Shown here one piece after another: positions 1 through 64,000 of a stretch of DNA of 64,000 nt. Source of the stretch: Comamonadaceae bacterium (GTDB taxonomy: Bacteria; Pseudomonadota; Gammaproteobacteria; Burkholderiales; Burkholderiaceae_C). The translations under genes were made by a program, and so were the position numbers. Location: contig CANFXC010000004.1 in the NCBI GenBank assembly GCA_947450765.1, positions 1 through 64,000 of the forward strand. Direction: 5' to 3'. Below the pieces are notes generated by a model. The model saw nothing but the letters and a program-made list of their open reading frames with translations, ran no database searches and was not told where the DNA came from. The first letter of the stretch is position 1. Every line of letters begins with the position of its first letter.

Positions 1-135
1 CCCAAGCGTGCGCAAAAAGGCCCCGGTAAGGACGCAAATTGACTGCTAAGTGAGGGTGTTGGCTTGACTCGGCGCTCGGGCAAAGCTGGGTTTAGAAAAG
101 CCACTGATTATAGCCGAGCAAAACTCAATCGACAG

Positions 136-936
136 CTAGCGCAGTGCTGTTGTCGCACTCGCATACAGGCAGATGGCGGCAGCCGCACCTACATTCAAAG
201 ACTCTTCACCGCCCGGCTGAGCGATGCGCACCGAGACTTGTGCCCGCGCCATCAAGGCGGGGCTCACGCCTTGACCTTCATGGCCCATGACCCAGGCGCA
301 TGGTGACGGCAAAACTTGCTCGTGCAAATAGGCACCTTCATGAGAACTCGTCACGACCAAAGGCACGTTCAAAGCGAGCAATGCGTCGGCCTCAAGGCCT
401 TCGATCAACTGCAGCCCAAAGTGCGCACCCATGCCTGCCCGCAGCACTTTGGGCGACCACAGGGCAGCCGTGCCTTTCAAGGCGACGACCTGCTTGAACC
501 CGAAGGCAGCGGCACTGCGCAAGATCGAGCCCACATTGCCGGCGTCTTGCACCCGGTCCAGAATGACCGTCGCAACATCGGGTAACAACGACGGCGCCGC
601 CGGCAAAGCCATCACAAAACCCATGGGTGCCGGTGACTCCAAACCGCTGAACTCTGACCACAAGGCATCAGAAATAAGAACCGTTTTACCCGCCGTCGCA
701 GCCCATTCAGCAGGTGCCTTTGGCCAATAAGACTCAGAAAAAACGGCGATCTGCGGCGCGAGTCCTCGGGCCAGTGCGGCGCGGCACAAGTGATCGCCTT
801 CCAGCCAAACCAGCCCTTCTTTGCGGTAAGCGGTGCTTTCATGGGCCAGCTTTTTCAGCGTCTTGACGAAAGGGTTAGCGCGAGAGGCGATGTGCGTCAC
901 CGAGCCCTGCCCTGGTTGAATCTCATGGAAGGTCAT
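136..936 (-). CDS. TrmH/SpoU-family RNA 2'-O-methyltransferase
   Basis: Translation contains SpoU motifs ([45 protein letters not shown]); start chosen at internal Met ([10 protein letters not shown]), which overlaps the rnhB stop. Confidence 0.9.
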
Positions 937-1589
937 TTCAGCACCTCGGCCACAGGCCGGAACGTTCGCCGGTGTTGCGGACAAGCACCATGCGCACGCA
1001 GCGCCGCCAAATGCTCGGCTGTGCCGTAACCCTTGTGCGTGGCAAAACCATACTGCGGGTACTCCAAATGAAACTCCTGACACCAACGATCTCGCCAGAC
1101 TTTGGCCAAAATAGAGGCCGCAGAGATGGCCGGCACCAAGGCATCGCCACCGACAATCGCTTCCGCCACGATCACCAGCGTTGGAATGCGATTGCCATCG
1201 ATCAGCACTTTGGCAGGTTTGAGCCGCAACCCTTCAACTGCGCGCTTCATGGCCAGCATCGTGGCCTGCAAGATATTGATGTCGTCTATTTCCTCGACCG
1301 TTGCTTGCGCAATCGAAAAGCACAAGGCCTTGGCGCGGATTTCGTCATACAGCTTGTCGCGGCGCAGCGCTGTCAGCACTTTGGAGTCGGCCAAGCCCTT
1401 GATGGGATTCAAGTCATCAAGGATCACGGCTGCTGCCACCACGGGACCCATCAGCGGGCCGCGTCCGGCCTCATCCACCCCGGCCACCAAGCCAGGCGTG
1501 TCCCAGACGAAAGGCGCTTGTTCAGCCTTCAAGAATTTTTTGGATCGCATCGGTTGCCAACTGAGTTGTGTCGCGCCTGAGTTGCACAT
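933..1589 (-). CDS. rnhB: Ribonuclease HII
   Basis: [21 protein letters not shown] and [17 protein letters not shown] motifs; next to lpxB. True start may be a downstream Met (MRSKKFLK). Confidence 0.93.
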
Positions 1590-2736
1590 GCAAAGCGCTG
1601 AATTTATCTTGAACGTGACGGATTTTCTCAGGCGCAGACACCGCAGCGTCCAACCAATCGATCACGGCCGCAGCCAGCGTAGGCGGCGTTGCAGCCTCTT
1701 GCAACAACTCAGGCACCACGAACTCACCACACAAAATGTTCGGCAAGCCCACCCAGGGTTGCAGCTGTTTGCGCCGCATGATTTGCCATGAAATCCAGTT
1801 CATGTTGTAGGCGATCACCATCGGGCGCTTGAACAAAGCGGCCTCTAAAGTCGCCGTACCGCTGGCGATCAAGGTCACATCACAAGCCGCCAACACCGCG
1901 TGCGACTGACCCTCCACAATCTTGACGAGGTCTTGCACTCCGGCAGCCGCTGCGGCGCGTTCGATGGCAGCCCGCAAAGCGGGAATGGCCGGCACGACGA
2001 ATTGCGTGTCGGGTCGCGCTTTGGCGATCAGGGCCACCGCCTTGAAAAAGCGCGCAGCCAAATACTGAACTTCCGATTGCCGGCTGCCTGGCAGCACCGC
2101 CACCACCGGCTGGTCTGCCGACAAGCCCAGCGCAGCGCGTGCTGCGACTTGGTCGGGCTGCATCGGGATCACATTGGCCAGCGGATGGCCAACATAAGTG
2201 GCTGCAATGCCATGCTGCGCCAGCAAGGCGGGCTCGAATGGAAAGATGCACAACACATGGTCGACGCTGCGGCGAATTTTCTCTACCCGCTCAGCCCGCC
2301 ACGCCCAGACCGAGGGACTGACAAAGTGCACGGTCTTGATGCCGGCCGCACGCAAGGACGCTTCAAGGTCTAGATTGAAGTCGGGTGCATCGACACCGAT
2401 GAAGAGGTCGGGCCGGCTGGCCAGCAATTGGGTTTTGAGCTGTTCGCGAATACCGACGATTTCGCGGTAATGCCGTAACACCTCGACATAGCCGCGCACC
2501 GCGAGCTTCTCGCTCGGCCAGTGCGCCTTGAAGCCACGGGCCTGCATGTGCGGCCCGCCAATGCCTTCAAATTGAGCGTCGGTCCAACGCGCCTTGAAAC
2601 CGTCGAGCAACAAGCCTGCAAGCAAGTCGCCAGAGGTTTCACCGGCGACCATCGCTATGCGTGGTCCGACCTGGACTGCCGACTGGGGTAGCTCCCCGTG
2701 CGTCAGCCCGGCGGCTGAAGGCGGAGCGATAGACAT
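1522..2736 (-). CDS. lpxB: Lipid-A-disaccharide synthase
   Basis: [27 protein letters not shown]; in the lpx cluster. Confidence 0.95.
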
Positions 2737-2743
2737 TTAAAAA

Positions 2744-3553
2744 CTAACGGACGATGCCGCGTTGCGGCGAGGTTTCAGCCAGAAAATCCAACATCATGGC
2801 GATGTCGCCGACCGCTGTCGGATGACTCACTGGCAGCTCGGCGATGCGGGCCTTGGCCTGCTCCAGCGTCAGGTCGTCACGGTACAGCGCCCGCTGCATG
2901 GCTTTCACCGCGGCCACACGTTCGGGCGAAAAACCACGGCGGCGCAAGCCCTCAAAATTCATTGAACGCGCAGCCGCTGGCTGCCCCTGGCACATCACAT
3001 ACGGCGGCAAGTCGGCGAACAGCAGCGAGCACATCGCCGTCATGCTGTGCGCACCCAAGCGTACAAACTGATGCACGACGGTGAAGCCGCCCAAGATGAC
3101 CCAGTCACCGACATGCACGTGACCGGCCAGCTGCGAGTTGTTGGCAAAAATCGTGTGGTTGCCGACCACGCAGTCATGCGCGAGGTGCACATAGGCCATG
3201 ATCCAGTTGTCATTGCCAACGCTCGTCACACCGGTGTCGCCGGGCGAGCCGATGTTGAGCGTGCAAAACTCACGGATGGTGTTGCGGTCCCCGATGCGCA
3301 ACTCGCAAGGTTCACCCGCGTACTTTTTGTCCTGCGGTATCGCGCCAATCGAGTTGAACTGAAATATCCGGTTGTCTCGGCCAATCGTGGTGTGGCCTTC
3401 GACCACGCAATGCGCGCCAATGGTCGTGCCAGCGCCGATCTTCACGTGCGGGCCGACCACGCTGTAAGGCCCGACACTGACAGAGCTGTCTAGCTGCGCC
3501 TGCGGATCAATCAGCGCAGTGGGATGGATGCCGGTCACCACAGTTTTATCCAT
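2744..3553 (-). CDS. lpxA: UDP-N-acetylglucosamine acyltransferase
   Basis: Left-handed beta-helix hexapeptide repeats, [13 protein letters not shown]; start set at MDKTVVTG. Confidence 0.94.
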
Positions 3554-3993
3554 CAGGGCAAGGTGCGCATGGTGCACATCAACTCGGCTTCGCAAACCAC
3601 CAAGTCATTCACACGAGCCGTGGCCTTGAACTTGAAGATGCCCGACTTCATGCGGTCCAGCGAGACTTCCATGATGAGTTGGTCACCGGGTTCAACTGGC
3701 CGCTTGAAGCGCGCGCCGTCAATGCCGGCAAAGTAATACACCGTCTTGTCGTCGGGTGTGGTGCCCAATGTGTCAAACGCCAGCAAGGCCGCGACTTGCG
3801 CCATGGCTTCAAGAATCAGCACACCCGGCATGACCGGGTGGTGCGGAAAGTGACCGCCAAAAAACGGCTCGTTGATGGTCACGTTCTTCAGCGCCTTGAT
3901 GCGTTTGCCTTTTTCAATCTCAAGGACACGGTCCACCAACAGAAATGGGTAGCGGTGCGGCAGCTGCTTGAGAATTTGGTGAATATCCATCAT
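3553..3993 (-). CDS. fabZ: 3-hydroxyacyl-ACP dehydratase FabZ
   Basis: [38 protein letters not shown]. Confidence 0.96.
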
Positions 3994-5093
3994 GATTTTT
4001 CTTTAGTTGAGTTCGAAGCAGTCTTGGGCTGTTCTTCGGTCTGTACTTGTCGTTGTTGGGTGATCTGTTTTTCGACCAGTTTCAAACGGTCGCGCAGGGT
4101 GTGCAGCTGCTTCAGCGTGGCTGCATTTTTTTCCCAGGCCGCATTGTCGTCGATGGGGAAGAAGCCGGTGTAATGGCCCGGCTTGAGGATGGAGCGCGTG
4201 ACCACAGAAGACGCCGAGACATTCACATGGTCGGCCAAACGCAAATGGCCCAGCACCACGGCCCCGCCGCCAATCGTGCAGTGCGCGCCAATCTGCGCGC
4301 TGCCAGCCACGCCGACGCAGCCGGCCATTGCCGTGTGCGCCCCGACATGCACGTTGTGGCCAATCTGAATCAGGTTGTCGAGCTTGACGCCGTCTTCAAT
4401 CACCGTGTCCCCGAGGGCTCCGCGATCGATACAGGTGTTGGCGCCAATCTCCACGTCATTGCCGATGCGCACAGCACCCAATTGTTCGATTTTTTCCCAG
4501 CGACCGGCGTTGGGCGCGAAGCCAAAACCATCTGAGCCGATGACGACGCCAGAATGCAAGATGCAGCGCTCACCGAGTTGGCAGCGCTCGCCGAGCGTGA
4601 CGCGTGGAGCCAAGCGACTGTGCGCGCCGACAACCGCCCCGCGGCCAACCACGCAGTGCTCGCCAAGGCGGGTGCCGGCCCCAATCACCGCACCCGCACC
4701 GATGCAGACAAAAGCGGCAACCGAGACGCCCTCAGCCAGTTGGGCTGATGGATCAATGAAGGCGGAGGGATGGATACTTGCAGCCTCTTGCGGTTCGTGG
4801 TGCTGTTTCCAGACCTGCGTCACGCGGGCGAAATACCGGTACGGGTCCGCCACCACGATGCAGCCACCGCGCGCCATGGCCGCGTCCTTCATGGCTGGCG
4901 AAACGATCACGCAGGCAGCACCTGAGGCTGCCAGCTTGTTCAGGTATTTGGGATGGTTGAGAAAGGAAAGATCAGCCATCCCAGCGGCCTCAATCGGCGC
5001 GAGCTTGTCGATCAGCGTGCCTGGATCGGCGAAAAGTGTGGCCTCAAACTCATCCGCCAGAGAGTCAAAGATGGCGCCCAGGCGCAAGGTCAC
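3990..5093 (-). CDS. lpxD: UDP-3-O-acylglucosamine N-acyltransferase
   Basis: Hexapeptide repeats, [45 protein letters not shown]. Confidence 0.95.
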
Positions 5094-5114
5094 GCTGGGC
5101 CGCCTTGAATGCGC

Positions 5115-5627
5115 TTATCGGCCGTTGCTGGCATTCAGCGACTTGATGACTTTGTCGGTGATGTCATGCTTGGGGTTGACGTAGACCGCCTCTTGAACGA
5201 TCAGGTCGTACTTTTCAGCTTCGGCCAAGGCCTTGACAACGCGGTTGGCACGCTCGATGACCAACTGCAACTCTTCATTTTTGCGGTTGTTCAGGTCTTC
5301 TTGGAATTCGCGTCGCTTGCGCTGGAATTCACGGTCTTGGTCAACCAACTGACGCTGACGCGTATTGCGCTGGCTTTCAGACAAGGTCGGCGCTTCACGC
5401 TCAAGCTTTTCGGACTGAACCTTGATCTGCGCACCGAAGTCGGCAATTTCTTTTTCACGCTTGGTGAACTCTTGCTCCAGCTTGACTTGTGCAGCCTTGG
5501 CAGAGTTGGCCTCGCGGAAAATACGGTCTAGATTGACGATGCCGACCTTGAAATCCTGCGCGTACGCGGATGCAGCGGCCAACGGCAAGAGGGCACAAAT
5601 AACGAGATTTCGTATAGAGAGCTGCAT
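5115..5627 (-). CDS. OmpH/Skp periplasmic chaperone
   Basis: Signal peptide, KVGIVNLDRIFREANSAK and coiled-coil; immediately downstream of bamA. Confidence 0.9.
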   Translation of the reverse strand: MQLSIRNLVICALLPLAAASAYAQDFKVGIVNLDRIFREANSAKAAQVKLEQEFTKREKEIADFGAQIKVQSEKLEREAPTLSESQRNTRQRQLVDQDREFQRKRREFQEDLNNRKNEELQLVIERANRVVKALAEAEKYDLIVQEAVYVNPKHDITDKVIKSLNASNGR

Positions 5628-7939
5628 TAGAAGGAGGTACCAATTTGAAATTGAACGGGTTGCATTCTATCGCCTTCTTGTTTACGAATCGCGTGACCAA
5701 AGGCCAAACGCAGTGGGCCAACAGGGGAAATCCAGCTAACCCCTACGCCGACAGAAGCTCGCAAGCCGGCCAAACTGTAAGGATCGGTTTCTGCGAAGAC
5801 ATTACCAGCGTCCACAAAGGTATACATACGCAAGGTCCGGTCATTGCCGGCACCCGGAAACGGGGCCGAGACTTCTGCATTGAGGGTGATCTTCTTGGCT
5901 CCGCCGATAGATATACGGTTGCCATTGATATCTGTTTCATTGGGACCCAGAGAGCCTTGGGCAAATCCGCGCACCGATCCAAGACCACCCGAATAGAAGT
6001 TCTTGAAAATCGGGTAGGGCTGACCGTTCAAGCCTTTACCCCAACCGATTTCGCCATTCAGGCCAATCGTGAACTGCTTGTTGATGGGAATGTATTGCTG
6101 AGCCTGGTAACTGGAACGCAGGTAGCGCACCTCTCCAGCGACGCCCCAGTCGGCATTGACTCGCTGGTAAAGACCGGTGGTGGGCACCAAGGCGCTGTCG
6201 CGCTTGTCCCGCGACCAGCCCACCGTCAGCGGCACTGAATTGCTATTTTCGCCAAATTGCGTCCTGTATCGATCCCACGCCAATGGCAATGGCGTGATGC
6301 CCTCTTTGATGGTGATCGACTCCAGGCCACCGCCAAAATAAACCGTGTCGTTTTCTGTGAAGGGCACACCAAAACGAATGCTGGCACCGTTGGTGATCAG
6401 CGCGTAGTCACCGCCCTGCCCCGTGTACGGGCGGTTGGTGCGGGTATAAATGTCGATGGCCCGTGACACACCATCAGGCGTGAAATAAGGGTCGACCGTG
6501 CTCAACACGATTTGACGGTTGATTTTGCTGGTATTGACTTCCAGACCGACGTAATGACCCGAGCCAAAAAAGTTTTCTTGCCGGATACCCGCCATCAGTG
6601 ACAGCTTGTCAGCACTTGAAAAGCCCATGCCGAGTGAGAGATTCCCGGTTGGCTTTTCAGCCACAGTCATCACCAGATCAACCTGGTCTGGCGCATTGGC
6701 AACGTCTTGTGTATCGATAGCCACATTCGTGAAAAAGCCCAACCGGTCAACCCGATCGCGAGAGCGTTTGATGTTGTCACCGTCGTACCAGGACGATTCC
6801 AGTTGCCGGAACTCACGGCGAATGACTTCGTCACGTGTGCGGTTGTTGCCGACCACGTTGATGCGCCGGACATACGCACGACGTGACGGGTCAGCCTGCA
6901 ACACGAAACTGACCAGATTGGTCTTGCGGTCGATCAGCGGAACCGCTTCAACGCGCGAGAAAGCAAAACCGAAGGACCCAAAATAATCATTGAAGGCCTT
7001 GGTGGTTTCAGCCACGCGGTCGGCGTTGTAAGACTCACCCGGCTTGATGGTGACGAGGGTTTTGAACTCCTCCTCGTGCCCCAGGTAATTGCCTTCAAGA
7101 CGAACGCTAGAGACCACGAAACGCTGGCCTTCGGTGATGTTCATCGTGAGGGTGATTTCCTGCTTGTCTGGAGAAATCGCCACTTGGGTAGAGTCGACCC
7201 GAAAATCCAGATAGCCACGCGTCAGATAGTAAGAGCGCAGGGTCTCGATATCGGCATTCAGCTTGACGCGCGAATAGCGGTCAGACTTGGTGTACCAGCT
7301 GAGCCAGCCACCTGTGTCCAAGTCAAACAGCTTGCGCAGCGTTGACTCGCTGAACTCTTTGGCGCCGACCACACGGATGTCTTTGATCTTGGCGATCTCA
7401 CCCTCGGTGATGCTGAAAGTCAGGTTGACACGATTGCGCTCAATCGGCGTGACCGTGGTGACCACCGTGACGGCGTACAAACTGCGATTGACATACTGGC
7501 GTTTGAGTTCTTGCTCTGACTTGTCGGCCAGTGCTTTGTCAAAGGGCTGACCGTCATAGAGGCCTGCATCGCGCAGGGCTTTCTTCAAAATGTCTTTGTC
7601 AAATTCTTTGCTACCGACGAACTCGACACCGGCTACGGTGGGGCGCTCCTCAACAATCACCACCAACACGTCACCGGTCACTTCCAGGCGGACATCCTTA
7701 AAAAGTCCCAGTGCGAACAAGGATCGAATCGCAGCAGACCCCTTGTCGTCGTTGTAAATCTCACCAACTCGCAAAGGAATAGACGCAAAGATGGTTCCCG
7801 GCTCAACCCGCTGCAGACCCTCTACGCGAATGTCGCGGACGGTGAAGGGGTCAACGGCCCAAGCCATCGTGGCCGTGAGCATGCTGGCAGCTAAGACCGA
7901 GAGCGTGCGAAATTTAAATCGATTGAGATGGTGATGCAT
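5627..7939 (-). CDS. bamA: Outer membrane protein assembly factor BamA
   Basis: POTRA repeats plus C-terminal barrel (GGLGSVRGFAQGSLGP, VGVSWISPVGPLRLAFGHAI). Confidence 0.96.
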   Translation of the reverse strand: MHHHLNRFKFRTLSVLAASMLTATMAWAVDPFTVRDIRVEGLQRVEPGTIFASIPLRVGEIYNDDKGSAAIRSLFALGLFKDVRLEVTGDVLVVIVEERPTVAGVEFVGSKEFDKDILKKALRDAGLYDGQPFDKALADKSEQELKRQYVNRSLYAVTVVTTVTPIERNRVNLTFSITEGEIAKIKDIRVVGAKEFSESTLRKLFDLDTGGWLSWYTKSDRYSRVKLNADIETLRSYYLTRGYLDFRVDSTQVAISPDKQEITLTMNITEGQRFVVSSVRLEGNYLGHEEEFKTLVTIKPGESYNADRVAETTKAFNDYFGSFGFAFSRVEAVPLIDRKTNLVSFVLQADPSRRAYVRRINVVGNNRTRDEVIRREFRQLESSWYDGDNIKRSRDRVDRLGFFTNVAIDTQDVANAPDQVDLVMTVAEKPTGNLSLGMGFSSADKLSLMAGIRQENFFGSGHYVGLEVNTSKINRQIVLSTVDPYFTPDGVSRAIDIYTRTNRPYTGQGGDYALITNGASIRFGVPFTENDTVYFGGGLESITIKEGITPLPLAWDRYRTQFGENSNSVPLTVGWSRDKRDSALVPTTGLYQRVNADWGVAGEVRYLRSSYQAQQYIPINKQFTIGLNGEIGWGKGLNGQPYPIFKNFYSGGLGSVRGFAQGSLGPNETDINGNRISIGGAKKITLNAEVSAPFPGAGNDRTLRMYTFVDAGNVFAETDPYSLAGLRASVGVGVSWISPVGPLRLAFGHAIRKQEGDRMQPVQFQIGTSF

Positions 7940-8049
7940 GAATTTCTTGAGTGAAAGCAGCTTTCAGCCACAGGGCTGAAAGTGAGAGTCAGATGTGACT
8001 GATGTGACCGATATTTCCAATAAATGAAACCAAGTACACGCCGGATAGC

Positions 8050-9456
8050 CTAAGCAATAAGCCGTTGCAAGTCGTTGAAAATCGCGATGGCCATCATCAT
8101 CAACAAGACGGCGAGACCTGCGCGGTGAAGTCGTGCCATCCAGACTTCGGAGACGCGCATACCCGTCACCGCCTCATAAAGATAATACATCAGGTGTCCA
8201 CCATCCAGCACTGGTAGCGGCAGCAAATTCAGCACGCCGAGACTGACGCTGATAAGGGCCAAAAACATCAGGTAAGAGGCCCAACCCAGCGATGCAGACT
8301 TGCCCGCATAGTCAGCGATGGTCAGCGGCCCGCTGAGGTTTTTCAGGGATGCTTCGCCAATCAGCATTTTCCCCATCATCTGCACCGTCAGGACTGAAAC
8401 ATCCCACGTCCTGACGACACCGCCCCAGAGGCCTTCAACAAAGCCATAACGCACACTGACCATGGCCGGTGCAGAACCGACAAAAGCGCCGATTTTGGCG
8501 ACGGGAAGGTTGGCGTCGAGTTGGACTTGCGGCGTCACCGTCAGCGTCAAGACCTTTCCGGCGCGCTCAATTTGCCAAGCCTGCGGCGTGACGTCCTGGC
8601 TGGCGCCAGATGCGGAGGCCCGAATCATCTCCCGCAACTGCTGGCCGTCAGTGACGCGGCTCTCGTCGATACGCAACACGACATCGCCAGACTGCAAGCC
8701 CGCCTTGGCGGCTGCGCCATCCGCCATCACCTCACCGATCAACGGCTGCGTCAACGGGCCCATCAGGCCGATGCGGCGGAATAAACGGGCGTCAACTTCG
8801 CGGGCGTCCAGCTGGCTCAAGGGCAGCAACAATTCGCGGGTCGGGGCTTGATTGACTGCTTCGGATCGGTCGTCCGATTGACGAGGTGAACCGGCAGCGG
8901 TCACCACCAGCCGCAGGTCTTGGCCGGTCATGGTGCCCTGCGTCAGCCGCCAGCGCAAGTCAGTGAATGAACGGACGTCTTCGAGCGCCTCGCCACTGAA
9001 TGCGGCTTGGGCCACCCACTCGCCGCCGACCAGTCCGGCCCGCGCAGCCATGGACTCCGGCACAGGCGTGGCCAACACGGCCTTTGGTTCCTCTGTACCG
9101 CCCCAATTGACCGAGGAATACAGCAGCGCAGCCAACAATAAATTAGCGATCGGACCGGCTGCCACTACTGCAGCACGTGACCGCAAAGGTTTGTTGTTAA
9201 AGGCCAGATGACGCTCGGCAGCATCGACCGGCCCTTCGCCCTCGTCCAGCATTTTGACGTAACCGCCCAGCGGCAAGGCGCTGATCGAAAACTCAGTGGG
9301 CTTACCGGCGCAGCGCCAGCTGTAAATAGGTTTGCCAAAGCCGATTGAAAACTTCAGCACCTTCACGCCGCAAGCCACCGCAACCCGGTAATGGCCGTAC
9401 TCGTGGATGGTGATCAGCAGACCCAGCGCAACCAAGAATGCCAGCAGCGTCAGCAT
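8050..9456 (-). CDS. rseP: RIP metalloprotease RseP
   Basis: HEYGH zinc motif, PDZ domain, NLLPLPVLDGGHL; start set at MLTLLAFLVALG. Confidence 0.94.
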   Translation of the reverse strand: MLTLLAFLVALGLLITIHEYGHYRVAVACGVKVLKFSIGFGKPIYSWRCAGKPTEFSISALPLGGYVKMLDEGEGPVDAAERHLAFNNKPLRSRAAVVAAGPIANLLLAALLYSSVNWGGTEEPKAVLATPVPESMAARAGLVGGEWVAQAAFSGEALEDVRSFTDLRWRLTQGTMTGQDLRLVVTAAGSPRQSDDRSEAVNQAPTRELLLPLSQLDAREVDARLFRRIGLMGPLTQPLIGEVMADGAAAKAGLQSGDVVLRIDESRVTDGQQLREMIRASASGASQDVTPQAWQIERAGKVLTLTVTPQVQLDANLPVAKIGAFVGSAPAMVSVRYGFVEGLWGGVVRTWDVSVLTVQMMGKMLIGEASLKNLSGPLTIADYAGKSASLGWASYLMFLALISVSLGVLNLLPLPVLDGGHLMYYLYEAVTGMRVSEVWMARLHRAGLAVLLMMMAIAIFNDLQRLIA

Positions 9457-9457
9457 C

Positions 9458-10645
9458 TCAAAGCCCCAGCCGCTTGACGTGTGCAGTCGCCACGATACGG
9501 GTTTGCTGATCCAACGCCAGCAGATCGTCAATGCCATGTATCTCGCTTAACTTGCAGGCATCCAAGCTGTCACGATTGACGTGATGAATCTGGTCAAAGC
9601 GAATGTTCCCGGCCAGAAAAGCGGCCACAGCCACTTCGTTGGCAGCGTTCAAAACAGCGGTGCTGCCGACCGGTCCGTCCAATACCTCCCAAGCCAGTTG
9701 CAAGCCGGGGAAACGCTTCGGGTCCGGCGTATCAAATGTCATGGTTGCGAGGGCCCGAAAATCAAGCGCACGTGCGCCAGAGGCAATGCGCTCCGGCCAA
9801 GCCAGGCCGTAGGCAATTGGCACCCGCATGTCAGGTGTGCCGAGCTGGGCCACTACCGAGGTGTCGCGGTACTGCACCAAGGAATGGATGATGCTTTGCG
9901 GATGGATCACGACCTCGATCTGCTGCGGCGTGACACCGAACAAATAACGCGCCTCAATGACCTCCAGCGCCTTGTTCATCATGGTCGCCGAGTCGACGGA
10001 GATCTTGCGGCCCATGACCCAATTCGGGTGGGCGCAGGCTTGGTCTGGCGTGACGTCTTTGAGGCTCGCGGGATCACGCTCGCGAAACGGTCCGCCTGAA
10101 GCGGTCAGGATGATTTTTTCAACCCGTTCAGACCAAGTGGCAGGGTCCTCTGGCAAGGACTGAAAAATAGCCGAATGCTCGCTGTCAATCGGCAGCAGTT
10201 GCGCGCCACTTTGACGCACCGCCTGCATGAACACATCACCACCCACCACCAAGGCTTCTTTGTTGGCCAACAACAGCCGCTTGCCCGCTTTTGCCGCAGC
10301 CAAGCACGGCGGCAATCCAGCTGCACCGACAATGGCGGCCATGACGGCGTGTACTTGCTCATGCGACGCAATCATCTCTAGCGCTTCAGGGCCAGACAAG
10401 ACCTGCGTTGAGAGGTTGTTGGCGCGCATTTTGTCAGCCAGCAATTGGCCATGCGGCAAACTCGCCATGACTGCAAAAGTCGGTTTGAAACGCTGACATT
10501 GCGCGAGCATGAGGTCGACCTGCGTGGCCGCACTGAGGGCAAAAACCTCAAAGCGCTCAGGGTGCATAGACATAACGTCCAGCGTGCTGACGCCGATTGA
10601 GCCCGTTGAACCCAGAACCGTCACCCGTTGTTTCATTGAATGCAT
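9458..10645 (-). CDS. dxr: 1-deoxy-D-xylulose 5-phosphate reductoisomerase
   Basis: VTVLGSTGSIGVSTLDV, LLPIDSEHSAIFQ, NWVMGRKISVDSATMMNK. Confidence 0.96.
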   Translation of the reverse strand: MHSMKQRVTVLGSTGSIGVSTLDVMSMHPERFEVFALSAATQVDLMLAQCQRFKPTFAVMASLPHGQLLADKMRANNLSTQVLSGPEALEMIASHEQVHAVMAAIVGAAGLPPCLAAAKAGKRLLLANKEALVVGGDVFMQAVRQSGAQLLPIDSEHSAIFQSLPEDPATWSERVEKIILTASGGPFRERDPASLKDVTPDQACAHPNWVMGRKISVDSATMMNKALEVIEARYLFGVTPQQIEVVIHPQSIIHSLVQYRDTSVVAQLGTPDMRVPIAYGLAWPERIASGARALDFRALATMTFDTPDPKRFPGLQLAWEVLDGPVGSTAVLNAANEVAVAAFLAGNIRFDQIHHVNRDSLDACKLSEIHGIDDLLALDQQTRIVATAHVKRLGL

Positions 10646-10652
10646 TTCAGGG

Positions 10653-11501
10653 TCACAAACTTGCCAGCATCATCGCCAAAGGCAACGCTGGCAACAAGGC
10701 GTCAACCCGGTCTAGTACACCACCGTGACCCGGCAACAAGCCGCTGGAGTCTTTGGCGCCAGCGCTGCGCTTGACCAGCGACTCGACCAGATCGCCGACC
10801 ACACTCATGGCCGACAGAAAAACAACCGCTATCAACATCACGCCCCAATCATGACGGTTGAGCAACGATGAATAGATGCTTGGAATTTGCGTCGCGCCGC
10901 TACGGTCAAGCAAGACCCAGCCAAGCGCCAAGACCAACACGCAGACCATGCCGCCCCAAACACCCTCCCAGCTTTTGCCCGGGCTGATGGACGCTGCAAG
11001 TTTGGTTTTGGTGAAGCGGCCGCCCAAGGCTTTGCCAGCAAAGTAAGCACCGATGTCGGCCGTCCAGACCAGCACCATGACAGACAGCAAGAAGTTGACG
11101 CCGATGACCCGCGCCTGAGCCAAGGCCAGCCAAGCCAGCCAAATCGCCAACGCGCCCAACATCAAGCGCAGCGACTTGGGGATCTGCGGCCAACCGCTGA
11201 CGCCGCTGCGCAGCAGCCAGCCACCAGCCAAGACCCAAGCGGCACCGACAACGCTCCACAACCACGGCAACGACTGCGTCAACAAGCCGGCATACCAAGA
11301 CAGCAGGCAGGCCGCCAAACATGCCACGCCAAGCAGCACAGACAAGGGCTGACTGCAACCATTGAGGCGTCCCCACTCCCAGCCACCGGCAGAAATAAGC
11401 ACCAAGGTGATGGCACAAAACGGCACGTAAGAAGGAGAGAACAGAGCCGGCAGCAAGATCGCCAACAACACCACCGCAGTGATCACGCGCTGTTTGAGCA
11501 T
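10653..11501 (-). CDS. cdsA: Phosphatidate cytidylyltransferase
   Basis: Multi-TM protein with SVVGDLVESLVKRSAGAKDSSGLLPGHGGVLDRVD signature. Confidence 0.95.
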   Translation of the reverse strand: MLKQRVITAVVLLAILLPALFSPSYVPFCAITLVLISAGGWEWGRLNGCSQPLSVLLGVACLAACLLSWYAGLLTQSLPWLWSVVGAAWVLAGGWLLRSGVSGWPQIPKSLRLMLGALAIWLAWLALAQARVIGVNFLLSVMVLVWTADIGAYFAGKALGGRFTKTKLAASISPGKSWEGVWGGMVCVLVLALGWVLLDRSGATQIPSIYSSLLNRHDWGVMLIAVVFLSAMSVVGDLVESLVKRSAGAKDSSGLLPGHGGVLDRVDALLPALPLAMMLASL

Positions 11502-12265
11502 CAGACGGCCTTTGAGGTTTGTTGAGGCTGAGACGGTACTTGAGCCGACTCATGCGCCATGAGTTGAGCCGAGGTTTGACCAAAGCGCCGCTCACGCGAG
11601 CGAAACACAGCAATTGCTTCGTCCAATGCAGCGTCGTCAAATTCGGGCCAAAGTTTGTCAGTGAAATGCAGTTCGGCGTAGGCGGACTGCCACAGCAAAA
11701 AATTGCTGATGCGCAGCTCACCGCCTGTGCGGATGAGTAAATCAGGATCAGGCACGTGCGCGAGTGCCAGCGCTCGGTCAAGCGCCAACTCGGTGATCGG
11801 CTGGCCGCTGTCAGCGACTTTTTGCGCCGCCTGTGCTATGTCCCAACGGCCACCGTAATTGAAGCAGATATTGAGCACCAAGCCGGTGTTGGAAGCCGTG
11901 GTGTCTTCGGCGTTGCTGAACGCTGTCTGCATCGCGGCCGACAGACGCAGGCGGTCGCCAATAAAATGCAGTCGAACACCGTTTTGTTTGAGCTCGGCCA
12001 CTTCACTGGTGACCGCACGGGCCAACAAGTCGATCAAACCGGACACCTCTTCGTGTGGGCGATTCCAATTTTCTGACGAAAAAGCAAACACTGTCAACAC
12101 ACCAATGCCGCGCTTAACGCAGGCCTTGACGCAGTGGCGAAGGGCTGTCACACCTTGCTTGTGGCCGGCTATACGCGGCAAAAACCGCTTACCAGCCCAA
12201 CGACCGTTGCCATCCATGACGATAGCCACGTGATGCGGCATGTTGCTGAGCACAGGTGATGCCAT
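11501..12265 (-). CDS. uppS: Polyprenyl (undecaprenyl) diphosphate synthase
   Basis: HVAIVMDGNGRWA, LTVFAFSSENWNRP, DLLIRTGGELRISNFLLWQSAYAELHFT; start uncertain, ORF extends to 12388. Confidence 0.94.
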   Translation of the reverse strand: MASPVLSNMPHHVAIVMDGNGRWAGKRFLPRIAGHKQGVTALRHCVKACVKRGIGVLTVFAFSSENWNRPHEEVSGLIDLLARAVTSEVAELKQNGVRLHFIGDRLRLSAAMQTAFSNAEDTTASNTGLVLNICFNYGGRWDIAQAAQKVADSGQPITELALDRALALAHVPDPDLLIRTGGELRISNFLLWQSAYAELHFTDKLWPEFDDAALDEAIAVFRSRERRFGQTSAQLMAHESAQVPSQPQQTSKAV

Positions 12266-12302
12266 GGCGTTCAGGCCGTTAAGTGACGGATCAAACGGCG
12301 CG

Positions 12303-12863
12303 TCAAACAGCCATGATGTCTTGTTCCTTGCTGATGACGAGCTTGTCGACATCGGCAATGAAACGATCGGTGAACTTTTGAATGTCATCCTGGGCGCGGC
12401 GCTCGTCGTCTTCAGAGGCGAGCTTGTCTTTCACCAGCTTCTTGACGCCTTCATTGGCATCACGGCGCAGGTTGCGAATGGCCACCTTGGCGTGTTCACC
12501 CTCGCCTTTGACGATCTTGGTCATTTCCCTGCGGCGCTCTTCAGTCATGGCCGGCATCGGCACCCGAATCAAGTCGCCCTGCGTGGCTGGGTTCAAACCG
12601 AGATCGGAGTCGCGAATGGCTTTTTCGATCTTTGCGCCCATGCCTTTTTCCCAAGGCGAGACACTGATCGTGCGGGCGTCCAGCAAGGAGACGTTGGCGA
12701 CTTGGCTGATGGGCACCATCGAGCCGTAGTAGTCGACCTGCACGGTGTCCAGCAAACCGGGGTTGGCACGGCCGGTGCGGATCTTTGTCAGCGCTTGCTT
12801 GAAGTTCTCAAGCGACTGCTGCATTTTTGTTTCGGCGGTGGTTTTGGTGTCTTCGATGCTCAT
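12303..12863 (-). CDS. frr: Ribosome recycling factor
   Basis: [38 protein letters not shown]; start set at MSIEDTKT. Confidence 0.96.
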
Positions 12864-12933
12864 GGTTGCTTCTCCGGCTACAACAAAATTCAAGTTTACA
12901 AAAGAAGGGGCCAGACCGGCACTTCCTTCAATT

Positions 12934-13644
12934 TCAAATGTGGACCAGCGTACCTTCGTTCTCACCCATCACCACGCGCTTGAGGGCACCCGGCTTGAAA
13001 ATACTGAAAACTTTCACTGGCAGTTTCTGGTCACGGCACAGGGCAAAAGCCGTGGCATCCATGACCTCAAGATTTCGACCCATCGCCTCATCAAATGTGA
13101 TGGTGTCGTAACGCGTGGCACTTGGGTCCTTGCGCGGGTCGGCACTGTAGACGCCGTCAACCTTGGTCGCCTTGAGCACAATTTCTGCGCCAATTTCTGC
13201 ACCGCGCAACGCTGCGGCAGTGTCGGTGGTGAAAAATGGATTGCCGGTTCCGGCCGCAAAAATCACCACTTTGCCCTCTTCCAAGTACTGCAAAGCCTTT
13301 GGCCGCACATACGGCTCGACCACCCGCTCAATGGCGATGGCCGACATCACGCGAGGCGTCAGCCCGGCTTTGTCCATGGTGTCGCCCAACGCCAGCGCAT
13401 TCATCACGGTGGCCAGCATACCCATGTAGTCGGCTGTGGCCCGATCCATTCCGACCGAGCCGCCAGCCACGCCGCGGAAAATATTGCCACCGCCAATGAC
13501 GATGGCCATCTCAACCCCAAGGCGCGAAACCTCGGCAATCTCCTCGACCATCCGCACAATCGTCGCCCGGTTGATGCCGAAAGCATCGTCGCCCATCAAG
13601 GCTTCACCTGACAGTTTGAGCAAAATCCGCTTGTAGGCTGGCAT
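12934..13644 (-). CDS. pyrH: UMP kinase
   Basis: [28 protein letters not shown]; start set at MPAYKRIL. Confidence 0.96.
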
Positions 13645-13726
13645 GGCGAGTCCGTGATTGAGGGTTGATTGGAGTGGCGCGGTGCTTGACCCGTGAAGGG
13701 TCAGGCGGCTTTGTCTGGCAGCTTTA

Positions 13727-14644
13727 TCAGGCAGCTTTGGCAGCAGCAATCTGAGCAGCCACTTCGGCAGCGAAATCGTCAACCTTCTTCTCGATGCCTT
13801 CGCCGACCACGTACATGGTGAAGGCTTTCACCGTGGTAGCGCGTTCTTTGAGCATCTGCTCAACCGTTTGCTTGTCATTTTTAACAAACGACTGGTTGAA
13901 AAGGCTGACTTCTTTGAGGTACTTTTGCACGCCACCGTCAATGCGTTTAGCAACGATTTCAGCGGACTGAACCGGCTTGCCTTCGGCTTGGGCTTTGGCG
14001 GCATCTTCAGCTGCTTTGGCGGCTGCGACCGAGCGCTCTTTGGCAACCAGTTCAGCAGGCACATCGGCACTGGACAGCGCCACTGGCTTCATCGCAGCCA
14101 CGTGCATGGCAACGTCTTTGGCAGCGGTTTCGTCGCCCTCAAACTCGACCACCACGCCGATGCGCGTGCCGTGCAGGTAAGAAGCCAGCTGGTTACCCGC
14201 ATCAAAGCGCTTGAAGCGGCGAACACTCATGTTCTCACCGATCTTGCCGATCAGGCCTTTGCGCACGTCTTCGATCGTCGGGCCAAAGCCGTCCATCGAG
14301 AAAGGCATGGCGCCGATGGCTTCGACGTCAGCAGGGTTGTGCTTGACGATGCCTTCGGCAACAGCCTTGACCAGACCCAAGAAGCTGTCGTTCTTGGTGA
14401 CAAAGTCGGTTTCGCAATTGACTTCAACCAAGGCGCCAATACCGCCTTCGGTGTAAGTGGCGACAACGCCTTCAGCGGTGATACGTGAAGCGGCTTTGCC
14501 AGCCTTGTTGCCCAGCTTGACGCGCAAAATTTCTTCGGCTTTTTCCATGTTGCCGTCGGCTTCGGTCAGTGCTTTTTTGCACTCCATCATGGGAGCGTCG
14601 GTCTTGGCGCGCAGTTCAGCGACCATGCTTGCAGTGATAATCAT
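13727..14644 (-). CDS. tsf: Elongation factor Ts
   Basis: [37 protein letters not shown]. Confidence 0.97.
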
Positions 14645-14719
14645 TTTTGGTTCTCCGTGAGAGTCAATTGGCTAGATGTACGAGGTGCAGACCGGTTGGC
14701 ATCCGCAAAATTTACGTGT

Positions 14720-14748
14720 GAAAAAGGGGCTACCCGAGCCCCTTTTTC
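14720..14748 (-). terminator. Intrinsic terminator/attenuator-like hairpin between rpsB and tsf
   Basis: Perfect 12-bp inverted repeat GAAAAAGGGGCT-acccg-AGCCCCTTTTTC. Confidence 0.8.
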
Positions 14749-14770
14749 GAGTGGCACAAGGCCGCAGTGA

Positions 14771-15520
14771 TTAAGCTGCGGTCTGCACTTCGACGAATTC
14801 GTCAGCGGCGACAGGCGCCACAGCACGAACCACTTCGCCGGTTGAGTTGGCACGGCCTTCGATGATCGCGTCAGCAATACCGCGAGCGTAGAGCTCAACA
14901 GCTTTGGACGAGTCATCGTTACCAGGGATCACGTAATCGATACCGATTGGGGAATGGTTGGAGTCAACCACACCGATCAGTGGGATGCCGAGCTTTTGAG
15001 CTTCAGCCACGGCGATTTTATGGAAACCGACGTCGATCACGAAAATAGCATCTGGCAATGCAGCCATGTCCTGGATGCCGCCGATGTCTTTTTCGAGCTT
15101 CTCGATTTCACGCTTGAACGTGAGCTGCTCTTTTTTGCTGATGGTGTCGAGGCCGGACTCTTGCTGAGCCTTCATTTCTTTCAGGCGCTTGATCGACGTT
15201 TTGACCGTCTTGAAGTTGGTCAGCATGCCGCCCAACCAACGCTGGTCAACGTAAGGCACGCCGGCGCGCTGAGCTTCAGCAGCAACGATGTCACGGGCTT
15301 GACGCTTGGTGCCAACCATCAGAATGTTGCCGCCATTGGCAGCGAGTTGACGCGCAAACTTGGCTGCGTCCTGGAACATCGGCAGCGATTTTTCCAGGTT
15401 GATGATGTGGATACGGTTACGGTGACCGAAGATGTACGGAGCCATCTTAGGGTTCCAGAAGCGGGTTTGGTGTCCGAAATGGACGCCGGCTTCAAGCATT
15501 TCACGCATGGTGACTGACAT
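14771..15520 (-). CDS. rpsB: 30S ribosomal protein S2
   Basis: [51 protein letters not shown]. Confidence 0.97.
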
Positions 15521-15666
15521 ATAAAACTCCAAAGGTTGTGTCTAAAATCAGCGCTTATCGTCTGGACTTATTTCCTGAGCGACACCTTGAGTGGCTGATT
15601 TGCGATTTACCTTGCAAACGACTTCTTGGTCATCCACAAAGCCCGTAGATCATACCACCCTCAGCC

Positions 15667-17046
15667 GTGAAACACGCGAACCCCATGCTCCAAGACCTGC
15701 ACGCGCAACGCCAAGCCATCTCATCCGGTCAGCTAAGCCTGGCCGACGCCTTGAACCAAGCCCGACTGGCCAGTTTGAGCACCGCCTGCGCTGCGGTCTA
15801 CATCAGCCACCCTGCCGAACTGTTGGCCGAAGCCGCCAAAGTGGCAGACGTCACCGACCCAAACATGGCCAGCCTAGGCCCGCTGGGAGGACTGCCGGTT
15901 TCAGTCAAGGACCTGTTTGACGTGGCCGGTGAGCGAACCCAGGCCGGCTCAACCGTCTTGGCTGACGCAAACCCAACGCAGTCCGACTGTCCTGCAGTCG
16001 CCCGACTGCGCCGCGCCGGTGGTCTGATCGCCGGCCGCACCAATATGTCCGAGTTCGCTTATTCCGGCGTCGGCATCAACCCACACTACGGCACGCCAGT
16101 GAACCCGGCCGACAACGTGGTCGCCCGTATTCCGGGAGGTTCGTCTTCGGGCGCTGCGGTGTCCGTAGCCACTGGAGCGGCAGCCGTAGGCTTGGGCTCT
16201 GATACCGGTGGTTCGATCCGCATTCCGGCCGCTCTGTGTGGACTGGTCGGCTTTAAAAGCACGGCGCGACTGGTGCCGACTGCGGGCGCCCTGCCTTTGT
16301 CCACCACGCTCGACACGGTCTGCGCCATCACGCGCTCTGTGCGCGACGCCGTGACGGTGCACGAAGTACTGGCCGACAGGCGCGTGGCTCTGGCGGGCAA
16401 GCCTTTGTCGGCCAGCCGTTTTGCCGTGCCCCGTTGCCTGATGCAAGACGGCTTGGACGCCACAGTGGCCAGCGCATTTGAGCACAGCTTGCGCGTGCTC
16501 CGCGCGGCTGGCGCGGAGATTGTCGACATCGACCTGACAGAGATCGACGACCTGACCAACATCAACGCCACGGGAGGCTTGTCGGCGGCAGAGAGCTACG
16601 CCTGGCACCGACAGTTGATTGCGCGCAAACAGTCTGACTACGACCCCCGCGTGGCGCTGCGAATCCTCAAAGGCGCGAGCATGAGCGCGGCAGACTACAT
16701 CGACTTGCTCGCAGCGCGGCGCGAGTGGATCGCCCGCATGAACGTGCGCATGAACGGCTTCGACGCCATGCTGTCACCTACGGTGCCAATGGTCGCGCCA
16801 GCCATCGCCGACCTGATCGACGACGATGCGGCTTTCTTTCGCGTCAACGGCCTGTTACTGCGCAATCCCGCGGTGGTCAACATGCTCGACGGCTGCGCCA
16901 TTTCCCTGCCCTGCTACACGCCAGACCAGGCGCAAATCCAATTGCCAGTCGGTCTCATGCTCTGGCATTCAGCCCTGCACGACGACGTCATTCTGGACGC
17001 GGCGCTGCAGGTGGAAGCCGCGCTGAATCTGGCGCACACGCACTGA
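15667..17046 (+). CDS. Amidase (amidase-signature family)
   Basis: GLPVSVKDLFDVAG, PGGSSSGAAVSVATGAAAVGLGSDTGGSIRIPAALCG. Confidence 0.9.
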   Translation: MKHANPMLQDLHAQRQAISSGQLSLADALNQARLASLSTACAAVYISHPAELLAEAAKVADVTDPNMASLGPLGGLPVSVKDLFDVAGERTQAGSTVLADANPTQSDCPAVARLRRAGGLIAGRTNMSEFAYSGVGINPHYGTPVNPADNVVARIPGGSSSGAAVSVATGAAAVGLGSDTGGSIRIPAALCGLVGFKSTARLVPTAGALPLSTTLDTVCAITRSVRDAVTVHEVLADRRVALAGKPLSASRFAVPRCLMQDGLDATVASAFEHSLRVLRAAGAEIVDIDLTEIDDLTNINATGGLSAAESYAWHRQLIARKQSDYDPRVALRILKGASMSAADYIDLLAARREWIARMNVRMNGFDAMLSPTVPMVAPAIADLIDDDAAFFRVNGLLLRNPAVVNMLDGCAISLPCYTPDQAQIQLPVGLMLWHSALHDDVILDAALQVEAALNLAHTH

Positions 17047-17116
17047 CTTTTTAAGCGCCGCAAATATCGTCAAACGGCCGCGCTTATCAGACCTTGAGAA
17101 GCCGCCACAATCAGGC

Positions 17117-18673
17117 ATGCATCGCACGCTCAAGATCTCTCACGAACTCAGCTACCCGCTTTTCGACATCGCTGCCACGCGGCAGATCGAGACGCTGGCC
17201 CAAGCCGATTTGCCAGAACACAGCCTCATGCAACGGGCTGGACTGGCCACCGCCCGCCTGACCTTGGCGCTGGCACCGCATGCACAACATGTCTGGGTCG
17301 CCTGCGGCCCCGGCAACAACGGCGGTGATGGATTTGAAGCGGCACTGCAATTGAGCAAGCTTGGCAAGACCGTCAGCCTGACGTGGACCGAGCAAGACCA
17401 AAATACTGACGGCAGCCCAAGCCAGCAACCGCCCGACGCACGCGCCTCACGCCTGCGCGCACTGTCCGCCGGGCTGACAATTTCTCCGAAGCCTCCCGCA
17501 ACGTTCGACTTCGCGATCGACGCACTGCTCGGCATTGGCGGCACGCTGTCAGCAGATCGTCCGGGCACGCTGCTGATGACGCAATGGCTGAACCAAATGC
17601 ACGGCAGCGGAGCGCCGGTGCTGTGCATCGACCTGCCGACAGGACTCAACGCGGACACCGGCGCGTCCTTGTACAAAACTCCAAAGCACGGTGCGCGTCA
17701 CACTTTGAGCCTACTGACCTTGAAGCCGGGCTTGTTCACCGCCGACGGACGCGATACGACGGGCCAAGTCTGGCTTGATGACTTGAGCGTGGCCGTGCCT
17801 GCGGACGTACAACCCTGCGCCATGTTGCAAGGCGCAAATAGTGCGATGGGTACGGCGGGTACGACTGGCTTGCCCCGACAACAACAAGCGCATGCCAGCC
17901 ACAAAGGCAGTTTCGGCGACGTGGCCGTATTAGGTGGCGCACCCGGTATGACCGGTGCAGCCCTGCTGGCCGCACGCGCCGCCTTGCACGCGGGCGCGGG
18001 TCGGGTCTTTGTCGCGCTGCTTAGCAACGCAGCAGACAACATTTTGTCGGTGGATACAACCCAACCCGAACTGATGTTCAGACGTCCAGCGGCGCTGGAT
18101 GTGGCACAACAGGTGCTGGTCTGCGGGTGCGGCGGCGGGCAAGCGGTGCAAGCGCATCTGCCGGCGCTCTTGGCTGACGCAACGCGCGCTGTCTTTGATG
18201 CTGACGCTCTGAACGCCATCGCAGAAAACTCGTCGTTGCAAGGACTACTCGTAGCGCGGCAAGCGCGTGACTACTCAACGGTATTGACGCCGCATCCGTT
18301 GGAAGCCGCCCGACTCTTGCAATGCAGAACGCAAGACGTTCAGTCAGACCGGCGTCGTGCAGCGCAGCAATTGGCGGATCGATTTGGCTGCGTGGTGGTG
18401 CTCAAAGGATCGGGCAGCGTGATTGCAGCACCGGGACAAATAGTTCGAATCAACCACAGCGGCAATGCCCTGCTCGCCAGCCCTGGCACAGGTGACGTTT
18501 TGGCCGGGATGATCGGGGCTATGTTGGCCGTCGGTCTTCCAGCGTGGGCAGCAGCAGCCCGGGCAGTTTTCATGCATGGGCACATGGCTGACCGTTGGAC
18601 AGACATTGGAGCCGCCAGCGGAGCACATCAAGCACTGACAGCGTCAGCACTGGCCCGATGCGCCAGTGCTTAA
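17117..18673 (+). CDS. nnr: Bifunctional NAD(P)H-hydrate epimerase/ADP-dependent dehydratase
   Basis: N-terminal YjeF_N (ACGPGNNGGDGFEAAL) plus C-terminal carbohydrate-kinase domain (SGNALLASPGTGDVLAGMIGAML). Confidence 0.9.
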   Translation: MHRTLKISHELSYPLFDIAATRQIETLAQADLPEHSLMQRAGLATARLTLALAPHAQHVWVACGPGNNGGDGFEAALQLSKLGKTVSLTWTEQDQNTDGSPSQQPPDARASRLRALSAGLTISPKPPATFDFAIDALLGIGGTLSADRPGTLLMTQWLNQMHGSGAPVLCIDLPTGLNADTGASLYKTPKHGARHTLSLLTLKPGLFTADGRDTTGQVWLDDLSVAVPADVQPCAMLQGANSAMGTAGTTGLPRQQQAHASHKGSFGDVAVLGGAPGMTGAALLAARAALHAGAGRVFVALLSNAADNILSVDTTQPELMFRRPAALDVAQQVLVCGCGGGQAVQAHLPALLADATRAVFDADALNAIAENSSLQGLLVARQARDYSTVLTPHPLEAARLLQCRTQDVQSDRRRAAQQLADRFGCVVVLKGSGSVIAAPGQIVRINHSGNALLASPGTGDVLAGMIGAMLAVGLPAWAAAARAVFMHGHMADRWTDIGAASGAHQALTASALARCASA

Positions 18674-18721
18674 GAGATCAAAAGACCGAATGGCCTGAGT
18701 GCCAGAAAGCGATAAGCGCTC

Positions 18722-19258
18722 TCAACCCAGAAGCATCAGGCCAACCTGCAACAGCAGCAGCAAAGCCATCGCCGACAAGTCAATGCCGCCAATCATGGGC
18801 ACAATCCGGCGCAACGGCGACAAAGGCGGCTCGACCAGTCGGGACAGCAAACCGTGAGCGTAAGAGCCGGGCTGCACCCACGAGATGATGACGTAGCCAA
18901 ACACCAAGATCGTCAAGGCTTGCAGCGTCACGCGGAGCAGCATTTTCAAAGCAAAGGCCAGCACAGCCAGAACCGGCACATCGCCTGCGAACCAGCCAAA
19001 AAGCAAAGCAGCCAACAAGGCATACAGCAAGGACAGCAAGGCAGCAGCGAACAAACTGGCGGAATCCACCTTGGAGCGGGCCAGCGCCTGCGGCAGCGTG
19101 CGCCGCAGCGGCTTGACCAACCAGTTGGTCAACGCCATCACAAACGTGCCCGGCTGGGCCGTCATGCTGATGCGCAGCCAGTTCATATAAGCACGGAACA
19201 AAGCCGCGCCGATCAACAGATAAAAAGCTGTTTCCAGCAAAAAACTCAAAGCATGCAT
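18722..19258 (-). CDS. YggT family membrane protein
   Basis: Duplicated YggT hydrophobic domain (VIISWVQPGS..RLVEPPLSPLRRIVPMIGGIDLS). Confidence 0.85.
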   Translation of the reverse strand: MHALSFLLETAFYLLIGAALFRAYMNWLRISMTAQPGTFVMALTNWLVKPLRRTLPQALARSKVDSASLFAAALLSLLYALLAALLFGWFAGDVPVLAVLAFALKMLLRVTLQALTILVFGYVIISWVQPGSYAHGLLSRLVEPPLSPLRRIVPMIGGIDLSAMALLLLLQVGLMLLG

Positions 19259-19263
19259 CTACA

Positions 19264-21477
19264 TCACCGCCTTGGCTTCTTGCTGGGTTTACTTGACTTG
19301 CGCGGTGCGCCGCCAGCCGACTTCTTCACAGCAGCTTTGAGTGCTTGAATCGGCGAGCGGGCCGCACCGCGGTCTGACGCGCCACCACTGCGTGCAGCTG
19401 AACGATCGGGGCGATCTGAACGCTTACCGGCACTTTTATCGGATCGTTTGTCAGTGTATTTGTCGCCACCTTTACGACCACCGTCGCGCTCATCAGAGGG
19501 GCCGTCGAATGCGCCGCCACCCGACTTGTCCTTCATGGCACGAGCCGTCAATTCATCGCCTTCGTGCACCAACCTGAAATCAATCTTGCGACCATCCAGA
19601 TCGACGCGACTGACCTGCACTCGAACCCGCGTGCCGATGGCATAACGCATACCGGTACGTTCACCGCGAAGTTCTTGCCGCGCTTCGTCAAAGCGGAAGT
19701 ACTCGCTGCCGAGTTCGGTGATGTGCACCAGCCCTTCGACATACATCGCATCCAAGGTGACGAAAATCCCGAAGCTGGTCGCCGAGCTGACGACACCGCC
19801 GAACTCTTCGCCCAAATGGCCGCGCATGTATTTGCATTTGAGCCAGGCTTCAACGTCACGGCTGGCTTCATCAGCCCGGCGTTCGTTGGCGCTGCAATGC
19901 AAACCAGCGGCTTGCCAAGCAAGTTGGTCCATCGTCGGTTTTTTCGGCTTTTGATCGGACTCCACCGCCCGCGCAGCCAAGCGCTTGGACAACTTGGCAT
20001 GAGCCTCGCCCGGTGTCGGCAAGGCCGGCAACTGGTATTTGGCTTGTTTCAGCACGGCCTTGATGACGCGGTGCACCAGCAAATCCGGGTAGCGCCGAAT
20101 CGGGCTGGTGAAGTGGGTGTAAGCCTCATACGCCAAACCGAAGTGGCCGTTGTTCATCGGCGTGTAAATCGCCTGCGACATGGAGCGCAGCAGCATCGAA
20201 TGAATTTGCTGAGCGTCGGGGCGATCCTTGGTGGCCAAGGCGATCGACTGAAACTCGCCAGGCATGGGGTCATCACTGATGGTCAGCCCCAAACCAATGG
20301 CTTTGAGATAGCTGCGCAGCATGTCTTTTTTCTCAGGCGTCGGGCCTTCGTGCACGCGAAACAAGCCGGCATGCTTGCTCTGGGCAATGAAGTCCGCCGA
20401 GCAGACGTTGGCCGACAACATGGCTTCTTCGATCAAACGGTGCGCCACATTGCGCGTACGCGGCACGATTTTTTCGATGCGACCAGCGTCATCGCAGACG
20501 ATCTGTGTTTCGGTGGTTTCAAAATCCACCGCACCGCGGACACCACGTTCTTTCAGCAGGGCTTGGTAAACATCATGCAAGTCCAGCAAATGCGGCACCA
20601 GCGCTTTACGCTGAGCGGCTTCAGGGCCGCGCGTGTTGGCCAAAATAGCCGCCACTTCGGTGTACGTGAAACGGGCGTGGCTGAACATCACCGCCGGGTA
20701 AAACTGGTAAGCGTGAACTTCGCCTTTGGCGGTGATGAGCATGTCACAGACCATGCACAGCCGCTCAACGTTCGGGTTCAGAGAGCACAAGCCGTTGGAG
20801 AGTTTTTCAGGCAGCATCGGGATCACACGGCGCGGAAAATACACGCTGGTCGCCCGGTCGTACGCATCAATGTCAATAGCGCTGCCAGTCTCTACATAGT
20901 GGCTGACGTCGGCAATCGCCACCAGCAAACGCCAACCCTTGCCGCGACCGACTTTGGCCGGTTCGCAGTAAACGGCGTCATCGAAATCGCGTGCGTCTTC
21001 GCCGTCAATCGTCACCAGCGCGATATCGGTCAGGTCGACGCGGCCTTGCTTGTCGATAGGACGCACGGCATCAGGCAGAGCCCGCGCCAGCGCCAGCGCT
21101 TCATCACTGAACTCATGCGGTACGCCATATTTGCGCACGGCAATCTCGATTTCCATGCCGGGGTCGTCAACCTCGCCCAGCACTTCTTTGACACGCCCAG
21201 CCGGTTGACCGAACAGCGCTGGCGGCTCGGTCAGCTCGACCACCACCACCTGCCCCGGCTTGGCCGTACCGGTTGCGCCCTTGGGAATCAGGATGTCTTG
21301 GCCATAGCGCTTGTCTTCGGGGGCGACCAGCCAGACGCCGCTTTCATGCAGCAAACGGCCAATAATCGGATTGGGCGAGCGCTCTAGGATCTCCGTGACG
21401 CGGCCTTCAGGGCGGTTTTTGCGGTCATGGCGCACGATGCGCGCTTTGACGCGATCTTTGTGCAGAACTGCGCGCAT
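19264..21477 (-). CDS. rnr: Ribonuclease R (RNB domain plus S1)
   Basis: VTIDGEDARDFDDAVYCE, SVYFPRRVIPMLPEKLSNGLCSLNP, C-terminal S1 domain. Coding similarity continues upstream in frame to about 21570 (EFEGTVSGHRDGHGFVQRDDGEADIYLPPNEM) without a canonical start. Confidence 0.93.
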   Translation of the reverse strand: MRAVLHKDRVKARIVRHDRKNRPEGRVTEILERSPNPIIGRLLHESGVWLVAPEDKRYGQDILIPKGATGTAKPGQVVVVELTEPPALFGQPAGRVKEVLGEVDDPGMEIEIAVRKYGVPHEFSDEALALARALPDAVRPIDKQGRVDLTDIALVTIDGEDARDFDDAVYCEPAKVGRGKGWRLLVAIADVSHYVETGSAIDIDAYDRATSVYFPRRVIPMLPEKLSNGLCSLNPNVERLCMVCDMLITAKGEVHAYQFYPAVMFSHARFTYTEVAAILANTRGPEAAQRKALVPHLLDLHDVYQALLKERGVRGAVDFETTETQIVCDDAGRIEKIVPRTRNVAHRLIEEAMLSANVCSADFIAQSKHAGLFRVHEGPTPEKKDMLRSYLKAIGLGLTISDDPMPGEFQSIALATKDRPDAQQIHSMLLRSMSQAIYTPMNNGHFGLAYEAYTHFTSPIRRYPDLLVHRVIKAVLKQAKYQLPALPTPGEAHAKLSKRLAARAVESDQKPKKPTMDQLAWQAAGLHCSANERRADEASRDVEAWLKCKYMRGHLGEEFGGVVSSATSFGIFVTLDAMYVEGLVHITELGSEYFRFDEARQELRGERTGMRYAIGTRVRVQVSRVDLDGRKIDFRLVHEGDELTARAMKDKSGGGAFDGPSDERDGGRKGGDKYTDKRSDKSAGKRSDRPDRSAARSGGASDRGAARSPIQALKAAVKKSAGGAPRKSSKPSKKPRR

Positions 21478-21854
21478 TTCATTAGGCGGCAGGTAAATAT
21501 CTGCCTCGCCGTCATCGCGTTGAACAAAACCGTGGCCGTCACGGTGACCCGAAACTGTGCCTTCAAATTCGGCTAACAGGTTGGAAACCTGACTTGAAGG
21601 GTGTTGAGATGTTTTGATAAGTAATCTCTTTCGTGAGATGGTCGATAAAAATGGAGTGCCTGCTGAAGCTTACGCCGGGTAGGACCGCGCTAGCGCATGA
21701 AGGGCTTGGCGCAGGGCGGCATTTAGATGGAAAGCAATTTGCACGACCATCAGCATAAAGCATGGACGTTACAAACCGGAACATCGTGGATAGTTGAATT
21801 TTTTTGAGCCACTCTTTCCACAAGCCACTTTTCTAATGGTACATTACTAGCTGT

Positions 21855-21939
21855 GCCCGGGTGGCGGAATTGGTAGACGCGCACGGTTCAGGTCCGTGTA
21901 TCGCAAGATGTGGAGATTCGAGTTCTCTCCCGGGCACCA
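21855..21939 (+). tRNA. tRNA-Leu (anticodon CAG)
   Basis: Class II cloverleaf: gcccggg acceptor paired with cccgggc, anticodon arm cacgg-ttCAGgt-ccgtg, TTCGAGT loop, encoded CCA. Confidence 0.95.
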
Positions 21940-21952
21940 TAGATACCCAAAC

Positions 21953-21983
21953 AAAAAAGCCGCTGAACTCAGCGGCTTTTTTT
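21953..21983. terminator. Bidirectional intrinsic terminator between tRNA-Leu and rimO
   Basis: aaaaaagccgctgaactcagcggcttttttt. Confidence 0.88.
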
Positions 21984-22001
21984 CGTTCAGGCCGGGCTTT
22001 T

Positions 22002-23435
22002 TCAGACCGGCACGGCGACCAAGTCGTGGCCTTGCGTGCCGACAATACGGGCGCGTGTGAACTCGCCAACCTTCAAAGTCTTGCTGATTTTTTCAGGCGG
22101 CAGCAACTTCACCGTACCGTCAATTTCTGGCGCATCTGCATAGCTGCGACCGATGCCGCCTTTGCGGCCCAGGGCCGGCGCAGAGTCCACCAACACCTGC
22201 ATGGTGGCACCCACACGCTCTTGCAATTTTTGGCTGGAGACTTCTTCCGCCACGGCCATGAAACGGGCGCGGCGCTCTTCGCGCAGTTCCAGTGGCAACA
22301 TGCCCGGAATGTCATTGGCGGTGGCGCCCGCCACAGCGCTGTAGGCAAAACAACCGGCGCGGTCAATGCGGGCTTCGCGCATGAAGTCGAGCAAATGACT
22401 GAACTCGGCTTCGGTCTCGCCTGGAAAACCAGCGATGAAGGTGCTGCGAATAACGATCTCGGGACACATCTCACGCCAACGCGCAATGCGCTCCAAGTTT
22501 TTCTCGCCGCTGGCAGGCCGCTTCATGCGTTTGAGCACGTCAGGATGGCTGTGCTGCAAAGGCACATCAAGGTAAGGCAAGACCAAGCCCGTGGCCATGA
22601 GCGGAATCACCTCATCGACGCTGGGGTACGGATACACGTAGTGAAGGCGAACCCAGGCACCGTAGGGTTCGGCCAACTCGCCCAGTGTTTTGACGAGTTC
22701 CAACATGCGGGTTTTGACTGGCTTGCCGTCGAAAAATCCGGTGCGGTATTTCACATCGACACCGTAAGCCGAGGTGTCTTGGCTGATCACCAGCAGTTCT
22801 TTGACGCCGCCTGCAAACAAGGCTCTGGCCTCGACCAGGACGTCGCCAATAGGCCGAGACACGAGGTCACCGCGCATCGACGGGATGATGCAAAAAGTGC
22901 AGCGATGGTTGCAGCCTTCGCTGATCTTCAGGTAGGCGTAATGCCGCGGTGTCAGCTTGATACCAGCGATGCCGAAAGAATTAGGCACCAAGTCGACGAA
23001 CGGGTCGTGTGGCTTGGGCAGGTTCAGATGAACCGCGTCCATCACCTCTTGCGTCGCGTGCGGTCCGGTCACGGCCAACACGCTCGGGTGCATTTGTTTG
23101 ACGAGGTTGCCACCCGCCTCGCCGGCCTTGGCACCCAGACAGCCCGTGACGATGACCTTGCCATTGGCGGCGAGTGCTTCGCCGATGGTCTCCAGACTCT
23201 CGCGCACGGCGTCGTCGATGAAGCCGCAGGTGTTGACGATCACCAGATCGGCGCCCTCAAATGTCTTTGATGTCTCGTAACCTTCAGCGCTGAGCTGGGT
23301 CAGGATCAATTCTGAATCGGTCAAAGCTTTAGGACAGCCAAGGCTGACAAATCCAACGCGGGGCGCTGATTTAGGGGCAATTGACAAAGAAGGGGCCACT
23401 GCTGTGGACGGGGTGCCGGAAAGGATTTCGCTCAT
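22002..23435 (-). CDS. rimO: Ribosomal protein S12 methylthiotransferase
   Basis: UPF0004 domain ([13 protein letters not shown]), radical [12 protein letters not shown]-terminal TRAM. Confidence 0.94.
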
Positions 23436-23546
23436 GCGCGTATTGTCTCAGAGGCTGCGGATTTGCGCCTTTATCCACGTTGAGTGATCAGGCCGATGCA
23501 AAATAGGATCTCCTCAGACCCCTGTTTCATCATCAAAGGAAGTCCC

Positions 23547-23849
23547 ATGATCCTCGAACACGCCGACATTCGCATTCACCCTGGTCAACAAACTGCGTTC
23601 AACGAAGCTATAGAACGCGGTCTACGAACCGTCATTTCGGGTGCCCACGGCTTCCATGGTTTCAAGGTCAACCAAGGGATCGAAAATCCGGAACGCTATG
23701 TGCTGCAAATTTTCTGGGCCACGCTGGAAGACCACACCATTGGCTTTCGGGAGTCGCCTGCATTTGCCAACTGGCGGGCGATTGTCGGCCCCTTCTTCGC
23801 CGCGCCGCCGGTGGTTGAGCACTTCACATTGCTGCTGAAATCCGAGTAA
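23547..23849 (+). CDS. Antibiotic biosynthesis monooxygenase (ABM) domain protein
   Basis: Approximately 100 aa ABM fold pattern (AFNEAIERGLRTVISGAHGFHGFKVNQGIENPERYVLQIFWATLEDH). Confidence 0.75.
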   Translation: MILEHADIRIHPGQQTAFNEAIERGLRTVISGAHGFHGFKVNQGIENPERYVLQIFWATLEDHTIGFRESPAFANWRAIVGPFFAAPPVVEHFTLLLKSE

Positions 23850-23939
23850 TCTGGCTCCTACTGACGTCAAGCTGAGCTACATTAATTCAGACCGTCCAGC
23901 GCATATCGCACTGGGCATCTACAAAAAAGAAAGAGTGTC

Positions 23940-24635
23940 ATGAGTTTTGTTTTCACGCCACCCGCTACGGTTTCTGTCCCAGTCGTCGGACTGGCTGAGC
24001 GCTTCCCCGTCAACCGCGTTTACTGCGTGGGTCGCAACTACGAAGAGCACGCCAAGGAAATGGGTTTCACGGGCCGCGAGCCACCTTTCTTTTTCCTCAA
24101 ACCAGCTAATTCGTTGGTCGTGATTGAAGACGGCCAGACTGGCGACATGCCCTACCCGAGCTTGACGCAAAATTTTCACCATGAGATTGAGCTCGTGGTG
24201 GCCATTGGCACGGGCGGCAAAAACATCAAGGCGGCAGATGCCATGAAGCACATCTACGGTTATGCCGTGGGCCTCGACATGACACGCCGCGACCTGCAAA
24301 ACGAAGCTAAAAAACTCGGTCGTCCTTGGGACATCGGCAAAGGCTTTGATCATTCCGCACCGATCGGGCCGATCACCCGCGCTGCCGACGCAGGCGACAT
24401 CGAAAACGCCGAGATTTATCTGCAAGTCAATGGCCAAGAGCGTCAGCGCAGCGACACTTCCAAACTGATCTGGAACATCGCCGAAAGCATTGAGCACCTG
24501 TCCGCCGCCTGGGAACTGCAACCCGGCGACTTGATTTTGAGTGGCACGCCTGCAGGCGTCGCAGCCGTGGTGGCCGGCGACACTTTGATCGGTGGCGTAG
24601 CCGGTATCGGCACGTTAAAAGTCAAAGTCAGCTGA
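23940..24635 (+). CDS. Fumarylacetoacetate hydrolase family protein
   Basis: VYCVGRNYEEHAKEMG, KPANSLV, LWNIAESIEHLS..LEPGDLILSGTPAGV-type motifs. Confidence 0.9.
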   Translation: MSFVFTPPATVSVPVVGLAERFPVNRVYCVGRNYEEHAKEMGFTGREPPFFFLKPANSLVVIEDGQTGDMPYPSLTQNFHHEIELVVAIGTGGKNIKAADAMKHIYGYAVGLDMTRRDLQNEAKKLGRPWDIGKGFDHSAPIGPITRAADAGDIENAEIYLQVNGQERQRSDTSKLIWNIAESIEHLSAAWELQPGDLILSGTPAGVAAVVAGDTLIGGVAGIGTLKVKVS

Positions 24636-24638
24636 TAC

Positions 24639-24674
24639 GGCGCCAAAAAACCCGCGAAGGCGGGCTTTTTGGCG
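24639..24674. terminator. Intrinsic terminator after FAH-family gene
   Basis: cgccaaaaaacccgcgaaggcgggctttttggcg inverted repeat. Confidence 0.85.
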
Positions 24675-24697
24675 ACACACTTCACTCGATTCAACTC

Positions 24698-25252
24698 ATG
24701 CACCGCCCTCCTCTCAAACATTGCCGCGAATGTGGCGTTGTCGTTGTTTACCGTCTGCCGGACGATGGCGACACGCGTGAGCGCGCCATCTGCACCGCTT
24801 GCCACACGGTGCACTATGAAAATCCGCTCAACGTCGTGGGTACCGTTCCAGCTTGGGGAGACAACGGCGAACAAGTACTGCTGTGCAAGCGAAATATCGA
24901 ACCGCGTTGGGGTAAATGGACGCTGCCCGCCGGCTTCATGGAGCTTGGCGAAACGACAGCCCAAGGTGCCGCACGCGAGACCGATGAAGAAGCCGGTGCC
25001 GACTACGAAATGCAGGACCTTTTCACCGTGATGAATGTGGTCCGGGTCGGTCAAGTGCATTTTTATTACCGCGCCCGTCTGCTCAGTCCGATCTTCAATC
25101 CCGGCCACGAAACCATCGAGGCACGCCTCTTCACTGAAGCAGAAATTCCCTGGGACGACATCGCTTTTCGAACCGTCAAGGAAACCCTGGAACATTACTT
25201 TGACGACCGCCGAAAAGGCCGCTTTGAGATGCACGTCCTTGACGTCGCGTAA
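24698..25252 (+). CDS. NUDIX hydrolase with N-terminal zinc ribbon
   Basis: CRECG..CTAC zinc-ribbon, Nudix box GFMELGETTAQGAARETDEEAG. Confidence 0.9.
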   Translation: MHRPPLKHCRECGVVVVYRLPDDGDTRERAICTACHTVHYENPLNVVGTVPAWGDNGEQVLLCKRNIEPRWGKWTLPAGFMELGETTAQGAARETDEEAGADYEMQDLFTVMNVVRVGQVHFYYRARLLSPIFNPGHETIEARLFTEAEIPWDDIAFRTVKETLEHYFDDRRKGRFEMHVLDVA

Positions 25253-25313
25253 CAACTGATAGCGCCACTCACTCAGCCGCATTTCCCTCTTATTTTTTCA
25301 ACGACCGTATTGC

Positions 25314-26339
25314 ATGTTCAAAACCGCTTCCTTTTTCCGTATTGCTACAGACTTTGTCATGCCACCGTTGGACGCTTTTGAAGAAGCCCTGCAAGCCACC
25401 CGCTTCGTGCCCTGCGGCGCGACCCAACCTGAGACCAATGGCTGGGTGCCCCCACGCGGCAACAAAAGCATCTCGATGGTCGAAAGCATCGGCGGCCAGA
25501 TCATCCTCAAACTCTGCACCGAGCGACGCCCACTGCCTGCGTCAGCCGTGAAGGCAGCGGTTGACGAGATGATCGAAAAATACAAAGAAGAAACTGGGCA
25601 AGAACGTGTCGGTTCGAAGATCAAAAAAGAATTCAAAGAGCAAGTCGTTTTTGAGCTGCTGCCACGCGCTTTCACCAAACGCTCAAGCACTTTGCTGTGG
25701 CTAGACCCCGTCCATCACTTTTTGGTCGTGGACACCGGCAGCCTGTCGGGCGCTGATAAGGTTGTCACCTTTTTGATCGAAGCCTTGAGCGAGGTGCCTG
25801 GTTCGCTGCCGGGTCTTGGCGTCAAGCCCGTTTTGACCAACATGTCGGCTGCGGCATCGATGTCGCACTGGCTGTCCAGTCGCGAGGCGCCGGTCGGTTT
25901 CACGGTCGACCGCGACTGCGAACTGAAAACTCCGGACGACCAAAAATCAACGGTGCGCTACTCACGCCACACGCTGGAAATCGACGAAGTCGCAGAGCAC
26001 ATTGCTGCCGGCAAAGTCCCCACCCAGCTGGCCCTGACCTGGAACGACCGCATTTCTTTTGTACTGACCGAAACAGCGCAAGTAAAAAAACTGAAACTCC
26101 TCGACGTCGTGCTGGATGGGGTACAAGAAGGCGGCAAAGACGACGACGGCTTTGACACTGACGCTGCCATTTTGACGGGTGAATTGAGCGTCATGCTGCC
26201 CGACCTGATTGAGGCCTTGGGCGGTGAAATAGGCGCGCTAACTCACGATACCGGGGAGAACGCAGTGCACACCCAGGAACCAGTATCTTCAGCGTCTTAT
26301 GTCTCGTTGGCAGGGGCCGCAGCTGACGCTCCTTTCTGA
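25314..26339 (+). CDS. rdgC: Recombination-associated protein RdgC
   Basis: TRFVPCGATQPETNGWVPPRG, full-length similarity to the RdgC pattern. Confidence 0.92.
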   Translation: MFKTASFFRIATDFVMPPLDAFEEALQATRFVPCGATQPETNGWVPPRGNKSISMVESIGGQIILKLCTERRPLPASAVKAAVDEMIEKYKEETGQERVGSKIKKEFKEQVVFELLPRAFTKRSSTLLWLDPVHHFLVVDTGSLSGADKVVTFLIEALSEVPGSLPGLGVKPVLTNMSAAASMSHWLSSREAPVGFTVDRDCELKTPDDQKSTVRYSRHTLEIDEVAEHIAAGKVPTQLALTWNDRISFVLTETAQVKKLKLLDVVLDGVQEGGKDDDGFDTDAAILTGELSVMLPDLIEALGGEIGALTHDTGENAVHTQEPVSSASYVSLAGAAADAPF

Positions 26340-26477
26340 GCCATTGACACATGGCCACAGGCAATATCAAAGTGATATAGCCGCCACCGAATTCAGCATT
26401 GGACGCTCATTTGATGGCTTTTTAGAATGTTATCTGGTGCTTGCCAACAAGGGCCACCATGAACCATCTAAAGTCCA

Positions 26478-27554
26478 ATGTCATCCCAACACACTCAGAT
26501 ACTGGTCAGTGCTGACCAACTCAGCACCTTCATCACCAGCGCTCTGAAAAGCGCCGGTCTGCCAGATCAAGATGCCGCCAAAGTCGCCGGACTCATGGCC
26601 GACGCCGACTTGCAAGGCTCTGATGGCCACGGCGTGATCCGCCTGCCGCAATATGTCAAACGCATTTTGGCGGGCGGCATCAACACCCGCCCCAACATCC
26701 GCGTCGTGACCGAGCGCTCCGCCATGGCGGTGGTCGACGGCGACAACGGCATGGGCCACCTGGTGATGTCGCACGCTGTGGATATCGCCATTGAAAAAGC
26801 CCGCAGCGCCGGCGTCGCCTGGGTCGGTGCCCGTCACAGCAACCACGCCGGGCCAGCGTCTCTGTATGTGCGCAAGCCGATCGAACAGAACATGATTGCG
26901 TTGTATTTCGCAGTCGGCAACGCCAACCATTTGCCACCTTGGGGTGGCATGGAAATGCTGCTGTCCACCAACCCGATCGCGGTGGGTATCCCCGCCGGCA
27001 GTGAACCCGCAGTGGTGCTCGACATGGCCACCACCGTCGCGGCCTATGGCAAAGTGAAAGCCAAAGCCAAGCGCGGTGAGCAAATGCCTGAAGGCTGGAT
27101 GATTGACCGACAAGGCAAACCACTGCTGGACCCGAAACGCGCTGAAGAAGGTTTTCTGTTACCCATCGGCGGCCACAAAGGCTACGGTCTAGCGCTGATC
27201 GTCGGTCTCTTGGCCGGCACATTGAACGGCGCCGCCATGGGCCGCGATGTGGTCGACTTTAACCATGATGACGTCACCCCCACCAACACCGGCCAGTCGG
27301 TACTGGTGATCGACTTGCAAGCCTTCGGGGACCCTGACGTCTTCAAGTCATCACTGGACCACTTGGTGCGCGACCTGCGGAGCAGCGAGCGTCTGCCGAA
27401 TGTCGAGCGCATCTGGTTGCCGGGAGAGCAAAGCCATCAGCGCCGTCAAAAATACACGGCACAAGGCATTCCCTTGTCTGGCCCGTTGCTTGCCGACTTA
27501 GATGCACTGGCTGCTGAACTCAAAATCGCACCACTGACGTGCAATCAGTCGTGA
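26478..27554 (+). CDS. Ldh family (malate/L-lactate/sulfolactate-type) oxidoreductase
   Basis: GSDGHGVIRLPQYVKRI, GARHSNHAGPASLY, GGHKGYGLALIVGLLAG; substrate not assignable. Confidence 0.88.
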   Translation: MSSQHTQILVSADQLSTFITSALKSAGLPDQDAAKVAGLMADADLQGSDGHGVIRLPQYVKRILAGGINTRPNIRVVTERSAMAVVDGDNGMGHLVMSHAVDIAIEKARSAGVAWVGARHSNHAGPASLYVRKPIEQNMIALYFAVGNANHLPPWGGMEMLLSTNPIAVGIPAGSEPAVVLDMATTVAAYGKVKAKAKRGEQMPEGWMIDRQGKPLLDPKRAEEGFLLPIGGHKGYGLALIVGLLAGTLNGAAMGRDVVDFNHDDVTPTNTGQSVLVIDLQAFGDPDVFKSSLDHLVRDLRSSERLPNVERIWLPGEQSHQRRQKYTAQGIPLSGPLLADLDALAAELKIAPLTCNQS

Positions 27555-27620
27555 GTAAAGAGGGGAACTCCGCATTGGTAACCTAGCCCAGACGCCCTAC
27601 AACGGAAACCGGAGACAAAA

Positions 27621-28595
27621 ATGAAAAAATTCACACGGCAGCTTCTAACCCACTTCGCGATGCTGGCGTTTGTGTCTGTTGTGCAGGCTCAGAGCATCTA
27701 CCCGAACAAACCCATCAAGATGATCATTCCGCTGGCCGCCGGCAGCGCGGTTGACAACGCTGCGCGCGTGCTGACGCAAAAGATGTCGCTCGGACTAAGT
27801 CAGAGCGTCGTGATTGAAAATATTGCCGGCTCCTCAGGTTTGATCGGTGCCGACCGCGTCGCCAAAGCAGCGCCAGACGGCTACACCATCGGCGGATTCA
27901 ACGACAGCATCCTGACCATGCTGCCGCACATTTACCCAAGAATGCCTTGGAATGCACTGACAGATTTCGATCCCCTGTCACTGGCTGCCACTGTTGAATG
28001 GGGGCTGGTCGTTAAAACAGATTCCCCCTACAAGACGGTGGCCGATTTCATCGCTGCCGCCAAGGCAGACCCCGGCAAGCTGAACTACAGCTCGGGCGGC
28101 AACGGCAGCCCGCAACACTTGGCGATGGCTCTGTTCGCCTCGCGCGCCGGTATCCATGCACTCCACGTACCGTACAAGGGCGCAACGCCTGCAGCAGTCG
28201 CCGTTGCAGCGGGTGAAGTTGATGCCGCATTTCAAGGCCTTGGGACCGTGACCTCTCTCCTTCAGGCTAACAAGGTGCGCCTTTTGGCTGTTTCATCCAG
28301 CAAGCGTTTGCCGCAATACCCGAACGTGCCGACTGTCGATGAGTCAGGCTTAAAGAACTTCTTTTTCAACTCGTGGTTCGCCATGGTGGTGCCGGCCGGC
28401 ACACCAAAAGACATCGTCGAGCGCCTGAACAGTGAAATGCGCAAGGCACTGGCTGACCCTGAAACACGCGACAAATTAATCGCCCTTGGCGTCACCTTGC
28501 GCGGCTCCTCGCCGCAAGAACTCGGTGTGGCGACGAAAGCTCAGTTTGAGATGTACCGCAAGTTGATTCAAGACAACAACATCAAGTCAGACTGA
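27621..28595 (+). CDS. Bug/TctC-type tripartite tricarboxylate transporter substrate-binding protein
   Basis: Signal peptide, YPNKPIKMIIPLAAGSAVDNAARVL, ADRVAKAAPDGYTIG. Confidence 0.92.
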   Translation: MKKFTRQLLTHFAMLAFVSVVQAQSIYPNKPIKMIIPLAAGSAVDNAARVLTQKMSLGLSQSVVIENIAGSSGLIGADRVAKAAPDGYTIGGFNDSILTMLPHIYPRMPWNALTDFDPLSLAATVEWGLVVKTDSPYKTVADFIAAAKADPGKLNYSSGGNGSPQHLAMALFASRAGIHALHVPYKGATPAAVAVAAGEVDAAFQGLGTVTSLLQANKVRLLAVSSSKRLPQYPNVPTVDESGLKNFFFNSWFAMVVPAGTPKDIVERLNSEMRKALADPETRDKLIALGVTLRGSSPQELGVATKAQFEMYRKLIQDNNIKSD

Positions 28596-28892
28596 GCAAA
28601 CACATGCGAGCATGTCTTGCTGCTTAATTGCTAAGCAGGGTCTGCTAAGCCAAGGCCAGCGCCCCGCAATTGAGTTGTCCAAGGGCTTATCAACAGCCTA
28701 GGGCACAGTCCGTGGGTGTAACTTTGGCGCATTAAAGTGGGCCGCCGTTGTTAACCGAATTCAGCCGGTTTCTGTTTGAGGGTTGACAGGCTGAATCAGC
28801 CACGGCACATTGACACACTAATATATCAGTGCTTCAATCCCACCCGCAGCGTCAAAAATAAATGATAACCACCCTTCTATGAGGCTCCCTAC

Positions 28893-29858
28893 ATGAGATC
28901 AACTTTATGGCCAGCACTGGCAGCGGCGGTCTTGGCCATCGCAAGCCCCTCTCAGGCACAAAACTTCCCGACAAAAGCGATCACCATCGTTGTACCCGCC
29001 TCGCCTGGAGGAGCGATTGATTTGGCCGCACGCCTGATCGGTCAAAAGCTCACTGAATCCACAGGTCAGCCAGTTCTGATTGACAACAAGACCGGCGCGA
29101 CAGGCATCATCGGCACCGACTTCGTAGCCAAGGCGGCTCCCGACGGCTACACCCTGGCGCTGGTGGCCAGCAGCCACGCGATCAATCCGAGCATGAAAAA
29201 AGTCATGCCTTATGACGCCATCAAAGGCTTTGAACCTGTGGTGCTCACGCATGTCGTGCCGCTGGTATTGGTGGTCACGCCGACCTTACCGGTCACGTCG
29301 GTGAAAGAACTGATCGCCTACGGCAAGGCCAATCCGGGCAAGCTCTCATTTGCGTCTAGCGGTGCGGGCGGTGCACCGCATTTTTCGGGTGAATTGTTCA
29401 AGACCATGGCGGGTCTGGACATGATCCACATTCCGTACAAGGGCAGCACACTGGCGCACCCGGACCTGATCAGTGGTCGGACCTCCATCATGTTTGACAC
29501 GGTGGCCGCCATCAGCGCGCAAATTAAAAGCGACAAAGTTCGGGCCTTGGGCGTGACCACCAGCAAACGCTCCTCGGTGTTGCCCCAAGTCCCGACCCTG
29601 ATCGAAGCTGGCATGCCCGGCTACGAAACCAGTACCTGGGGCGGCGTTCTGGCCCCTGCCGGAACACCCAAGGCGGTCGTCGCCAAACTCAACCTCGAGA
29701 TCAACAAAGCACTGAGCTCGCCCGAGGTGCGGCAACGCTTGCAAGACGCGGGCATTGAAGTGGGCGGCGGCACGCCCCAGCAGTTCACCGCATTTATCCA
29801 ATCAGAAATAGTCAAGTGGGCCAAGGTCGCCAAAGACGCAGGAATCCAAGCAGAATGA
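28893..29858 (+). CDS. Bug/TctC-type substrate-binding protein
   Basis: FPTKAITIVVPASPGGAIDLAARLIGQKL, GTDFVAKAAPDGYTL. Confidence 0.92.
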   Translation: MRSTLWPALAAAVLAIASPSQAQNFPTKAITIVVPASPGGAIDLAARLIGQKLTESTGQPVLIDNKTGATGIIGTDFVAKAAPDGYTLALVASSHAINPSMKKVMPYDAIKGFEPVVLTHVVPLVLVVTPTLPVTSVKELIAYGKANPGKLSFASSGAGGAPHFSGELFKTMAGLDMIHIPYKGSTLAHPDLISGRTSIMFDTVAAISAQIKSDKVRALGVTTSKRSSVLPQVPTLIEAGMPGYETSTWGGVLAPAGTPKAVVAKLNLEINKALSSPEVRQRLQDAGIEVGGGTPQQFTAFIQSEIVKWAKVAKDAGIQAE

Positions 29859-30805
29859 ACAAAACAAAACTCCTCATGAACGGTCGGCTCTTGCCTCAGC
29901 TTGAAGCCGCACTGAGCGCCGAATACGATCTGTGCCCCTTGTGGCAACAAGCACCGCAAGATGACTTTTTGGAACAGCGCGGACACGAATTCACGGCCCT
30001 GGTCACTTCGGCCAAAACTGGCGCGTCAACAACACTGATCAACGCCTTGCCGGCGCTCAAAGTGATTTCCGTGTTCGGTGTTGGCTATGACGCGGTGGAT
30101 GTGGCCACGGCTCAGCAGCGCAGCATTCAGGTCGGCTACACGCCCGAGGTGCTGAACGACTGCGTAGCCGATACTGCGATGGGCTTGTTGATCGACGTGG
30201 CACGTCAATTCAGCGCTTCAGACCGCTACTTGCGGGCCGGCCAATGGCTCAAAGCGCCCTTCCCGCTGACCACCCGCGTCAGCGGCAAGCGTCTGGGCAT
30301 TTTTGGCCTCGGCCGCATTGGCCAAACCATCGCCCGGCGTGCCAGCGGCTTTGACATGGAAATCAGGTACCACAACCGACGTCAAAACCCTGATTTGCCT
30401 TATGCCTATGAGCCCACGCTCGCATCACTAGCTGAGTGGTGTGACTTTTTGATGGCCGCCAGTTCCGGGGGCGCTGAGACCAGGCATCTCATTTCCAGCG
30501 ACATATTGAAAAAGCTCGGCCCCAAGAGTTTTTTAATCAACATCTCTCGCGGCTCGGTGATCGACGAGCAAGCCCTGATCGAAGCGCTGGAGCAAGGGGT
30601 GATCGCCGGTGCCGGCCTCGACGTTTATGCCGACGAACCCAACGTGCCCGAACGGCTGCGGCGTCTTGACAACGCCGTGCTGCTGCCGCATCTGGCCAGT
30701 GCCACCCACGAGACACGCCAAGCGATGGCGGACTTGGTCTTTGACAACTTGGGCAGTTACTTCCAGACTGGCCGCGTGAAGGTGGCCGTACCGACCGCCA
30801 ACTAG
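29855..30805 (+). CDS. D-isomer 2-hydroxyacid dehydrogenase
   Basis: GKRLGIFGLGRIGQTIARRASGFDM, NISRGSVIDEQALIEALEQGVIAGAGLDVYADEPNVPERL; ATGA overlap with the upstream Bug gene. Confidence 0.92.
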   Translation: MNKTKLLMNGRLLPQLEAALSAEYDLCPLWQQAPQDDFLEQRGHEFTALVTSAKTGASTTLINALPALKVISVFGVGYDAVDVATAQQRSIQVGYTPEVLNDCVADTAMGLLIDVARQFSASDRYLRAGQWLKAPFPLTTRVSGKRLGIFGLGRIGQTIARRASGFDMEIRYHNRRQNPDLPYAYEPTLASLAEWCDFLMAASSGGAETRHLISSDILKKLGPKSFLINISRGSVIDEQALIEALEQGVIAGAGLDVYADEPNVPERLRRLDNAVLLPHLASATHETRQAMADLVFDNLGSYFQTGRVKVAVPTAN

Positions 30806-30896
30806 GGGTTTATACGATTGAGAAACGGCTTGGGGCTTGTACGATCAGTTTGATCAAACATCAAAAACTCACCCCCCCAAAGCCAAAGCTCTCAAC

Positions 30897-31820
30897 ATGT
30901 CTAAAGTGATCATCACCTGCGCCGTCACGGGCGCCATCCACACGCCCTCCATGTCGCCCTACCTGCCGATCACGCCGGAGGAAATCATCGAAGCCTCGGT
31001 GGGTGCAGCGGAAGCCGGTGCGGCTATCATTCATCTGCACGCGCGCGACCCGGTCACCGGCAAGCCCGATCAAACTCCAGAGGCGTTTGCCAAGTTCCTG
31101 CCGCACATCAAAGCCCGAACCAATGCGGTACTCAACCTCACCAGCGGCGGGTCGCCGTACATGAAGATTGACGAGCGCATCCAACCGTCCATGCGCTTCG
31201 CGCCAGAAGTGGCGTCGCTCAACATGGGCTCGTTCAACTTCGCCTTATTCCCCATACTGGAGCGCTTCACCGAGTTCAAACACGCCTGGGAGCGTGAGGC
31301 CCTAGAGGGCAGCCGGGACCTGATTTTCCGGAACACCTTCAAAGACATTGAATACGCGCTGGCAGCCTGCTCAGCCAACCAAACCCGCTTTGAGTTCGAG
31401 TGCTACGACATCGGCCATCTGTACAACCTAGCCCATTTTATGGACCGCGGCTTGGTCAAGGGACCGCTGTTTGTGCAGTCTGTTTTTGGCATCTTGGGCG
31501 GCATCGGTGTGCACCCTGAGGACGTCATGCACATGCGCCGCACGGCTGACAGACTCTTTGGCAAAGAATACCAATGGTCAGTGCTGGGCGCTGGAAAAAA
31601 CCAACTGCGCATTGCAGCCATGAGCGCAGCCATGGGCGGCCATGTACGCGTGGGCCTTGAAGACAGCTTATGGCTGGGCAAAGGCACGCTGGCCAAAAGC
31701 AATGCTGAGCAAGTCAGGCAGGTGCGGCAGATCATCGAAGGCTTAGGCCATGAGATCGCCACGCCGGATGAAGCGCGGCAAATGCTGCAACTCAAAGGCG
31801 CAGAAAATGTGCGCTTTTAA
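30897..31820 (+). CDS. BKACE family (beta-keto acid cleavage enzyme, DUF849) protein
   Basis: KVIITCAVTGAIHTPSMSPYLPITPEEI, AAIIHLHARDPVTGKPDQ, HVRVGLEDSLWLGKG. Confidence 0.9.
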   Translation: MSKVIITCAVTGAIHTPSMSPYLPITPEEIIEASVGAAEAGAAIIHLHARDPVTGKPDQTPEAFAKFLPHIKARTNAVLNLTSGGSPYMKIDERIQPSMRFAPEVASLNMGSFNFALFPILERFTEFKHAWEREALEGSRDLIFRNTFKDIEYALAACSANQTRFEFECYDIGHLYNLAHFMDRGLVKGPLFVQSVFGILGGIGVHPEDVMHMRRTADRLFGKEYQWSVLGAGKNQLRIAAMSAAMGGHVRVGLEDSLWLGKGTLAKSNAEQVRQVRQIIEGLGHEIATPDEARQMLQLKGAENVRF

Positions 31821-32512
31821 GCCCAGTCACCGGCCAATCCCCGAGCTTCCCTGATGGTCTGCGCCGCGACAGAGATGTCCACCAAGATGGCTTGGCGTAA
31901 GCCTTCCTTGTCTTTCTTTTCAAGGCTCTTGATCATCAAGGCATGTAAGCGGCGTGAGTCTGCAAAGTCCATGTCGCCCAAGCCAAAACGAATCAACGGC
32001 CCGGCTCGCACCCACAGTTTTTCAATGATCGACAGTACAAAGCTGCTGGCGCCAAGTTGGTAAATCAAAAAATGAAACCGGAAGTTCGCATTCAGGTAGG
32101 CGTCCGGATCGGTCTCGCTGCGCATGGCCGCCTCCATCTGTTTCAGATCGGCAATGTGTGCCGGCAAGATGCGTTCAACCGCCTGAACCGCTGCCAAGCA
32201 TTCAATGTGGCAACGCAGCTCGGTGAGCTCATCAAAGTCTTGCCGCGACAAGCGCGGAACGATCACCGTGCGATTCGCGCGCAGTTCCAGCGCGCCTTCA
32301 GCAATCAGTCGGTTCATGGCTTCTCTGGCTGGCATCACGCTAGCCCCCAGCATGGTCGAAATGGCCTTGACCGTCACCGCTTGACCCGGCTGGAAATTCC
32401 CATTCATCAACGCATTGCGCACCGACTGCGTCACCTGCTCACGCAGGGTGATGTTCGCAACGGGCTTGAGGACGGGCAACGCGGCACCGTCAATCGACTG
32501 GTTTTTTCTCAT
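31817..32512 (-). CDS. GntR family (FCD-type) transcriptional regulator
   Basis: N-terminal wHTH (LREQVTQSVRNALMNGNFQPGQAVTVKAISTMLGASVMPAREAMNRLIAEGALEL); start set at MRKNQSID. Confidence 0.88.
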   Translation of the reverse strand: MRKNQSIDGAALPVLKPVANITLREQVTQSVRNALMNGNFQPGQAVTVKAISTMLGASVMPAREAMNRLIAEGALELRANRTVIVPRLSRQDFDELTELRCHIECLAAVQAVERILPAHIADLKQMEAAMRSETDPDAYLNANFRFHFLIYQLGASSFVLSIIEKLWVRAGPLIRFGLGDMDFADSRRLHALMIKSLEKKDKEGLRQAILVDISVAAQTIREARGLAGDWA

Positions 32513-32582
32513 GAGCGGCAGAAGATAGCACGCTTCGCCCAGCACTAGAACACAGCAACCACCACCCCCAAAGGAAAACAAA

Positions 32583-33344
32583 ATGACGCCAAGCAACAAA
32601 CCCACAGCCATCATCACCGGTGGCAGCCGCGGTATCGGACGCGCTACCTGCGTGACGCTGGCCAAACAAGGCTGGAACATTGCGTTCAGCTATGTCAGCA
32701 ACCAAGCTGCCGCGCAAGAGACTGTGGCGCTGATAGAAGCTGCAGGCGGACAAGCACTGGCATTCAAGGCCAACGCGGCCGACCGCGAAGCCATCAAGCA
32801 ACTCTTCGCGGCCAGCTTCAAGACCTTCGGCAGGCTGGATGCTTTGGTTAACAACGCCGGCATTGTGGGCGAACTGCGCTCTATCTTCGACGCTGATGAC
32901 GCGCATCTGACAGATGTTTTCCGAACCAATGTGCTGAGCTACTTTTTCTGCGCCAGTGAGGCTGCACGTCTGATGTCAACCCAGCGTGGCGGCAAGGGAG
33001 GCAGCATCGTCAACATGTCCTCTGCAGCGGCACGCCTCGGCGGAATGCCTCAAGAAGCGCATTACGCGGCGTCCAAGGGCGCTATTGACAGCTTCACCCT
33101 GGCGCTGGCTAAGGAACTCGCGCCCCACGGCATTCGCGTCAACGCGGTGCGGCCAGGGCTCATCAGCACCACCATCCACGACGCCCACGGCGGCTTGGCG
33201 CTGATCAATAAGATCGGTCCCGCCCTGGTGCCGCTGGGCCGGGTCGGCTCGGCCGAAGAGGTCGCCGAAGTCATTGCATTTCTCGCCGGCCCCCTCTCAA
33301 GTTACATGCATGGAGCGTTGGTTGACGTGTCTGGCGGACGCTGA
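32583..33344 (+). CDS. SDR family oxidoreductase
   Basis: TGGSRGIG, NNAG, Y-x3-K (HYAASKGA). Confidence 0.92.
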   Translation: MTPSNKPTAIITGGSRGIGRATCVTLAKQGWNIAFSYVSNQAAAQETVALIEAAGGQALAFKANAADREAIKQLFAASFKTFGRLDALVNNAGIVGELRSIFDADDAHLTDVFRTNVLSYFFCASEAARLMSTQRGGKGGSIVNMSSAAARLGGMPQEAHYAASKGAIDSFTLALAKELAPHGIRVNAVRPGLISTTIHDAHGGLALINKIGPALVPLGRVGSAEEVAEVIAFLAGPLSSYMHGALVDVSGGR

Positions 33345-33390
33345 TCAACTTTATTTTTGCAAGACCGCCACAACGACAGGAGACAAAAAA

Positions 33391-34380
33391 ATGATGAAAC
33401 GCCGAACCCTGCTGAGTGCCACGGCTGCTGCCGCAACGGCTTTGGTGCTGCCTGCAGCCCTGAGCCAGACCAGCGCCTATCCGAACAAAACCATCAAGAT
33501 GATCGTGCCTTATGCGGCCGGGATTTCGCCAGACATCGTCGCACGTTTGATTGGCAACAAACTGGGGCTCGCTTTGGGCCAAGCCATCATCATTGACAAC
33601 CGGCCAGGCGCTGGCGGCATGATCGGTGCTGAGTTTGCTGCGGCCGCACCGGGTGATGGCTACAACCTGTTCTTCACAGTCAAAGGGGTCATGGCGATTG
33701 CGCCGCATCTGTACCCGAATGCCAAGTACAACGCGCTGAAAGACTTCAAGGCGATTTCGCAAATATTGCTGGTGCCGCACATCATCACCGCAACCCCCAA
33801 CGCGCCGTACAACAACCTCAAAGAAATGGTCGAGTACGCCAAAAAAAATCCGGACAAGATCAATTACGCATCAGCCGGCGTGGGTTCACAACCGCACGTC
33901 GCACTCGAAGCCTGGGCCAAGCGCATGGGCATCAAGCTCAACCACATCCCCTACAAATCCAACCCCGGCCCGGATGTGATGAGTGGCGTTGTCGACATCT
34001 ACCTCGAAGCCTCGACCACGGCCATCCCGTCGATTCAAGCCGGGAAAATAAAAGCCTTGGCGGTCTCAGGGAGCGAACGCATTCCGACCCTGCCGAATGT
34101 GCCCACGGTGACGGAGTACGGCGGCAACCTCGATCCCAATGGCGTCATTGGCAATTCGTGGCACGGCATTTACACGCCGGCCAGCACGCCAGATGACATC
34201 GTCAACAAGCTCAACACCGAGATCGTCAAAATCGTCAACATGCCCGAGATACAGGCCCGGCTGCGCTTTTTGGGGCTGACCCCAACTGGCACCAATGCGT
34301 CGACTCTGACCAGCGGTGCGGCGTCTGATTACGCCTATTGGGGTGCCTTGATCAAAGAGCTCGGCATCACGGTCGAATGA
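33391..34380 (+). CDS. Bug/TctC-type substrate-binding protein
   Basis: YPNKTIKMIVPYAAGISPDIVARLIGNKLG; start set at MMKRRTLLSATAAAATALVLPAA signal peptide. Confidence 0.92.
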   Translation: MMKRRTLLSATAAAATALVLPAALSQTSAYPNKTIKMIVPYAAGISPDIVARLIGNKLGLALGQAIIIDNRPGAGGMIGAEFAAAAPGDGYNLFFTVKGVMAIAPHLYPNAKYNALKDFKAISQILLVPHIITATPNAPYNNLKEMVEYAKKNPDKINYASAGVGSQPHVALEAWAKRMGIKLNHIPYKSNPGPDVMSGVVDIYLEASTTAIPSIQAGKIKALAVSGSERIPTLPNVPTVTEYGGNLDPNGVIGNSWHGIYTPASTPDDIVNKLNTEIVKIVNMPEIQARLRFLGLTPTGTNASTLTSGAASDYAYWGALIKELGITVE

Positions 34381-34393
34381 AAGAGAGTCTTTG

Positions 34394-35389
34394 ATGAGCG
34401 ATCAACCCATGGTGACAGCCGATCAAAAAACCGACGCAGTGCTCAAAATGCTGCGCACCATGCGGCTGATACGCGACTTCGAAGAGGCTGCGGGCAAGGC
34501 CTTGCAAGACGGTCATGTCCGCGGCTCGGTGCACCAGTACACCGGGCAAGAAGCCATTGCCACCGGCGTTTGCCATCACCTGCATCAGCATGACTATGTC
34601 TCAAGTCACCACCGCGGTCATGGCCACGCCATTGCCAAAGGCGTGTCGATAGCGCGGATGATGCGCGAACTGTTCGGTCGCCAAGGCGGAACCTCGAACG
34701 GCAAAGGCGGCTCCATGCACATCGCTGATTTTTCGCTCGGCATGCTGGGGGCCAACGGTGTTGTACCCGATGGTGTGACCATTGCAGTGGGCGCGGCGCA
34801 GGCACTTAAAATGCAGGGACGCCCCGGCGTGGTGGTGGCCTTTTTTGGCGACGGGGCCATGAACCGTGGACCTTTGTTTGAAGCCTTTAACTGGGCCAAG
34901 CTATTTGATTTGCCAGTGCTGTTTGTCTGCGAGGACAACGGCTATTCAGTCACCCTGCAAACCCGCAGCGTCACCGCCGGGCCACCGGCCATTGAGCGGG
35001 TGCAGGCCTTTGGCATTCCAACCGTGTCAATCAATGGCAACAATGTGCAGACGGTTGAGAAAGCTGCCGGCGACTTGATCGAGCGCGTCCGCGCCGGCGG
35101 CGGACCGTGTTTTTTACACGCCACCACGTATCGCTGGTACGGACACCTGGCTTATGACAAGGGGCTTTACCGGGACCCGGCCGAAGTAGCGCAGGCCAAA
35201 CAAGATGACTGCATATTGCACGCTGAAAACTGGTTGCTGTCACACAGCGTGAGCGCACATCAATTGGATCAACTGAGAGTTGAATCGCTGGCGCAAGTCG
35301 AGGCGGCCGTGACAGAAGCGCTTGACGCACCCTGGCCCGACGCGGCCAGCGCCTTCACTGATGTGCAAGACCTCGGGGGTGCAGCATGA
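34394..35389 (+). CDS. Thiamine-diphosphate-dependent dehydrogenase E1 component, alpha subunit (pyruvate/acetoin dehydrogenase type)
   Basis: HRGHGHAIAKG, GKGGSMHIAD, FFGDGAMNRGPLFEAFNWAKLFDLPVLFVCEDN (GDG-N27-N TPP motif). Confidence 0.9.
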   Translation: MSDQPMVTADQKTDAVLKMLRTMRLIRDFEEAAGKALQDGHVRGSVHQYTGQEAIATGVCHHLHQHDYVSSHHRGHGHAIAKGVSIARMMRELFGRQGGTSNGKGGSMHIADFSLGMLGANGVVPDGVTIAVGAAQALKMQGRPGVVVAFFGDGAMNRGPLFEAFNWAKLFDLPVLFVCEDNGYSVTLQTRSVTAGPPAIERVQAFGIPTVSINGNNVQTVEKAAGDLIERVRAGGGPCFLHATTYRWYGHLAYDKGLYRDPAEVAQAKQDDCILHAENWLLSHSVSAHQLDQLRVESLAQVEAAVTEALDAPWPDAASAFTDVQDLGGAA

Positions 35390-36360
35390 GCATGATGACG
35401 TATGCAGAAGCCGGCTGCCTGGCGCTGGCTCAAGAAATGGAGCGAGACGCTAAGGTCTGGGCGCTGGGTGAAGATGTGGGGCCTGAAGGCGGTGTAGCGG
35501 GCCAGTACCGTGGGCTGCTCAAACGCTTTGGCCCGCAACGCATTGTCGACACGCCGATTTCGGAGTCCATGATCATGGCGGCAGCCATTGGCTCGTCGTT
35601 GCTGGGCATGCGCCCCGTTGCCGAACTTCGCTATGCCGACTTCGCCCTGTGCGCAGCCGATGAAATCATCAACCAAGCGGCCAAGGCCCGCTATATGCAA
35701 GGTGGGCAGGTACGCGTGCCGATCGTCATACGCCAACCCATCGGCATGCGTTGGGGCATGGCCGCGCAGCATTCTCAGAGCAACGAGAACCTATGGATCG
35801 GCACGCCGGGTTTGGTGGTGGTGGCACCGTCTACCGCCGCCGACAACCACGGCCTTTTAAAAGCGGCCATTCGCTCTGACGACCCTGTTGTCTACATGGA
35901 ACACAAAGAGCTCTGGCTGGTTCAGGGTGACGTAGACGTGCAAGCAGAACCGATTGAAATCGGCAAAGCCGCCATACGGCGCGAAGGCCGGGATGTGACC
36001 TTGGTCAGCTGGTCCAGCACCGTCACCAGCTGCTTGAGCGCGGCCGACGCACTCGCGCTCGACGGCATTGAGGCGGAAGTAATTGACCTGCGCACACTCT
36101 GGCCCTGGGACCGCAAGACCGTCTTCGCATCGATCGAAAAAACCGGCCGTGTGGTGGTCGCCCATGAATCGACGCGCGTCGGTGGCTTTGGCGGCGAGTT
36201 GCTGGCCGAGATCGCTGAGGCCTTTTTTGGCCAACTCACCGCCAAGCCAACACGGCTTGGGTCGCCGCGCATTCCAGTGCCCTACTCACTTCCGCTGGAA
36301 GACTTGTGCCGCGTGACATCGGCGCACATTGCTGAGGCAACACGCCGTCTATTCGCCTGA
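35386..36360 (+). CDS. Thiamine-diphosphate-dependent dehydrogenase E1 component, beta subunit
   Basis: GEDVGPEGGVAGQYRGL, transketolase C-terminal domain (VVVAHESTRVGGFGGELLAEIAE, LGSPRIPVPYSLPLED). Confidence 0.9.
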   Translation: MSMMTYAEAGCLALAQEMERDAKVWALGEDVGPEGGVAGQYRGLLKRFGPQRIVDTPISESMIMAAAIGSSLLGMRPVAELRYADFALCAADEIINQAAKARYMQGGQVRVPIVIRQPIGMRWGMAAQHSQSNENLWIGTPGLVVVAPSTAADNHGLLKAAIRSDDPVVYMEHKELWLVQGDVDVQAEPIEIGKAAIRREGRDVTLVSWSSTVTSCLSAADALALDGIEAEVIDLRTLWPWDRKTVFASIEKTGRVVVAHESTRVGGFGGELLAEIAEAFFGQLTAKPTRLGSPRIPVPYSLPLEDLCRVTSAHIAEATRRLFA

Positions 36361-36471
36361 AACGCCTCCCAAGACGGACAACATCGCGTACCAATTCATC
36401 CGTTAGAGAGTCGATTTAGGTCATTTCAGTCGCGCAAAGACTAGGGTATTCCATTAGTAATAAGAGCTTTA

Positions 36472-36532
36472 TTTGATATTTAAAATACCAAATAGGTGCA
36501 CAATGCAATGAGAAATAGAGCAACTTTGCTCT
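36472..36532. promoter_or_regulatory. Two adjacent inverted repeats upstream of tctBA (putative operators)
   Basis: TTTGATATTT-A-AAATACCAAA (36472-36492, one mismatch) and AGAGCAA-CT-TTGCTCT (36517-36532, perfect). Confidence 0.45.
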
Positions 36533-36805
36533 AGTTGCCATGGCTTTCACAGCTTGGCCACCCTGGACTCCAACCCAACTTAGACTGGCTCGGCACGACC
36601 TCACCGACCGAGCCAGACTTTACGCCCGGGTTTTTGGGTCGAACGGATCTGAATCAACTGCTGGCAGTGATTGAAACCTTCGCAAGAAGGTGACCTATCA
36701 ATCCAACATACAAGCTTTGCAACTGAACAGTCACCAACTTCGGTCGGTCGACACAGTGGAACATTGCACACGCAACCACTTTCTAAAAAACTCGAAAGGT
36801 AAATT

Positions 36806-37294
36806 TTGCAAATCAAAAGTCAAGTGGATTTTTATTCAGGACTGGTTTTTTTCGTGATGGGCATCGCGTTCGCATGGGGCGCGACCAACTACAACATCGG
36901 CGACGGCGCCCGCATGGGCCCTGGTTACTTTCCACTTCTGCTCGGCATAGTCATGGCTCTGGTTGGCGTTCTGGTCAGCGTCAAAGCACTGCTGGGCGAC
37001 TACCTCGAGGGCGACAAAGTCGGCGCAATCGCATGGCGACCGCTGGGCTACATCATCGCTGCCAACTTCGTGTTTGGCCTGTTGCTGGCGGGCATGCGCA
37101 GCATCTCGCTGCCAGCTTTCGGCTTGATCATTGCCATTTATGCCTTGACCTTCATTGCCAGCATGGCTCAGGCCGACTGGAAATTTGTCAGAACCTTCGC
37201 CTTAGCAACCGCCTTGGCCGTTGGCAGTTATCTGGTGTTTGTCATGGCACTGGCGCTTCAGTTCCCGGTGTGGCCTGACTTCATCACCGGTTAA
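36806..37294 (+). CDS. Tripartite tricarboxylate transporter TctB family protein
   Basis: Four-TM small protein, MGPGYFPLLLGIVMALVG, directly before tctA; TTG start in the ORF track. Confidence 0.88.
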   Translation: MQIKSQVDFYSGLVFFVMGIAFAWGATNYNIGDGARMGPGYFPLLLGIVMALVGVLVSVKALLGDYLEGDKVGAIAWRPLGYIIAANFVFGLLLAGMRSISLPAFGLIIAIYALTFIASMAQADWKFVRTFALATALAVGSYLVFVMALALQFPVWPDFITG

Positions 37295-37305
37295 GGAAAA
37301 TAAAA

Positions 37306-38817
37306 ATGGATCTGATTACAAATTTATCTTTGGGTTTTAGCGTTGCCTTCACGCCTGTCAACCTGACTTACGCCTTGGTCGGCTGCCTGCTGGGCACATT
37401 GATCGGCGTGCTGCCGGGCATTGGCCCCGCCGCCACCATCGCCATGCTGCTGCCTGCCACCTACGCGCTGCCACCTGTGTCCGCGCTGATCATGTTGGCC
37501 GGTATTTATTACGGCTCACAGTACGGTGGCTCAACCACCGCCATTTTGGTGAACCTACCGGGGGAATCGTCGTCTGTCGTGACCGTGATTGATGGTTATC
37601 AGATGGCCAAAAAAGGGCGTGCCGGGCAAGCATTGTCTGCCGCCGGCTTGGGATCTTTCTTTGCCGGTTGCGTCGGTACTGTGCTGATCGCCGCCTTTGC
37701 ACCACCATTGACCGAACTGGCTTTCAAGTTTGGCCCTGCCGAATACTTTTCATTGATGACTTTAGGTCTGATTGGTGCCGTGGTCCTGGCCTCAGGCTCG
37801 CTACTCAAAGCGGTTGGCATGATTTTCCTAGGTCTGCTGATCGGTCTGGTCGGCACCGACGTGAACTCGGGTGTGGCGCGTTACAGCTTTGATATTCCTG
37901 AGTTGACCGACGGCATTGGCTTTGTAGCGATTGCCATGGGCATTTTTGGGTATGGGGAGATCATCAGCAACTTGGCACAACGTGAAGTTCAACGCGAAGT
38001 GTTCAACGTCAAGGTCACGGGTATGTACCCCACCAAGCAAGACTGGAAGGACATGACGCCTGCCGTCTTGCGTGGTACGGTACTGGGATGTGTTCTCGGC
38101 ATCTTGCCAGGGGCAGGCGCCACGCTGGCGGCTTTTGCGGCTTACACCATTGAGAAAAAGGTCAAAGGCCGGGTCGGCGAAGTGGCATTCGGTCAAGGCA
38201 ATATTCGCGGTGTAGCCGGTCCTGAGGCCGCGAACAATGCCGCGGCACAGACGTCATTCATTCCGCTGTTGACACTGGGCATTCCATCAACCGTCACGAT
38301 GGCGCTGATGGTGGGCGCGATGACGATTCACAACATCCAGCCCGGCCCGCAGGTCATGACCAGCAACCCAGAACTGTTCTGGGGTCTGATTGCCTCGATG
38401 TGGATTGGCAACGCGATGCTGATCATCTTGAACCTGCCGATGATCGGCATCTGGATCAAGCTACTGACGGTGCCTTACCGCTACTTGTTCCCGTCGATTG
38501 TGTTGTTCTGCGCGGTCGGTGTTTACTCGACCAACAACAATACTTGGGACATCTGGATCGTGGGTGTGTTCGGCATCATTGGCTATGTCTTCAACAAGCT
38601 GCGCATGGAACCAGCCCCGTTGTTACTGGGTCTGATCCTCGGCCCCATGATGGAAGAAAACCTGCGTCGCGCGCTGCTGTTGTCACGCGGCGACTGGTCC
38701 ACCTTCATCACCCGTCCGCTGTCTGCCGGCTTGCTGCTGGTTTGCGTGCTGCTGCTGATGGTTGTATTGTTGCCGGCAGTGAAGAAACAACGCGCTGAGG
38801 CCTTTGTCGAAGAATAA
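37306..38817 (+). CDS. Tripartite tricarboxylate transporter TctA family permease
   Basis: GTLIGVLPGIGPAATIAMLLPATY, YYGSQYGGSTTAILVNLPGESSSVVTVIDGYQMAKKGRAGQAL. Confidence 0.95.
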   Translation: MDLITNLSLGFSVAFTPVNLTYALVGCLLGTLIGVLPGIGPAATIAMLLPATYALPPVSALIMLAGIYYGSQYGGSTTAILVNLPGESSSVVTVIDGYQMAKKGRAGQALSAAGLGSFFAGCVGTVLIAAFAPPLTELAFKFGPAEYFSLMTLGLIGAVVLASGSLLKAVGMIFLGLLIGLVGTDVNSGVARYSFDIPELTDGIGFVAIAMGIFGYGEIISNLAQREVQREVFNVKVTGMYPTKQDWKDMTPAVLRGTVLGCVLGILPGAGATLAAFAAYTIEKKVKGRVGEVAFGQGNIRGVAGPEAANNAAAQTSFIPLLTLGIPSTVTMALMVGAMTIHNIQPGPQVMTSNPELFWGLIASMWIGNAMLIILNLPMIGIWIKLLTVPYRYLFPSIVLFCAVGVYSTNNNTWDIWIVGVFGIIGYVFNKLRMEPAPLLLGLILGPMMEENLRRALLLSRGDWSTFITRPLSAGLLLVCVLLLMVVLLPAVKKQRAEAFVEE

Positions 38818-38831
38818 TATTTTTCAATGCC

Positions 38832-38872
38832 TAAAAAGAGCGCCCCCAGTGAACTGAGGCGCTCTTTTTTTG
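38832..38872. terminator. Intrinsic terminator after tctA
   Basis: aaaagagcgcccccagtgaactgaggcgctcttttttt. Confidence 0.85.
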
Positions 38873-38922
38873 GCCCTATTTAACGACACACAGCCGCTTC
38901 TGGCAGCGGAATTGTAGGCACC

Positions 38923-40506
38923 TTAGCAACCGTATGGAGCCCAGTAATACGTGCTGATTGTTGGGTCGTACCCCGGGTTAGCAAACTTGGCGATATAGTT
39001 TTTCCCATTGCTATAAGAAACTATGCTCCCTGCTGCATAACTTCTGCCAGCAACCCAAGTTGGAAATTTATACAAAGACCAAAAATAGGTACTGATCGTT
39101 GGGTTATAGCCAGGATTAGCATGTGTCGCAATATATAGTTTTCCATCGGCATAGAGAACAATTTTCCCTACTGAATAATATCCACCTTGAATCCAGCTTG
39201 GAAATGTGCATGCATAGATTGCACCAGGCGAAGGAGCCGGTGAAGGCGCTGGTGCTGGTGCTGGAGGAGCTGCAGATACAGCCGTACAAGTGTATGGCGC
39301 CCAAAAGTAGGTACTGATTGTTGGGTTGTAGCCTGGGTTGGCAAACTTAGCGACATAAAGTTTTCCATTTGAATACAACACGATATTGCCAGCGGTATAG
39401 GCCTTACCACTAACCCAGAGAGGAAAGTTGCAAGCTAGAGCAGGCGCCGGGGCTGGCGCAGGCGCTGGCGCTGGGGCTGGGGCTGGGGCTGGGGCTGGGG
39501 CTGGGGCTGGCGCTGGGGCTGGCGCTGGCGCAGGTGCAGGTGCAGGCGCTGGTGTGTATACGCCGGCAGATTTAAATATGTTGTAAAACTGAAAATCAGA
39601 TTGGACTACGCCACTGTAGGTACCGACAGGCCCCATGCCACTGGTGGCTTGTGCAATATCCCGTTGAAACGACCAGTAAGACAGAAAACCAATGTTATTG
39701 AGCTTGGCAAAGTTGGCAATTGTTTGGGCTTCAGCCAACGAAAATACCGTCCCATCATCATTGATACCAATCATCGGCGTGAGCCCCATCATCGCGTAGA
39801 TTTGCGACGTAGACTTACCTGGAAAAACGGAAGCCAGTTGTACAGCCGACGCTTGAAAGTTAAGAATCGATGCTTGCGCTATGGTCGGTGGTACAGCCTG
39901 AGCATTCAAGTTACTCGCTCCGAAGTCCATGCTCATCAAGTTGATCATGTCAATCCGCACACCTGCCGCAACAGTCGTTTTTAATAAATTGATTGAGTTG
40001 GTGTCGAGCCCGGTAAACCAACCTGGCAAAGTGAAGGAAACATAAAGAGCTGGATACTTAGCTTGCAGCCTAGCCAATACACGGGCACGTCGGGCGGTGC
40101 CCGTTGTATTCGAGAGTTGAGTTCCCTCGACATCAAAATCGATGCGGGTGGTTCTTGTGTTAATGATCAAATTATCAATCAAGTTAAACAGATCATCGTC
40201 AGTTGTACAAGAAATCTCAGCATAGGTTCCATCAGCGCCACCCATCGAAACAATCAGCCGCCCACCTGCAGCCACATAGTTACGTGCATCCTGTAGCTTG
40301 TTGGTTATATTGGCATCAAATGCACACGTACCTCGGGTAATGGCAAAGGCAAGTGTTGCACTGTCCAGACTTGCCGCACTTTTTGCATTGACTAAGGTTC
40401 CAGGACTCCACGCTTGAAAGTAGGGGGCTACATCAAAAGCGCTGGCGGTTTGTCCCAAGCAGAGCACCATGGCCCCTGCTAATAATTTATGAATAGGATT
40501 CAACAT
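38923..40506 (-). CDS. Secreted GH18-like glycosidase (chitinase-like) with Ala-Pro linkers and three C-terminal CBM5/12-like modules
   Basis: Signal peptide; IDFDVEGTQL resembles the GH18 DxDxE catalytic signature; three repeats of FPxWxxGxxYxxGxIVxYxxGKxYIAxxANPGYxPTISTYxW. Confidence 0.82.
   Translation of the reverse strand: MLNPIHKLLAGAMVLCLGQTASAFDVAPYFQAWSPGTLVNAKSAASLDSATLAFAITRGTCAFDANITNKLQDARNYVAAGGRLIVSMGGADGTYAEISCTTDDDLFNLIDNLIINTRTTRIDFDVEGTQLSNTTGTARRARVLARLQAKYPALYVSFTLPGWFTGLDTNSINLLKTTVAAGVRIDMINLMSMDFGASNLNAQAVPPTIAQASILNFQASAVQLASVFPGKSTSQIYAMMGLTPMIGINDDGTVFSLAEAQTIANFAKLNNIGFLSYWSFQRDIAQATSGMGPVGTYSGVVQSDFQFYNIFKSAGVYTPAPAPAPAPAPAPAPAPAPAPAPAPAPAPAPAPAPAPALACNFPLWVSGKAYTAGNIVLYSNGKLYVAKFANPGYNPTISTYFWAPYTCTAVSAAPPAPAPAPSPAPSPGAIYACTFPSWIQGGYYSVGKIVLYADGKLYIATHANPGYNPTISTYFWSLYKFPTWVAGRSYAAGSIVSYSNGKNYIAKFANPGYDPTISTYYWAPYGC
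39437..39552. repeat. Low-complexity (Ala-Pro)n coding repeat within the GH18-like gene
   Basis: ggggctggggctggggctgg.. tandem hexamers encoding PAPAPAPA.. Confidence 0.9.
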
Positions 40507-41036
40507 GTGATGTATCCGCATGGGTTTCTCCTGAAGATGAGTTAGTGCATGGCCGACGATGCAAAAAAAAACTCTATTTCTGTGTTACGTCATCAAAAAC
40601 GAGTATGAAATCAACACTGACCAAGATCAGTTACTCCAAACCAGTTTTTTCACAGTTTCTCCATCTTCTTTTTAGGCGCAAAGTGAGTCAACGCCAATAT
40701 GTAACGCGCAGTGCCGACGTAAAGCATTCAAAAGAAACTCAGAAACACCTCAACCTACGCGCTGATTGAGTGCAACGTTGACTCACACAGACGCTTGTTG
40801 AGTTGTGAGAATTACAACAGTTCACAGCGGAGTTAAGTTCGCTGGGCTGAAGGTGACGAAATCTCAATCTTTTTACAAATCGGTGAATTCAGCCATGTTG
40901 GCAGTGCATGGTATTTACCCTGTCGAAAGCCCATCCATGGCGCACCTAAAATCTTTGGCGGCCCAGCGTGGATCACGGGGTCGACAACTTAAAAAAGGGC
41001 CTACAAAGCCCTGCCCAAAATAACGGAGACAAGTTC

Positions 41037-42029
41037 ATGCAAAAAATCACGAAGACGCGCCGTGCGGTTTTATGGATGGCCGGTACAACGCTGCTGGCGT
41101 CAAACAACCTAGTCTTGGCGCAAAGCACCGCCAACTTCCCCAACAAACCGGTCAAGGTCATCGTGCCCTCTGCGCCGGGCGGTGTCGCAGACATCCTGAC
41201 ACGGTTGATTGCCCCCAAGATGAGCGAAAAGCTTGGCCAACCCGTCATCGTCGAGTACAGAGCAGGAGCAGCAGGCACCATAGGACTCAATTCGGTGGCC
41301 CGTGCTGCACCCGACGGTTATTCGCTGGTGTTCGTTTCCGAGACGCACGCTGCAGGCGAAACCTTGTACCCTAAACGGGGATACAACATGCTTCGCGAAC
41401 TGATGCCAGTGACGCCCATTGGCAATTTCCCCCAAGTGCTGGCGGTCAACAAAAATTTACCCATCAACTCCCTCAAGGAGTTAATTGAGTACGCCAAAGC
41501 CAACCCAGACAAGTTGTCCTATGGCTCCGGCGGTGTCGGCAACACTTACCACATGGGGATGGAACTGATGAACCAGATGGCCGGCATCAAGATGCAGCAC
41601 ATCCCCTACAGCGCAGCCAGCTCAGCGCGCACGGACCTCATCTCTGGTCAGATTCAGTTGATGTTTGACACCGTCGGTAGCATGGAGCCGCACATCAAGG
41701 CCGGGACAGTGCGCGCGCTAGGCATCAGCTCAGCCCAACGGTTTCCGCGCTTATCGAATGTGCCCACACTGGCAGAAGCCGGTGTGCCGGGCTACTTGTT
41801 TGAGTCTTGGTGCGGACTGATGGGGCCCGCGGGCATGCCCGCAGCAGTGGTCGCCAAAATCAACGAGGCCGTCAGCTTCGCCCTGCAAGACAAACAGGTT
41901 CAAGTACAGTTCGAGCTGAACGGCGTGATCCCAAGGACAGGTACGCCGCAGGAGTTTGGTGGCTGGATAAAAACGTCCATCGACAAGTTAGCGCAAGTCA
42001 TCAAAGTCGGTGACATCAAGGTCGACTGA
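41037..42029 (+). CDS. Bug/TctC-type substrate-binding protein
   Basis: FPNKPVKVIVPSAPGGVADILTRLIAPKMSEKLGQPVIVEYRAGAAGTIG. Confidence 0.92.
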   Translation: MQKITKTRRAVLWMAGTTLLASNNLVLAQSTANFPNKPVKVIVPSAPGGVADILTRLIAPKMSEKLGQPVIVEYRAGAAGTIGLNSVARAAPDGYSLVFVSETHAAGETLYPKRGYNMLRELMPVTPIGNFPQVLAVNKNLPINSLKELIEYAKANPDKLSYGSGGVGNTYHMGMELMNQMAGIKMQHIPYSAASSARTDLISGQIQLMFDTVGSMEPHIKAGTVRALGISSAQRFPRLSNVPTLAEAGVPGYLFESWCGLMGPAGMPAAVVAKINEAVSFALQDKQVQVQFELNGVIPRTGTPQEFGGWIKTSIDKLAQVIKVGDIKVD

Positions 42030-42057
42030 GGTCGGTCAATTCCATCAGGGTTAGTTC

Positions 42058-43032
42058 ATGCAACTTTCAATCAAGCGCGTGGTCATCGCCAGCGCTGCAA
42101 CGGCTCTTCTGTGCTTCTTAGCTCAAGCTCATGCCCAAAACTGGCCTACCAAGACGGTGCGCTTCATCGTGCCGTTCACACCGGGTGGCGCCAACGATCT
42201 GATGGCGCGCGCTGCCGCTGAAGGGGCCGGCAAAGCACTGGGTCAAACCGTCATCGTTGAAAACCGCGGCGGTGCGGGTGGTTCATTGGGCGCAGACATC
42301 GTCGCCAAGAGCGCGCCGGATGGCTACACATTTCTAATCAGTGCGGCCGGGGTTATTTCGAACAGCATGATCAAAAAGTCATTGCCATTCAAAGATGAAG
42401 ACCTCGTTCCCGTCGTCATGATTGGTGTCGCGCCATCGGTCATCGTGGTACCAAAATCTGCCCCCTATGACACGTTACGTGAATTTGTAGAAGCCTCCAA
42501 AAAAGGCAAAGGCTTCAACTTCGCGACGGCAGGGACGGGTAGCACGCCGCATTTCGTTGCCGAAATGCTGAACGTCAAGTATGGCGCAAAGCTTCAACCG
42601 GTGCCCTACAAAAGCGGATCAGAAAGCACCACGGCAGTCTTGGGTGGACAAGTTGAAGGTACTTCAGAGGCCAGCATCATTGCGTTGCCGCATATTCGCG
42701 GAGATGGCCGCTTCAAGCCGCTGGCCACGACATGGACAAAGCGCATATCGGCTTACCCGCAACTGTCAACCGCTGTCGAGCAGGGGTTCCCTGATTTGCA
42801 AATTGCACATTGGGCCGGGCTGCATGCACCCCGCGGAACGCCGCCCGACATCATGGACAAATTAGCCGCCGCCGTCGACAAGGCCATGCACGACCCGGCC
42901 AATGCTGAAAAACTGCGCAAACTGGGGATTGAGCCGGTCGGCGGCACACGGCCAGACTTCGTCACCTTCGTTGATGCTGAACGCAAACGCTTGGGCGAGA
43001 TTGTGAAGGCTGCACACATGAAAGAAGAATGA
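42058..43032 (+). CDS. Bug/TctC-type substrate-binding protein
   Basis: WPTKTVRFIVPFTPGGANDLMARAAAEGAGKALGQTVIVENRGGAGGSLG. Confidence 0.92.
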   Translation: MQLSIKRVVIASAATALLCFLAQAHAQNWPTKTVRFIVPFTPGGANDLMARAAAEGAGKALGQTVIVENRGGAGGSLGADIVAKSAPDGYTFLISAAGVISNSMIKKSLPFKDEDLVPVVMIGVAPSVIVVPKSAPYDTLREFVEASKKGKGFNFATAGTGSTPHFVAEMLNVKYGAKLQPVPYKSGSESTTAVLGGQVEGTSEASIIALPHIRGDGRFKPLATTWTKRISAYPQLSTAVEQGFPDLQIAHWAGLHAPRGTPPDIMDKLAAAVDKAMHDPANAEKLRKLGIEPVGGTRPDFVTFVDAERKRLGEIVKAAHMKEE

Positions 43033-43892
43033 TGAGCACCAAGAAACAACTGCGAACCCTTGTAGAAGCACGCCGCGGGGTGATCGTACCGGGCGCCTTC
43101 AACGCACTTTCAGCGCGCGTCATCGTGGACCTGGGTTTTCAAGCCATTTACATCACGGGCGCCGGCGTCACCAACATGACCTTCGCCCTGCCCGACCAAG
43201 CCTTCATGGGCCTCGGCGACATTACCGACCACACGGCACGCATCCGTGATGCAGTCGAAGTGCCGCTGATCGTCGATGCCGACACCGGTTTTGGCAACGC
43301 CCTCAACACCTACCAAACTGTCCGCACGCTTGAGCGCGCGGGTGCCGACTGCATTCAGATCGAAGACCAAGTCAGCCCCAAACGCTGCGGCCATTTCTCC
43401 GGCAAAGAAGTCATCACCACCATCGAGATGATCGGCAAAATCAAGGCGGCAGTCGATGCCCGCCGCGACCCCGATCTGCTCATCATGGCCCGCACCGACG
43501 CCTGCGCCATGTATGGCTTTGAGGCTGCGCTTGAACGCGCCCAGTTGTTCAGCGAAGCCGGTGCCGACATGCTATTTGTCGAAGCCGTGACCACGGCCGA
43601 AGAAATTCGTACCCTGCCCACACGCTTGAAAATCCCGCAACTGATGAACATGGTGATTGGCGGCAAGACCCCTATTTTCAGCGCCGAAGAATTGGGTGGC
43701 CTGGGCTATGGCATCGTGCTGTATGCCAACGCGGCGCTGCAAGGCGCGGTGTCCGGTATGCAAAAAGCACTGACCGTATTAAGAGACACACAGCGCATTG
43801 ATGAAGACCCCAGTTTGGTTGTCTCTTTTGCCGAACGACAACGCCTCGTCGGCAAGCCCCTGTGGGATGCCATGGAAAAGAAATACCAGTGA
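43029..43892 (+). CDS. Isocitrate lyase/PEP mutase family protein (oxaloacetate decarboxylase/methylisocitrate lyase-like)
   Basis: PLIVDADTGFGNALNTYQTVRTLERAGADCIQIEDQVSPKRCGHFSGKEVI. Confidence 0.9.
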   Translation: MMSTKKQLRTLVEARRGVIVPGAFNALSARVIVDLGFQAIYITGAGVTNMTFALPDQAFMGLGDITDHTARIRDAVEVPLIVDADTGFGNALNTYQTVRTLERAGADCIQIEDQVSPKRCGHFSGKEVITTIEMIGKIKAAVDARRDPDLLIMARTDACAMYGFEAALERAQLFSEAGADMLFVEAVTTAEEIRTLPTRLKIPQLMNMVIGGKTPIFSAEELGGLGYGIVLYANAALQGAVSGMQKALTVLRDTQRIDEDPSLVVSFAERQRLVGKPLWDAMEKKYQ

Positions 43893-43905
43893 GCAGGTGC
43901 TACCG

Positions 43906-45012
43906 ATGAAAAAACATTGGCTTGCAACCACCTGTGTCACCTGCATCTTCGTGACGTCAGTCAGCCATGGCAAGACCGCTACCGAGGTTTATGAAAAAGC
44001 AGCTGCGAGCACGGTCGTCGTCAAAAATATTGACCCTATCGCCGGTAAACTGAAGACGGGCACTGGCGTTGCGATCGGTCAAGGTCAGGTTGTGACCAAC
44101 TGCCACGTTATTAAAAATGCCCATTTACTGAGGGTGCGCAGCGCAGACACAGACTACCCGGCCACCCTGCATCACGCTGACTGGGGACGCGACCTTTGCT
44201 CACTCACCGTCCCGGGTCTGGACGTCCCGTCCGCATCAATCGGCAATTCAACAACATTGAAAATCGGCGCCAAAGTCTACGCATTGGGAACGCCCAAGGG
44301 CCTCGCCCTCACCCTCTCGGACGGCATCGTTTCCGGCTTTCGCGAACGCCAGAATGGCCGCTACATCCAGACCACCGCAGCCATCTCGCACGGGTCCAGC
44401 GGTGGTGGCTTGTTCGATGAGAACGCAGCGCTCATCGGGCTCACCACTTTTTACATGGCCGACGGGCAAAACCTGAATTTCGCTCTGCCCATTGAGTGGG
44501 TCAGCGAGCTGTCCCAGCGTGATTCAACTGCGATGTCGACGGCATCATTCAGACCACTTGCACCTGTGGCAACGTCGTGGCAGAACACATCCTACGAGCT
44601 AGAAGCCCGCAAGGACTGGTCGGCGTTGCTTGAACTCAGCGAGCAATGGACGAAGGCCGAGGTAAATAACGACGCCGCATGGAAGAGCTTGGGGGCAGCT
44701 TTTTTTCGAACAGGCCATACTGTGAAAGCCATAGAAGCATGGGGCAAGGCGACTCGCGTCAACCCCGATGACGCTGATGTGTGGTTCCTCATGGGAGTGG
44801 CACAGATTGCGGTGGGTCAAAACACAAAAGGCATTGCGGCCTATCAGCATGCGTTGAGCATTGAACCGGAAGACGCTGTTGCCTGGTACAGCTTGGGAGA
44901 ACAGTACGAACGGTCAGGGCAGCGCAGCAAGGTTCGTGAGGTTTACAAACAGCTGAAGAAGTTAGATCCGGTGCACGCGGAGCAATTCTTCATCAAGGTC
45001 CTCATGCCTTGA
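43906..45012 (+). CDS. Secreted trypsin-like (S1/HtrA-like) serine protease fused to C-terminal TPR repeats
   Basis: Signal peptide; triad motifs VVTNCHVI, GRDLCSL, SHGSSGGGLF; C-terminal TPR units (AAWKSLGAAFFRTGHTVKAIEAWGKATRVNPDDADVWFLMGV..). Confidence 0.88.
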   Translation: MKKHWLATTCVTCIFVTSVSHGKTATEVYEKAAASTVVVKNIDPIAGKLKTGTGVAIGQGQVVTNCHVIKNAHLLRVRSADTDYPATLHHADWGRDLCSLTVPGLDVPSASIGNSTTLKIGAKVYALGTPKGLALTLSDGIVSGFRERQNGRYIQTTAAISHGSSGGGLFDENAALIGLTTFYMADGQNLNFALPIEWVSELSQRDSTAMSTASFRPLAPVATSWQNTSYELEARKDWSALLELSEQWTKAEVNNDAAWKSLGAAFFRTGHTVKAIEAWGKATRVNPDDADVWFLMGVAQIAVGQNTKGIAAYQHALSIEPEDAVAWYSLGEQYERSGQRSKVREVYKQLKKLDPVHAEQFFIKVLMP

Positions 45013-45045
45013 GTCTAGGATGCTTTGCCAACGGCCACAGCGTCC

Positions 45046-46473
45046 TCACTGCCCGACTTGAACTTGCCAACCACCGCCCAGTGCTTTGATCAGGACGACA
45101 GTCGTGACCAACCTCTGCCCCAATATTTGTGACGCCTGTCGCTCGCTGTTCAATAAGGTTTGTTGAGCCGTGATGACGTCAAGGTAATTGGCGATACCGC
45201 CTTCATACCGTTCGCTGGCGATGTTCAACACACGCGTGGCGCTTTTGACAGCCGTCAGGGTTTGGTTGTAGGCGAGATCCAAAGACGCCACGCCACTGAT
45301 GCCGTCTTGCACTTCCTGCATGGCAGTGAGCACGACGCGGCGGTAATTGGCCACCGTCACGTCGTAACCCGCACGGCTGAAATCGAGGTTGGCCTTGATC
45401 CTGCCACCGTCAAACAACACCTGTGTGGCAGACACACCGAGTGACCAAACCATGCTGGGAGCGCTGAACAATTTTGGCAGGCTCGTGCTGTCCAAACCAA
45501 TACTCGGTCCCATGATCACGCTGGGATAAAAAGCTGCGTTGGCCACGCCAATCTGTGCGTTAGCAGCGGCCATCGCCCGCTCGGCCAAAGCCACGTCAGG
45601 ACGACGCTCCAAAATGTCAGAGGGTATCCCGAGGGGTACGTTGGGTGGTGGTGCTAATCTTGATTGCGAGGCGATTTTGAATTCTGGGGCCGGCGTTCCG
45701 GTCAGGGTGGCGATGGCGTCTTCAAACACCGCACGCTGCCGCTTGAGCAAAAAAACCTGAGACAAAGTGGTGTCCAACAGGGCTTGCTGCTGCGCCATTT
45801 CCAGGCCCGACGTAGCGCCCAAGTCATGTCGGTCGGTCGCCAACACCAACAGCTTTTTTTGCAACTCTATGGATTGCGACAAAACCTCAAGATCAGCGTC
45901 GAGCGCTCGCAAATTGAAGTAATTGATCGCCACATCAGCCGCCAACAGCAACTTGGTGTTTTCCAAATCTGCAGCCGATTGCTCAGCAGTCGCAGTCGCC
46001 CCGTCAACCAAATTTTGTACTCGACCGGCCAAATCAACTTCGTAATTCACGGCGAGCGACGGCACGATGTCGTTTTGAATCGTCGAAAAATTAGCCGTGT
46101 TGTTTTTGCTCCAAGGCCGGTTGGCCGAAATCCGCTGATTCGCGACACGGGTTCCCAGGGTGACCTGCGGGAAAAGACTGGCTGACGTTGATGCAAGAGT
46201 CGCTCTGGCCTGTGCCAAGCGGGCATTCGCCGCCGCCAAGGTCTGGTTGCTCAGCATCGCCTTTTGCTCTAAGGCATTGAGTTGGACGTCTTCAAATCTT
46301 TCCCACCATGGGCCTTTGGCCGCCCGGTCGTTCGGCACACTGGTGCGCCACGGCGCTTGGGTCTGCCAGGTCACGGGCATCTCTACTGGGGGCTTGGTAT
46401 AGATCGGTGCCGTCGTGCAGCCCGCCAACAAAGTGCTGACACTGACAAGAAATTTGAGCTTCATGAGTTTCAT
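45046..46473 (-). CDS. Efflux transporter outer membrane lipoprotein (NodT/OprM family)
   Basis: Lipobox LLAGC, PPNVPLGIPSDILERRPDVALAERAMAAANAQIGVANAAFYPSV. Confidence 0.92.
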   Translation of the reverse strand: MKLMKLKFLVSVSTLLAGCTTAPIYTKPPVEMPVTWQTQAPWRTSVPNDRAAKGPWWERFEDVQLNALEQKAMLSNQTLAAANARLAQARATLASTSASLFPQVTLGTRVANQRISANRPWSKNNTANFSTIQNDIVPSLAVNYEVDLAGRVQNLVDGATATAEQSAADLENTKLLLAADVAINYFNLRALDADLEVLSQSIELQKKLLVLATDRHDLGATSGLEMAQQQALLDTTLSQVFLLKRQRAVFEDAIATLTGTPAPEFKIASQSRLAPPPNVPLGIPSDILERRPDVALAERAMAAANAQIGVANAAFYPSVIMGPSIGLDSTSLPKLFSAPSMVWSLGVSATQVLFDGGRIKANLDFSRAGYDVTVANYRRVVLTAMQEVQDGISGVASLDLAYNQTLTAVKSATRVLNIASERYEGGIANYLDVITAQQTLLNSERQASQILGQRLVTTVVLIKALGGGWQVQVGQ

Positions 46474-46487
46474 GATTTAAGCCAGGC

Positions 46488-47765
46488 TCACGGTTTCGCA
46501 GACACTTTGCTTGTCCGGGTGTCGCCAGTGCTTTTGTCTGTCTTGGCCACTTTGTCATCATCGGCAGCGACAAAGCTAACTTCAGCACCCGTGCTCAATG
46601 AATCGGACGGGTTCAACACCAAGCGTTCGCCGCTGGCCAGACCACTCATGATTTCAACTTTCACGCCGTAGTTGCGGCCGAGCTGAACGGGCTTGATGTT
46701 CACACGGTTGTTGTCGTCGACCACGGCCACCATCGTGCCTTCACCGCGAATAATCAACGCATTGTTCGGAATCGACAAACTGCGACTCAGCGCCAGCGGT
46801 ATCTCGACTTGCACAAAAGCCCCCGGTAACAACACGCCGTCTTTGTTGGCCAGCGAGACTTCGACTTGCAGCGTGCGCGATTGCGTGTCTATCGACGCAC
46901 CTGTACGGGCCACTTTGCCGTCAAATTTATTCCCCCTCAATTCCGCCTGAGTCACCACCACGCTTTGGCCGACCTTGATCAGTTGCGCATAGCTTTGTGG
47001 CACGTTGATGTAAAGGCGCAAAGGGTCTGTTTGCGTCACGATGAACAAGGCGCGGGCCAAACCGCCGCCAGCACCAGCGTCAATCAAATCGCCGGTGTCG
47101 ACATTTCGCCGAGTGATCACGCCATCGGTCGGGGCCAGCAATTTTTTGAAGCCTTGCAGCTGACTCAAACGTTGCACGTTGGCCTCTGCCGCCGCTAAGT
47201 TAGACACCGCTTGGTCGCTGGCGCTGCGCTTTTCATCCAGCTCTTGCTGCGAGACCACGTCTTTTTTACGCAGTGCGTCCCAACGCGCCGCCGTACTTTT
47301 GGCCAAGTCAAGACTGGACTGCGCCTGCTGCCGCGTGGCCACCGCTTGCGACAGTTGCTGGTCGGTTTCAGGCGTTTCAATTTCAGCCAGCAGCTCACCG
47401 CGGCTCACTCTGGCACCAATGTCCTTGGTCCAACGCTTCACGTAACCGCCAGCTCTCGCGTAAATCGGCGACTGTGTGTAGCCTTGCAGCGTGCCCGGCA
47501 GCGCAATGGTTTGGCCAGCTTCACTCGACTTGGCCAGCGTGGTCTTGACGTAATTGCGACCTCGCTCGACCACGCCAGCTTGCAGTTCTTGGGTGTTTTG
47601 CATACGGCTGACCACAGTGCGGGCCGCGCCCAAACCGAGCAGCACCAACACCACGACCACCACGATTTTGGTTCGGCGCACGACCGCGCCCCGCTTCAAC
47701 AATTCTCCGGCGTCCTCAACCTGCAAAGGATGGACGGCCATTTGGGAATGACGCTCTTCAGACAT
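46488..47765 (-). CDS. RND efflux periplasmic adaptor subunit
   Basis: Membrane-fusion protein motifs (SPIYARAGGYVKRWTKDIGARVSRGELLAEIETPETDQQL). Confidence 0.92.
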   Translation of the reverse strand: MSEERHSQMAVHPLQVEDAGELLKRGAVVRRTKIVVVVVLVLLGLGAARTVVSRMQNTQELQAGVVERGRNYVKTTLAKSSEAGQTIALPGTLQGYTQSPIYARAGGYVKRWTKDIGARVSRGELLAEIETPETDQQLSQAVATRQQAQSSLDLAKSTAARWDALRKKDVVSQQELDEKRSASDQAVSNLAAAEANVQRLSQLQGFKKLLAPTDGVITRRNVDTGDLIDAGAGGGLARALFIVTQTDPLRLYINVPQSYAQLIKVGQSVVVTQAELRGNKFDGKVARTGASIDTQSRTLQVEVSLANKDGVLLPGAFVQVEIPLALSRSLSIPNNALIIRGEGTMVAVVDDNNRVNIKPVQLGRNYGVKVEIMSGLASGERLVLNPSDSLSTGAEVSFVAADDDKVAKTDKSTGDTRTSKVSAKP

Positions 47766-47768
47766 GAC

Positions 47769-50700
47769 TCAAAGCTCCTGGGACGAAAGGCGAAGTTCAC
47801 GCGCCGCCTGTTGCCGCGCTTTGCGGTGCGACAGACGCTGATGAACTTCGGCGTAAATAACGGGTACAAAAAACAGCGTCGAAACAGTGGCAAACAACAA
47901 GCCGCCGATCACCGCCCGGCCCAAAGGCGCGTTTTGTTCAGCGCCCTCGCCCAGGCCCAAGGCCATGGGAATCATGCCGATGATCATGGCCAGCGCGGTC
48001 ATCAGCACCGGCCGAATGCGGGTGGCGCCAGCTTCCAGGGCGCAGGACAAAGGCGTGATGCCGTCTTCTCGGCGTTGGCGGGCAAAAGCAATCACCAAAA
48101 TACTGTTGGCGGTGGCGACGCCCATCGTCATGATCGCGCCAGTCAGCGCCGGCACGCTGAGCGTGGTGCCGGTGATAAACAACATCCACGCGATACCGGC
48201 CAAGGCAGCAGGCAAGGCGGTGATGATGATGGCCGCGTCAATCCACGACTGAAACGTCACCACAATCAGCAAGTACACCAGCACAATCGCCATCGCCAGA
48301 CCCAAGCCCAGACCAATGAAGGACGAGCGCATGGTCTCGACCTGACCGCGAATCACGACTTGGTTACCCCGTGTCAGTTTGGGAGAAATCTCGTCCACCA
48401 GTTTTTTGATCTGGTCGGCCACACTGGCCAGGTCGGTGCCTTGAACGCCCACATACACATCAATCGCGGGTTGCAAGTTGTAGCGTGAAACGATCGGCAA
48501 CTGCCGCCCGGTTTTCGCTTCCACCAAGTTGCCGAGCAACTGATTCGTGGTGTTCGACACGGTCGCACCGTTGACGCCACTGTTGGCGTTGGGCGCCGGG
48601 CCAATCGGCAGACTTAGCAGCGAATCAATCGAATCCACCTTGTATTGCGGCGACTGAACCACGACGTTGTACACCACGCCATTTTTCGGATTCAGCCAGA
48701 AGGCCGGTGCGGTTTGCGAGCTGCCCGACAAAGCAATCAAAACGTTTTGACCGACGTTGGTGGCGCCCAGTCCAAAGTGCTGCAGGCGGGTTCGGTCCAT
48801 CTTCAAATAAACCACCGGGCCGTCCAAACGCTGGTGCACATGAGCGTCTACCGCGCCTGGAATTTTGCGGATGGCGGTGGTCAGTTCGGCAGCGCGCGCG
48901 GCATTGCCCTCAAGGTCATTGCCGGTGAACTGAACGTCAATCGCCGCGGGCAATCCGAAGTTCAAAATCTGCGTTGAAATATCGGCCGGTTGAAAGAAAA
49001 ATTCAACGCTTGGAAAGCGTTTCGGCAACTCGGTGCGCAGCAGATTGACAAAGCCTTCGGTCGGCTTGTGCCCTTCTTTCAGGGACATCAAAATCTCAGC
49101 GTCCATGGTGCCAATAGTGCCGGCATTGCTGTACGACAAATTGATACCGCTGTTCGGCAAACCGACGTTGTCCAAAATAGTTTCGAGTTGATCGGCAGGC
49201 ACCATCTCGCGAATCGCAGATTCAACGGCGTCGGCAATGCGCGCGGTTTCTTCAATCCGTGTGCCCGTTGGCGCGCGCATGTGCAGCCGCATTTGACCGG
49301 CATCGACACTCGGGAAAAAGTCGCGCCCCAACACGGGGTACAACAAACACGACAGCAAACAAAAGCCCAAAAACAAGGAGATGAATCGCCCGCGCTGCGT
49401 CAGCGCGGCCGACAACGCCAGCGTGTAAGCCCGCCGTACGTGCTCAAACTTGGCGTCAAAGCCGCGGTACAGCCTTTGCAACAGGCCGGGTTTTGTCTCC
49501 GCCTTGGCAGCGGCATGCACGCCACCCATCATCAACATGACCAAAGTAGGGACCAAGGTGCGCGACAAAATATAAGACGCGATCATGGCGAAAACCACGG
49601 CTTCAGCCAAAGGCACAAACAGAAAGCGCGCGACGCCCGACAGAAAAAACATGGGCACAAAAACAATGCAAATACACAAGGTGGCGACAAAAGCAGCAGG
49701 GCCAATTTCGCCAGCACCGACTTCAATCGCCTCGTTCAATTCTTTGCCCAGATGCAAATGCCGCTCGATGTTTTCAATCGTCACGATGGCCTGGTCAACC
49801 AAAATACCGACCGACAAGGCGAGCCCACCCAGCGTCATCAAATTAAGCGTTTCGCCCAGCGCAAACAAGACCAAAATGGACGCCAAAATCGACAAGGGAA
49901 TGGTCAGCGCGATGATGACGGTGCTACGCCAGTTGCCCAAAAACAGCAGCACCATCAAAGCCGTCAAGGCGGCCGCGATCAAGGCCTCTGTCACGACACC
50001 CAAGACCGCCGCTTTGACAAATACCGACTGGTCAAACAAAGGCGTGACTTTGACGTCGGCCGGCAGGGTTTGCACCGTTTTTGGCAGCAAAGCTTTGACG
50101 TTGGCAACGATGTCCAGCGTCGACGCGCCACCGTTTTTCAACACCGACACCAGCACGCCTCGCAGCCCGTCTTGGCGCACCACATTTGTCTGCGGTTGAA
50201 AGCCGTCACGCACGTAAGCTACTTCACGTAAATACGTGGTGGCGTTGTTCAGAGTTCGGACCGGCAAGTCGTTGAGTTCGCCCAGCACGTCGGGCGAGCC
50301 GTTCATGCGCACGGCGTACTCGGTTTCACCCAGCTTGACCGTTCCCGAAGGCAGAATCAAATTCTGCGTGTTGACCGCATTCACGACGTCCGCCGGCGCG
50401 AGTCCACGCGCCTGCAAAGCCTGAATGTCAAGGTCAACGGAAATCACCCGGACCTTGCCACCGTAAGGAAACGGCGAGGCCACACCGGGCACGGTGATGA
50501 GTTGCGGACGCAAGCCGTTGACGGCCACATCAAACAGCGCATTTTCAGCCAGCGTTGGGCTCGACAAAGCCAGTTGCATGACCGGAATGCTGGAGGCCGA
50601 ATATTTGATCACCAGCGGCGGCGTGATGCCGGGCGGCAGCTGCCGCACCTGAGTTTGCACCGACGCCACCACTTGAGCAATAGCCGTCTGGATGTTGACA

Positions 50701-50996
50701 CCTGGCTGGAAAAATACCTTGATGACGCTGACGCCATACAGCGAGGTCGATTCGATGTGCTCGATATCGCTCACCACGGTGGTGAGACCCCGTTCAGTCT
50801 GACCCGCTACACGCTGCCCCATTTCTTGAGCAGGCAGACCGTTGTAGTTCCAGATGACGCTGATCACCGGAATATTGATTTCCGGAAAAATATCCGTCGC
50901 CATGTTGAACAAGGCAAAGGGCGTACCCAAGACGATCAGCATCGCCATCACAATGAATGTGTACGGACGCTTGAGCGCCAATTGAACCATCGACAT
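47769..50996 (-). CDS. RND family efflux permease
   Basis: 1075 aa, 12-TM RND pattern; GLALSVGILVDQAIVTIENIERHL, MTMGVATANSILVIAFARQRR. Confidence 0.94.
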   Translation of the reverse strand: MSMVQLALKRPYTFIVMAMLIVLGTPFALFNMATDIFPEINIPVISVIWNYNGLPAQEMGQRVAGQTERGLTTVVSDIEHIESTSLYGVSVIKVFFQPGVNIQTAIAQVVASVQTQVRQLPPGITPPLVIKYSASSIPVMQLALSSPTLAENALFDVAVNGLRPQLITVPGVASPFPYGGKVRVISVDLDIQALQARGLAPADVVNAVNTQNLILPSGTVKLGETEYAVRMNGSPDVLGELNDLPVRTLNNATTYLREVAYVRDGFQPQTNVVRQDGLRGVLVSVLKNGGASTLDIVANVKALLPKTVQTLPADVKVTPLFDQSVFVKAAVLGVVTEALIAAALTALMVLLFLGNWRSTVIIALTIPLSILASILVLFALGETLNLMTLGGLALSVGILVDQAIVTIENIERHLHLGKELNEAIEVGAGEIGPAAFVATLCICIVFVPMFFLSGVARFLFVPLAEAVVFAMIASYILSRTLVPTLVMLMMGGVHAAAKAETKPGLLQRLYRGFDAKFEHVRRAYTLALSAALTQRGRFISLFLGFCLLSCLLYPVLGRDFFPSVDAGQMRLHMRAPTGTRIEETARIADAVESAIREMVPADQLETILDNVGLPNSGINLSYSNAGTIGTMDAEILMSLKEGHKPTEGFVNLLRTELPKRFPSVEFFFQPADISTQILNFGLPAAIDVQFTGNDLEGNAARAAELTTAIRKIPGAVDAHVHQRLDGPVVYLKMDRTRLQHFGLGATNVGQNVLIALSGSSQTAPAFWLNPKNGVVYNVVVQSPQYKVDSIDSLLSLPIGPAPNANSGVNGATVSNTTNQLLGNLVEAKTGRQLPIVSRYNLQPAIDVYVGVQGTDLASVADQIKKLVDEISPKLTRGNQVVIRGQVETMRSSFIGLGLGLAMAIVLVYLLIVVTFQSWIDAAIIITALPAALAGIAWMLFITGTTLSVPALTGAIMTMGVATANSILVIAFARQRREDGITPLSCALEAGATRIRPVLMTALAMIIGMIPMALGLGEGAEQNAPLGRAVIGGLLFATVSTLFFVPVIYAEVHQRLSHRKARQQAARELRLSSQEL

Positions 50997-51271
50997 GAAG
51001 AAATTGCTCCGGAAACTTGACTGGGTCTGACAACAAATGGCCCAACTTAAAAATTAAGTCGACTCATTCACTCCGCTAAAAAACGCAATTCTTCGGCACT
51101 TTACGTAATTGGTTGCAAATCTTACAGAGTCATGGGCGCTCGAGCACAGGGGTTTCCACGTAGGTTGACGGACTTTACCCGGCGTTGACAACTGGCTGGC
51201 TCAGGTCGCATCGTTATTCATCGTTCATATTAGGGCCGCATAATCTTGTTTCAATCTTCTGGGTGAAAGTC

Positions 51272-51841
51272 ATGCAACAACAACCAAAAACGAGTTACGA
51301 CGGCATCAGTCAAGCATTTCATTGGCTCACAGCCTTGCTGGTTGTAACGGCCTTTATTCTCGGCCCAGAGCACTTCGGTCGGCTCATGAAGCAAGGCATC
51401 GACCCGGCCAGTCGCATCGACATCGTCTGGCATGAGTCGCTGGGCATCGTGGTCTTGGTCTTGACCGTGCTGCGACTTGTTTGGGTGACCCTACGCGCAA
51501 GCACGCCGCAGTTCCCAATGGCACCGTGGATGCGCGTCACGGGCCAGTTGGTGCACATGGTGTTGTGGGCACTTTTGTTGGCCTTGCCCGTCACCGCCTT
51601 ACTGGCTTTGGGCAGCGAGGATATTCCACTCACGCTGCTGGGCGGCATCCGCGTTGAGCCCATACCGCTGGTGAAAGCGTCCGGCATCGGGGCACTCACG
51701 GACTGGGGAGATGTGCACAAGCTCTTGGGCGACGCCATCGTCTGGCTCGCCGGCTTGCACGCTGCTGCGGCCATTTACCATCATCTAGTACTCCAAGATG
51801 ACGTACTGAAGTCCATGTTGCCAAGGCGCGATTCGCATTGA
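51272..51841 (+). CDS. Cytochrome b561 family protein
   Basis: Four-TM b561 pattern with histidines (FHWLTALLVV, HESLGIVVLVLTVLRLVW, LLGDAIVWLAGLHAAAAIYHHLV). Confidence 0.88.
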   Translation: MQQQPKTSYDGISQAFHWLTALLVVTAFILGPEHFGRLMKQGIDPASRIDIVWHESLGIVVLVLTVLRLVWVTLRASTPQFPMAPWMRVTGQLVHMVLWALLLALPVTALLALGSEDIPLTLLGGIRVEPIPLVKASGIGALTDWGDVHKLLGDAIVWLAGLHAAAAIYHHLVLQDDVLKSMLPRRDSH

Positions 51842-51908
51842 AAGTCGCGCCAGACGCTGCGTCTTTTTTGGAGTGCCGAGGGTGCGGCAGAAATCTTGGA
51901 CTGGTTGA

Positions 51909-52034
51909 TGCCGTGAGTCCGAGGCTCACTCGGTATTCGCGGGGACTGAGTGAGCCAAGGGAGATCTTGATACGCTTTTCGTTATACCAGTGGACGTAGG
52001 AATCAACGACCTGAATGAACTGCTCAATGGTTGC
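51909..52034 (-). pseudogene. C-terminal remnant of an IS3-family transposase (OrfB)
   Basis: Minus-strand translation ATIEQFIQVVDSYVHWYNEKRIKISLGSLSPREYRVSLGLTA, preceded by an in-frame TAG (52035-52037). Confidence 0.85.
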
Positions 52035-52072
52035 CTAGACTTCACCCGTTTGTCATAAGATTGCAACGATTT

Positions 52073-53053
52073 TCAGTCCAGCTGAGCGCCTGAGTCTTTC
52101 ACGATCTTGGCCCAACGTACCAAGTCCTCGCGCAGCAGCGTGGCCAGCTGATCCGGCGTGCCAGGCGCAGACTCGACACCCAAGCCGACCAAACGGTCCC
52201 TCATTTCAGGGTTGTCCATCAGCTTGATGATTTCAGTGTTCAGCTTAGAAACGATCTCTTTGGGCGTTCCGGCGGGCACGAACAGACCGTACCAAGCGTT
52301 GGCATAAAGACCAGGAACCGTCTCGGCCAAGGTCGGCATATCGGGCGCGAGCTGGGTGCGCTTTTCGGTGCAGGCACCCAGCGCGCGCAACTGACCACTG
52401 CGCACAAAGGGCATCAGGCCAGCCAAGCTACCGAAAGTCATGGGTACCTGCCCTGCCACGACATCTGTCGCAGCCGCCGCAGCGCCGCGGTAAGGCACAT
52501 GCACAATGTCGATCCCAGCCGCGTTCTTCAGCATTTCGCCCAGCAGGTGGTTCACTGTGCCATTGCCGGCTGACGCGTAATTGAACGTGCCCGGGCTGGC
52601 TTTGGCGAGGGCCACCAGCTCCCGCAGATTTTTGGCCGGAACAGACGGGTTGACCGCGAGCATGTACGGCGCGACACCCACCACCATGACGGGATCAAAG
52701 TCTTTGACCGGATCGAACGGCACCTTGCGGTAAAGGAAAGGGTTGATAGTTTGCACGCTTTGCGCGTTCAGCAGCAGGGTGTGGCCATCCTTGGGCTGCC
52801 GCGCCACGTAGGCCGTGCCAAGATTGCCGCCCGCGCCCTGCCGGTTTTCAACGATGACGGGGTTACCGATGGCGGCAGACAAACGTTGCGCCAGCGCACG
52901 CCCGATCACATCGTTAGCACCTCCCGGCGCTTGCGGCACGACGATCGTGATGACCTTGGACGGGTATGGTTCTGCGGCGCGGGCGGCGTTGATCCAAAGA
53001 AAAGGCGTCGCCAGTGAAGCTGTCCCGGCGATGATGTGTCGTCTCGTTGTCAT
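52073..53053 (-). CDS. Bug/TctC-type substrate-binding protein (Tat-like signal)
   Basis: MTTRRHIIAGTASLATPF, YPSKVITIVVPQAPGGANDVIGRALAQRL; 16 bp downstream of the soxF-like gene. Confidence 0.92.
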   Translation of the reverse strand: MTTRRHIIAGTASLATPFLWINAARAAEPYPSKVITIVVPQAPGGANDVIGRALAQRLSAAIGNPVIVENRQGAGGNLGTAYVARQPKDGHTLLLNAQSVQTINPFLYRKVPFDPVKDFDPVMVVGVAPYMLAVNPSVPAKNLRELVALAKASPGTFNYASAGNGTVNHLLGEMLKNAAGIDIVHVPYRGAAAAATDVVAGQVPMTFGSLAGLMPFVRSGQLRALGACTEKRTQLAPDMPTLAETVPGLYANAWYGLFVPAGTPKEIVSKLNTEIIKLMDNPEMRDRLVGLGVESAPGTPDQLATLLREDLVRWAKIVKDSGAQLD

Positions 53054-53069
53054 TGCTTTGTCTCCTGAG

Positions 53070-54344
53070 TCAAAGTAGGCTATCGGCCCAGATATTTCGA
53101 GCCCAGTCCCAAGCGTAAATCCCCTCAAGCTCAGTCGGCGCCAGCGACACACCACCCGAACCAGGGACGGTTTTAAACGTTTTGTCAGCGGCACTGTATT
53201 GATGCACGCTGGCCACATGAACCACGCGCGTGGCGTCCACAAAGCTATAGCAGGTGTTGGTCAAAACAGGTTCTGGGTTGATGTCGAACCCGCGCAGTTC
53301 AGCCACGATGGCGGCCGCAGCCACCTTGGCGTGCTGATTGGCCATGTGACCCGACTTGGGCATGAACGCAGCGTTTTGGGTTGAATCCCCGATGACATGA
53401 ATATCTTTGGCGGCGGTTGATTCGAAATTTAAAAAATGGACCTGTGCCCAGCGCTCGTTCGAATTGGCCAGCCCCGCTTGCACGACGATTTGGCTTGCAC
53501 GCATGCGTGGCAAAACATTCAAGACATCGGCACGGACAGATTCTTGAATGTCAAATGTGAGCGTCCTGGTCGCGGCGTCGACCCGCAGCAAGTTGTGTGA
53601 GGAGCGGTAGTCAACCATCCCCGGGTACAAATCAGCCCACGCTTTTTTAAACAAGCCAGGCTTGGACACCACGTCTTCGTTGGCATCGAGGATCAACACC
53701 TTCGACTTGGGCTTGTGTTGTTTGAAATAAGCGGCCACCTGACAGGCTCTTTCATACGGCCCAGGCGGGCATCTGAAAGGCGCCTCTGGAATGCTGATGG
53801 CGAACACACCGCCATCCGGCATCTGCTGCAGTTGCTTTTGCAGAGCCAGGGTTTCGGCGCCCGCCTTCCAGGCCTGCAAGGTCACACCCGCTTGATTCGC
53901 CTGCGCCAAACCTTCAATGCTGTCCATCATCAGATCCACCCCGGGCGACAACACCAATTTGTCGTAGGCGAGACTTTTGCCGGATCTTAATTGGATGATT
54001 TTTTTGAGCGGATCAATGGACATGACCCAGTCTTTGACCCAAGAAACGCCATGCTGCATTTGCAAAGCATCGTACGAAACCGTCAATTCAGCGAGCGTGT
54101 TTGAGCCGCCTAAAACCAAGTTCGACAGCGGGCAAGAGACAAAAAATGGATCAGGCTCAATCAGCGTGACGCGCGCGTTGTGGTCAGAAAACAGGCGGAT
54201 ATATTTCGCTGCCGTTGCACCGCCAAAGCCTGCGCCAACGACCAGCACCTGAGCCGATTGAAGATCGGCACGCACCAAACCCGGAAATGCCACACCACCC
54301 GCCAACAGAGTGGCGCTGCGATTTAGAAAATGACGGCGATTCAT
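53070..54344 (-). CDS. SoxF/FccB-like FAD-dependent sulfide dehydrogenase flavoprotein
   Basis: Tat signal MNRRHFLNRS, QVLVVGAGFGGATAAKYIRLFS, C-terminal FCSD-like domain; directly downstream of soxA. Confidence 0.85.
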   Translation of the reverse strand: MNRRHFLNRSATLLAGGVAFPGLVRADLQSAQVLVVGAGFGGATAAKYIRLFSDHNARVTLIEPDPFFVSCPLSNLVLGGSNTLAELTVSYDALQMQHGVSWVKDWVMSIDPLKKIIQLRSGKSLAYDKLVLSPGVDLMMDSIEGLAQANQAGVTLQAWKAGAETLALQKQLQQMPDGGVFAISIPEAPFRCPPGPYERACQVAAYFKQHKPKSKVLILDANEDVVSKPGLFKKAWADLYPGMVDYRSSHNLLRVDAATRTLTFDIQESVRADVLNVLPRMRASQIVVQAGLANSNERWAQVHFLNFESTAAKDIHVIGDSTQNAAFMPKSGHMANQHAKVAAAAIVAELRGFDINPEPVLTNTCYSFVDATRVVHVASVHQYSAADKTFKTVPGSGGVSLAPTELEGIYAWDWARNIWADSLL

Positions 54345-54364
54345 GATGACCTCTGAATGATGTT

Positions 54365-55183
54365 TTAGGGCCGCACGCCCGGGCTCTCAAGTGGCATACC
54401 GCGTGCGCGCCAGGCTAAAAACAATTCAAGCTCTAGCAACTCGTTGGAGCCAAAAGCATAAGGTTCAGCGCGAACGCCCGTCAAACAATTGCGCAAGCGC
54501 CGCTCTAAAGAACCGACCGACTGCCACTCAAGACGATAAATAGGATAAGCCGTGGGATGCGCTTGTGGAATCAAATTTCCGGCGAGTTTTTGCCCCGGCC
54601 GCTCGGCATGGCACTGCGCACACGACAGGTTCAATTGACCGAGCCGCTGATTGAACAAACGTTCGCCGGCATCCAGGCGTGGAGCATTTGACGCATCACG
54701 CACCACCGTGATGGGCATGCCTTTAGACTGGGTCGCCACAAATGCTGACAGCGATAAAAGAGGTTTGCTTTCAGGTGCCAGGGGCACGGCACCCTGGTGG
54801 TCAGTACGGCACTGATTGATGCGCCCGCCAAGGTTCAACAACGGTCGGCCCGCGGAGCTTAACTTAGGAAAGCTGGCCGCAACGCCTTTCATCGACACGG
54901 CCGCATCACCGTGACACGACGCGCAAGATCTGTTTTTGTGACCCGCCGCTTCTTGCCATAACGCCTGCCCGTCCAGCACGGCGAAGTTGGCGGGATTCAG
55001 CAGTGGGTCGTCTTGCATGGCCTTTGTATCGGTCGACATCAGCTCGTAACTGGACTGCCGGTCGTCACCAACAGGGTCCGCCTTGACCAAAGCCCCGAGC
55101 ACAAGGACCGAACAGACCACCCAGCAGACAAAGACTTTAGCGGCAACGGTCATCGAAGCGCACTCTGCAACGGAGGCATTCAC
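54365..55183 (-). CDS. soxA: SoxA diheme cytochrome c
   Basis: Two CXXCH (CASCH, CAQCH) and the conserved RNCLTGVRAEPYAFGSNELLELELFLAWRARGMPLESPGVRP C-terminus. Confidence 0.92.
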   Translation of the reverse strand: MNASVAECASMTVAAKVFVCWVVCSVLVLGALVKADPVGDDRQSSYELMSTDTKAMQDDPLLNPANFAVLDGQALWQEAAGHKNRSCASCHGDAAVSMKGVAASFPKLSSAGRPLLNLGGRINQCRTDHQGAVPLAPESKPLLSLSAFVATQSKGMPITVVRDASNAPRLDAGERLFNQRLGQLNLSCAQCHAERPGQKLAGNLIPQAHPTAYPIYRLEWQSVGSLERRLRNCLTGVRAEPYAFGSNELLELELFLAWRARGMPLESPGVRP

Positions 55184-55509
55184 GTCACCACAAGTTGACT
55201 GGTCGTCTTAGAAGCGTAGCCATTGTCGCCAGACCAATTGAATTCAAGGGTGCCGCTTTCAGTCGCTACGGTTGTAAAAATGATCATGGGATTGGCCCCC
55301 ACGCCCGGATGCAGTTCGACCCGGAAGACTTCAACGCCGTTGTACGTACAGAGAAAATCTCGAATGATGTCGCGCGGTACACGCTGCCCGGTTTCAGTGT
55401 GACGAAAACCGGATTCCATATCGTGTTGAACGATGACTCGGATTTGAACAATATCGCCCTTCTTGGCGCTTGCCGGCATGGTGGCCAGCGTACGAGAGGT
55501 CTTGCTCAT
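55180..55509 (-). CDS. soxZ: SoxZ sulfur carrier subunit
   Basis: KKGDIVQIRVIVQHDMESGFRHTETGQRVPRDIIRDFLCTYNGVEVFRVELHPGVGANP. Confidence 0.92.
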   Translation of the reverse strand: MSKTSRTLATMPASAKKGDIVQIRVIVQHDMESGFRHTETGQRVPRDIIRDFLCTYNGVEVFRVELHPGVGANPMIIFTTVATESGTLEFNWSGDNGYASKTTSQLVVT

Positions 55510-55512
55510 TTT

Positions 55513-55956
55513 TTACACCTCAGCACAGGCGGCTATCGTGACAAGCGTCGAGGCATCACCTTGCCAAAAAGAACCATCACTCATGTGCGCGATGGCCAAT
55601 ACACGTTGCGAATCGCCCAAACGGATGCGCGTCGTGATGTCCGCCCGACCTGAACGCGACGACAGATAGAAACTCACCACATTCGGCAAGGGGTTGCCTT
55701 CAGCCACGATATGAATCGCTTGCACGTGATCAGCCGGTGTCATAGGGCTCTCAACCGAGACCTTCATGGTGACAAGATTGCCGTTTTCAACCAACGGTGG
55801 GATCACCAACGTCACTCGACCCACAGAGGCTTTTTTGCTACCCAAAATTTGGTTAGCCGCCTGCGTGGCGTCTGCGACTGTGGCGAGCGCGTTAAGCGAG
55901 GTCAACCCACTGGCTGCTCCGGCACTGATGACAAAAGCTCTTCGATTGATCGTCAC
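55513..55956 (-). CDS. soxY: SoxY-like sulfur carrier with non-canonical C-terminus (AACAEV)
   Basis: Tat signal NRRAFVISAG, SoxY fold pattern, adjacent to soxZ; C-terminal VTIAACAEV read directly from the bases. Confidence 0.85.
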   Translation of the reverse strand: MTINRRAFVISAGAASGLTSLNALATVADATQAANQILGSKKASVGRVTLVIPPLVENGNLVTMKVSVESPMTPADHVQAIHIVAEGNPLPNVVSFYLSSRSGRADITTRIRLGDSQRVLAIAHMSDGSFWQGDASTLVTIAACAEV

Positions 55957-56393
55957 GGTTTTAAGCTCACTAGAAAAGCGACAACATCTTCAATGTCCTG
56001 TGCCGTCAAGATGGACTTGCCGGCGAACTGCGGCGCCACACGCGTGAGACCGTCAGTGCGGAAATACGAGGGCATGATGCTGTCTGGATTGAACCTGCTT
56101 GCATCGACGATGCGTGCACGCAACTGTGCAGGCGACAAGCGGGCAGAACTAGCCGTAAGATCAGGCGCCAGATTGCCCTGAAACCGCTCTTCAGGAAACG
56201 GGCCGCTGTGACACAAAATACACAAGCCTACCTGCCGGCTGACGACCAGTGCCCGCCCCCGGGCAACATCACCCGGACGCCCTGACAGCGACTCCACCCT
56301 CTGATCGGCAACAAATGTCTCCGCAAAAAGGGGGCCGGGGGTGGCGAGGCAGACACTCAGTGCCAACACCCACACAGCACCCCAGACCGTCAT
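55953..56393 (-). CDS. soxX: SoxX monoheme cytochrome c
   Basis: CILCH heme site, PSYFRTDGLTRVAPQFAGKSILTAQDIEDVVAFLVSL; adjacent to soxYZA. Confidence 0.9.
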   Translation of the reverse strand: MTVWGAVWVLALSVCLATPGPLFAETFVADQRVESLSGRPGDVARGRALVVSRQVGLCILCHSGPFPEERFQGNLAPDLTASSARLSPAQLRARIVDASRFNPDSIMPSYFRTDGLTRVAPQFAGKSILTAQDIEDVVAFLVSLKP

Positions 56394-58579
56394 ACCAAAG
56401 TCATTCCACTATTTTTCAGCGGCACATTGCGCAAGCGTTTTCCAGTGGCACGATAAATAGCGTTGAGCACAGCCGGTGCTGCCACACAAATGGTGGGTTC
56501 ACCAATGCCGCCCCAATCTTTGCCGCCGCCCTCAAGGATGATGGTCTCGACCTTGGGCATCTGCGCAAGCCGGATCGACCCGAACGTATCGAAGTTCTTT
56601 TGTTCGATACGGCCATTTTTAACTGTGCATTCTTCTTCGAACAAAGCCGACAAACCATACACGAACGAGCCTGAGACCTGACGTTTGATTTGCGCCGGAT
56701 TGACGGCATAGCCACAATCGGTCGCAGCAACAATACGGTGGATTTTGACCTTGCTGCCATCCGTCACAGACAGCTCGCAGGCCGCTGCGACATAACTGCC
56801 AAAAGCCGTCATCTGTGCAACCCCGCGAAACACCCCAGGCGCAGCCGGCTTAGTCCAACCGATACCATCGGCCACGGCATTGAGCACCGCAAGATTGCGC
56901 GGGAATTTGGCCATGTACTTGCGACGAAACTCAACCGCATCAACACCGGCAGCCTCGGCGAGTTCATCCATGAAGCATTCCATGAACACCGCATTTTGAT
57001 TCACATTCACACCACGCCAAAAGCCTGGCGGAATGTGCGTATTGCGCATCGCGTGCTCCATCAACTGGTTGGGGAACTCATACCCTAAAGCATGCTCGCC
57101 ACCGTCAAAAACACCTTGAAAGGCCAGCGCATCACGGCCTTTTTGTGCCGCCAGAACAGCCGGGAACACCGAGGCCAAAATCGACTGACCTGACAAGCGC
57201 ATGTGCACACCCGTCAGATTTTTATTGGCATCAAACGAGCCGGTGAGCTTGCACATCATGATCGGGTGGTAGCGCCCCTGAGTCATATCCTCTTCTCGTG
57301 TCCACATCAGTTTGATCGGCGTACCCGGCATTTGTTTCGCGATGTTGACCGCTTGCGTGGTGTAGTCTTGAAACGCACCGCGCCGACCGAAGCCGCCACC
57401 CAGATTGACTTTATAGACTTCGCATTTTTCAGCCGCCAAGCCAGACGCCTCAATCACGGCCGCCAATGACGCTTCGCCGTCTTGAGTCGGCACCCAGGCT
57501 TCGCAACGCTCAGGGGTCCATTTGGCCGTGGCGTTCATGGGCTCCATCGGCGCGTGGTTCAGGAACGGGTAAAAGTAGGTGGCTTCGGTCTTTTGAACTG
57601 CGGTGTTTAGCGCAACCTTGGTGTCGCCGCGCGTGTTGCCCACAAAAGCCTGTTCAGCAGTCAAGCCCTCCTCCAAAATCTTGGCAATGGAGGCACTGGA
57701 TACGGATGCGTTAGGGCCTTCGTCCCACACAATCTCCACTTGGTCCAGCGCAGTTTTGGCGATCCAGAAAGTGTCGGCCACCACGGCCACCGCCGTCTCA
57801 CCGACTTTTATGACCTTCTTGACGCCTTTGATGCCCGTCACTTTGCTGGCATCAAAGCTTTTGACCTTGCCACCAAACACCGGACACTCTCGGATATTGG
57901 CCACCAACATGCCCGGCAGCTTTAAATCCATCCCGTAAACCTGTTTGCCGGTCACTTTGTCGGCGTAGGTATCGATGCGATTCAGCGGTTTCCCAATAAT
58001 CTTCCAGTCTTTAGGATCTTTCAGTGTGATGTCAGTCGGCACGGCGATCTTTGAAGCAGCTGCGGCGACTTTGCCGAAAGTGACTTTGCGACCCGTGGGT
58101 GTGTGCGTGATCACGCTTACTGCCGCAACACACTCTGCAACGGGAACTTTCCATTCGTCAGCGGCGGCTTGGACCAGCATCAAACGGGCCGCTGCCCCAC
58201 CCTTGCGAACGTACTGCTCTGATGTGCGGATGCCGCGACTGCCGCCAGTCGAGAACGCACCCCAGACGCGCTTGCGCTTGAGGCTTTCACCCGGCGTGGG
58301 ATATTCAACCGTGACTTTTTTCCAGTCGCATTCGAGTTCTTCGGCCACCAGTTGGGCCAAGCCGGTGATGGTGCCTTGGCCCATCTCTGAGCGTACGACG
58401 CGGACAATGACAGTGTCGTCGGGCTTGATCACCACCCAAGCACCGATTTCGGGGGTGGGTTCTGCAGCTTGTGCAGAACCCATAAAAGCCATTTGAATAC
58501 CCAAGGCCAAGCCACTGCTGACGGCTGTTGTACCCACCACAAAATGACGACGTGAAAGATTTGGGACGCGTGCGTTCAT
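56390..58579 (-). CDS. Molybdopterin cytosine dinucleotide-dependent hydroxylase large subunit (IorB-like, Tat-exported)
   Basis: Tat signal LSRRHFVVGTTAVSSG; NLGGGFGRRGAFQDYTTQAV, VKVGETAVAVVADTFWIAKTALDQVEIVWDEG, GGKDWGGIGEPTICVAAPAVLNAI. Confidence 0.9.
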   Translation of the reverse strand: MNARVPNLSRRHFVVGTTAVSSGLALGIQMAFMGSAQAAEPTPEIGAWVVIKPDDTVIVRVVRSEMGQGTITGLAQLVAEELECDWKKVTVEYPTPGESLKRKRVWGAFSTGGSRGIRTSEQYVRKGGAAARLMLVQAAADEWKVPVAECVAAVSVITHTPTGRKVTFGKVAAAASKIAVPTDITLKDPKDWKIIGKPLNRIDTYADKVTGKQVYGMDLKLPGMLVANIRECPVFGGKVKSFDASKVTGIKGVKKVIKVGETAVAVVADTFWIAKTALDQVEIVWDEGPNASVSSASIAKILEEGLTAEQAFVGNTRGDTKVALNTAVQKTEATYFYPFLNHAPMEPMNATAKWTPERCEAWVPTQDGEASLAAVIEASGLAAEKCEVYKVNLGGGFGRRGAFQDYTTQAVNIAKQMPGTPIKLMWTREEDMTQGRYHPIMMCKLTGSFDANKNLTGVHMRLSGQSILASVFPAVLAAQKGRDALAFQGVFDGGEHALGYEFPNQLMEHAMRNTHIPPGFWRGVNVNQNAVFMECFMDELAEAAGVDAVEFRRKYMAKFPRNLAVLNAVADGIGWTKPAAPGVFRGVAQMTAFGSYVAAACELSVTDGSKVKIHRIVAATDCGYAVNPAQIKRQVSGSFVYGLSALFEEECTVKNGRIEQKNFDTFGSIRLAQMPKVETIILEGGGKDWGGIGEPTICVAAPAVLNAIYRATGKRLRNVPLKNSGMTLV

Positions 58580-58589
58580 GTTGGACCCC

Positions 58590-59042
58590 TTAGGCTTTTG
58601 CGACTGAATGGATAGCGGCGCGAACTTCTTGAAAGCTCCCGCAACGACAAATATTGGTGATCGCTGCATCGATATCAGCATCAGTCGGCTTAGGCTTTTT
58701 AGCCAGCAAATCAGTGGCGGCCATCAGCATGCCGGATTGGCAATAGCCACACTGTGGCACTTGATGCTCGATCCAGGCCTGCTGCAGCTGCGTCAGCTTG
58801 CCATTTTTGGCCAGCCCTTCAATCGTTTGGATTTTCTTGCCCACGGCAACACTGACAGGCAGCACACATGATCGAATAGCCGCGCCATCCATCATGACGG
58901 TACAGGCGCCACATTGCGCCACACCGCAGCCGTATTTGGTGCCGGTTAAACCTAACTGCTCACGGATGACCCACAACAACGGGGTGCTTGAATCGACATC
59001 GACTTTGTGCGCTTTGCCGTTAACCGTCAATTGAATCGCCAT
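58590..59042 (-). CDS. (2Fe-2S)-binding small subunit of molybdenum hydroxylase (IorA-like)
   Basis: [53 protein letters not shown]. Confidence 0.93.
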
Positions 59043-59172
59043 CGAGACACTCCTGAGAATAGTTACGTTATTGAATCCAGCGTCTCATATTATTGGGGTT
59101 TGAAAGACACCACAATTGAGGGTATGCCCTAGGGTCCCCGTACAGCATCAGCACCATTCGAGTTCAACCCAC

Positions 59173-59674
59173 ATGCCATCGACCTACCAAACCATCACCC
59201 TTGACCGGCCTGCGCCGCATGTGCTTCAGGTCACTTTGGCGCGCCCTGAAGCCGCCAACGCGCTCAACACCCCAATGGGCCGCGACCTGCTAACGCTGTG
59301 GACCAGCCTGACCGAAGACGCTGCCGATGTACGCTGCGTGGTACTCACGGGACAAGGCGACAAGGTCTTCTGCGCGGGGGGGCGACCTGAAGGAGCGCAA
59401 CAGCATGGACGCCGTGCAATGGCGACAGCAGCATGAGTTGTTTGAACGCATGTATTGGACGCTGGTGGACCTGCCCATACCGGTCATCGCGGCCGTCAAC
59501 GGGCACGCTTATGGCGGTGGCCTGGAGATGGTTTTGTGCTGCGACTTTGCGTATGCCAGCGAATCCGCACGCTTTGAGGTTGAGGCCTATAACCACCTGG
59601 TCGATACCGACGACCGCAGGGAAGGTGTGGCCGCCTTCAATGAGAAACGAAAACCGGCGTTCAAAGGCCGGTGA
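59173..59674 (+). pseudogene. Enoyl-CoA hydratase/isomerase, frameshifted and internally deleted
   Basis: N-part reads VFCAGG then continues as DLKERNS in the +1 frame at a 7-G tract (59376-59382); SARF joins directly to FEVEAYNHLVDTDDRREGVAAFNEKRKPAFKGR, skipping the crotonase middle. Confidence 0.88.
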
Positions 59675-59704
59675 ACACGCCAACCACTTGGTGCCATCGT
59701 CAAC

Positions 59705-60460
59705 ATGAAAAAGAATGACCAACACCTCGGGCATGCTGGACTGACCGCTCTGTCAATGGTTTTGCTGCTCACCTGTGGACAGACACACGCCGCCGATGAC
59801 GCCAATCCGATTCAATACAAACCCAGTGTCGGGCTGTACGACTTCTCAAGTCGAGGCATGCCAAGCAAACAAGCGGTGGATGTCAATCTCAGGGGCAGCG
59901 CTGACTGGGGTGATGCCTGGGTTGGGGTTTATCGGTCGCCAACTGACGATTTCACACAAGCCCGACTGGGTTGGGACAACACCTACAAAAGTTTCGGCGT
60001 CAAACTCCAGCCATCTCTGCAGACGGCCTCAGGTGGCTTTTGGGGCGGCAGCATCGGGGCTGAATATGGCGAGACATTTTTCTTCGGTGCAGGCATTGGC
60101 CGCACCAATTTGCGAAATTACTTCAACCTTAATTTTGACCCCAATGACGCCTGGAGCCTGAGCACGGGCTATCGCTGGAGCCCACAAGATTTTGTGACGC
60201 TTCAGCTTGTACGGGACAACCGCCTCAACCCCGACCAACAGCACGTGCACCTGGTCTACCGTCGGCCTTTTGCGAACCAACAAAGACTGATCGTCGATTT
60301 GATTTACAAGTCGGGAACCTCCGAAGGTGACTACATACGCCGACGCGGCTTGATGCTGGGCTACGACTGGGGCGATGTCGGCCTGCGCATCGCCTACGAC
60401 CCCCGGGTCAACTTCAGCAAAGTCGACATGACCCGGATTATTTTGTCCAAACATTACTGA
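59705..60460 (+). CDS. Uncharacterised secreted protein, predicted outer-membrane beta-barrel
   Basis: Signal peptide followed by alternating amphipathic strands rich in G/Y/W, ending in ..IILSKHY. Confidence 0.6.
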   Translation: MKKNDQHLGHAGLTALSMVLLLTCGQTHAADDANPIQYKPSVGLYDFSSRGMPSKQAVDVNLRGSADWGDAWVGVYRSPTDDFTQARLGWDNTYKSFGVKLQPSLQTASGGFWGGSIGAEYGETFFFGAGIGRTNLRNYFNLNFDPNDAWSLSTGYRWSPQDFVTLQLVRDNRLNPDQQHVHLVYRRPFANQQRLIVDLIYKSGTSEGDYIRRRGLMLGYDWGDVGLRIAYDPRVNFSKVDMTRIILSKHY

Positions 60461-60597
60461 ATTTAGCGGCCACCCGAGCTTCAACGTACATTATTAACAC
60501 TTTGAAAAACAATAAATCCCTAAGGACTCATAATCCAAGCCTTCATAAATAAATAGGCCTCAGAGTTAATCTCAAAAAAGCCCGCCAATGGAACCCC

Positions 60598-61404
60598 ATG
60601 AAAAGTTTTTTTCAGACCGTATTGAAAACTCTCAGACTTGCGCCCAGCGGTACTCAAACCGATGATGTCGAGCAAGGACAAGTCGCTTTAGCCCAAAAAA
60701 ATTACGCTGTTGCGCTTCAAAAATTCAAGCGCGCTGCCTCCCAAGGGGACGCAACAGCTCAAATTGAAGTCGGGCACTTTTTCCGTGGTGGCCTTGGGAT
60801 AAGGCCTGACCTGTCAAAAGCAGTCCATTGGTACCGGCGTGCCGCCCTGCAAGGTCATGTCACGGCACAGTTCAGTTTGGGCGTTATTTACAACAACGGC
60901 GAAGGGATTGGGCAAGACTTCATCGAGGCGGTGCATTGGTATCAACTCGCTGCGCTTCAGGGAAATGCCAATGCCCAGAGCAACCTAGGCCTGATGTACG
61001 AAAAAGGCCAAGGGGTCTTACAAGACAACGCCGAGGCGCTGAACTGGTACCGGATGGCGGCAGTTCAAGGTCATGTCGCAGCGCAATTCAACATGGGCCT
61101 GATGCATGAAAAAGGTGAAGGCGTCACCCAGAATTTCGCCGAGGCGCTGACCTGGTACCGTCTTGCGGCGATTCAGGGCCATGGGGAGGCACAAGGCAAT
61201 CTCGGGGTCATGTATGCCAAAGGTGAAGGCGTCGCCCAAGATTACAAAAGCGCCCACATGTGGTTCAACATTGCCGCAGCGGCCGGTAACAGCATCGCCA
61301 CGAAAAACCGCGATGCGATGACCCAGAACATGGATGCACAACAAATCAGCGAGGCGCAAAAAATGGCGCGTGACTGGCAAGCTGGGCGTATATTGCCTGG
61401 ATGA
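60598..61404 (+). CDS. Sel1-like repeat (SLR/TPR-like) protein
   Basis: Multiple SLR units (AVHWYRRAALQGHVTAQFSLGVIYNNGEGIGQDFIEAVHWYQLAALQGNANAQSNLGLMYEKGQGV). Confidence 0.88.
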   Translation: MKSFFQTVLKTLRLAPSGTQTDDVEQGQVALAQKNYAVALQKFKRAASQGDATAQIEVGHFFRGGLGIRPDLSKAVHWYRRAALQGHVTAQFSLGVIYNNGEGIGQDFIEAVHWYQLAALQGNANAQSNLGLMYEKGQGVLQDNAEALNWYRMAAVQGHVAAQFNMGLMHEKGEGVTQNFAEALTWYRLAAIQGHGEAQGNLGVMYAKGEGVAQDYKSAHMWFNIAAAAGNSIATKNRDAMTQNMDAQQISEAQKMARDWQAGRILPG

Positions 61405-62876
61405 GCTATCACCCGCACGAACACCACCGGTCTGACTTGGTCAGGATTGCCACACAGGCCATGATCGATCGGGGCTTGGCGCCAGAGTTTTCAGCTCACG
61501 CGTTACGGCAACTGGCAGACATCACGGGGCCGGGACACGACGACAGCCCGGACATTCTGGATTTGACGGGTCTGCTGTGGTGCTCCATCGACAATGACGA
61601 TTCGATGGACCTAGACCAATTGACGGTTTGCGAGTCGCTGGCGCACGGCGCGCTGCGCATTCAGGTGGCGATTGCCGACGTTGATGCCCTCGTCGGTCTG
61701 GGCTCTCCGATTGATTCCCACGCACGCTTGAACACGACCACGGTTTACACCTCGGCGCGTATTTTCCCGATGCTGCCGGAGCGACTTTCAACCGATCTGA
61801 CGTCGCTGAATCCGCAGCAAAACCGGCTGGCACTGGTGACCGATATGGTGTTTGACGCTGACGGCGTGTTGACCCATTCAACCTTGTACCGGGCATGGGT
61901 GCGCAACCAGGCCAAGCTGGCTTACGACGCGGTGTCAGCCTGGATTGAAGGCGACGCTGAATTACCAGCGGCTGCGGCGGCAGTCCCTGGCATGGCGGCG
62001 CAGCTGCAACGGCAAGACGCCATGGCTCAGCGCTTGCGGGCTTTGCGTCATGCGCAAGGCTCGTTGGAGTTTGAAAGCTCGCAGCCCCGCGCCGTCTTCG
62101 AGGGCTCGCGGGTGGTTGACTTGCAACAACAGATACAAAACCGCGCACGCCAATTGATCGAGGAATTCATGATCGCCACCAACGGCTGTACGGCGCGCTA
62201 TTTAAGCAGCCGCGGCCAAGCCTCTCTGCGGCGGGTGGTTCGGTCGCCCGAGCGCTGGCAGCGCATCGTGACGGTCGCGCACGACCGTGGTCACACACTG
62301 CCGGCAGAGCCGGACGCCAAAGCACTGTCTGTTTTTCTGGCGCAACAACACCGCAAAGACCCCCTGCACTTTCAAGACTTGTCACTGATCATTGTGAAGC
62401 TGTTGGGCTCGGGGGAATACACAGTCGAGTTACCCCAAATGGAGCCGGTCGGGCATTTCGGGTTGGCGGTGCGCGACTACACCCACTCGACTGCACCGAA
62501 TCGACGCTACCCTGACCTGATCACCGCCCGACTGTTGAAGGCAACACTGAAAGGCGAGCCGTCGCCCTATTCCAAAGGCGAGCTCGAGATGCTGGCCCAA
62601 CATTGCACCGTGCAAGAAGATGCCGCGCAAAAAGTTGAGCGACAAATGCGCAAGTCTGACGCCGCGATGGTGTTGGAATCGCGAGTGGGGCAACGCTTTG
62701 AAGCCTTGGTGACGGGCAGCACGCCCAGCGGCGTGTGGGTACGGATTTTCTCGCCGCCTGCAGAGGGAAAGTTGATCGATGGACAAGAAGGCTTGAACGT
62801 TGGTGACGCCTTGCGCGTCAAGCTGATTGGCACCAACGTGGAGCGCGGTTTTATTGACTTTGTGCGAGTGGGCTGA
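61401..62876 (+). CDS. RNB domain ribonuclease (RNase II/R family)
   Basis: WCSIDNDDSMDLDQLTV, ARIFPMLPERLSTDLTSLNPQQNRLALV, YTHSTAPNRRYPDLITARLLKA. Confidence 0.9.
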   Translation: MSYHPHEHHRSDLVRIATQAMIDRGLAPEFSAHALRQLADITGPGHDDSPDILDLTGLLWCSIDNDDSMDLDQLTVCESLAHGALRIQVAIADVDALVGLGSPIDSHARLNTTTVYTSARIFPMLPERLSTDLTSLNPQQNRLALVTDMVFDADGVLTHSTLYRAWVRNQAKLAYDAVSAWIEGDAELPAAAAAVPGMAAQLQRQDAMAQRLRALRHAQGSLEFESSQPRAVFEGSRVVDLQQQIQNRARQLIEEFMIATNGCTARYLSSRGQASLRRVVRSPERWQRIVTVAHDRGHTLPAEPDAKALSVFLAQQHRKDPLHFQDLSLIIVKLLGSGEYTVELPQMEPVGHFGLAVRDYTHSTAPNRRYPDLITARLLKATLKGEPSPYSKGELEMLAQHCTVQEDAAQKVERQMRKSDAAMVLESRVGQRFEALVTGSTPSGVWVRIFSPPAEGKLIDGQEGLNVGDALRVKLIGTNVERGFIDFVRVG

Positions 62877-63696
62877 CGCTGGGGGCGGCTGATGTGGCTT
62901 CGGCCAGGATGGTTTCAGCCAGCAGTGCAATCGGTTTGTCGACCAGTTTGCCGTCAACAGCAATCGCACCCAGCGGTCCGCTGGCCAACGCTGCAATGAC
63001 TTTTTTGGCCCATTGAATTTGCGCCACCGTAGGGGCAAATGCGGTGTGCACACCCGCCACTTGCCGCGGATGAATACACAACTTGGCACCAAAGCCGAAG
63101 CGGCGTGAACGACGCACATCCTCTTCGAGCTGGGTGTTGTCGTCAATGGCCAGCGACACGCCATCGATCGGGGCCGGCAAACCCGCCCGCCGGGAGGCCA
63201 ACACCAGCTGTGTACGCACGCTGTCAAGTTCTTCGCCGTCACCTTGAATGCCGGAGTCGGACATGAAGTCAAAGGAACCAAATGCCAGACGGGTCACACC
63301 CGTGGCCTGCGCCAGTGGCAAGGCTTCAAACCATCCGGCGACAGACTCCACCAAGGGGATCAGTCCCTGCCCTGGCCGCAAGCGGCTGGCCAGTTGACGC
63401 AAGCCGTCTGCAGATTCAGCCTTGGGCAACATCACCCCGCGCACAGCAGGCAAGGCCAAGAGCACGCAGTCGTCGGCATGCCACGGTGTGTCCGCCGGGT
63501 TGACCCGAATCCAGACTGTCGCCTGAGTCGTGGTGAGCCAAGTTTGCATGGCCGCGCGGGCCTGAGCCTTGCGTTCAGGAATAACAGCGTCTTCCAAGTC
63601 AAGAATGACGGCATGGGCGCCGCTGGCCAATGCTTTGTCAAAACGTTCAGGCCGATCACCGGGCACAAAAAGATACGAGCGATCCGTAGACATCAA
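62851..63696 (-). CDS. HpcH/HpaI aldolase/citrate lyase beta-like CoA ester lyase
   Basis: RSYLFVPGDRPERFDKALASGAHAVILDLEDAVIPERKAQAR, FGAKLCIHPRQVAGVH. Confidence 0.9.
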   Translation of the reverse strand: MMSTDRSYLFVPGDRPERFDKALASGAHAVILDLEDAVIPERKAQARAAMQTWLTTTQATVWIRVNPADTPWHADDCVLLALPAVRGVMLPKAESADGLRQLASRLRPGQGLIPLVESVAGWFEALPLAQATGVTRLAFGSFDFMSDSGIQGDGEELDSVRTQLVLASRRAGLPAPIDGVSLAIDDNTQLEEDVRRSRRFGFGAKLCIHPRQVAGVHTAFAPTVAQIQWAKKVIAALASGPLGAIAVDGKLVDKPIALLAETILAEATSAAPSVSPLAQSQ

Positions 63697-63712
63697 GATT
63701 CCCTTCTTCAGA

Positions 63713-64000
63713 TTAAGTTAACGCGTTCACTGCCCGGCGCTGGTTCAGCAACAGCACCACACCGCAAACAGCCGAGGCTGCCATCAAGACTAAAAATCCA
63801 GCGCGGTAGGTACCAAAAAAACTCGACAAAGCACCAAACACCGGTGCCCCTAAAACCACGCCCAAGTAGGTAAAAGCCAAGGTACCGCCAGTCGCCATGC
63901 TGGCCTTGCCTTGGGGGGCCTGACGCGCCACCTCGGCCAGGTAAACGCCGTTCCAGCCAATGGCGGATGCGCCAAAAATGCTCAAGATAATCCAGACCCA
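63713..64000 (-). CDS. MFS transporter, C-terminal part (runs off the window)
   Basis: GWNGVYLAEVARQAPQGKASMATGGTLAFTYLGVVLGAPVFGALSSFFGTYRAGFLVL; open reading frame continues past base 64000. Confidence 0.75.
   Translation of the reverse strand, partial: WVWIILSIFGASAIGWNGVYLAEVARQAPQGKASMATGGTLAFTYLGVVLGAPVFGALSSFFGTYRAGFLVLMAASAVCGVVLLLNQRRAVNALT

Follow-up and report, generated by a model that had tools for sequence, protein, structure and literature searches.

A SoxY-related carrier with an AACAEV arm encoded beside a molybdenum hydroxylase in place of SoxB

SoxB is the usual sulfate-releasing enzyme of the Sox pathway. Canonical SoxY is encoded with SoxB and holds its substrate cysteine on a flexible C-terminal arm ending in GGCGG. 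A different arm is already catalogued in NCBIfam as TIGR04487, the 'SoxY-related AACIE arm protein', defined by an AAC-x-E arm; the tail type described here is therefore not new, the family is uncharacterised, and no mention of it was found in the open literature searched. PGAP gives the AACIE name to homologues on plasmids of Neorhizobium galegae and Methylobacterium. A large survey of SoxY variants dropped sequences without GGC, so that AACxE carriers fell outside it, and fused SoxYZ carriers next to PQQ alcohol and methanol dehydrogenases have been proposed to act in carbon metabolism (PMC11237559). Bradyrhizobium diazoefficiens has two soxY homologues, of which thiosulfate oxidation is reported to require only soxY1, the one in the canonical locus (PMC5748708). 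Judging from the genomes compared here, soxY2 of this species would be of the AACxE type.

The carrier and its family

The window, the whole stretch of 64,000 nucleotides analysed here, contains an intact soxY reading frame of 147 codons whose GTG start overlaps the soxX stop (Table 1) and whose product has a Tat-like N-terminus (TINRRAFVISAG). Direct reading of the minus strand from 55545 to 55513 gives CTT GTC ACG ATA GCC GCC TGT GCT GAG GTG TAA, translated as L V T I A A C A E V stop, which bears out the AACAEV end given in an earlier sequence-only reading of this DNA. The arm cysteine, residue 143 of the 146-residue translation, aligns with the substrate cysteine of the solved SoxY structures 2ox5, 2oxg and 4uwq, and the same reading was thus also right that the cysteine is kept while the glycines of GGCGG are replaced. 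Its count of two extra residues (E, V) was wrong: three residues (A-E-V) follow the cysteine versus two in GGCGG, making the tail one residue longer. The AF2 model has the SoxY fold, with P. pantotrophus SoxY (2oxg, E 6e-10) as best match, and the pLDDT of the last four residues is below 50, hence the arm tip is presumably flexible in the model.

Comparison with the family models at the curated NCBIfam cut-offs, which the sequence-only reading had proposed, placed the window SoxY above the cut-off of TIGR04487 (179.7 bits versus 172) and below that of true SoxY, TIGR04488 (89.6 versus 125), and its AACAE agrees with the arm that defines the former family. Since other Burkholderiales loci carry the tail TLAAC[ILV]E and all 50 ior-linked SoxYs fit [ASPG]-A-C-x-[EDI], the AACAEV tail is real and conserved and not a product of chance.

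Operon context and related loci

On the minus strand of the window the genes follow the order iorA, iorB, soxX, soxY, soxZ, soxA and then the FCSD flavoprotein, and soxB is absent from this ior-sox locus. The single SoxB in the window's genome is encoded on another contig, where it adjoins a second SoxY ending in GGCGG.

Table 1. Features of the ior-sox locus in the window and the evidence for each assignment.
Feature	Position	Strand	Evidence
iorA-like [2Fe-2S] small subunit	58590..59042	(-)	Pfam Fer2/Fer2_2; 8gy3_B E 2e-44
iorB-like Mo-hydroxylase large subunit (xanthine oxidase family), Tat signal	56390..58579	(-)	Pfam MoCoBD_1/2
soxX monohaem cytochrome	55953..56393	(-)	TIGR04485 78.9 bits (cut-off 61); 2c1d_B/1h31_B
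soxY paralogue, 'SoxY-related AACIE arm protein' (TIGR04487)	55513..55956	(-)	Tat-like signal, C-terminal arm VTIAACAEV
C-terminal swinging arm LVTIAACAEV-stop	55513..55545	(-)	direct reading; Cys codon 55525-55527
soxZ, partner subunit	55180..55509	(-)	Pfam SoxZ E 6e-24; TIGR04490 75.0 bits, just under cut-off 76
soxA dihaem cytochrome	54365..55183	(-)	TIGR04484 207.6 bits (cut-off 110)
flavocytochrome c sulfide dehydrogenase flavoprotein (FCSD/soxF-like)	53070..54344	(-)	Pfam FCSD_central, FCSD-flav_bind; synteny

The window IorAB has the MoCo-binding domains, the catalytic Glu motif and the [2Fe-2S] subunit of the IorAB/xanthine oxidase family; IorB carries the motifs GGGFGRR and GIGEP, and its best solved relative is the large subunit of the aldehyde dehydrogenase 8gy3 (E 3e-66). 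The window SoxA qualifies as a dihaem SoxA by its score (Table 1) and by retaining the Cys haem ligand together with both adjacent Arg (alignment to 1h31/2c1d), and these three residues are present in 43/43 ior-linked SoxAs. They match a pocket known from SoxA/TsdA (PMC4423706), which makes it plausible that the SoxY cysteine is loaded oxidatively. The position Cys-14 of SoxA, Glu in 42 and Glu or Gln in all 43 ior-linked sequences, was considered as a possible sign that SoxAX acts on a new substrate and rejected, since Glu is also found in three Bradyrhizobium-like SoxAs linked to SoxB, and Ser or Ala takes its place in the second ior subtype described below. Because this Glu is shared with the three SoxB-linked SoxAs, thiosulfate is still a possible substrate.

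Searches with TIGR04487 in 151 genomes of the family and 399 of the phylum yielded 46 genomes with such a SoxY, weaker-scoring sequences being accepted by tail and locus; labels such as 'Bradyrhizobium-like' and 'Polynucleobacter-like' for these relatives are guesses, made partly from kinship. In the fetched neighbourhoods the order iorA-iorB-soxX-soxY-soxZ-soxA was found wherever the contig permits; most alphaproteobacteria-like loci have FCSD inserted after iorB and before soxX. No soxB was present within 10 kb of the conserved operon iorA-iorB-(FCSD)-soxX-soxY-soxZ-soxA. The FCSD module is common to the window and to alphaproteobacterial ior-sox loci, and the ior-sox order is shared by several families and recurs on named plasmids from Neorhizobium, Methylobacterium and Roseomonas. 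Two loci (L043, L055) have no ior visible on their contigs; wherever neighbours could be read, the AACxE SoxY accompanies the molybdenum enzyme and not SoxB. Conversely, the first 12 GGCGG SoxYs checked all had an adjacent soxB and no ior. Among the ior-sox neighbourhoods compared, no conserved neighbour that would reveal the substrate was found beyond the core unit.

Several loci showed individual features. In family f57, genes for making the molybdenum cofactor (an XdhC/MobA fusion, MoaE, MoaC and a likely MoeA) lie directly downstream of the ior-sox cluster (L108:11609-17085), in keeping with a molybdenum enzyme as part of the module. A gene of the selenium-binding protein family SBP56, which includes methanethiol oxidases, lies near the cluster in two Bradyrhizobium-like genomes (L095:15692-17122). 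In L057-L060, at about 9.5-10.7 kb, a further soxYZ pair whose SoxY tail is VAASGCGM stands beside two FCSD-like genes, and neither soxB nor ior is present in that stretch. The Roseomonas marmotae SoxY beside ior (L148:8899-9339, tail GACVETG) is annotated as the true thiosulfate carrier SoxY despite a score of 102.9 bits versus the cut-off of 125. The window cluster itself (53070-59042) has its nearer relatives in 2-Mb genomes belonging to another family, f4/g144 (SoxY about 61%, IorB 71-74% identity); identities are lower within its own genus (SoxY 50%, IorB 60-63% in G100), and this comparison of identities suggests that it was acquired by horizontal transfer.

Tail type, partner enzyme and genomes without SoxB

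Identities of the sox-linked IorB copies to that of the window range from 55 to 74%, and in these copies the motifs for molybdopterin binding and for the catalytic Glu are retained. Of the IorB homologues in the family, those that are full-length and reach 57% identity or more to the window's adjoin soxXYZA with one exception, an ior pair in G111:C296 (L154:4608-7306; 60% identical to the window IorB) without sox genes on its short 9-kb contig; an IorB in G084 that is truncated by a contig break is assignable neither to the sox-linked nor to the unlinked copies. Ordinary IorAB pairs, 37-41% identical to the window's, were without sox genes within about 6 kb in 16/16 cases. Since the close copies adjoin soxXYZA, bar that of G111, and the ordinary pairs do not, the sox-linked IorB is, as judged from identity and gene order, a dedicated subfamily. 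Furthermore, a second subtype was found at four loci (L150-L153), in which iorAB, about 56% identical to the window's, is convergent with soxXYZA. Its SoxY is short, scores under every NCBIfam cut-off and, at the three loci of the four where the tail was read, ends in TSSACFDAS. Here too, Cys-1 is Ala and Cys+2 is acidic, in a locus whose genes are laid out differently. A further short contig (L156) holds the sox half only of this subtype.

The SoxY tails segregate by linkage without exception in our sample of 50 ior-linked and 34 SoxB-linked sequences, a comparison called for by the sequence-only reading. All ior-linked SoxYs have Ala at Cys-1, 48/50 have Ala or Ser at Cys-2 and 46/50 have Glu or Asp at Cys+2, the four exceptions being the AAC[LV]IG tails of family f57. 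The GGCGG end is found in 34/34 SoxB-linked and 0/50 ior-linked SoxYs (Fisher p 3e-24, a descriptive value only, the sequences being related), and an AACAEV-type tail, which the reading said would count against its inference if common in SoxB-dependent SoxYs, occurs in 0/34 of the SoxB-linked sequences. The earlier suggestion of a carrier adapted to different partner enzymes is thus upheld as a correlation. In a quick SoxY tree calculated without the tail columns and without row L149 (wrong reading frame), the 49 ior-linked SoxYs that make up the main lineage fall on one side of a branch with SH-aLRT 95, giving that lineage a single origin; since this grouping is obtained without the tail, tail and partner probably switched a single time in the main lineage. 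That the SoxY tail type tracks the neighbouring enzymes is well supported by these sequence comparisons, as a correlation whose counts are non-independent through shared ancestry. The ior-sox partner association is strong and apparently not described in the open literature searched.

INDEPENDENCE OF SOXB: ten of the 46 genomes are without any SoxB over the cut-off (G007, G012, G031, G067, G070, G120, G224, G367, G453 and G467), and therefore the module, if functional, runs without SoxB there. Six of the ten (G031, G120, G224, G367, G453, G467) are also without a SoxY over the TIGR04488 cut-off, and two of these, G367 and G467, are single-contig genomes. The other 36 genomes with an AACxE-type SoxY also hold SoxB, so that cross-talk with the canonical Sox system is possible.

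A proposed SoxB-independent module and its alternatives

We consider it reasonably likely that the window SoxY carries sulfur for a periplasmic module independent of SoxB, iorAB-(FCSD)-soxXYZA, in which SoxAX loads the arm cysteine and the arm goes to IorAB. In this module the arm tip [AS]-A-C-x-[DE] would take the place of the SoxB-associated GGCGG and might leave the carrier unable to serve SoxB. SoxAX would oxidatively couple a sulfur anion or a thiol to the arm cysteine, passing the electrons to cytochrome c, and the loaded arm would then be presented to the IorAB-type molybdenum hydroxylase rather than to SoxB; FCSD, where present, may supply or remove sulfane sulfur. Candidate substrates are thiosulfate, a sulfane or an organic thiol. 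The support for partner switching is correlative throughout, and the counts behind it are linked by common descent. More tentatively, and at somewhat less than even odds in our judgement, iorAB-soxXYZA might represent a previously undescribed branch of Sox metabolism that works without SoxB. In it, a molybdenum enzyme of the aldehyde/xanthine-oxidase type would act directly on the SoxY-borne substrate, and the arm tip would have been retuned to [AS]-A-C-x-[DE] for this partner and kept in two operon layouts (AACxE in line with ior, SACFDAS convergent).

What the hydroxylase would do with the loaded arm can be read in other ways. It is doubtful, though conceivable, that IorAB oxidises an organosulfur or aldehyde compound while SoxXYZA takes the sulfur or bears a thiol-bound organic intermediate: the nearest solved relative of IorB is an aldehyde dehydrogenase (8gy3), SoxYZ-like carriers adjoining alcohol dehydrogenases offer an analogy, and an SBP56 gene flanks two Bradyrhizobium-like loci, but a conserved transporter or catabolic gene, which would speak for such a route, was not found outside the core unit. 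The xanthine oxidase family is known for C-H and aldehyde hydroxylation and is not known for sulfane oxidation. The membership of IorB in this family weighs against a second route of thiosulfate or sulfane oxidation, in which the molybdenum hydroxylase, in the role of SoxCD, would convert SoxY-bound sulfane with SoxB-free release of sulfur, as does the report that Bradyrhizobium soxY1 alone is essential for thiosulfate oxidation (PMC5748708); we regard this route as unlikely, even though SoxAX is complete with its active-site Cys and Arg retained and the operon of the window and of alphaproteobacteria includes FCSD, a member of a sulfide-oxidising flavoprotein family.

A redundant or decaying canonical carrier, its tail drifting neutrally after gene duplication, might be expected from the presence of SoxB in most genomes with such a SoxY (36/46). 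It is already contradicted by the conservation of the tail, with the Cys and the preceding Ala kept in 50/50 distant loci and the acid at +2 in 46/50; the operon is moreover intact, and SoxY is present in genomes without SoxB. Neutral drift is accordingly very improbable.

AACxE carriers are found in many Burkholderiales and alphaproteobacteria-like genomes, often alongside canonical Sox, and automated annotation can call them thiosulfate oxidation proteins, as in the Roseomonas marmotae example. In SoxB-free genomes, counting soxXYZA can overstate thiosulfate oxidation and may mask another sulfur or organosulfur reaction. The linkage of this tail to a molybdenum enzyme points to a side branch of the Sox sulfur pathway that has yet to be characterised, and if the arm tip decides which enzyme can be visited, the two natural tail types provide a direct test.

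Among known systems, the TIGR04487 family is closest: the window SoxY matches its model over the whole length and shares the AACxE tail, but differs in having Ala at Cys+1, where the family has Ile, Leu, Val or Thr, in its final Val and in its nearness to the 2-Mb f4 genomes instead of its own genus. With canonical SoxY (TIGR04488; P. pantotrophus 2oxg, T. thermophilus 4uwq) it shares the fold, the SoxZ partner and the C-terminal Cys on a flexible arm, and it is set apart by AACAEV for GGCGG, by a score of 89.6 bits versus the cut-off of 125 and by having iorAB, not soxB, as neighbours. The SoxY signature variants S1b-S4 likewise have divergent arms and altered genomic partners, but that survey set consists of GGC-bearing sequences, with AACxE carriers outside it (PMC11237559). 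Finally, the fused SoxYZ-like carriers of quinoprotein dehydrogenase loci (TIGR04557) are a comparable case of a SoxYZ-type carrier recruited next to a periplasmic dehydrogenase; those carriers join Y and Z in one protein and have a PQQ enzyme as their partner, whereas in the window Y and Z are separate and stand with SoxAX and a molybdenum hydroxylase.
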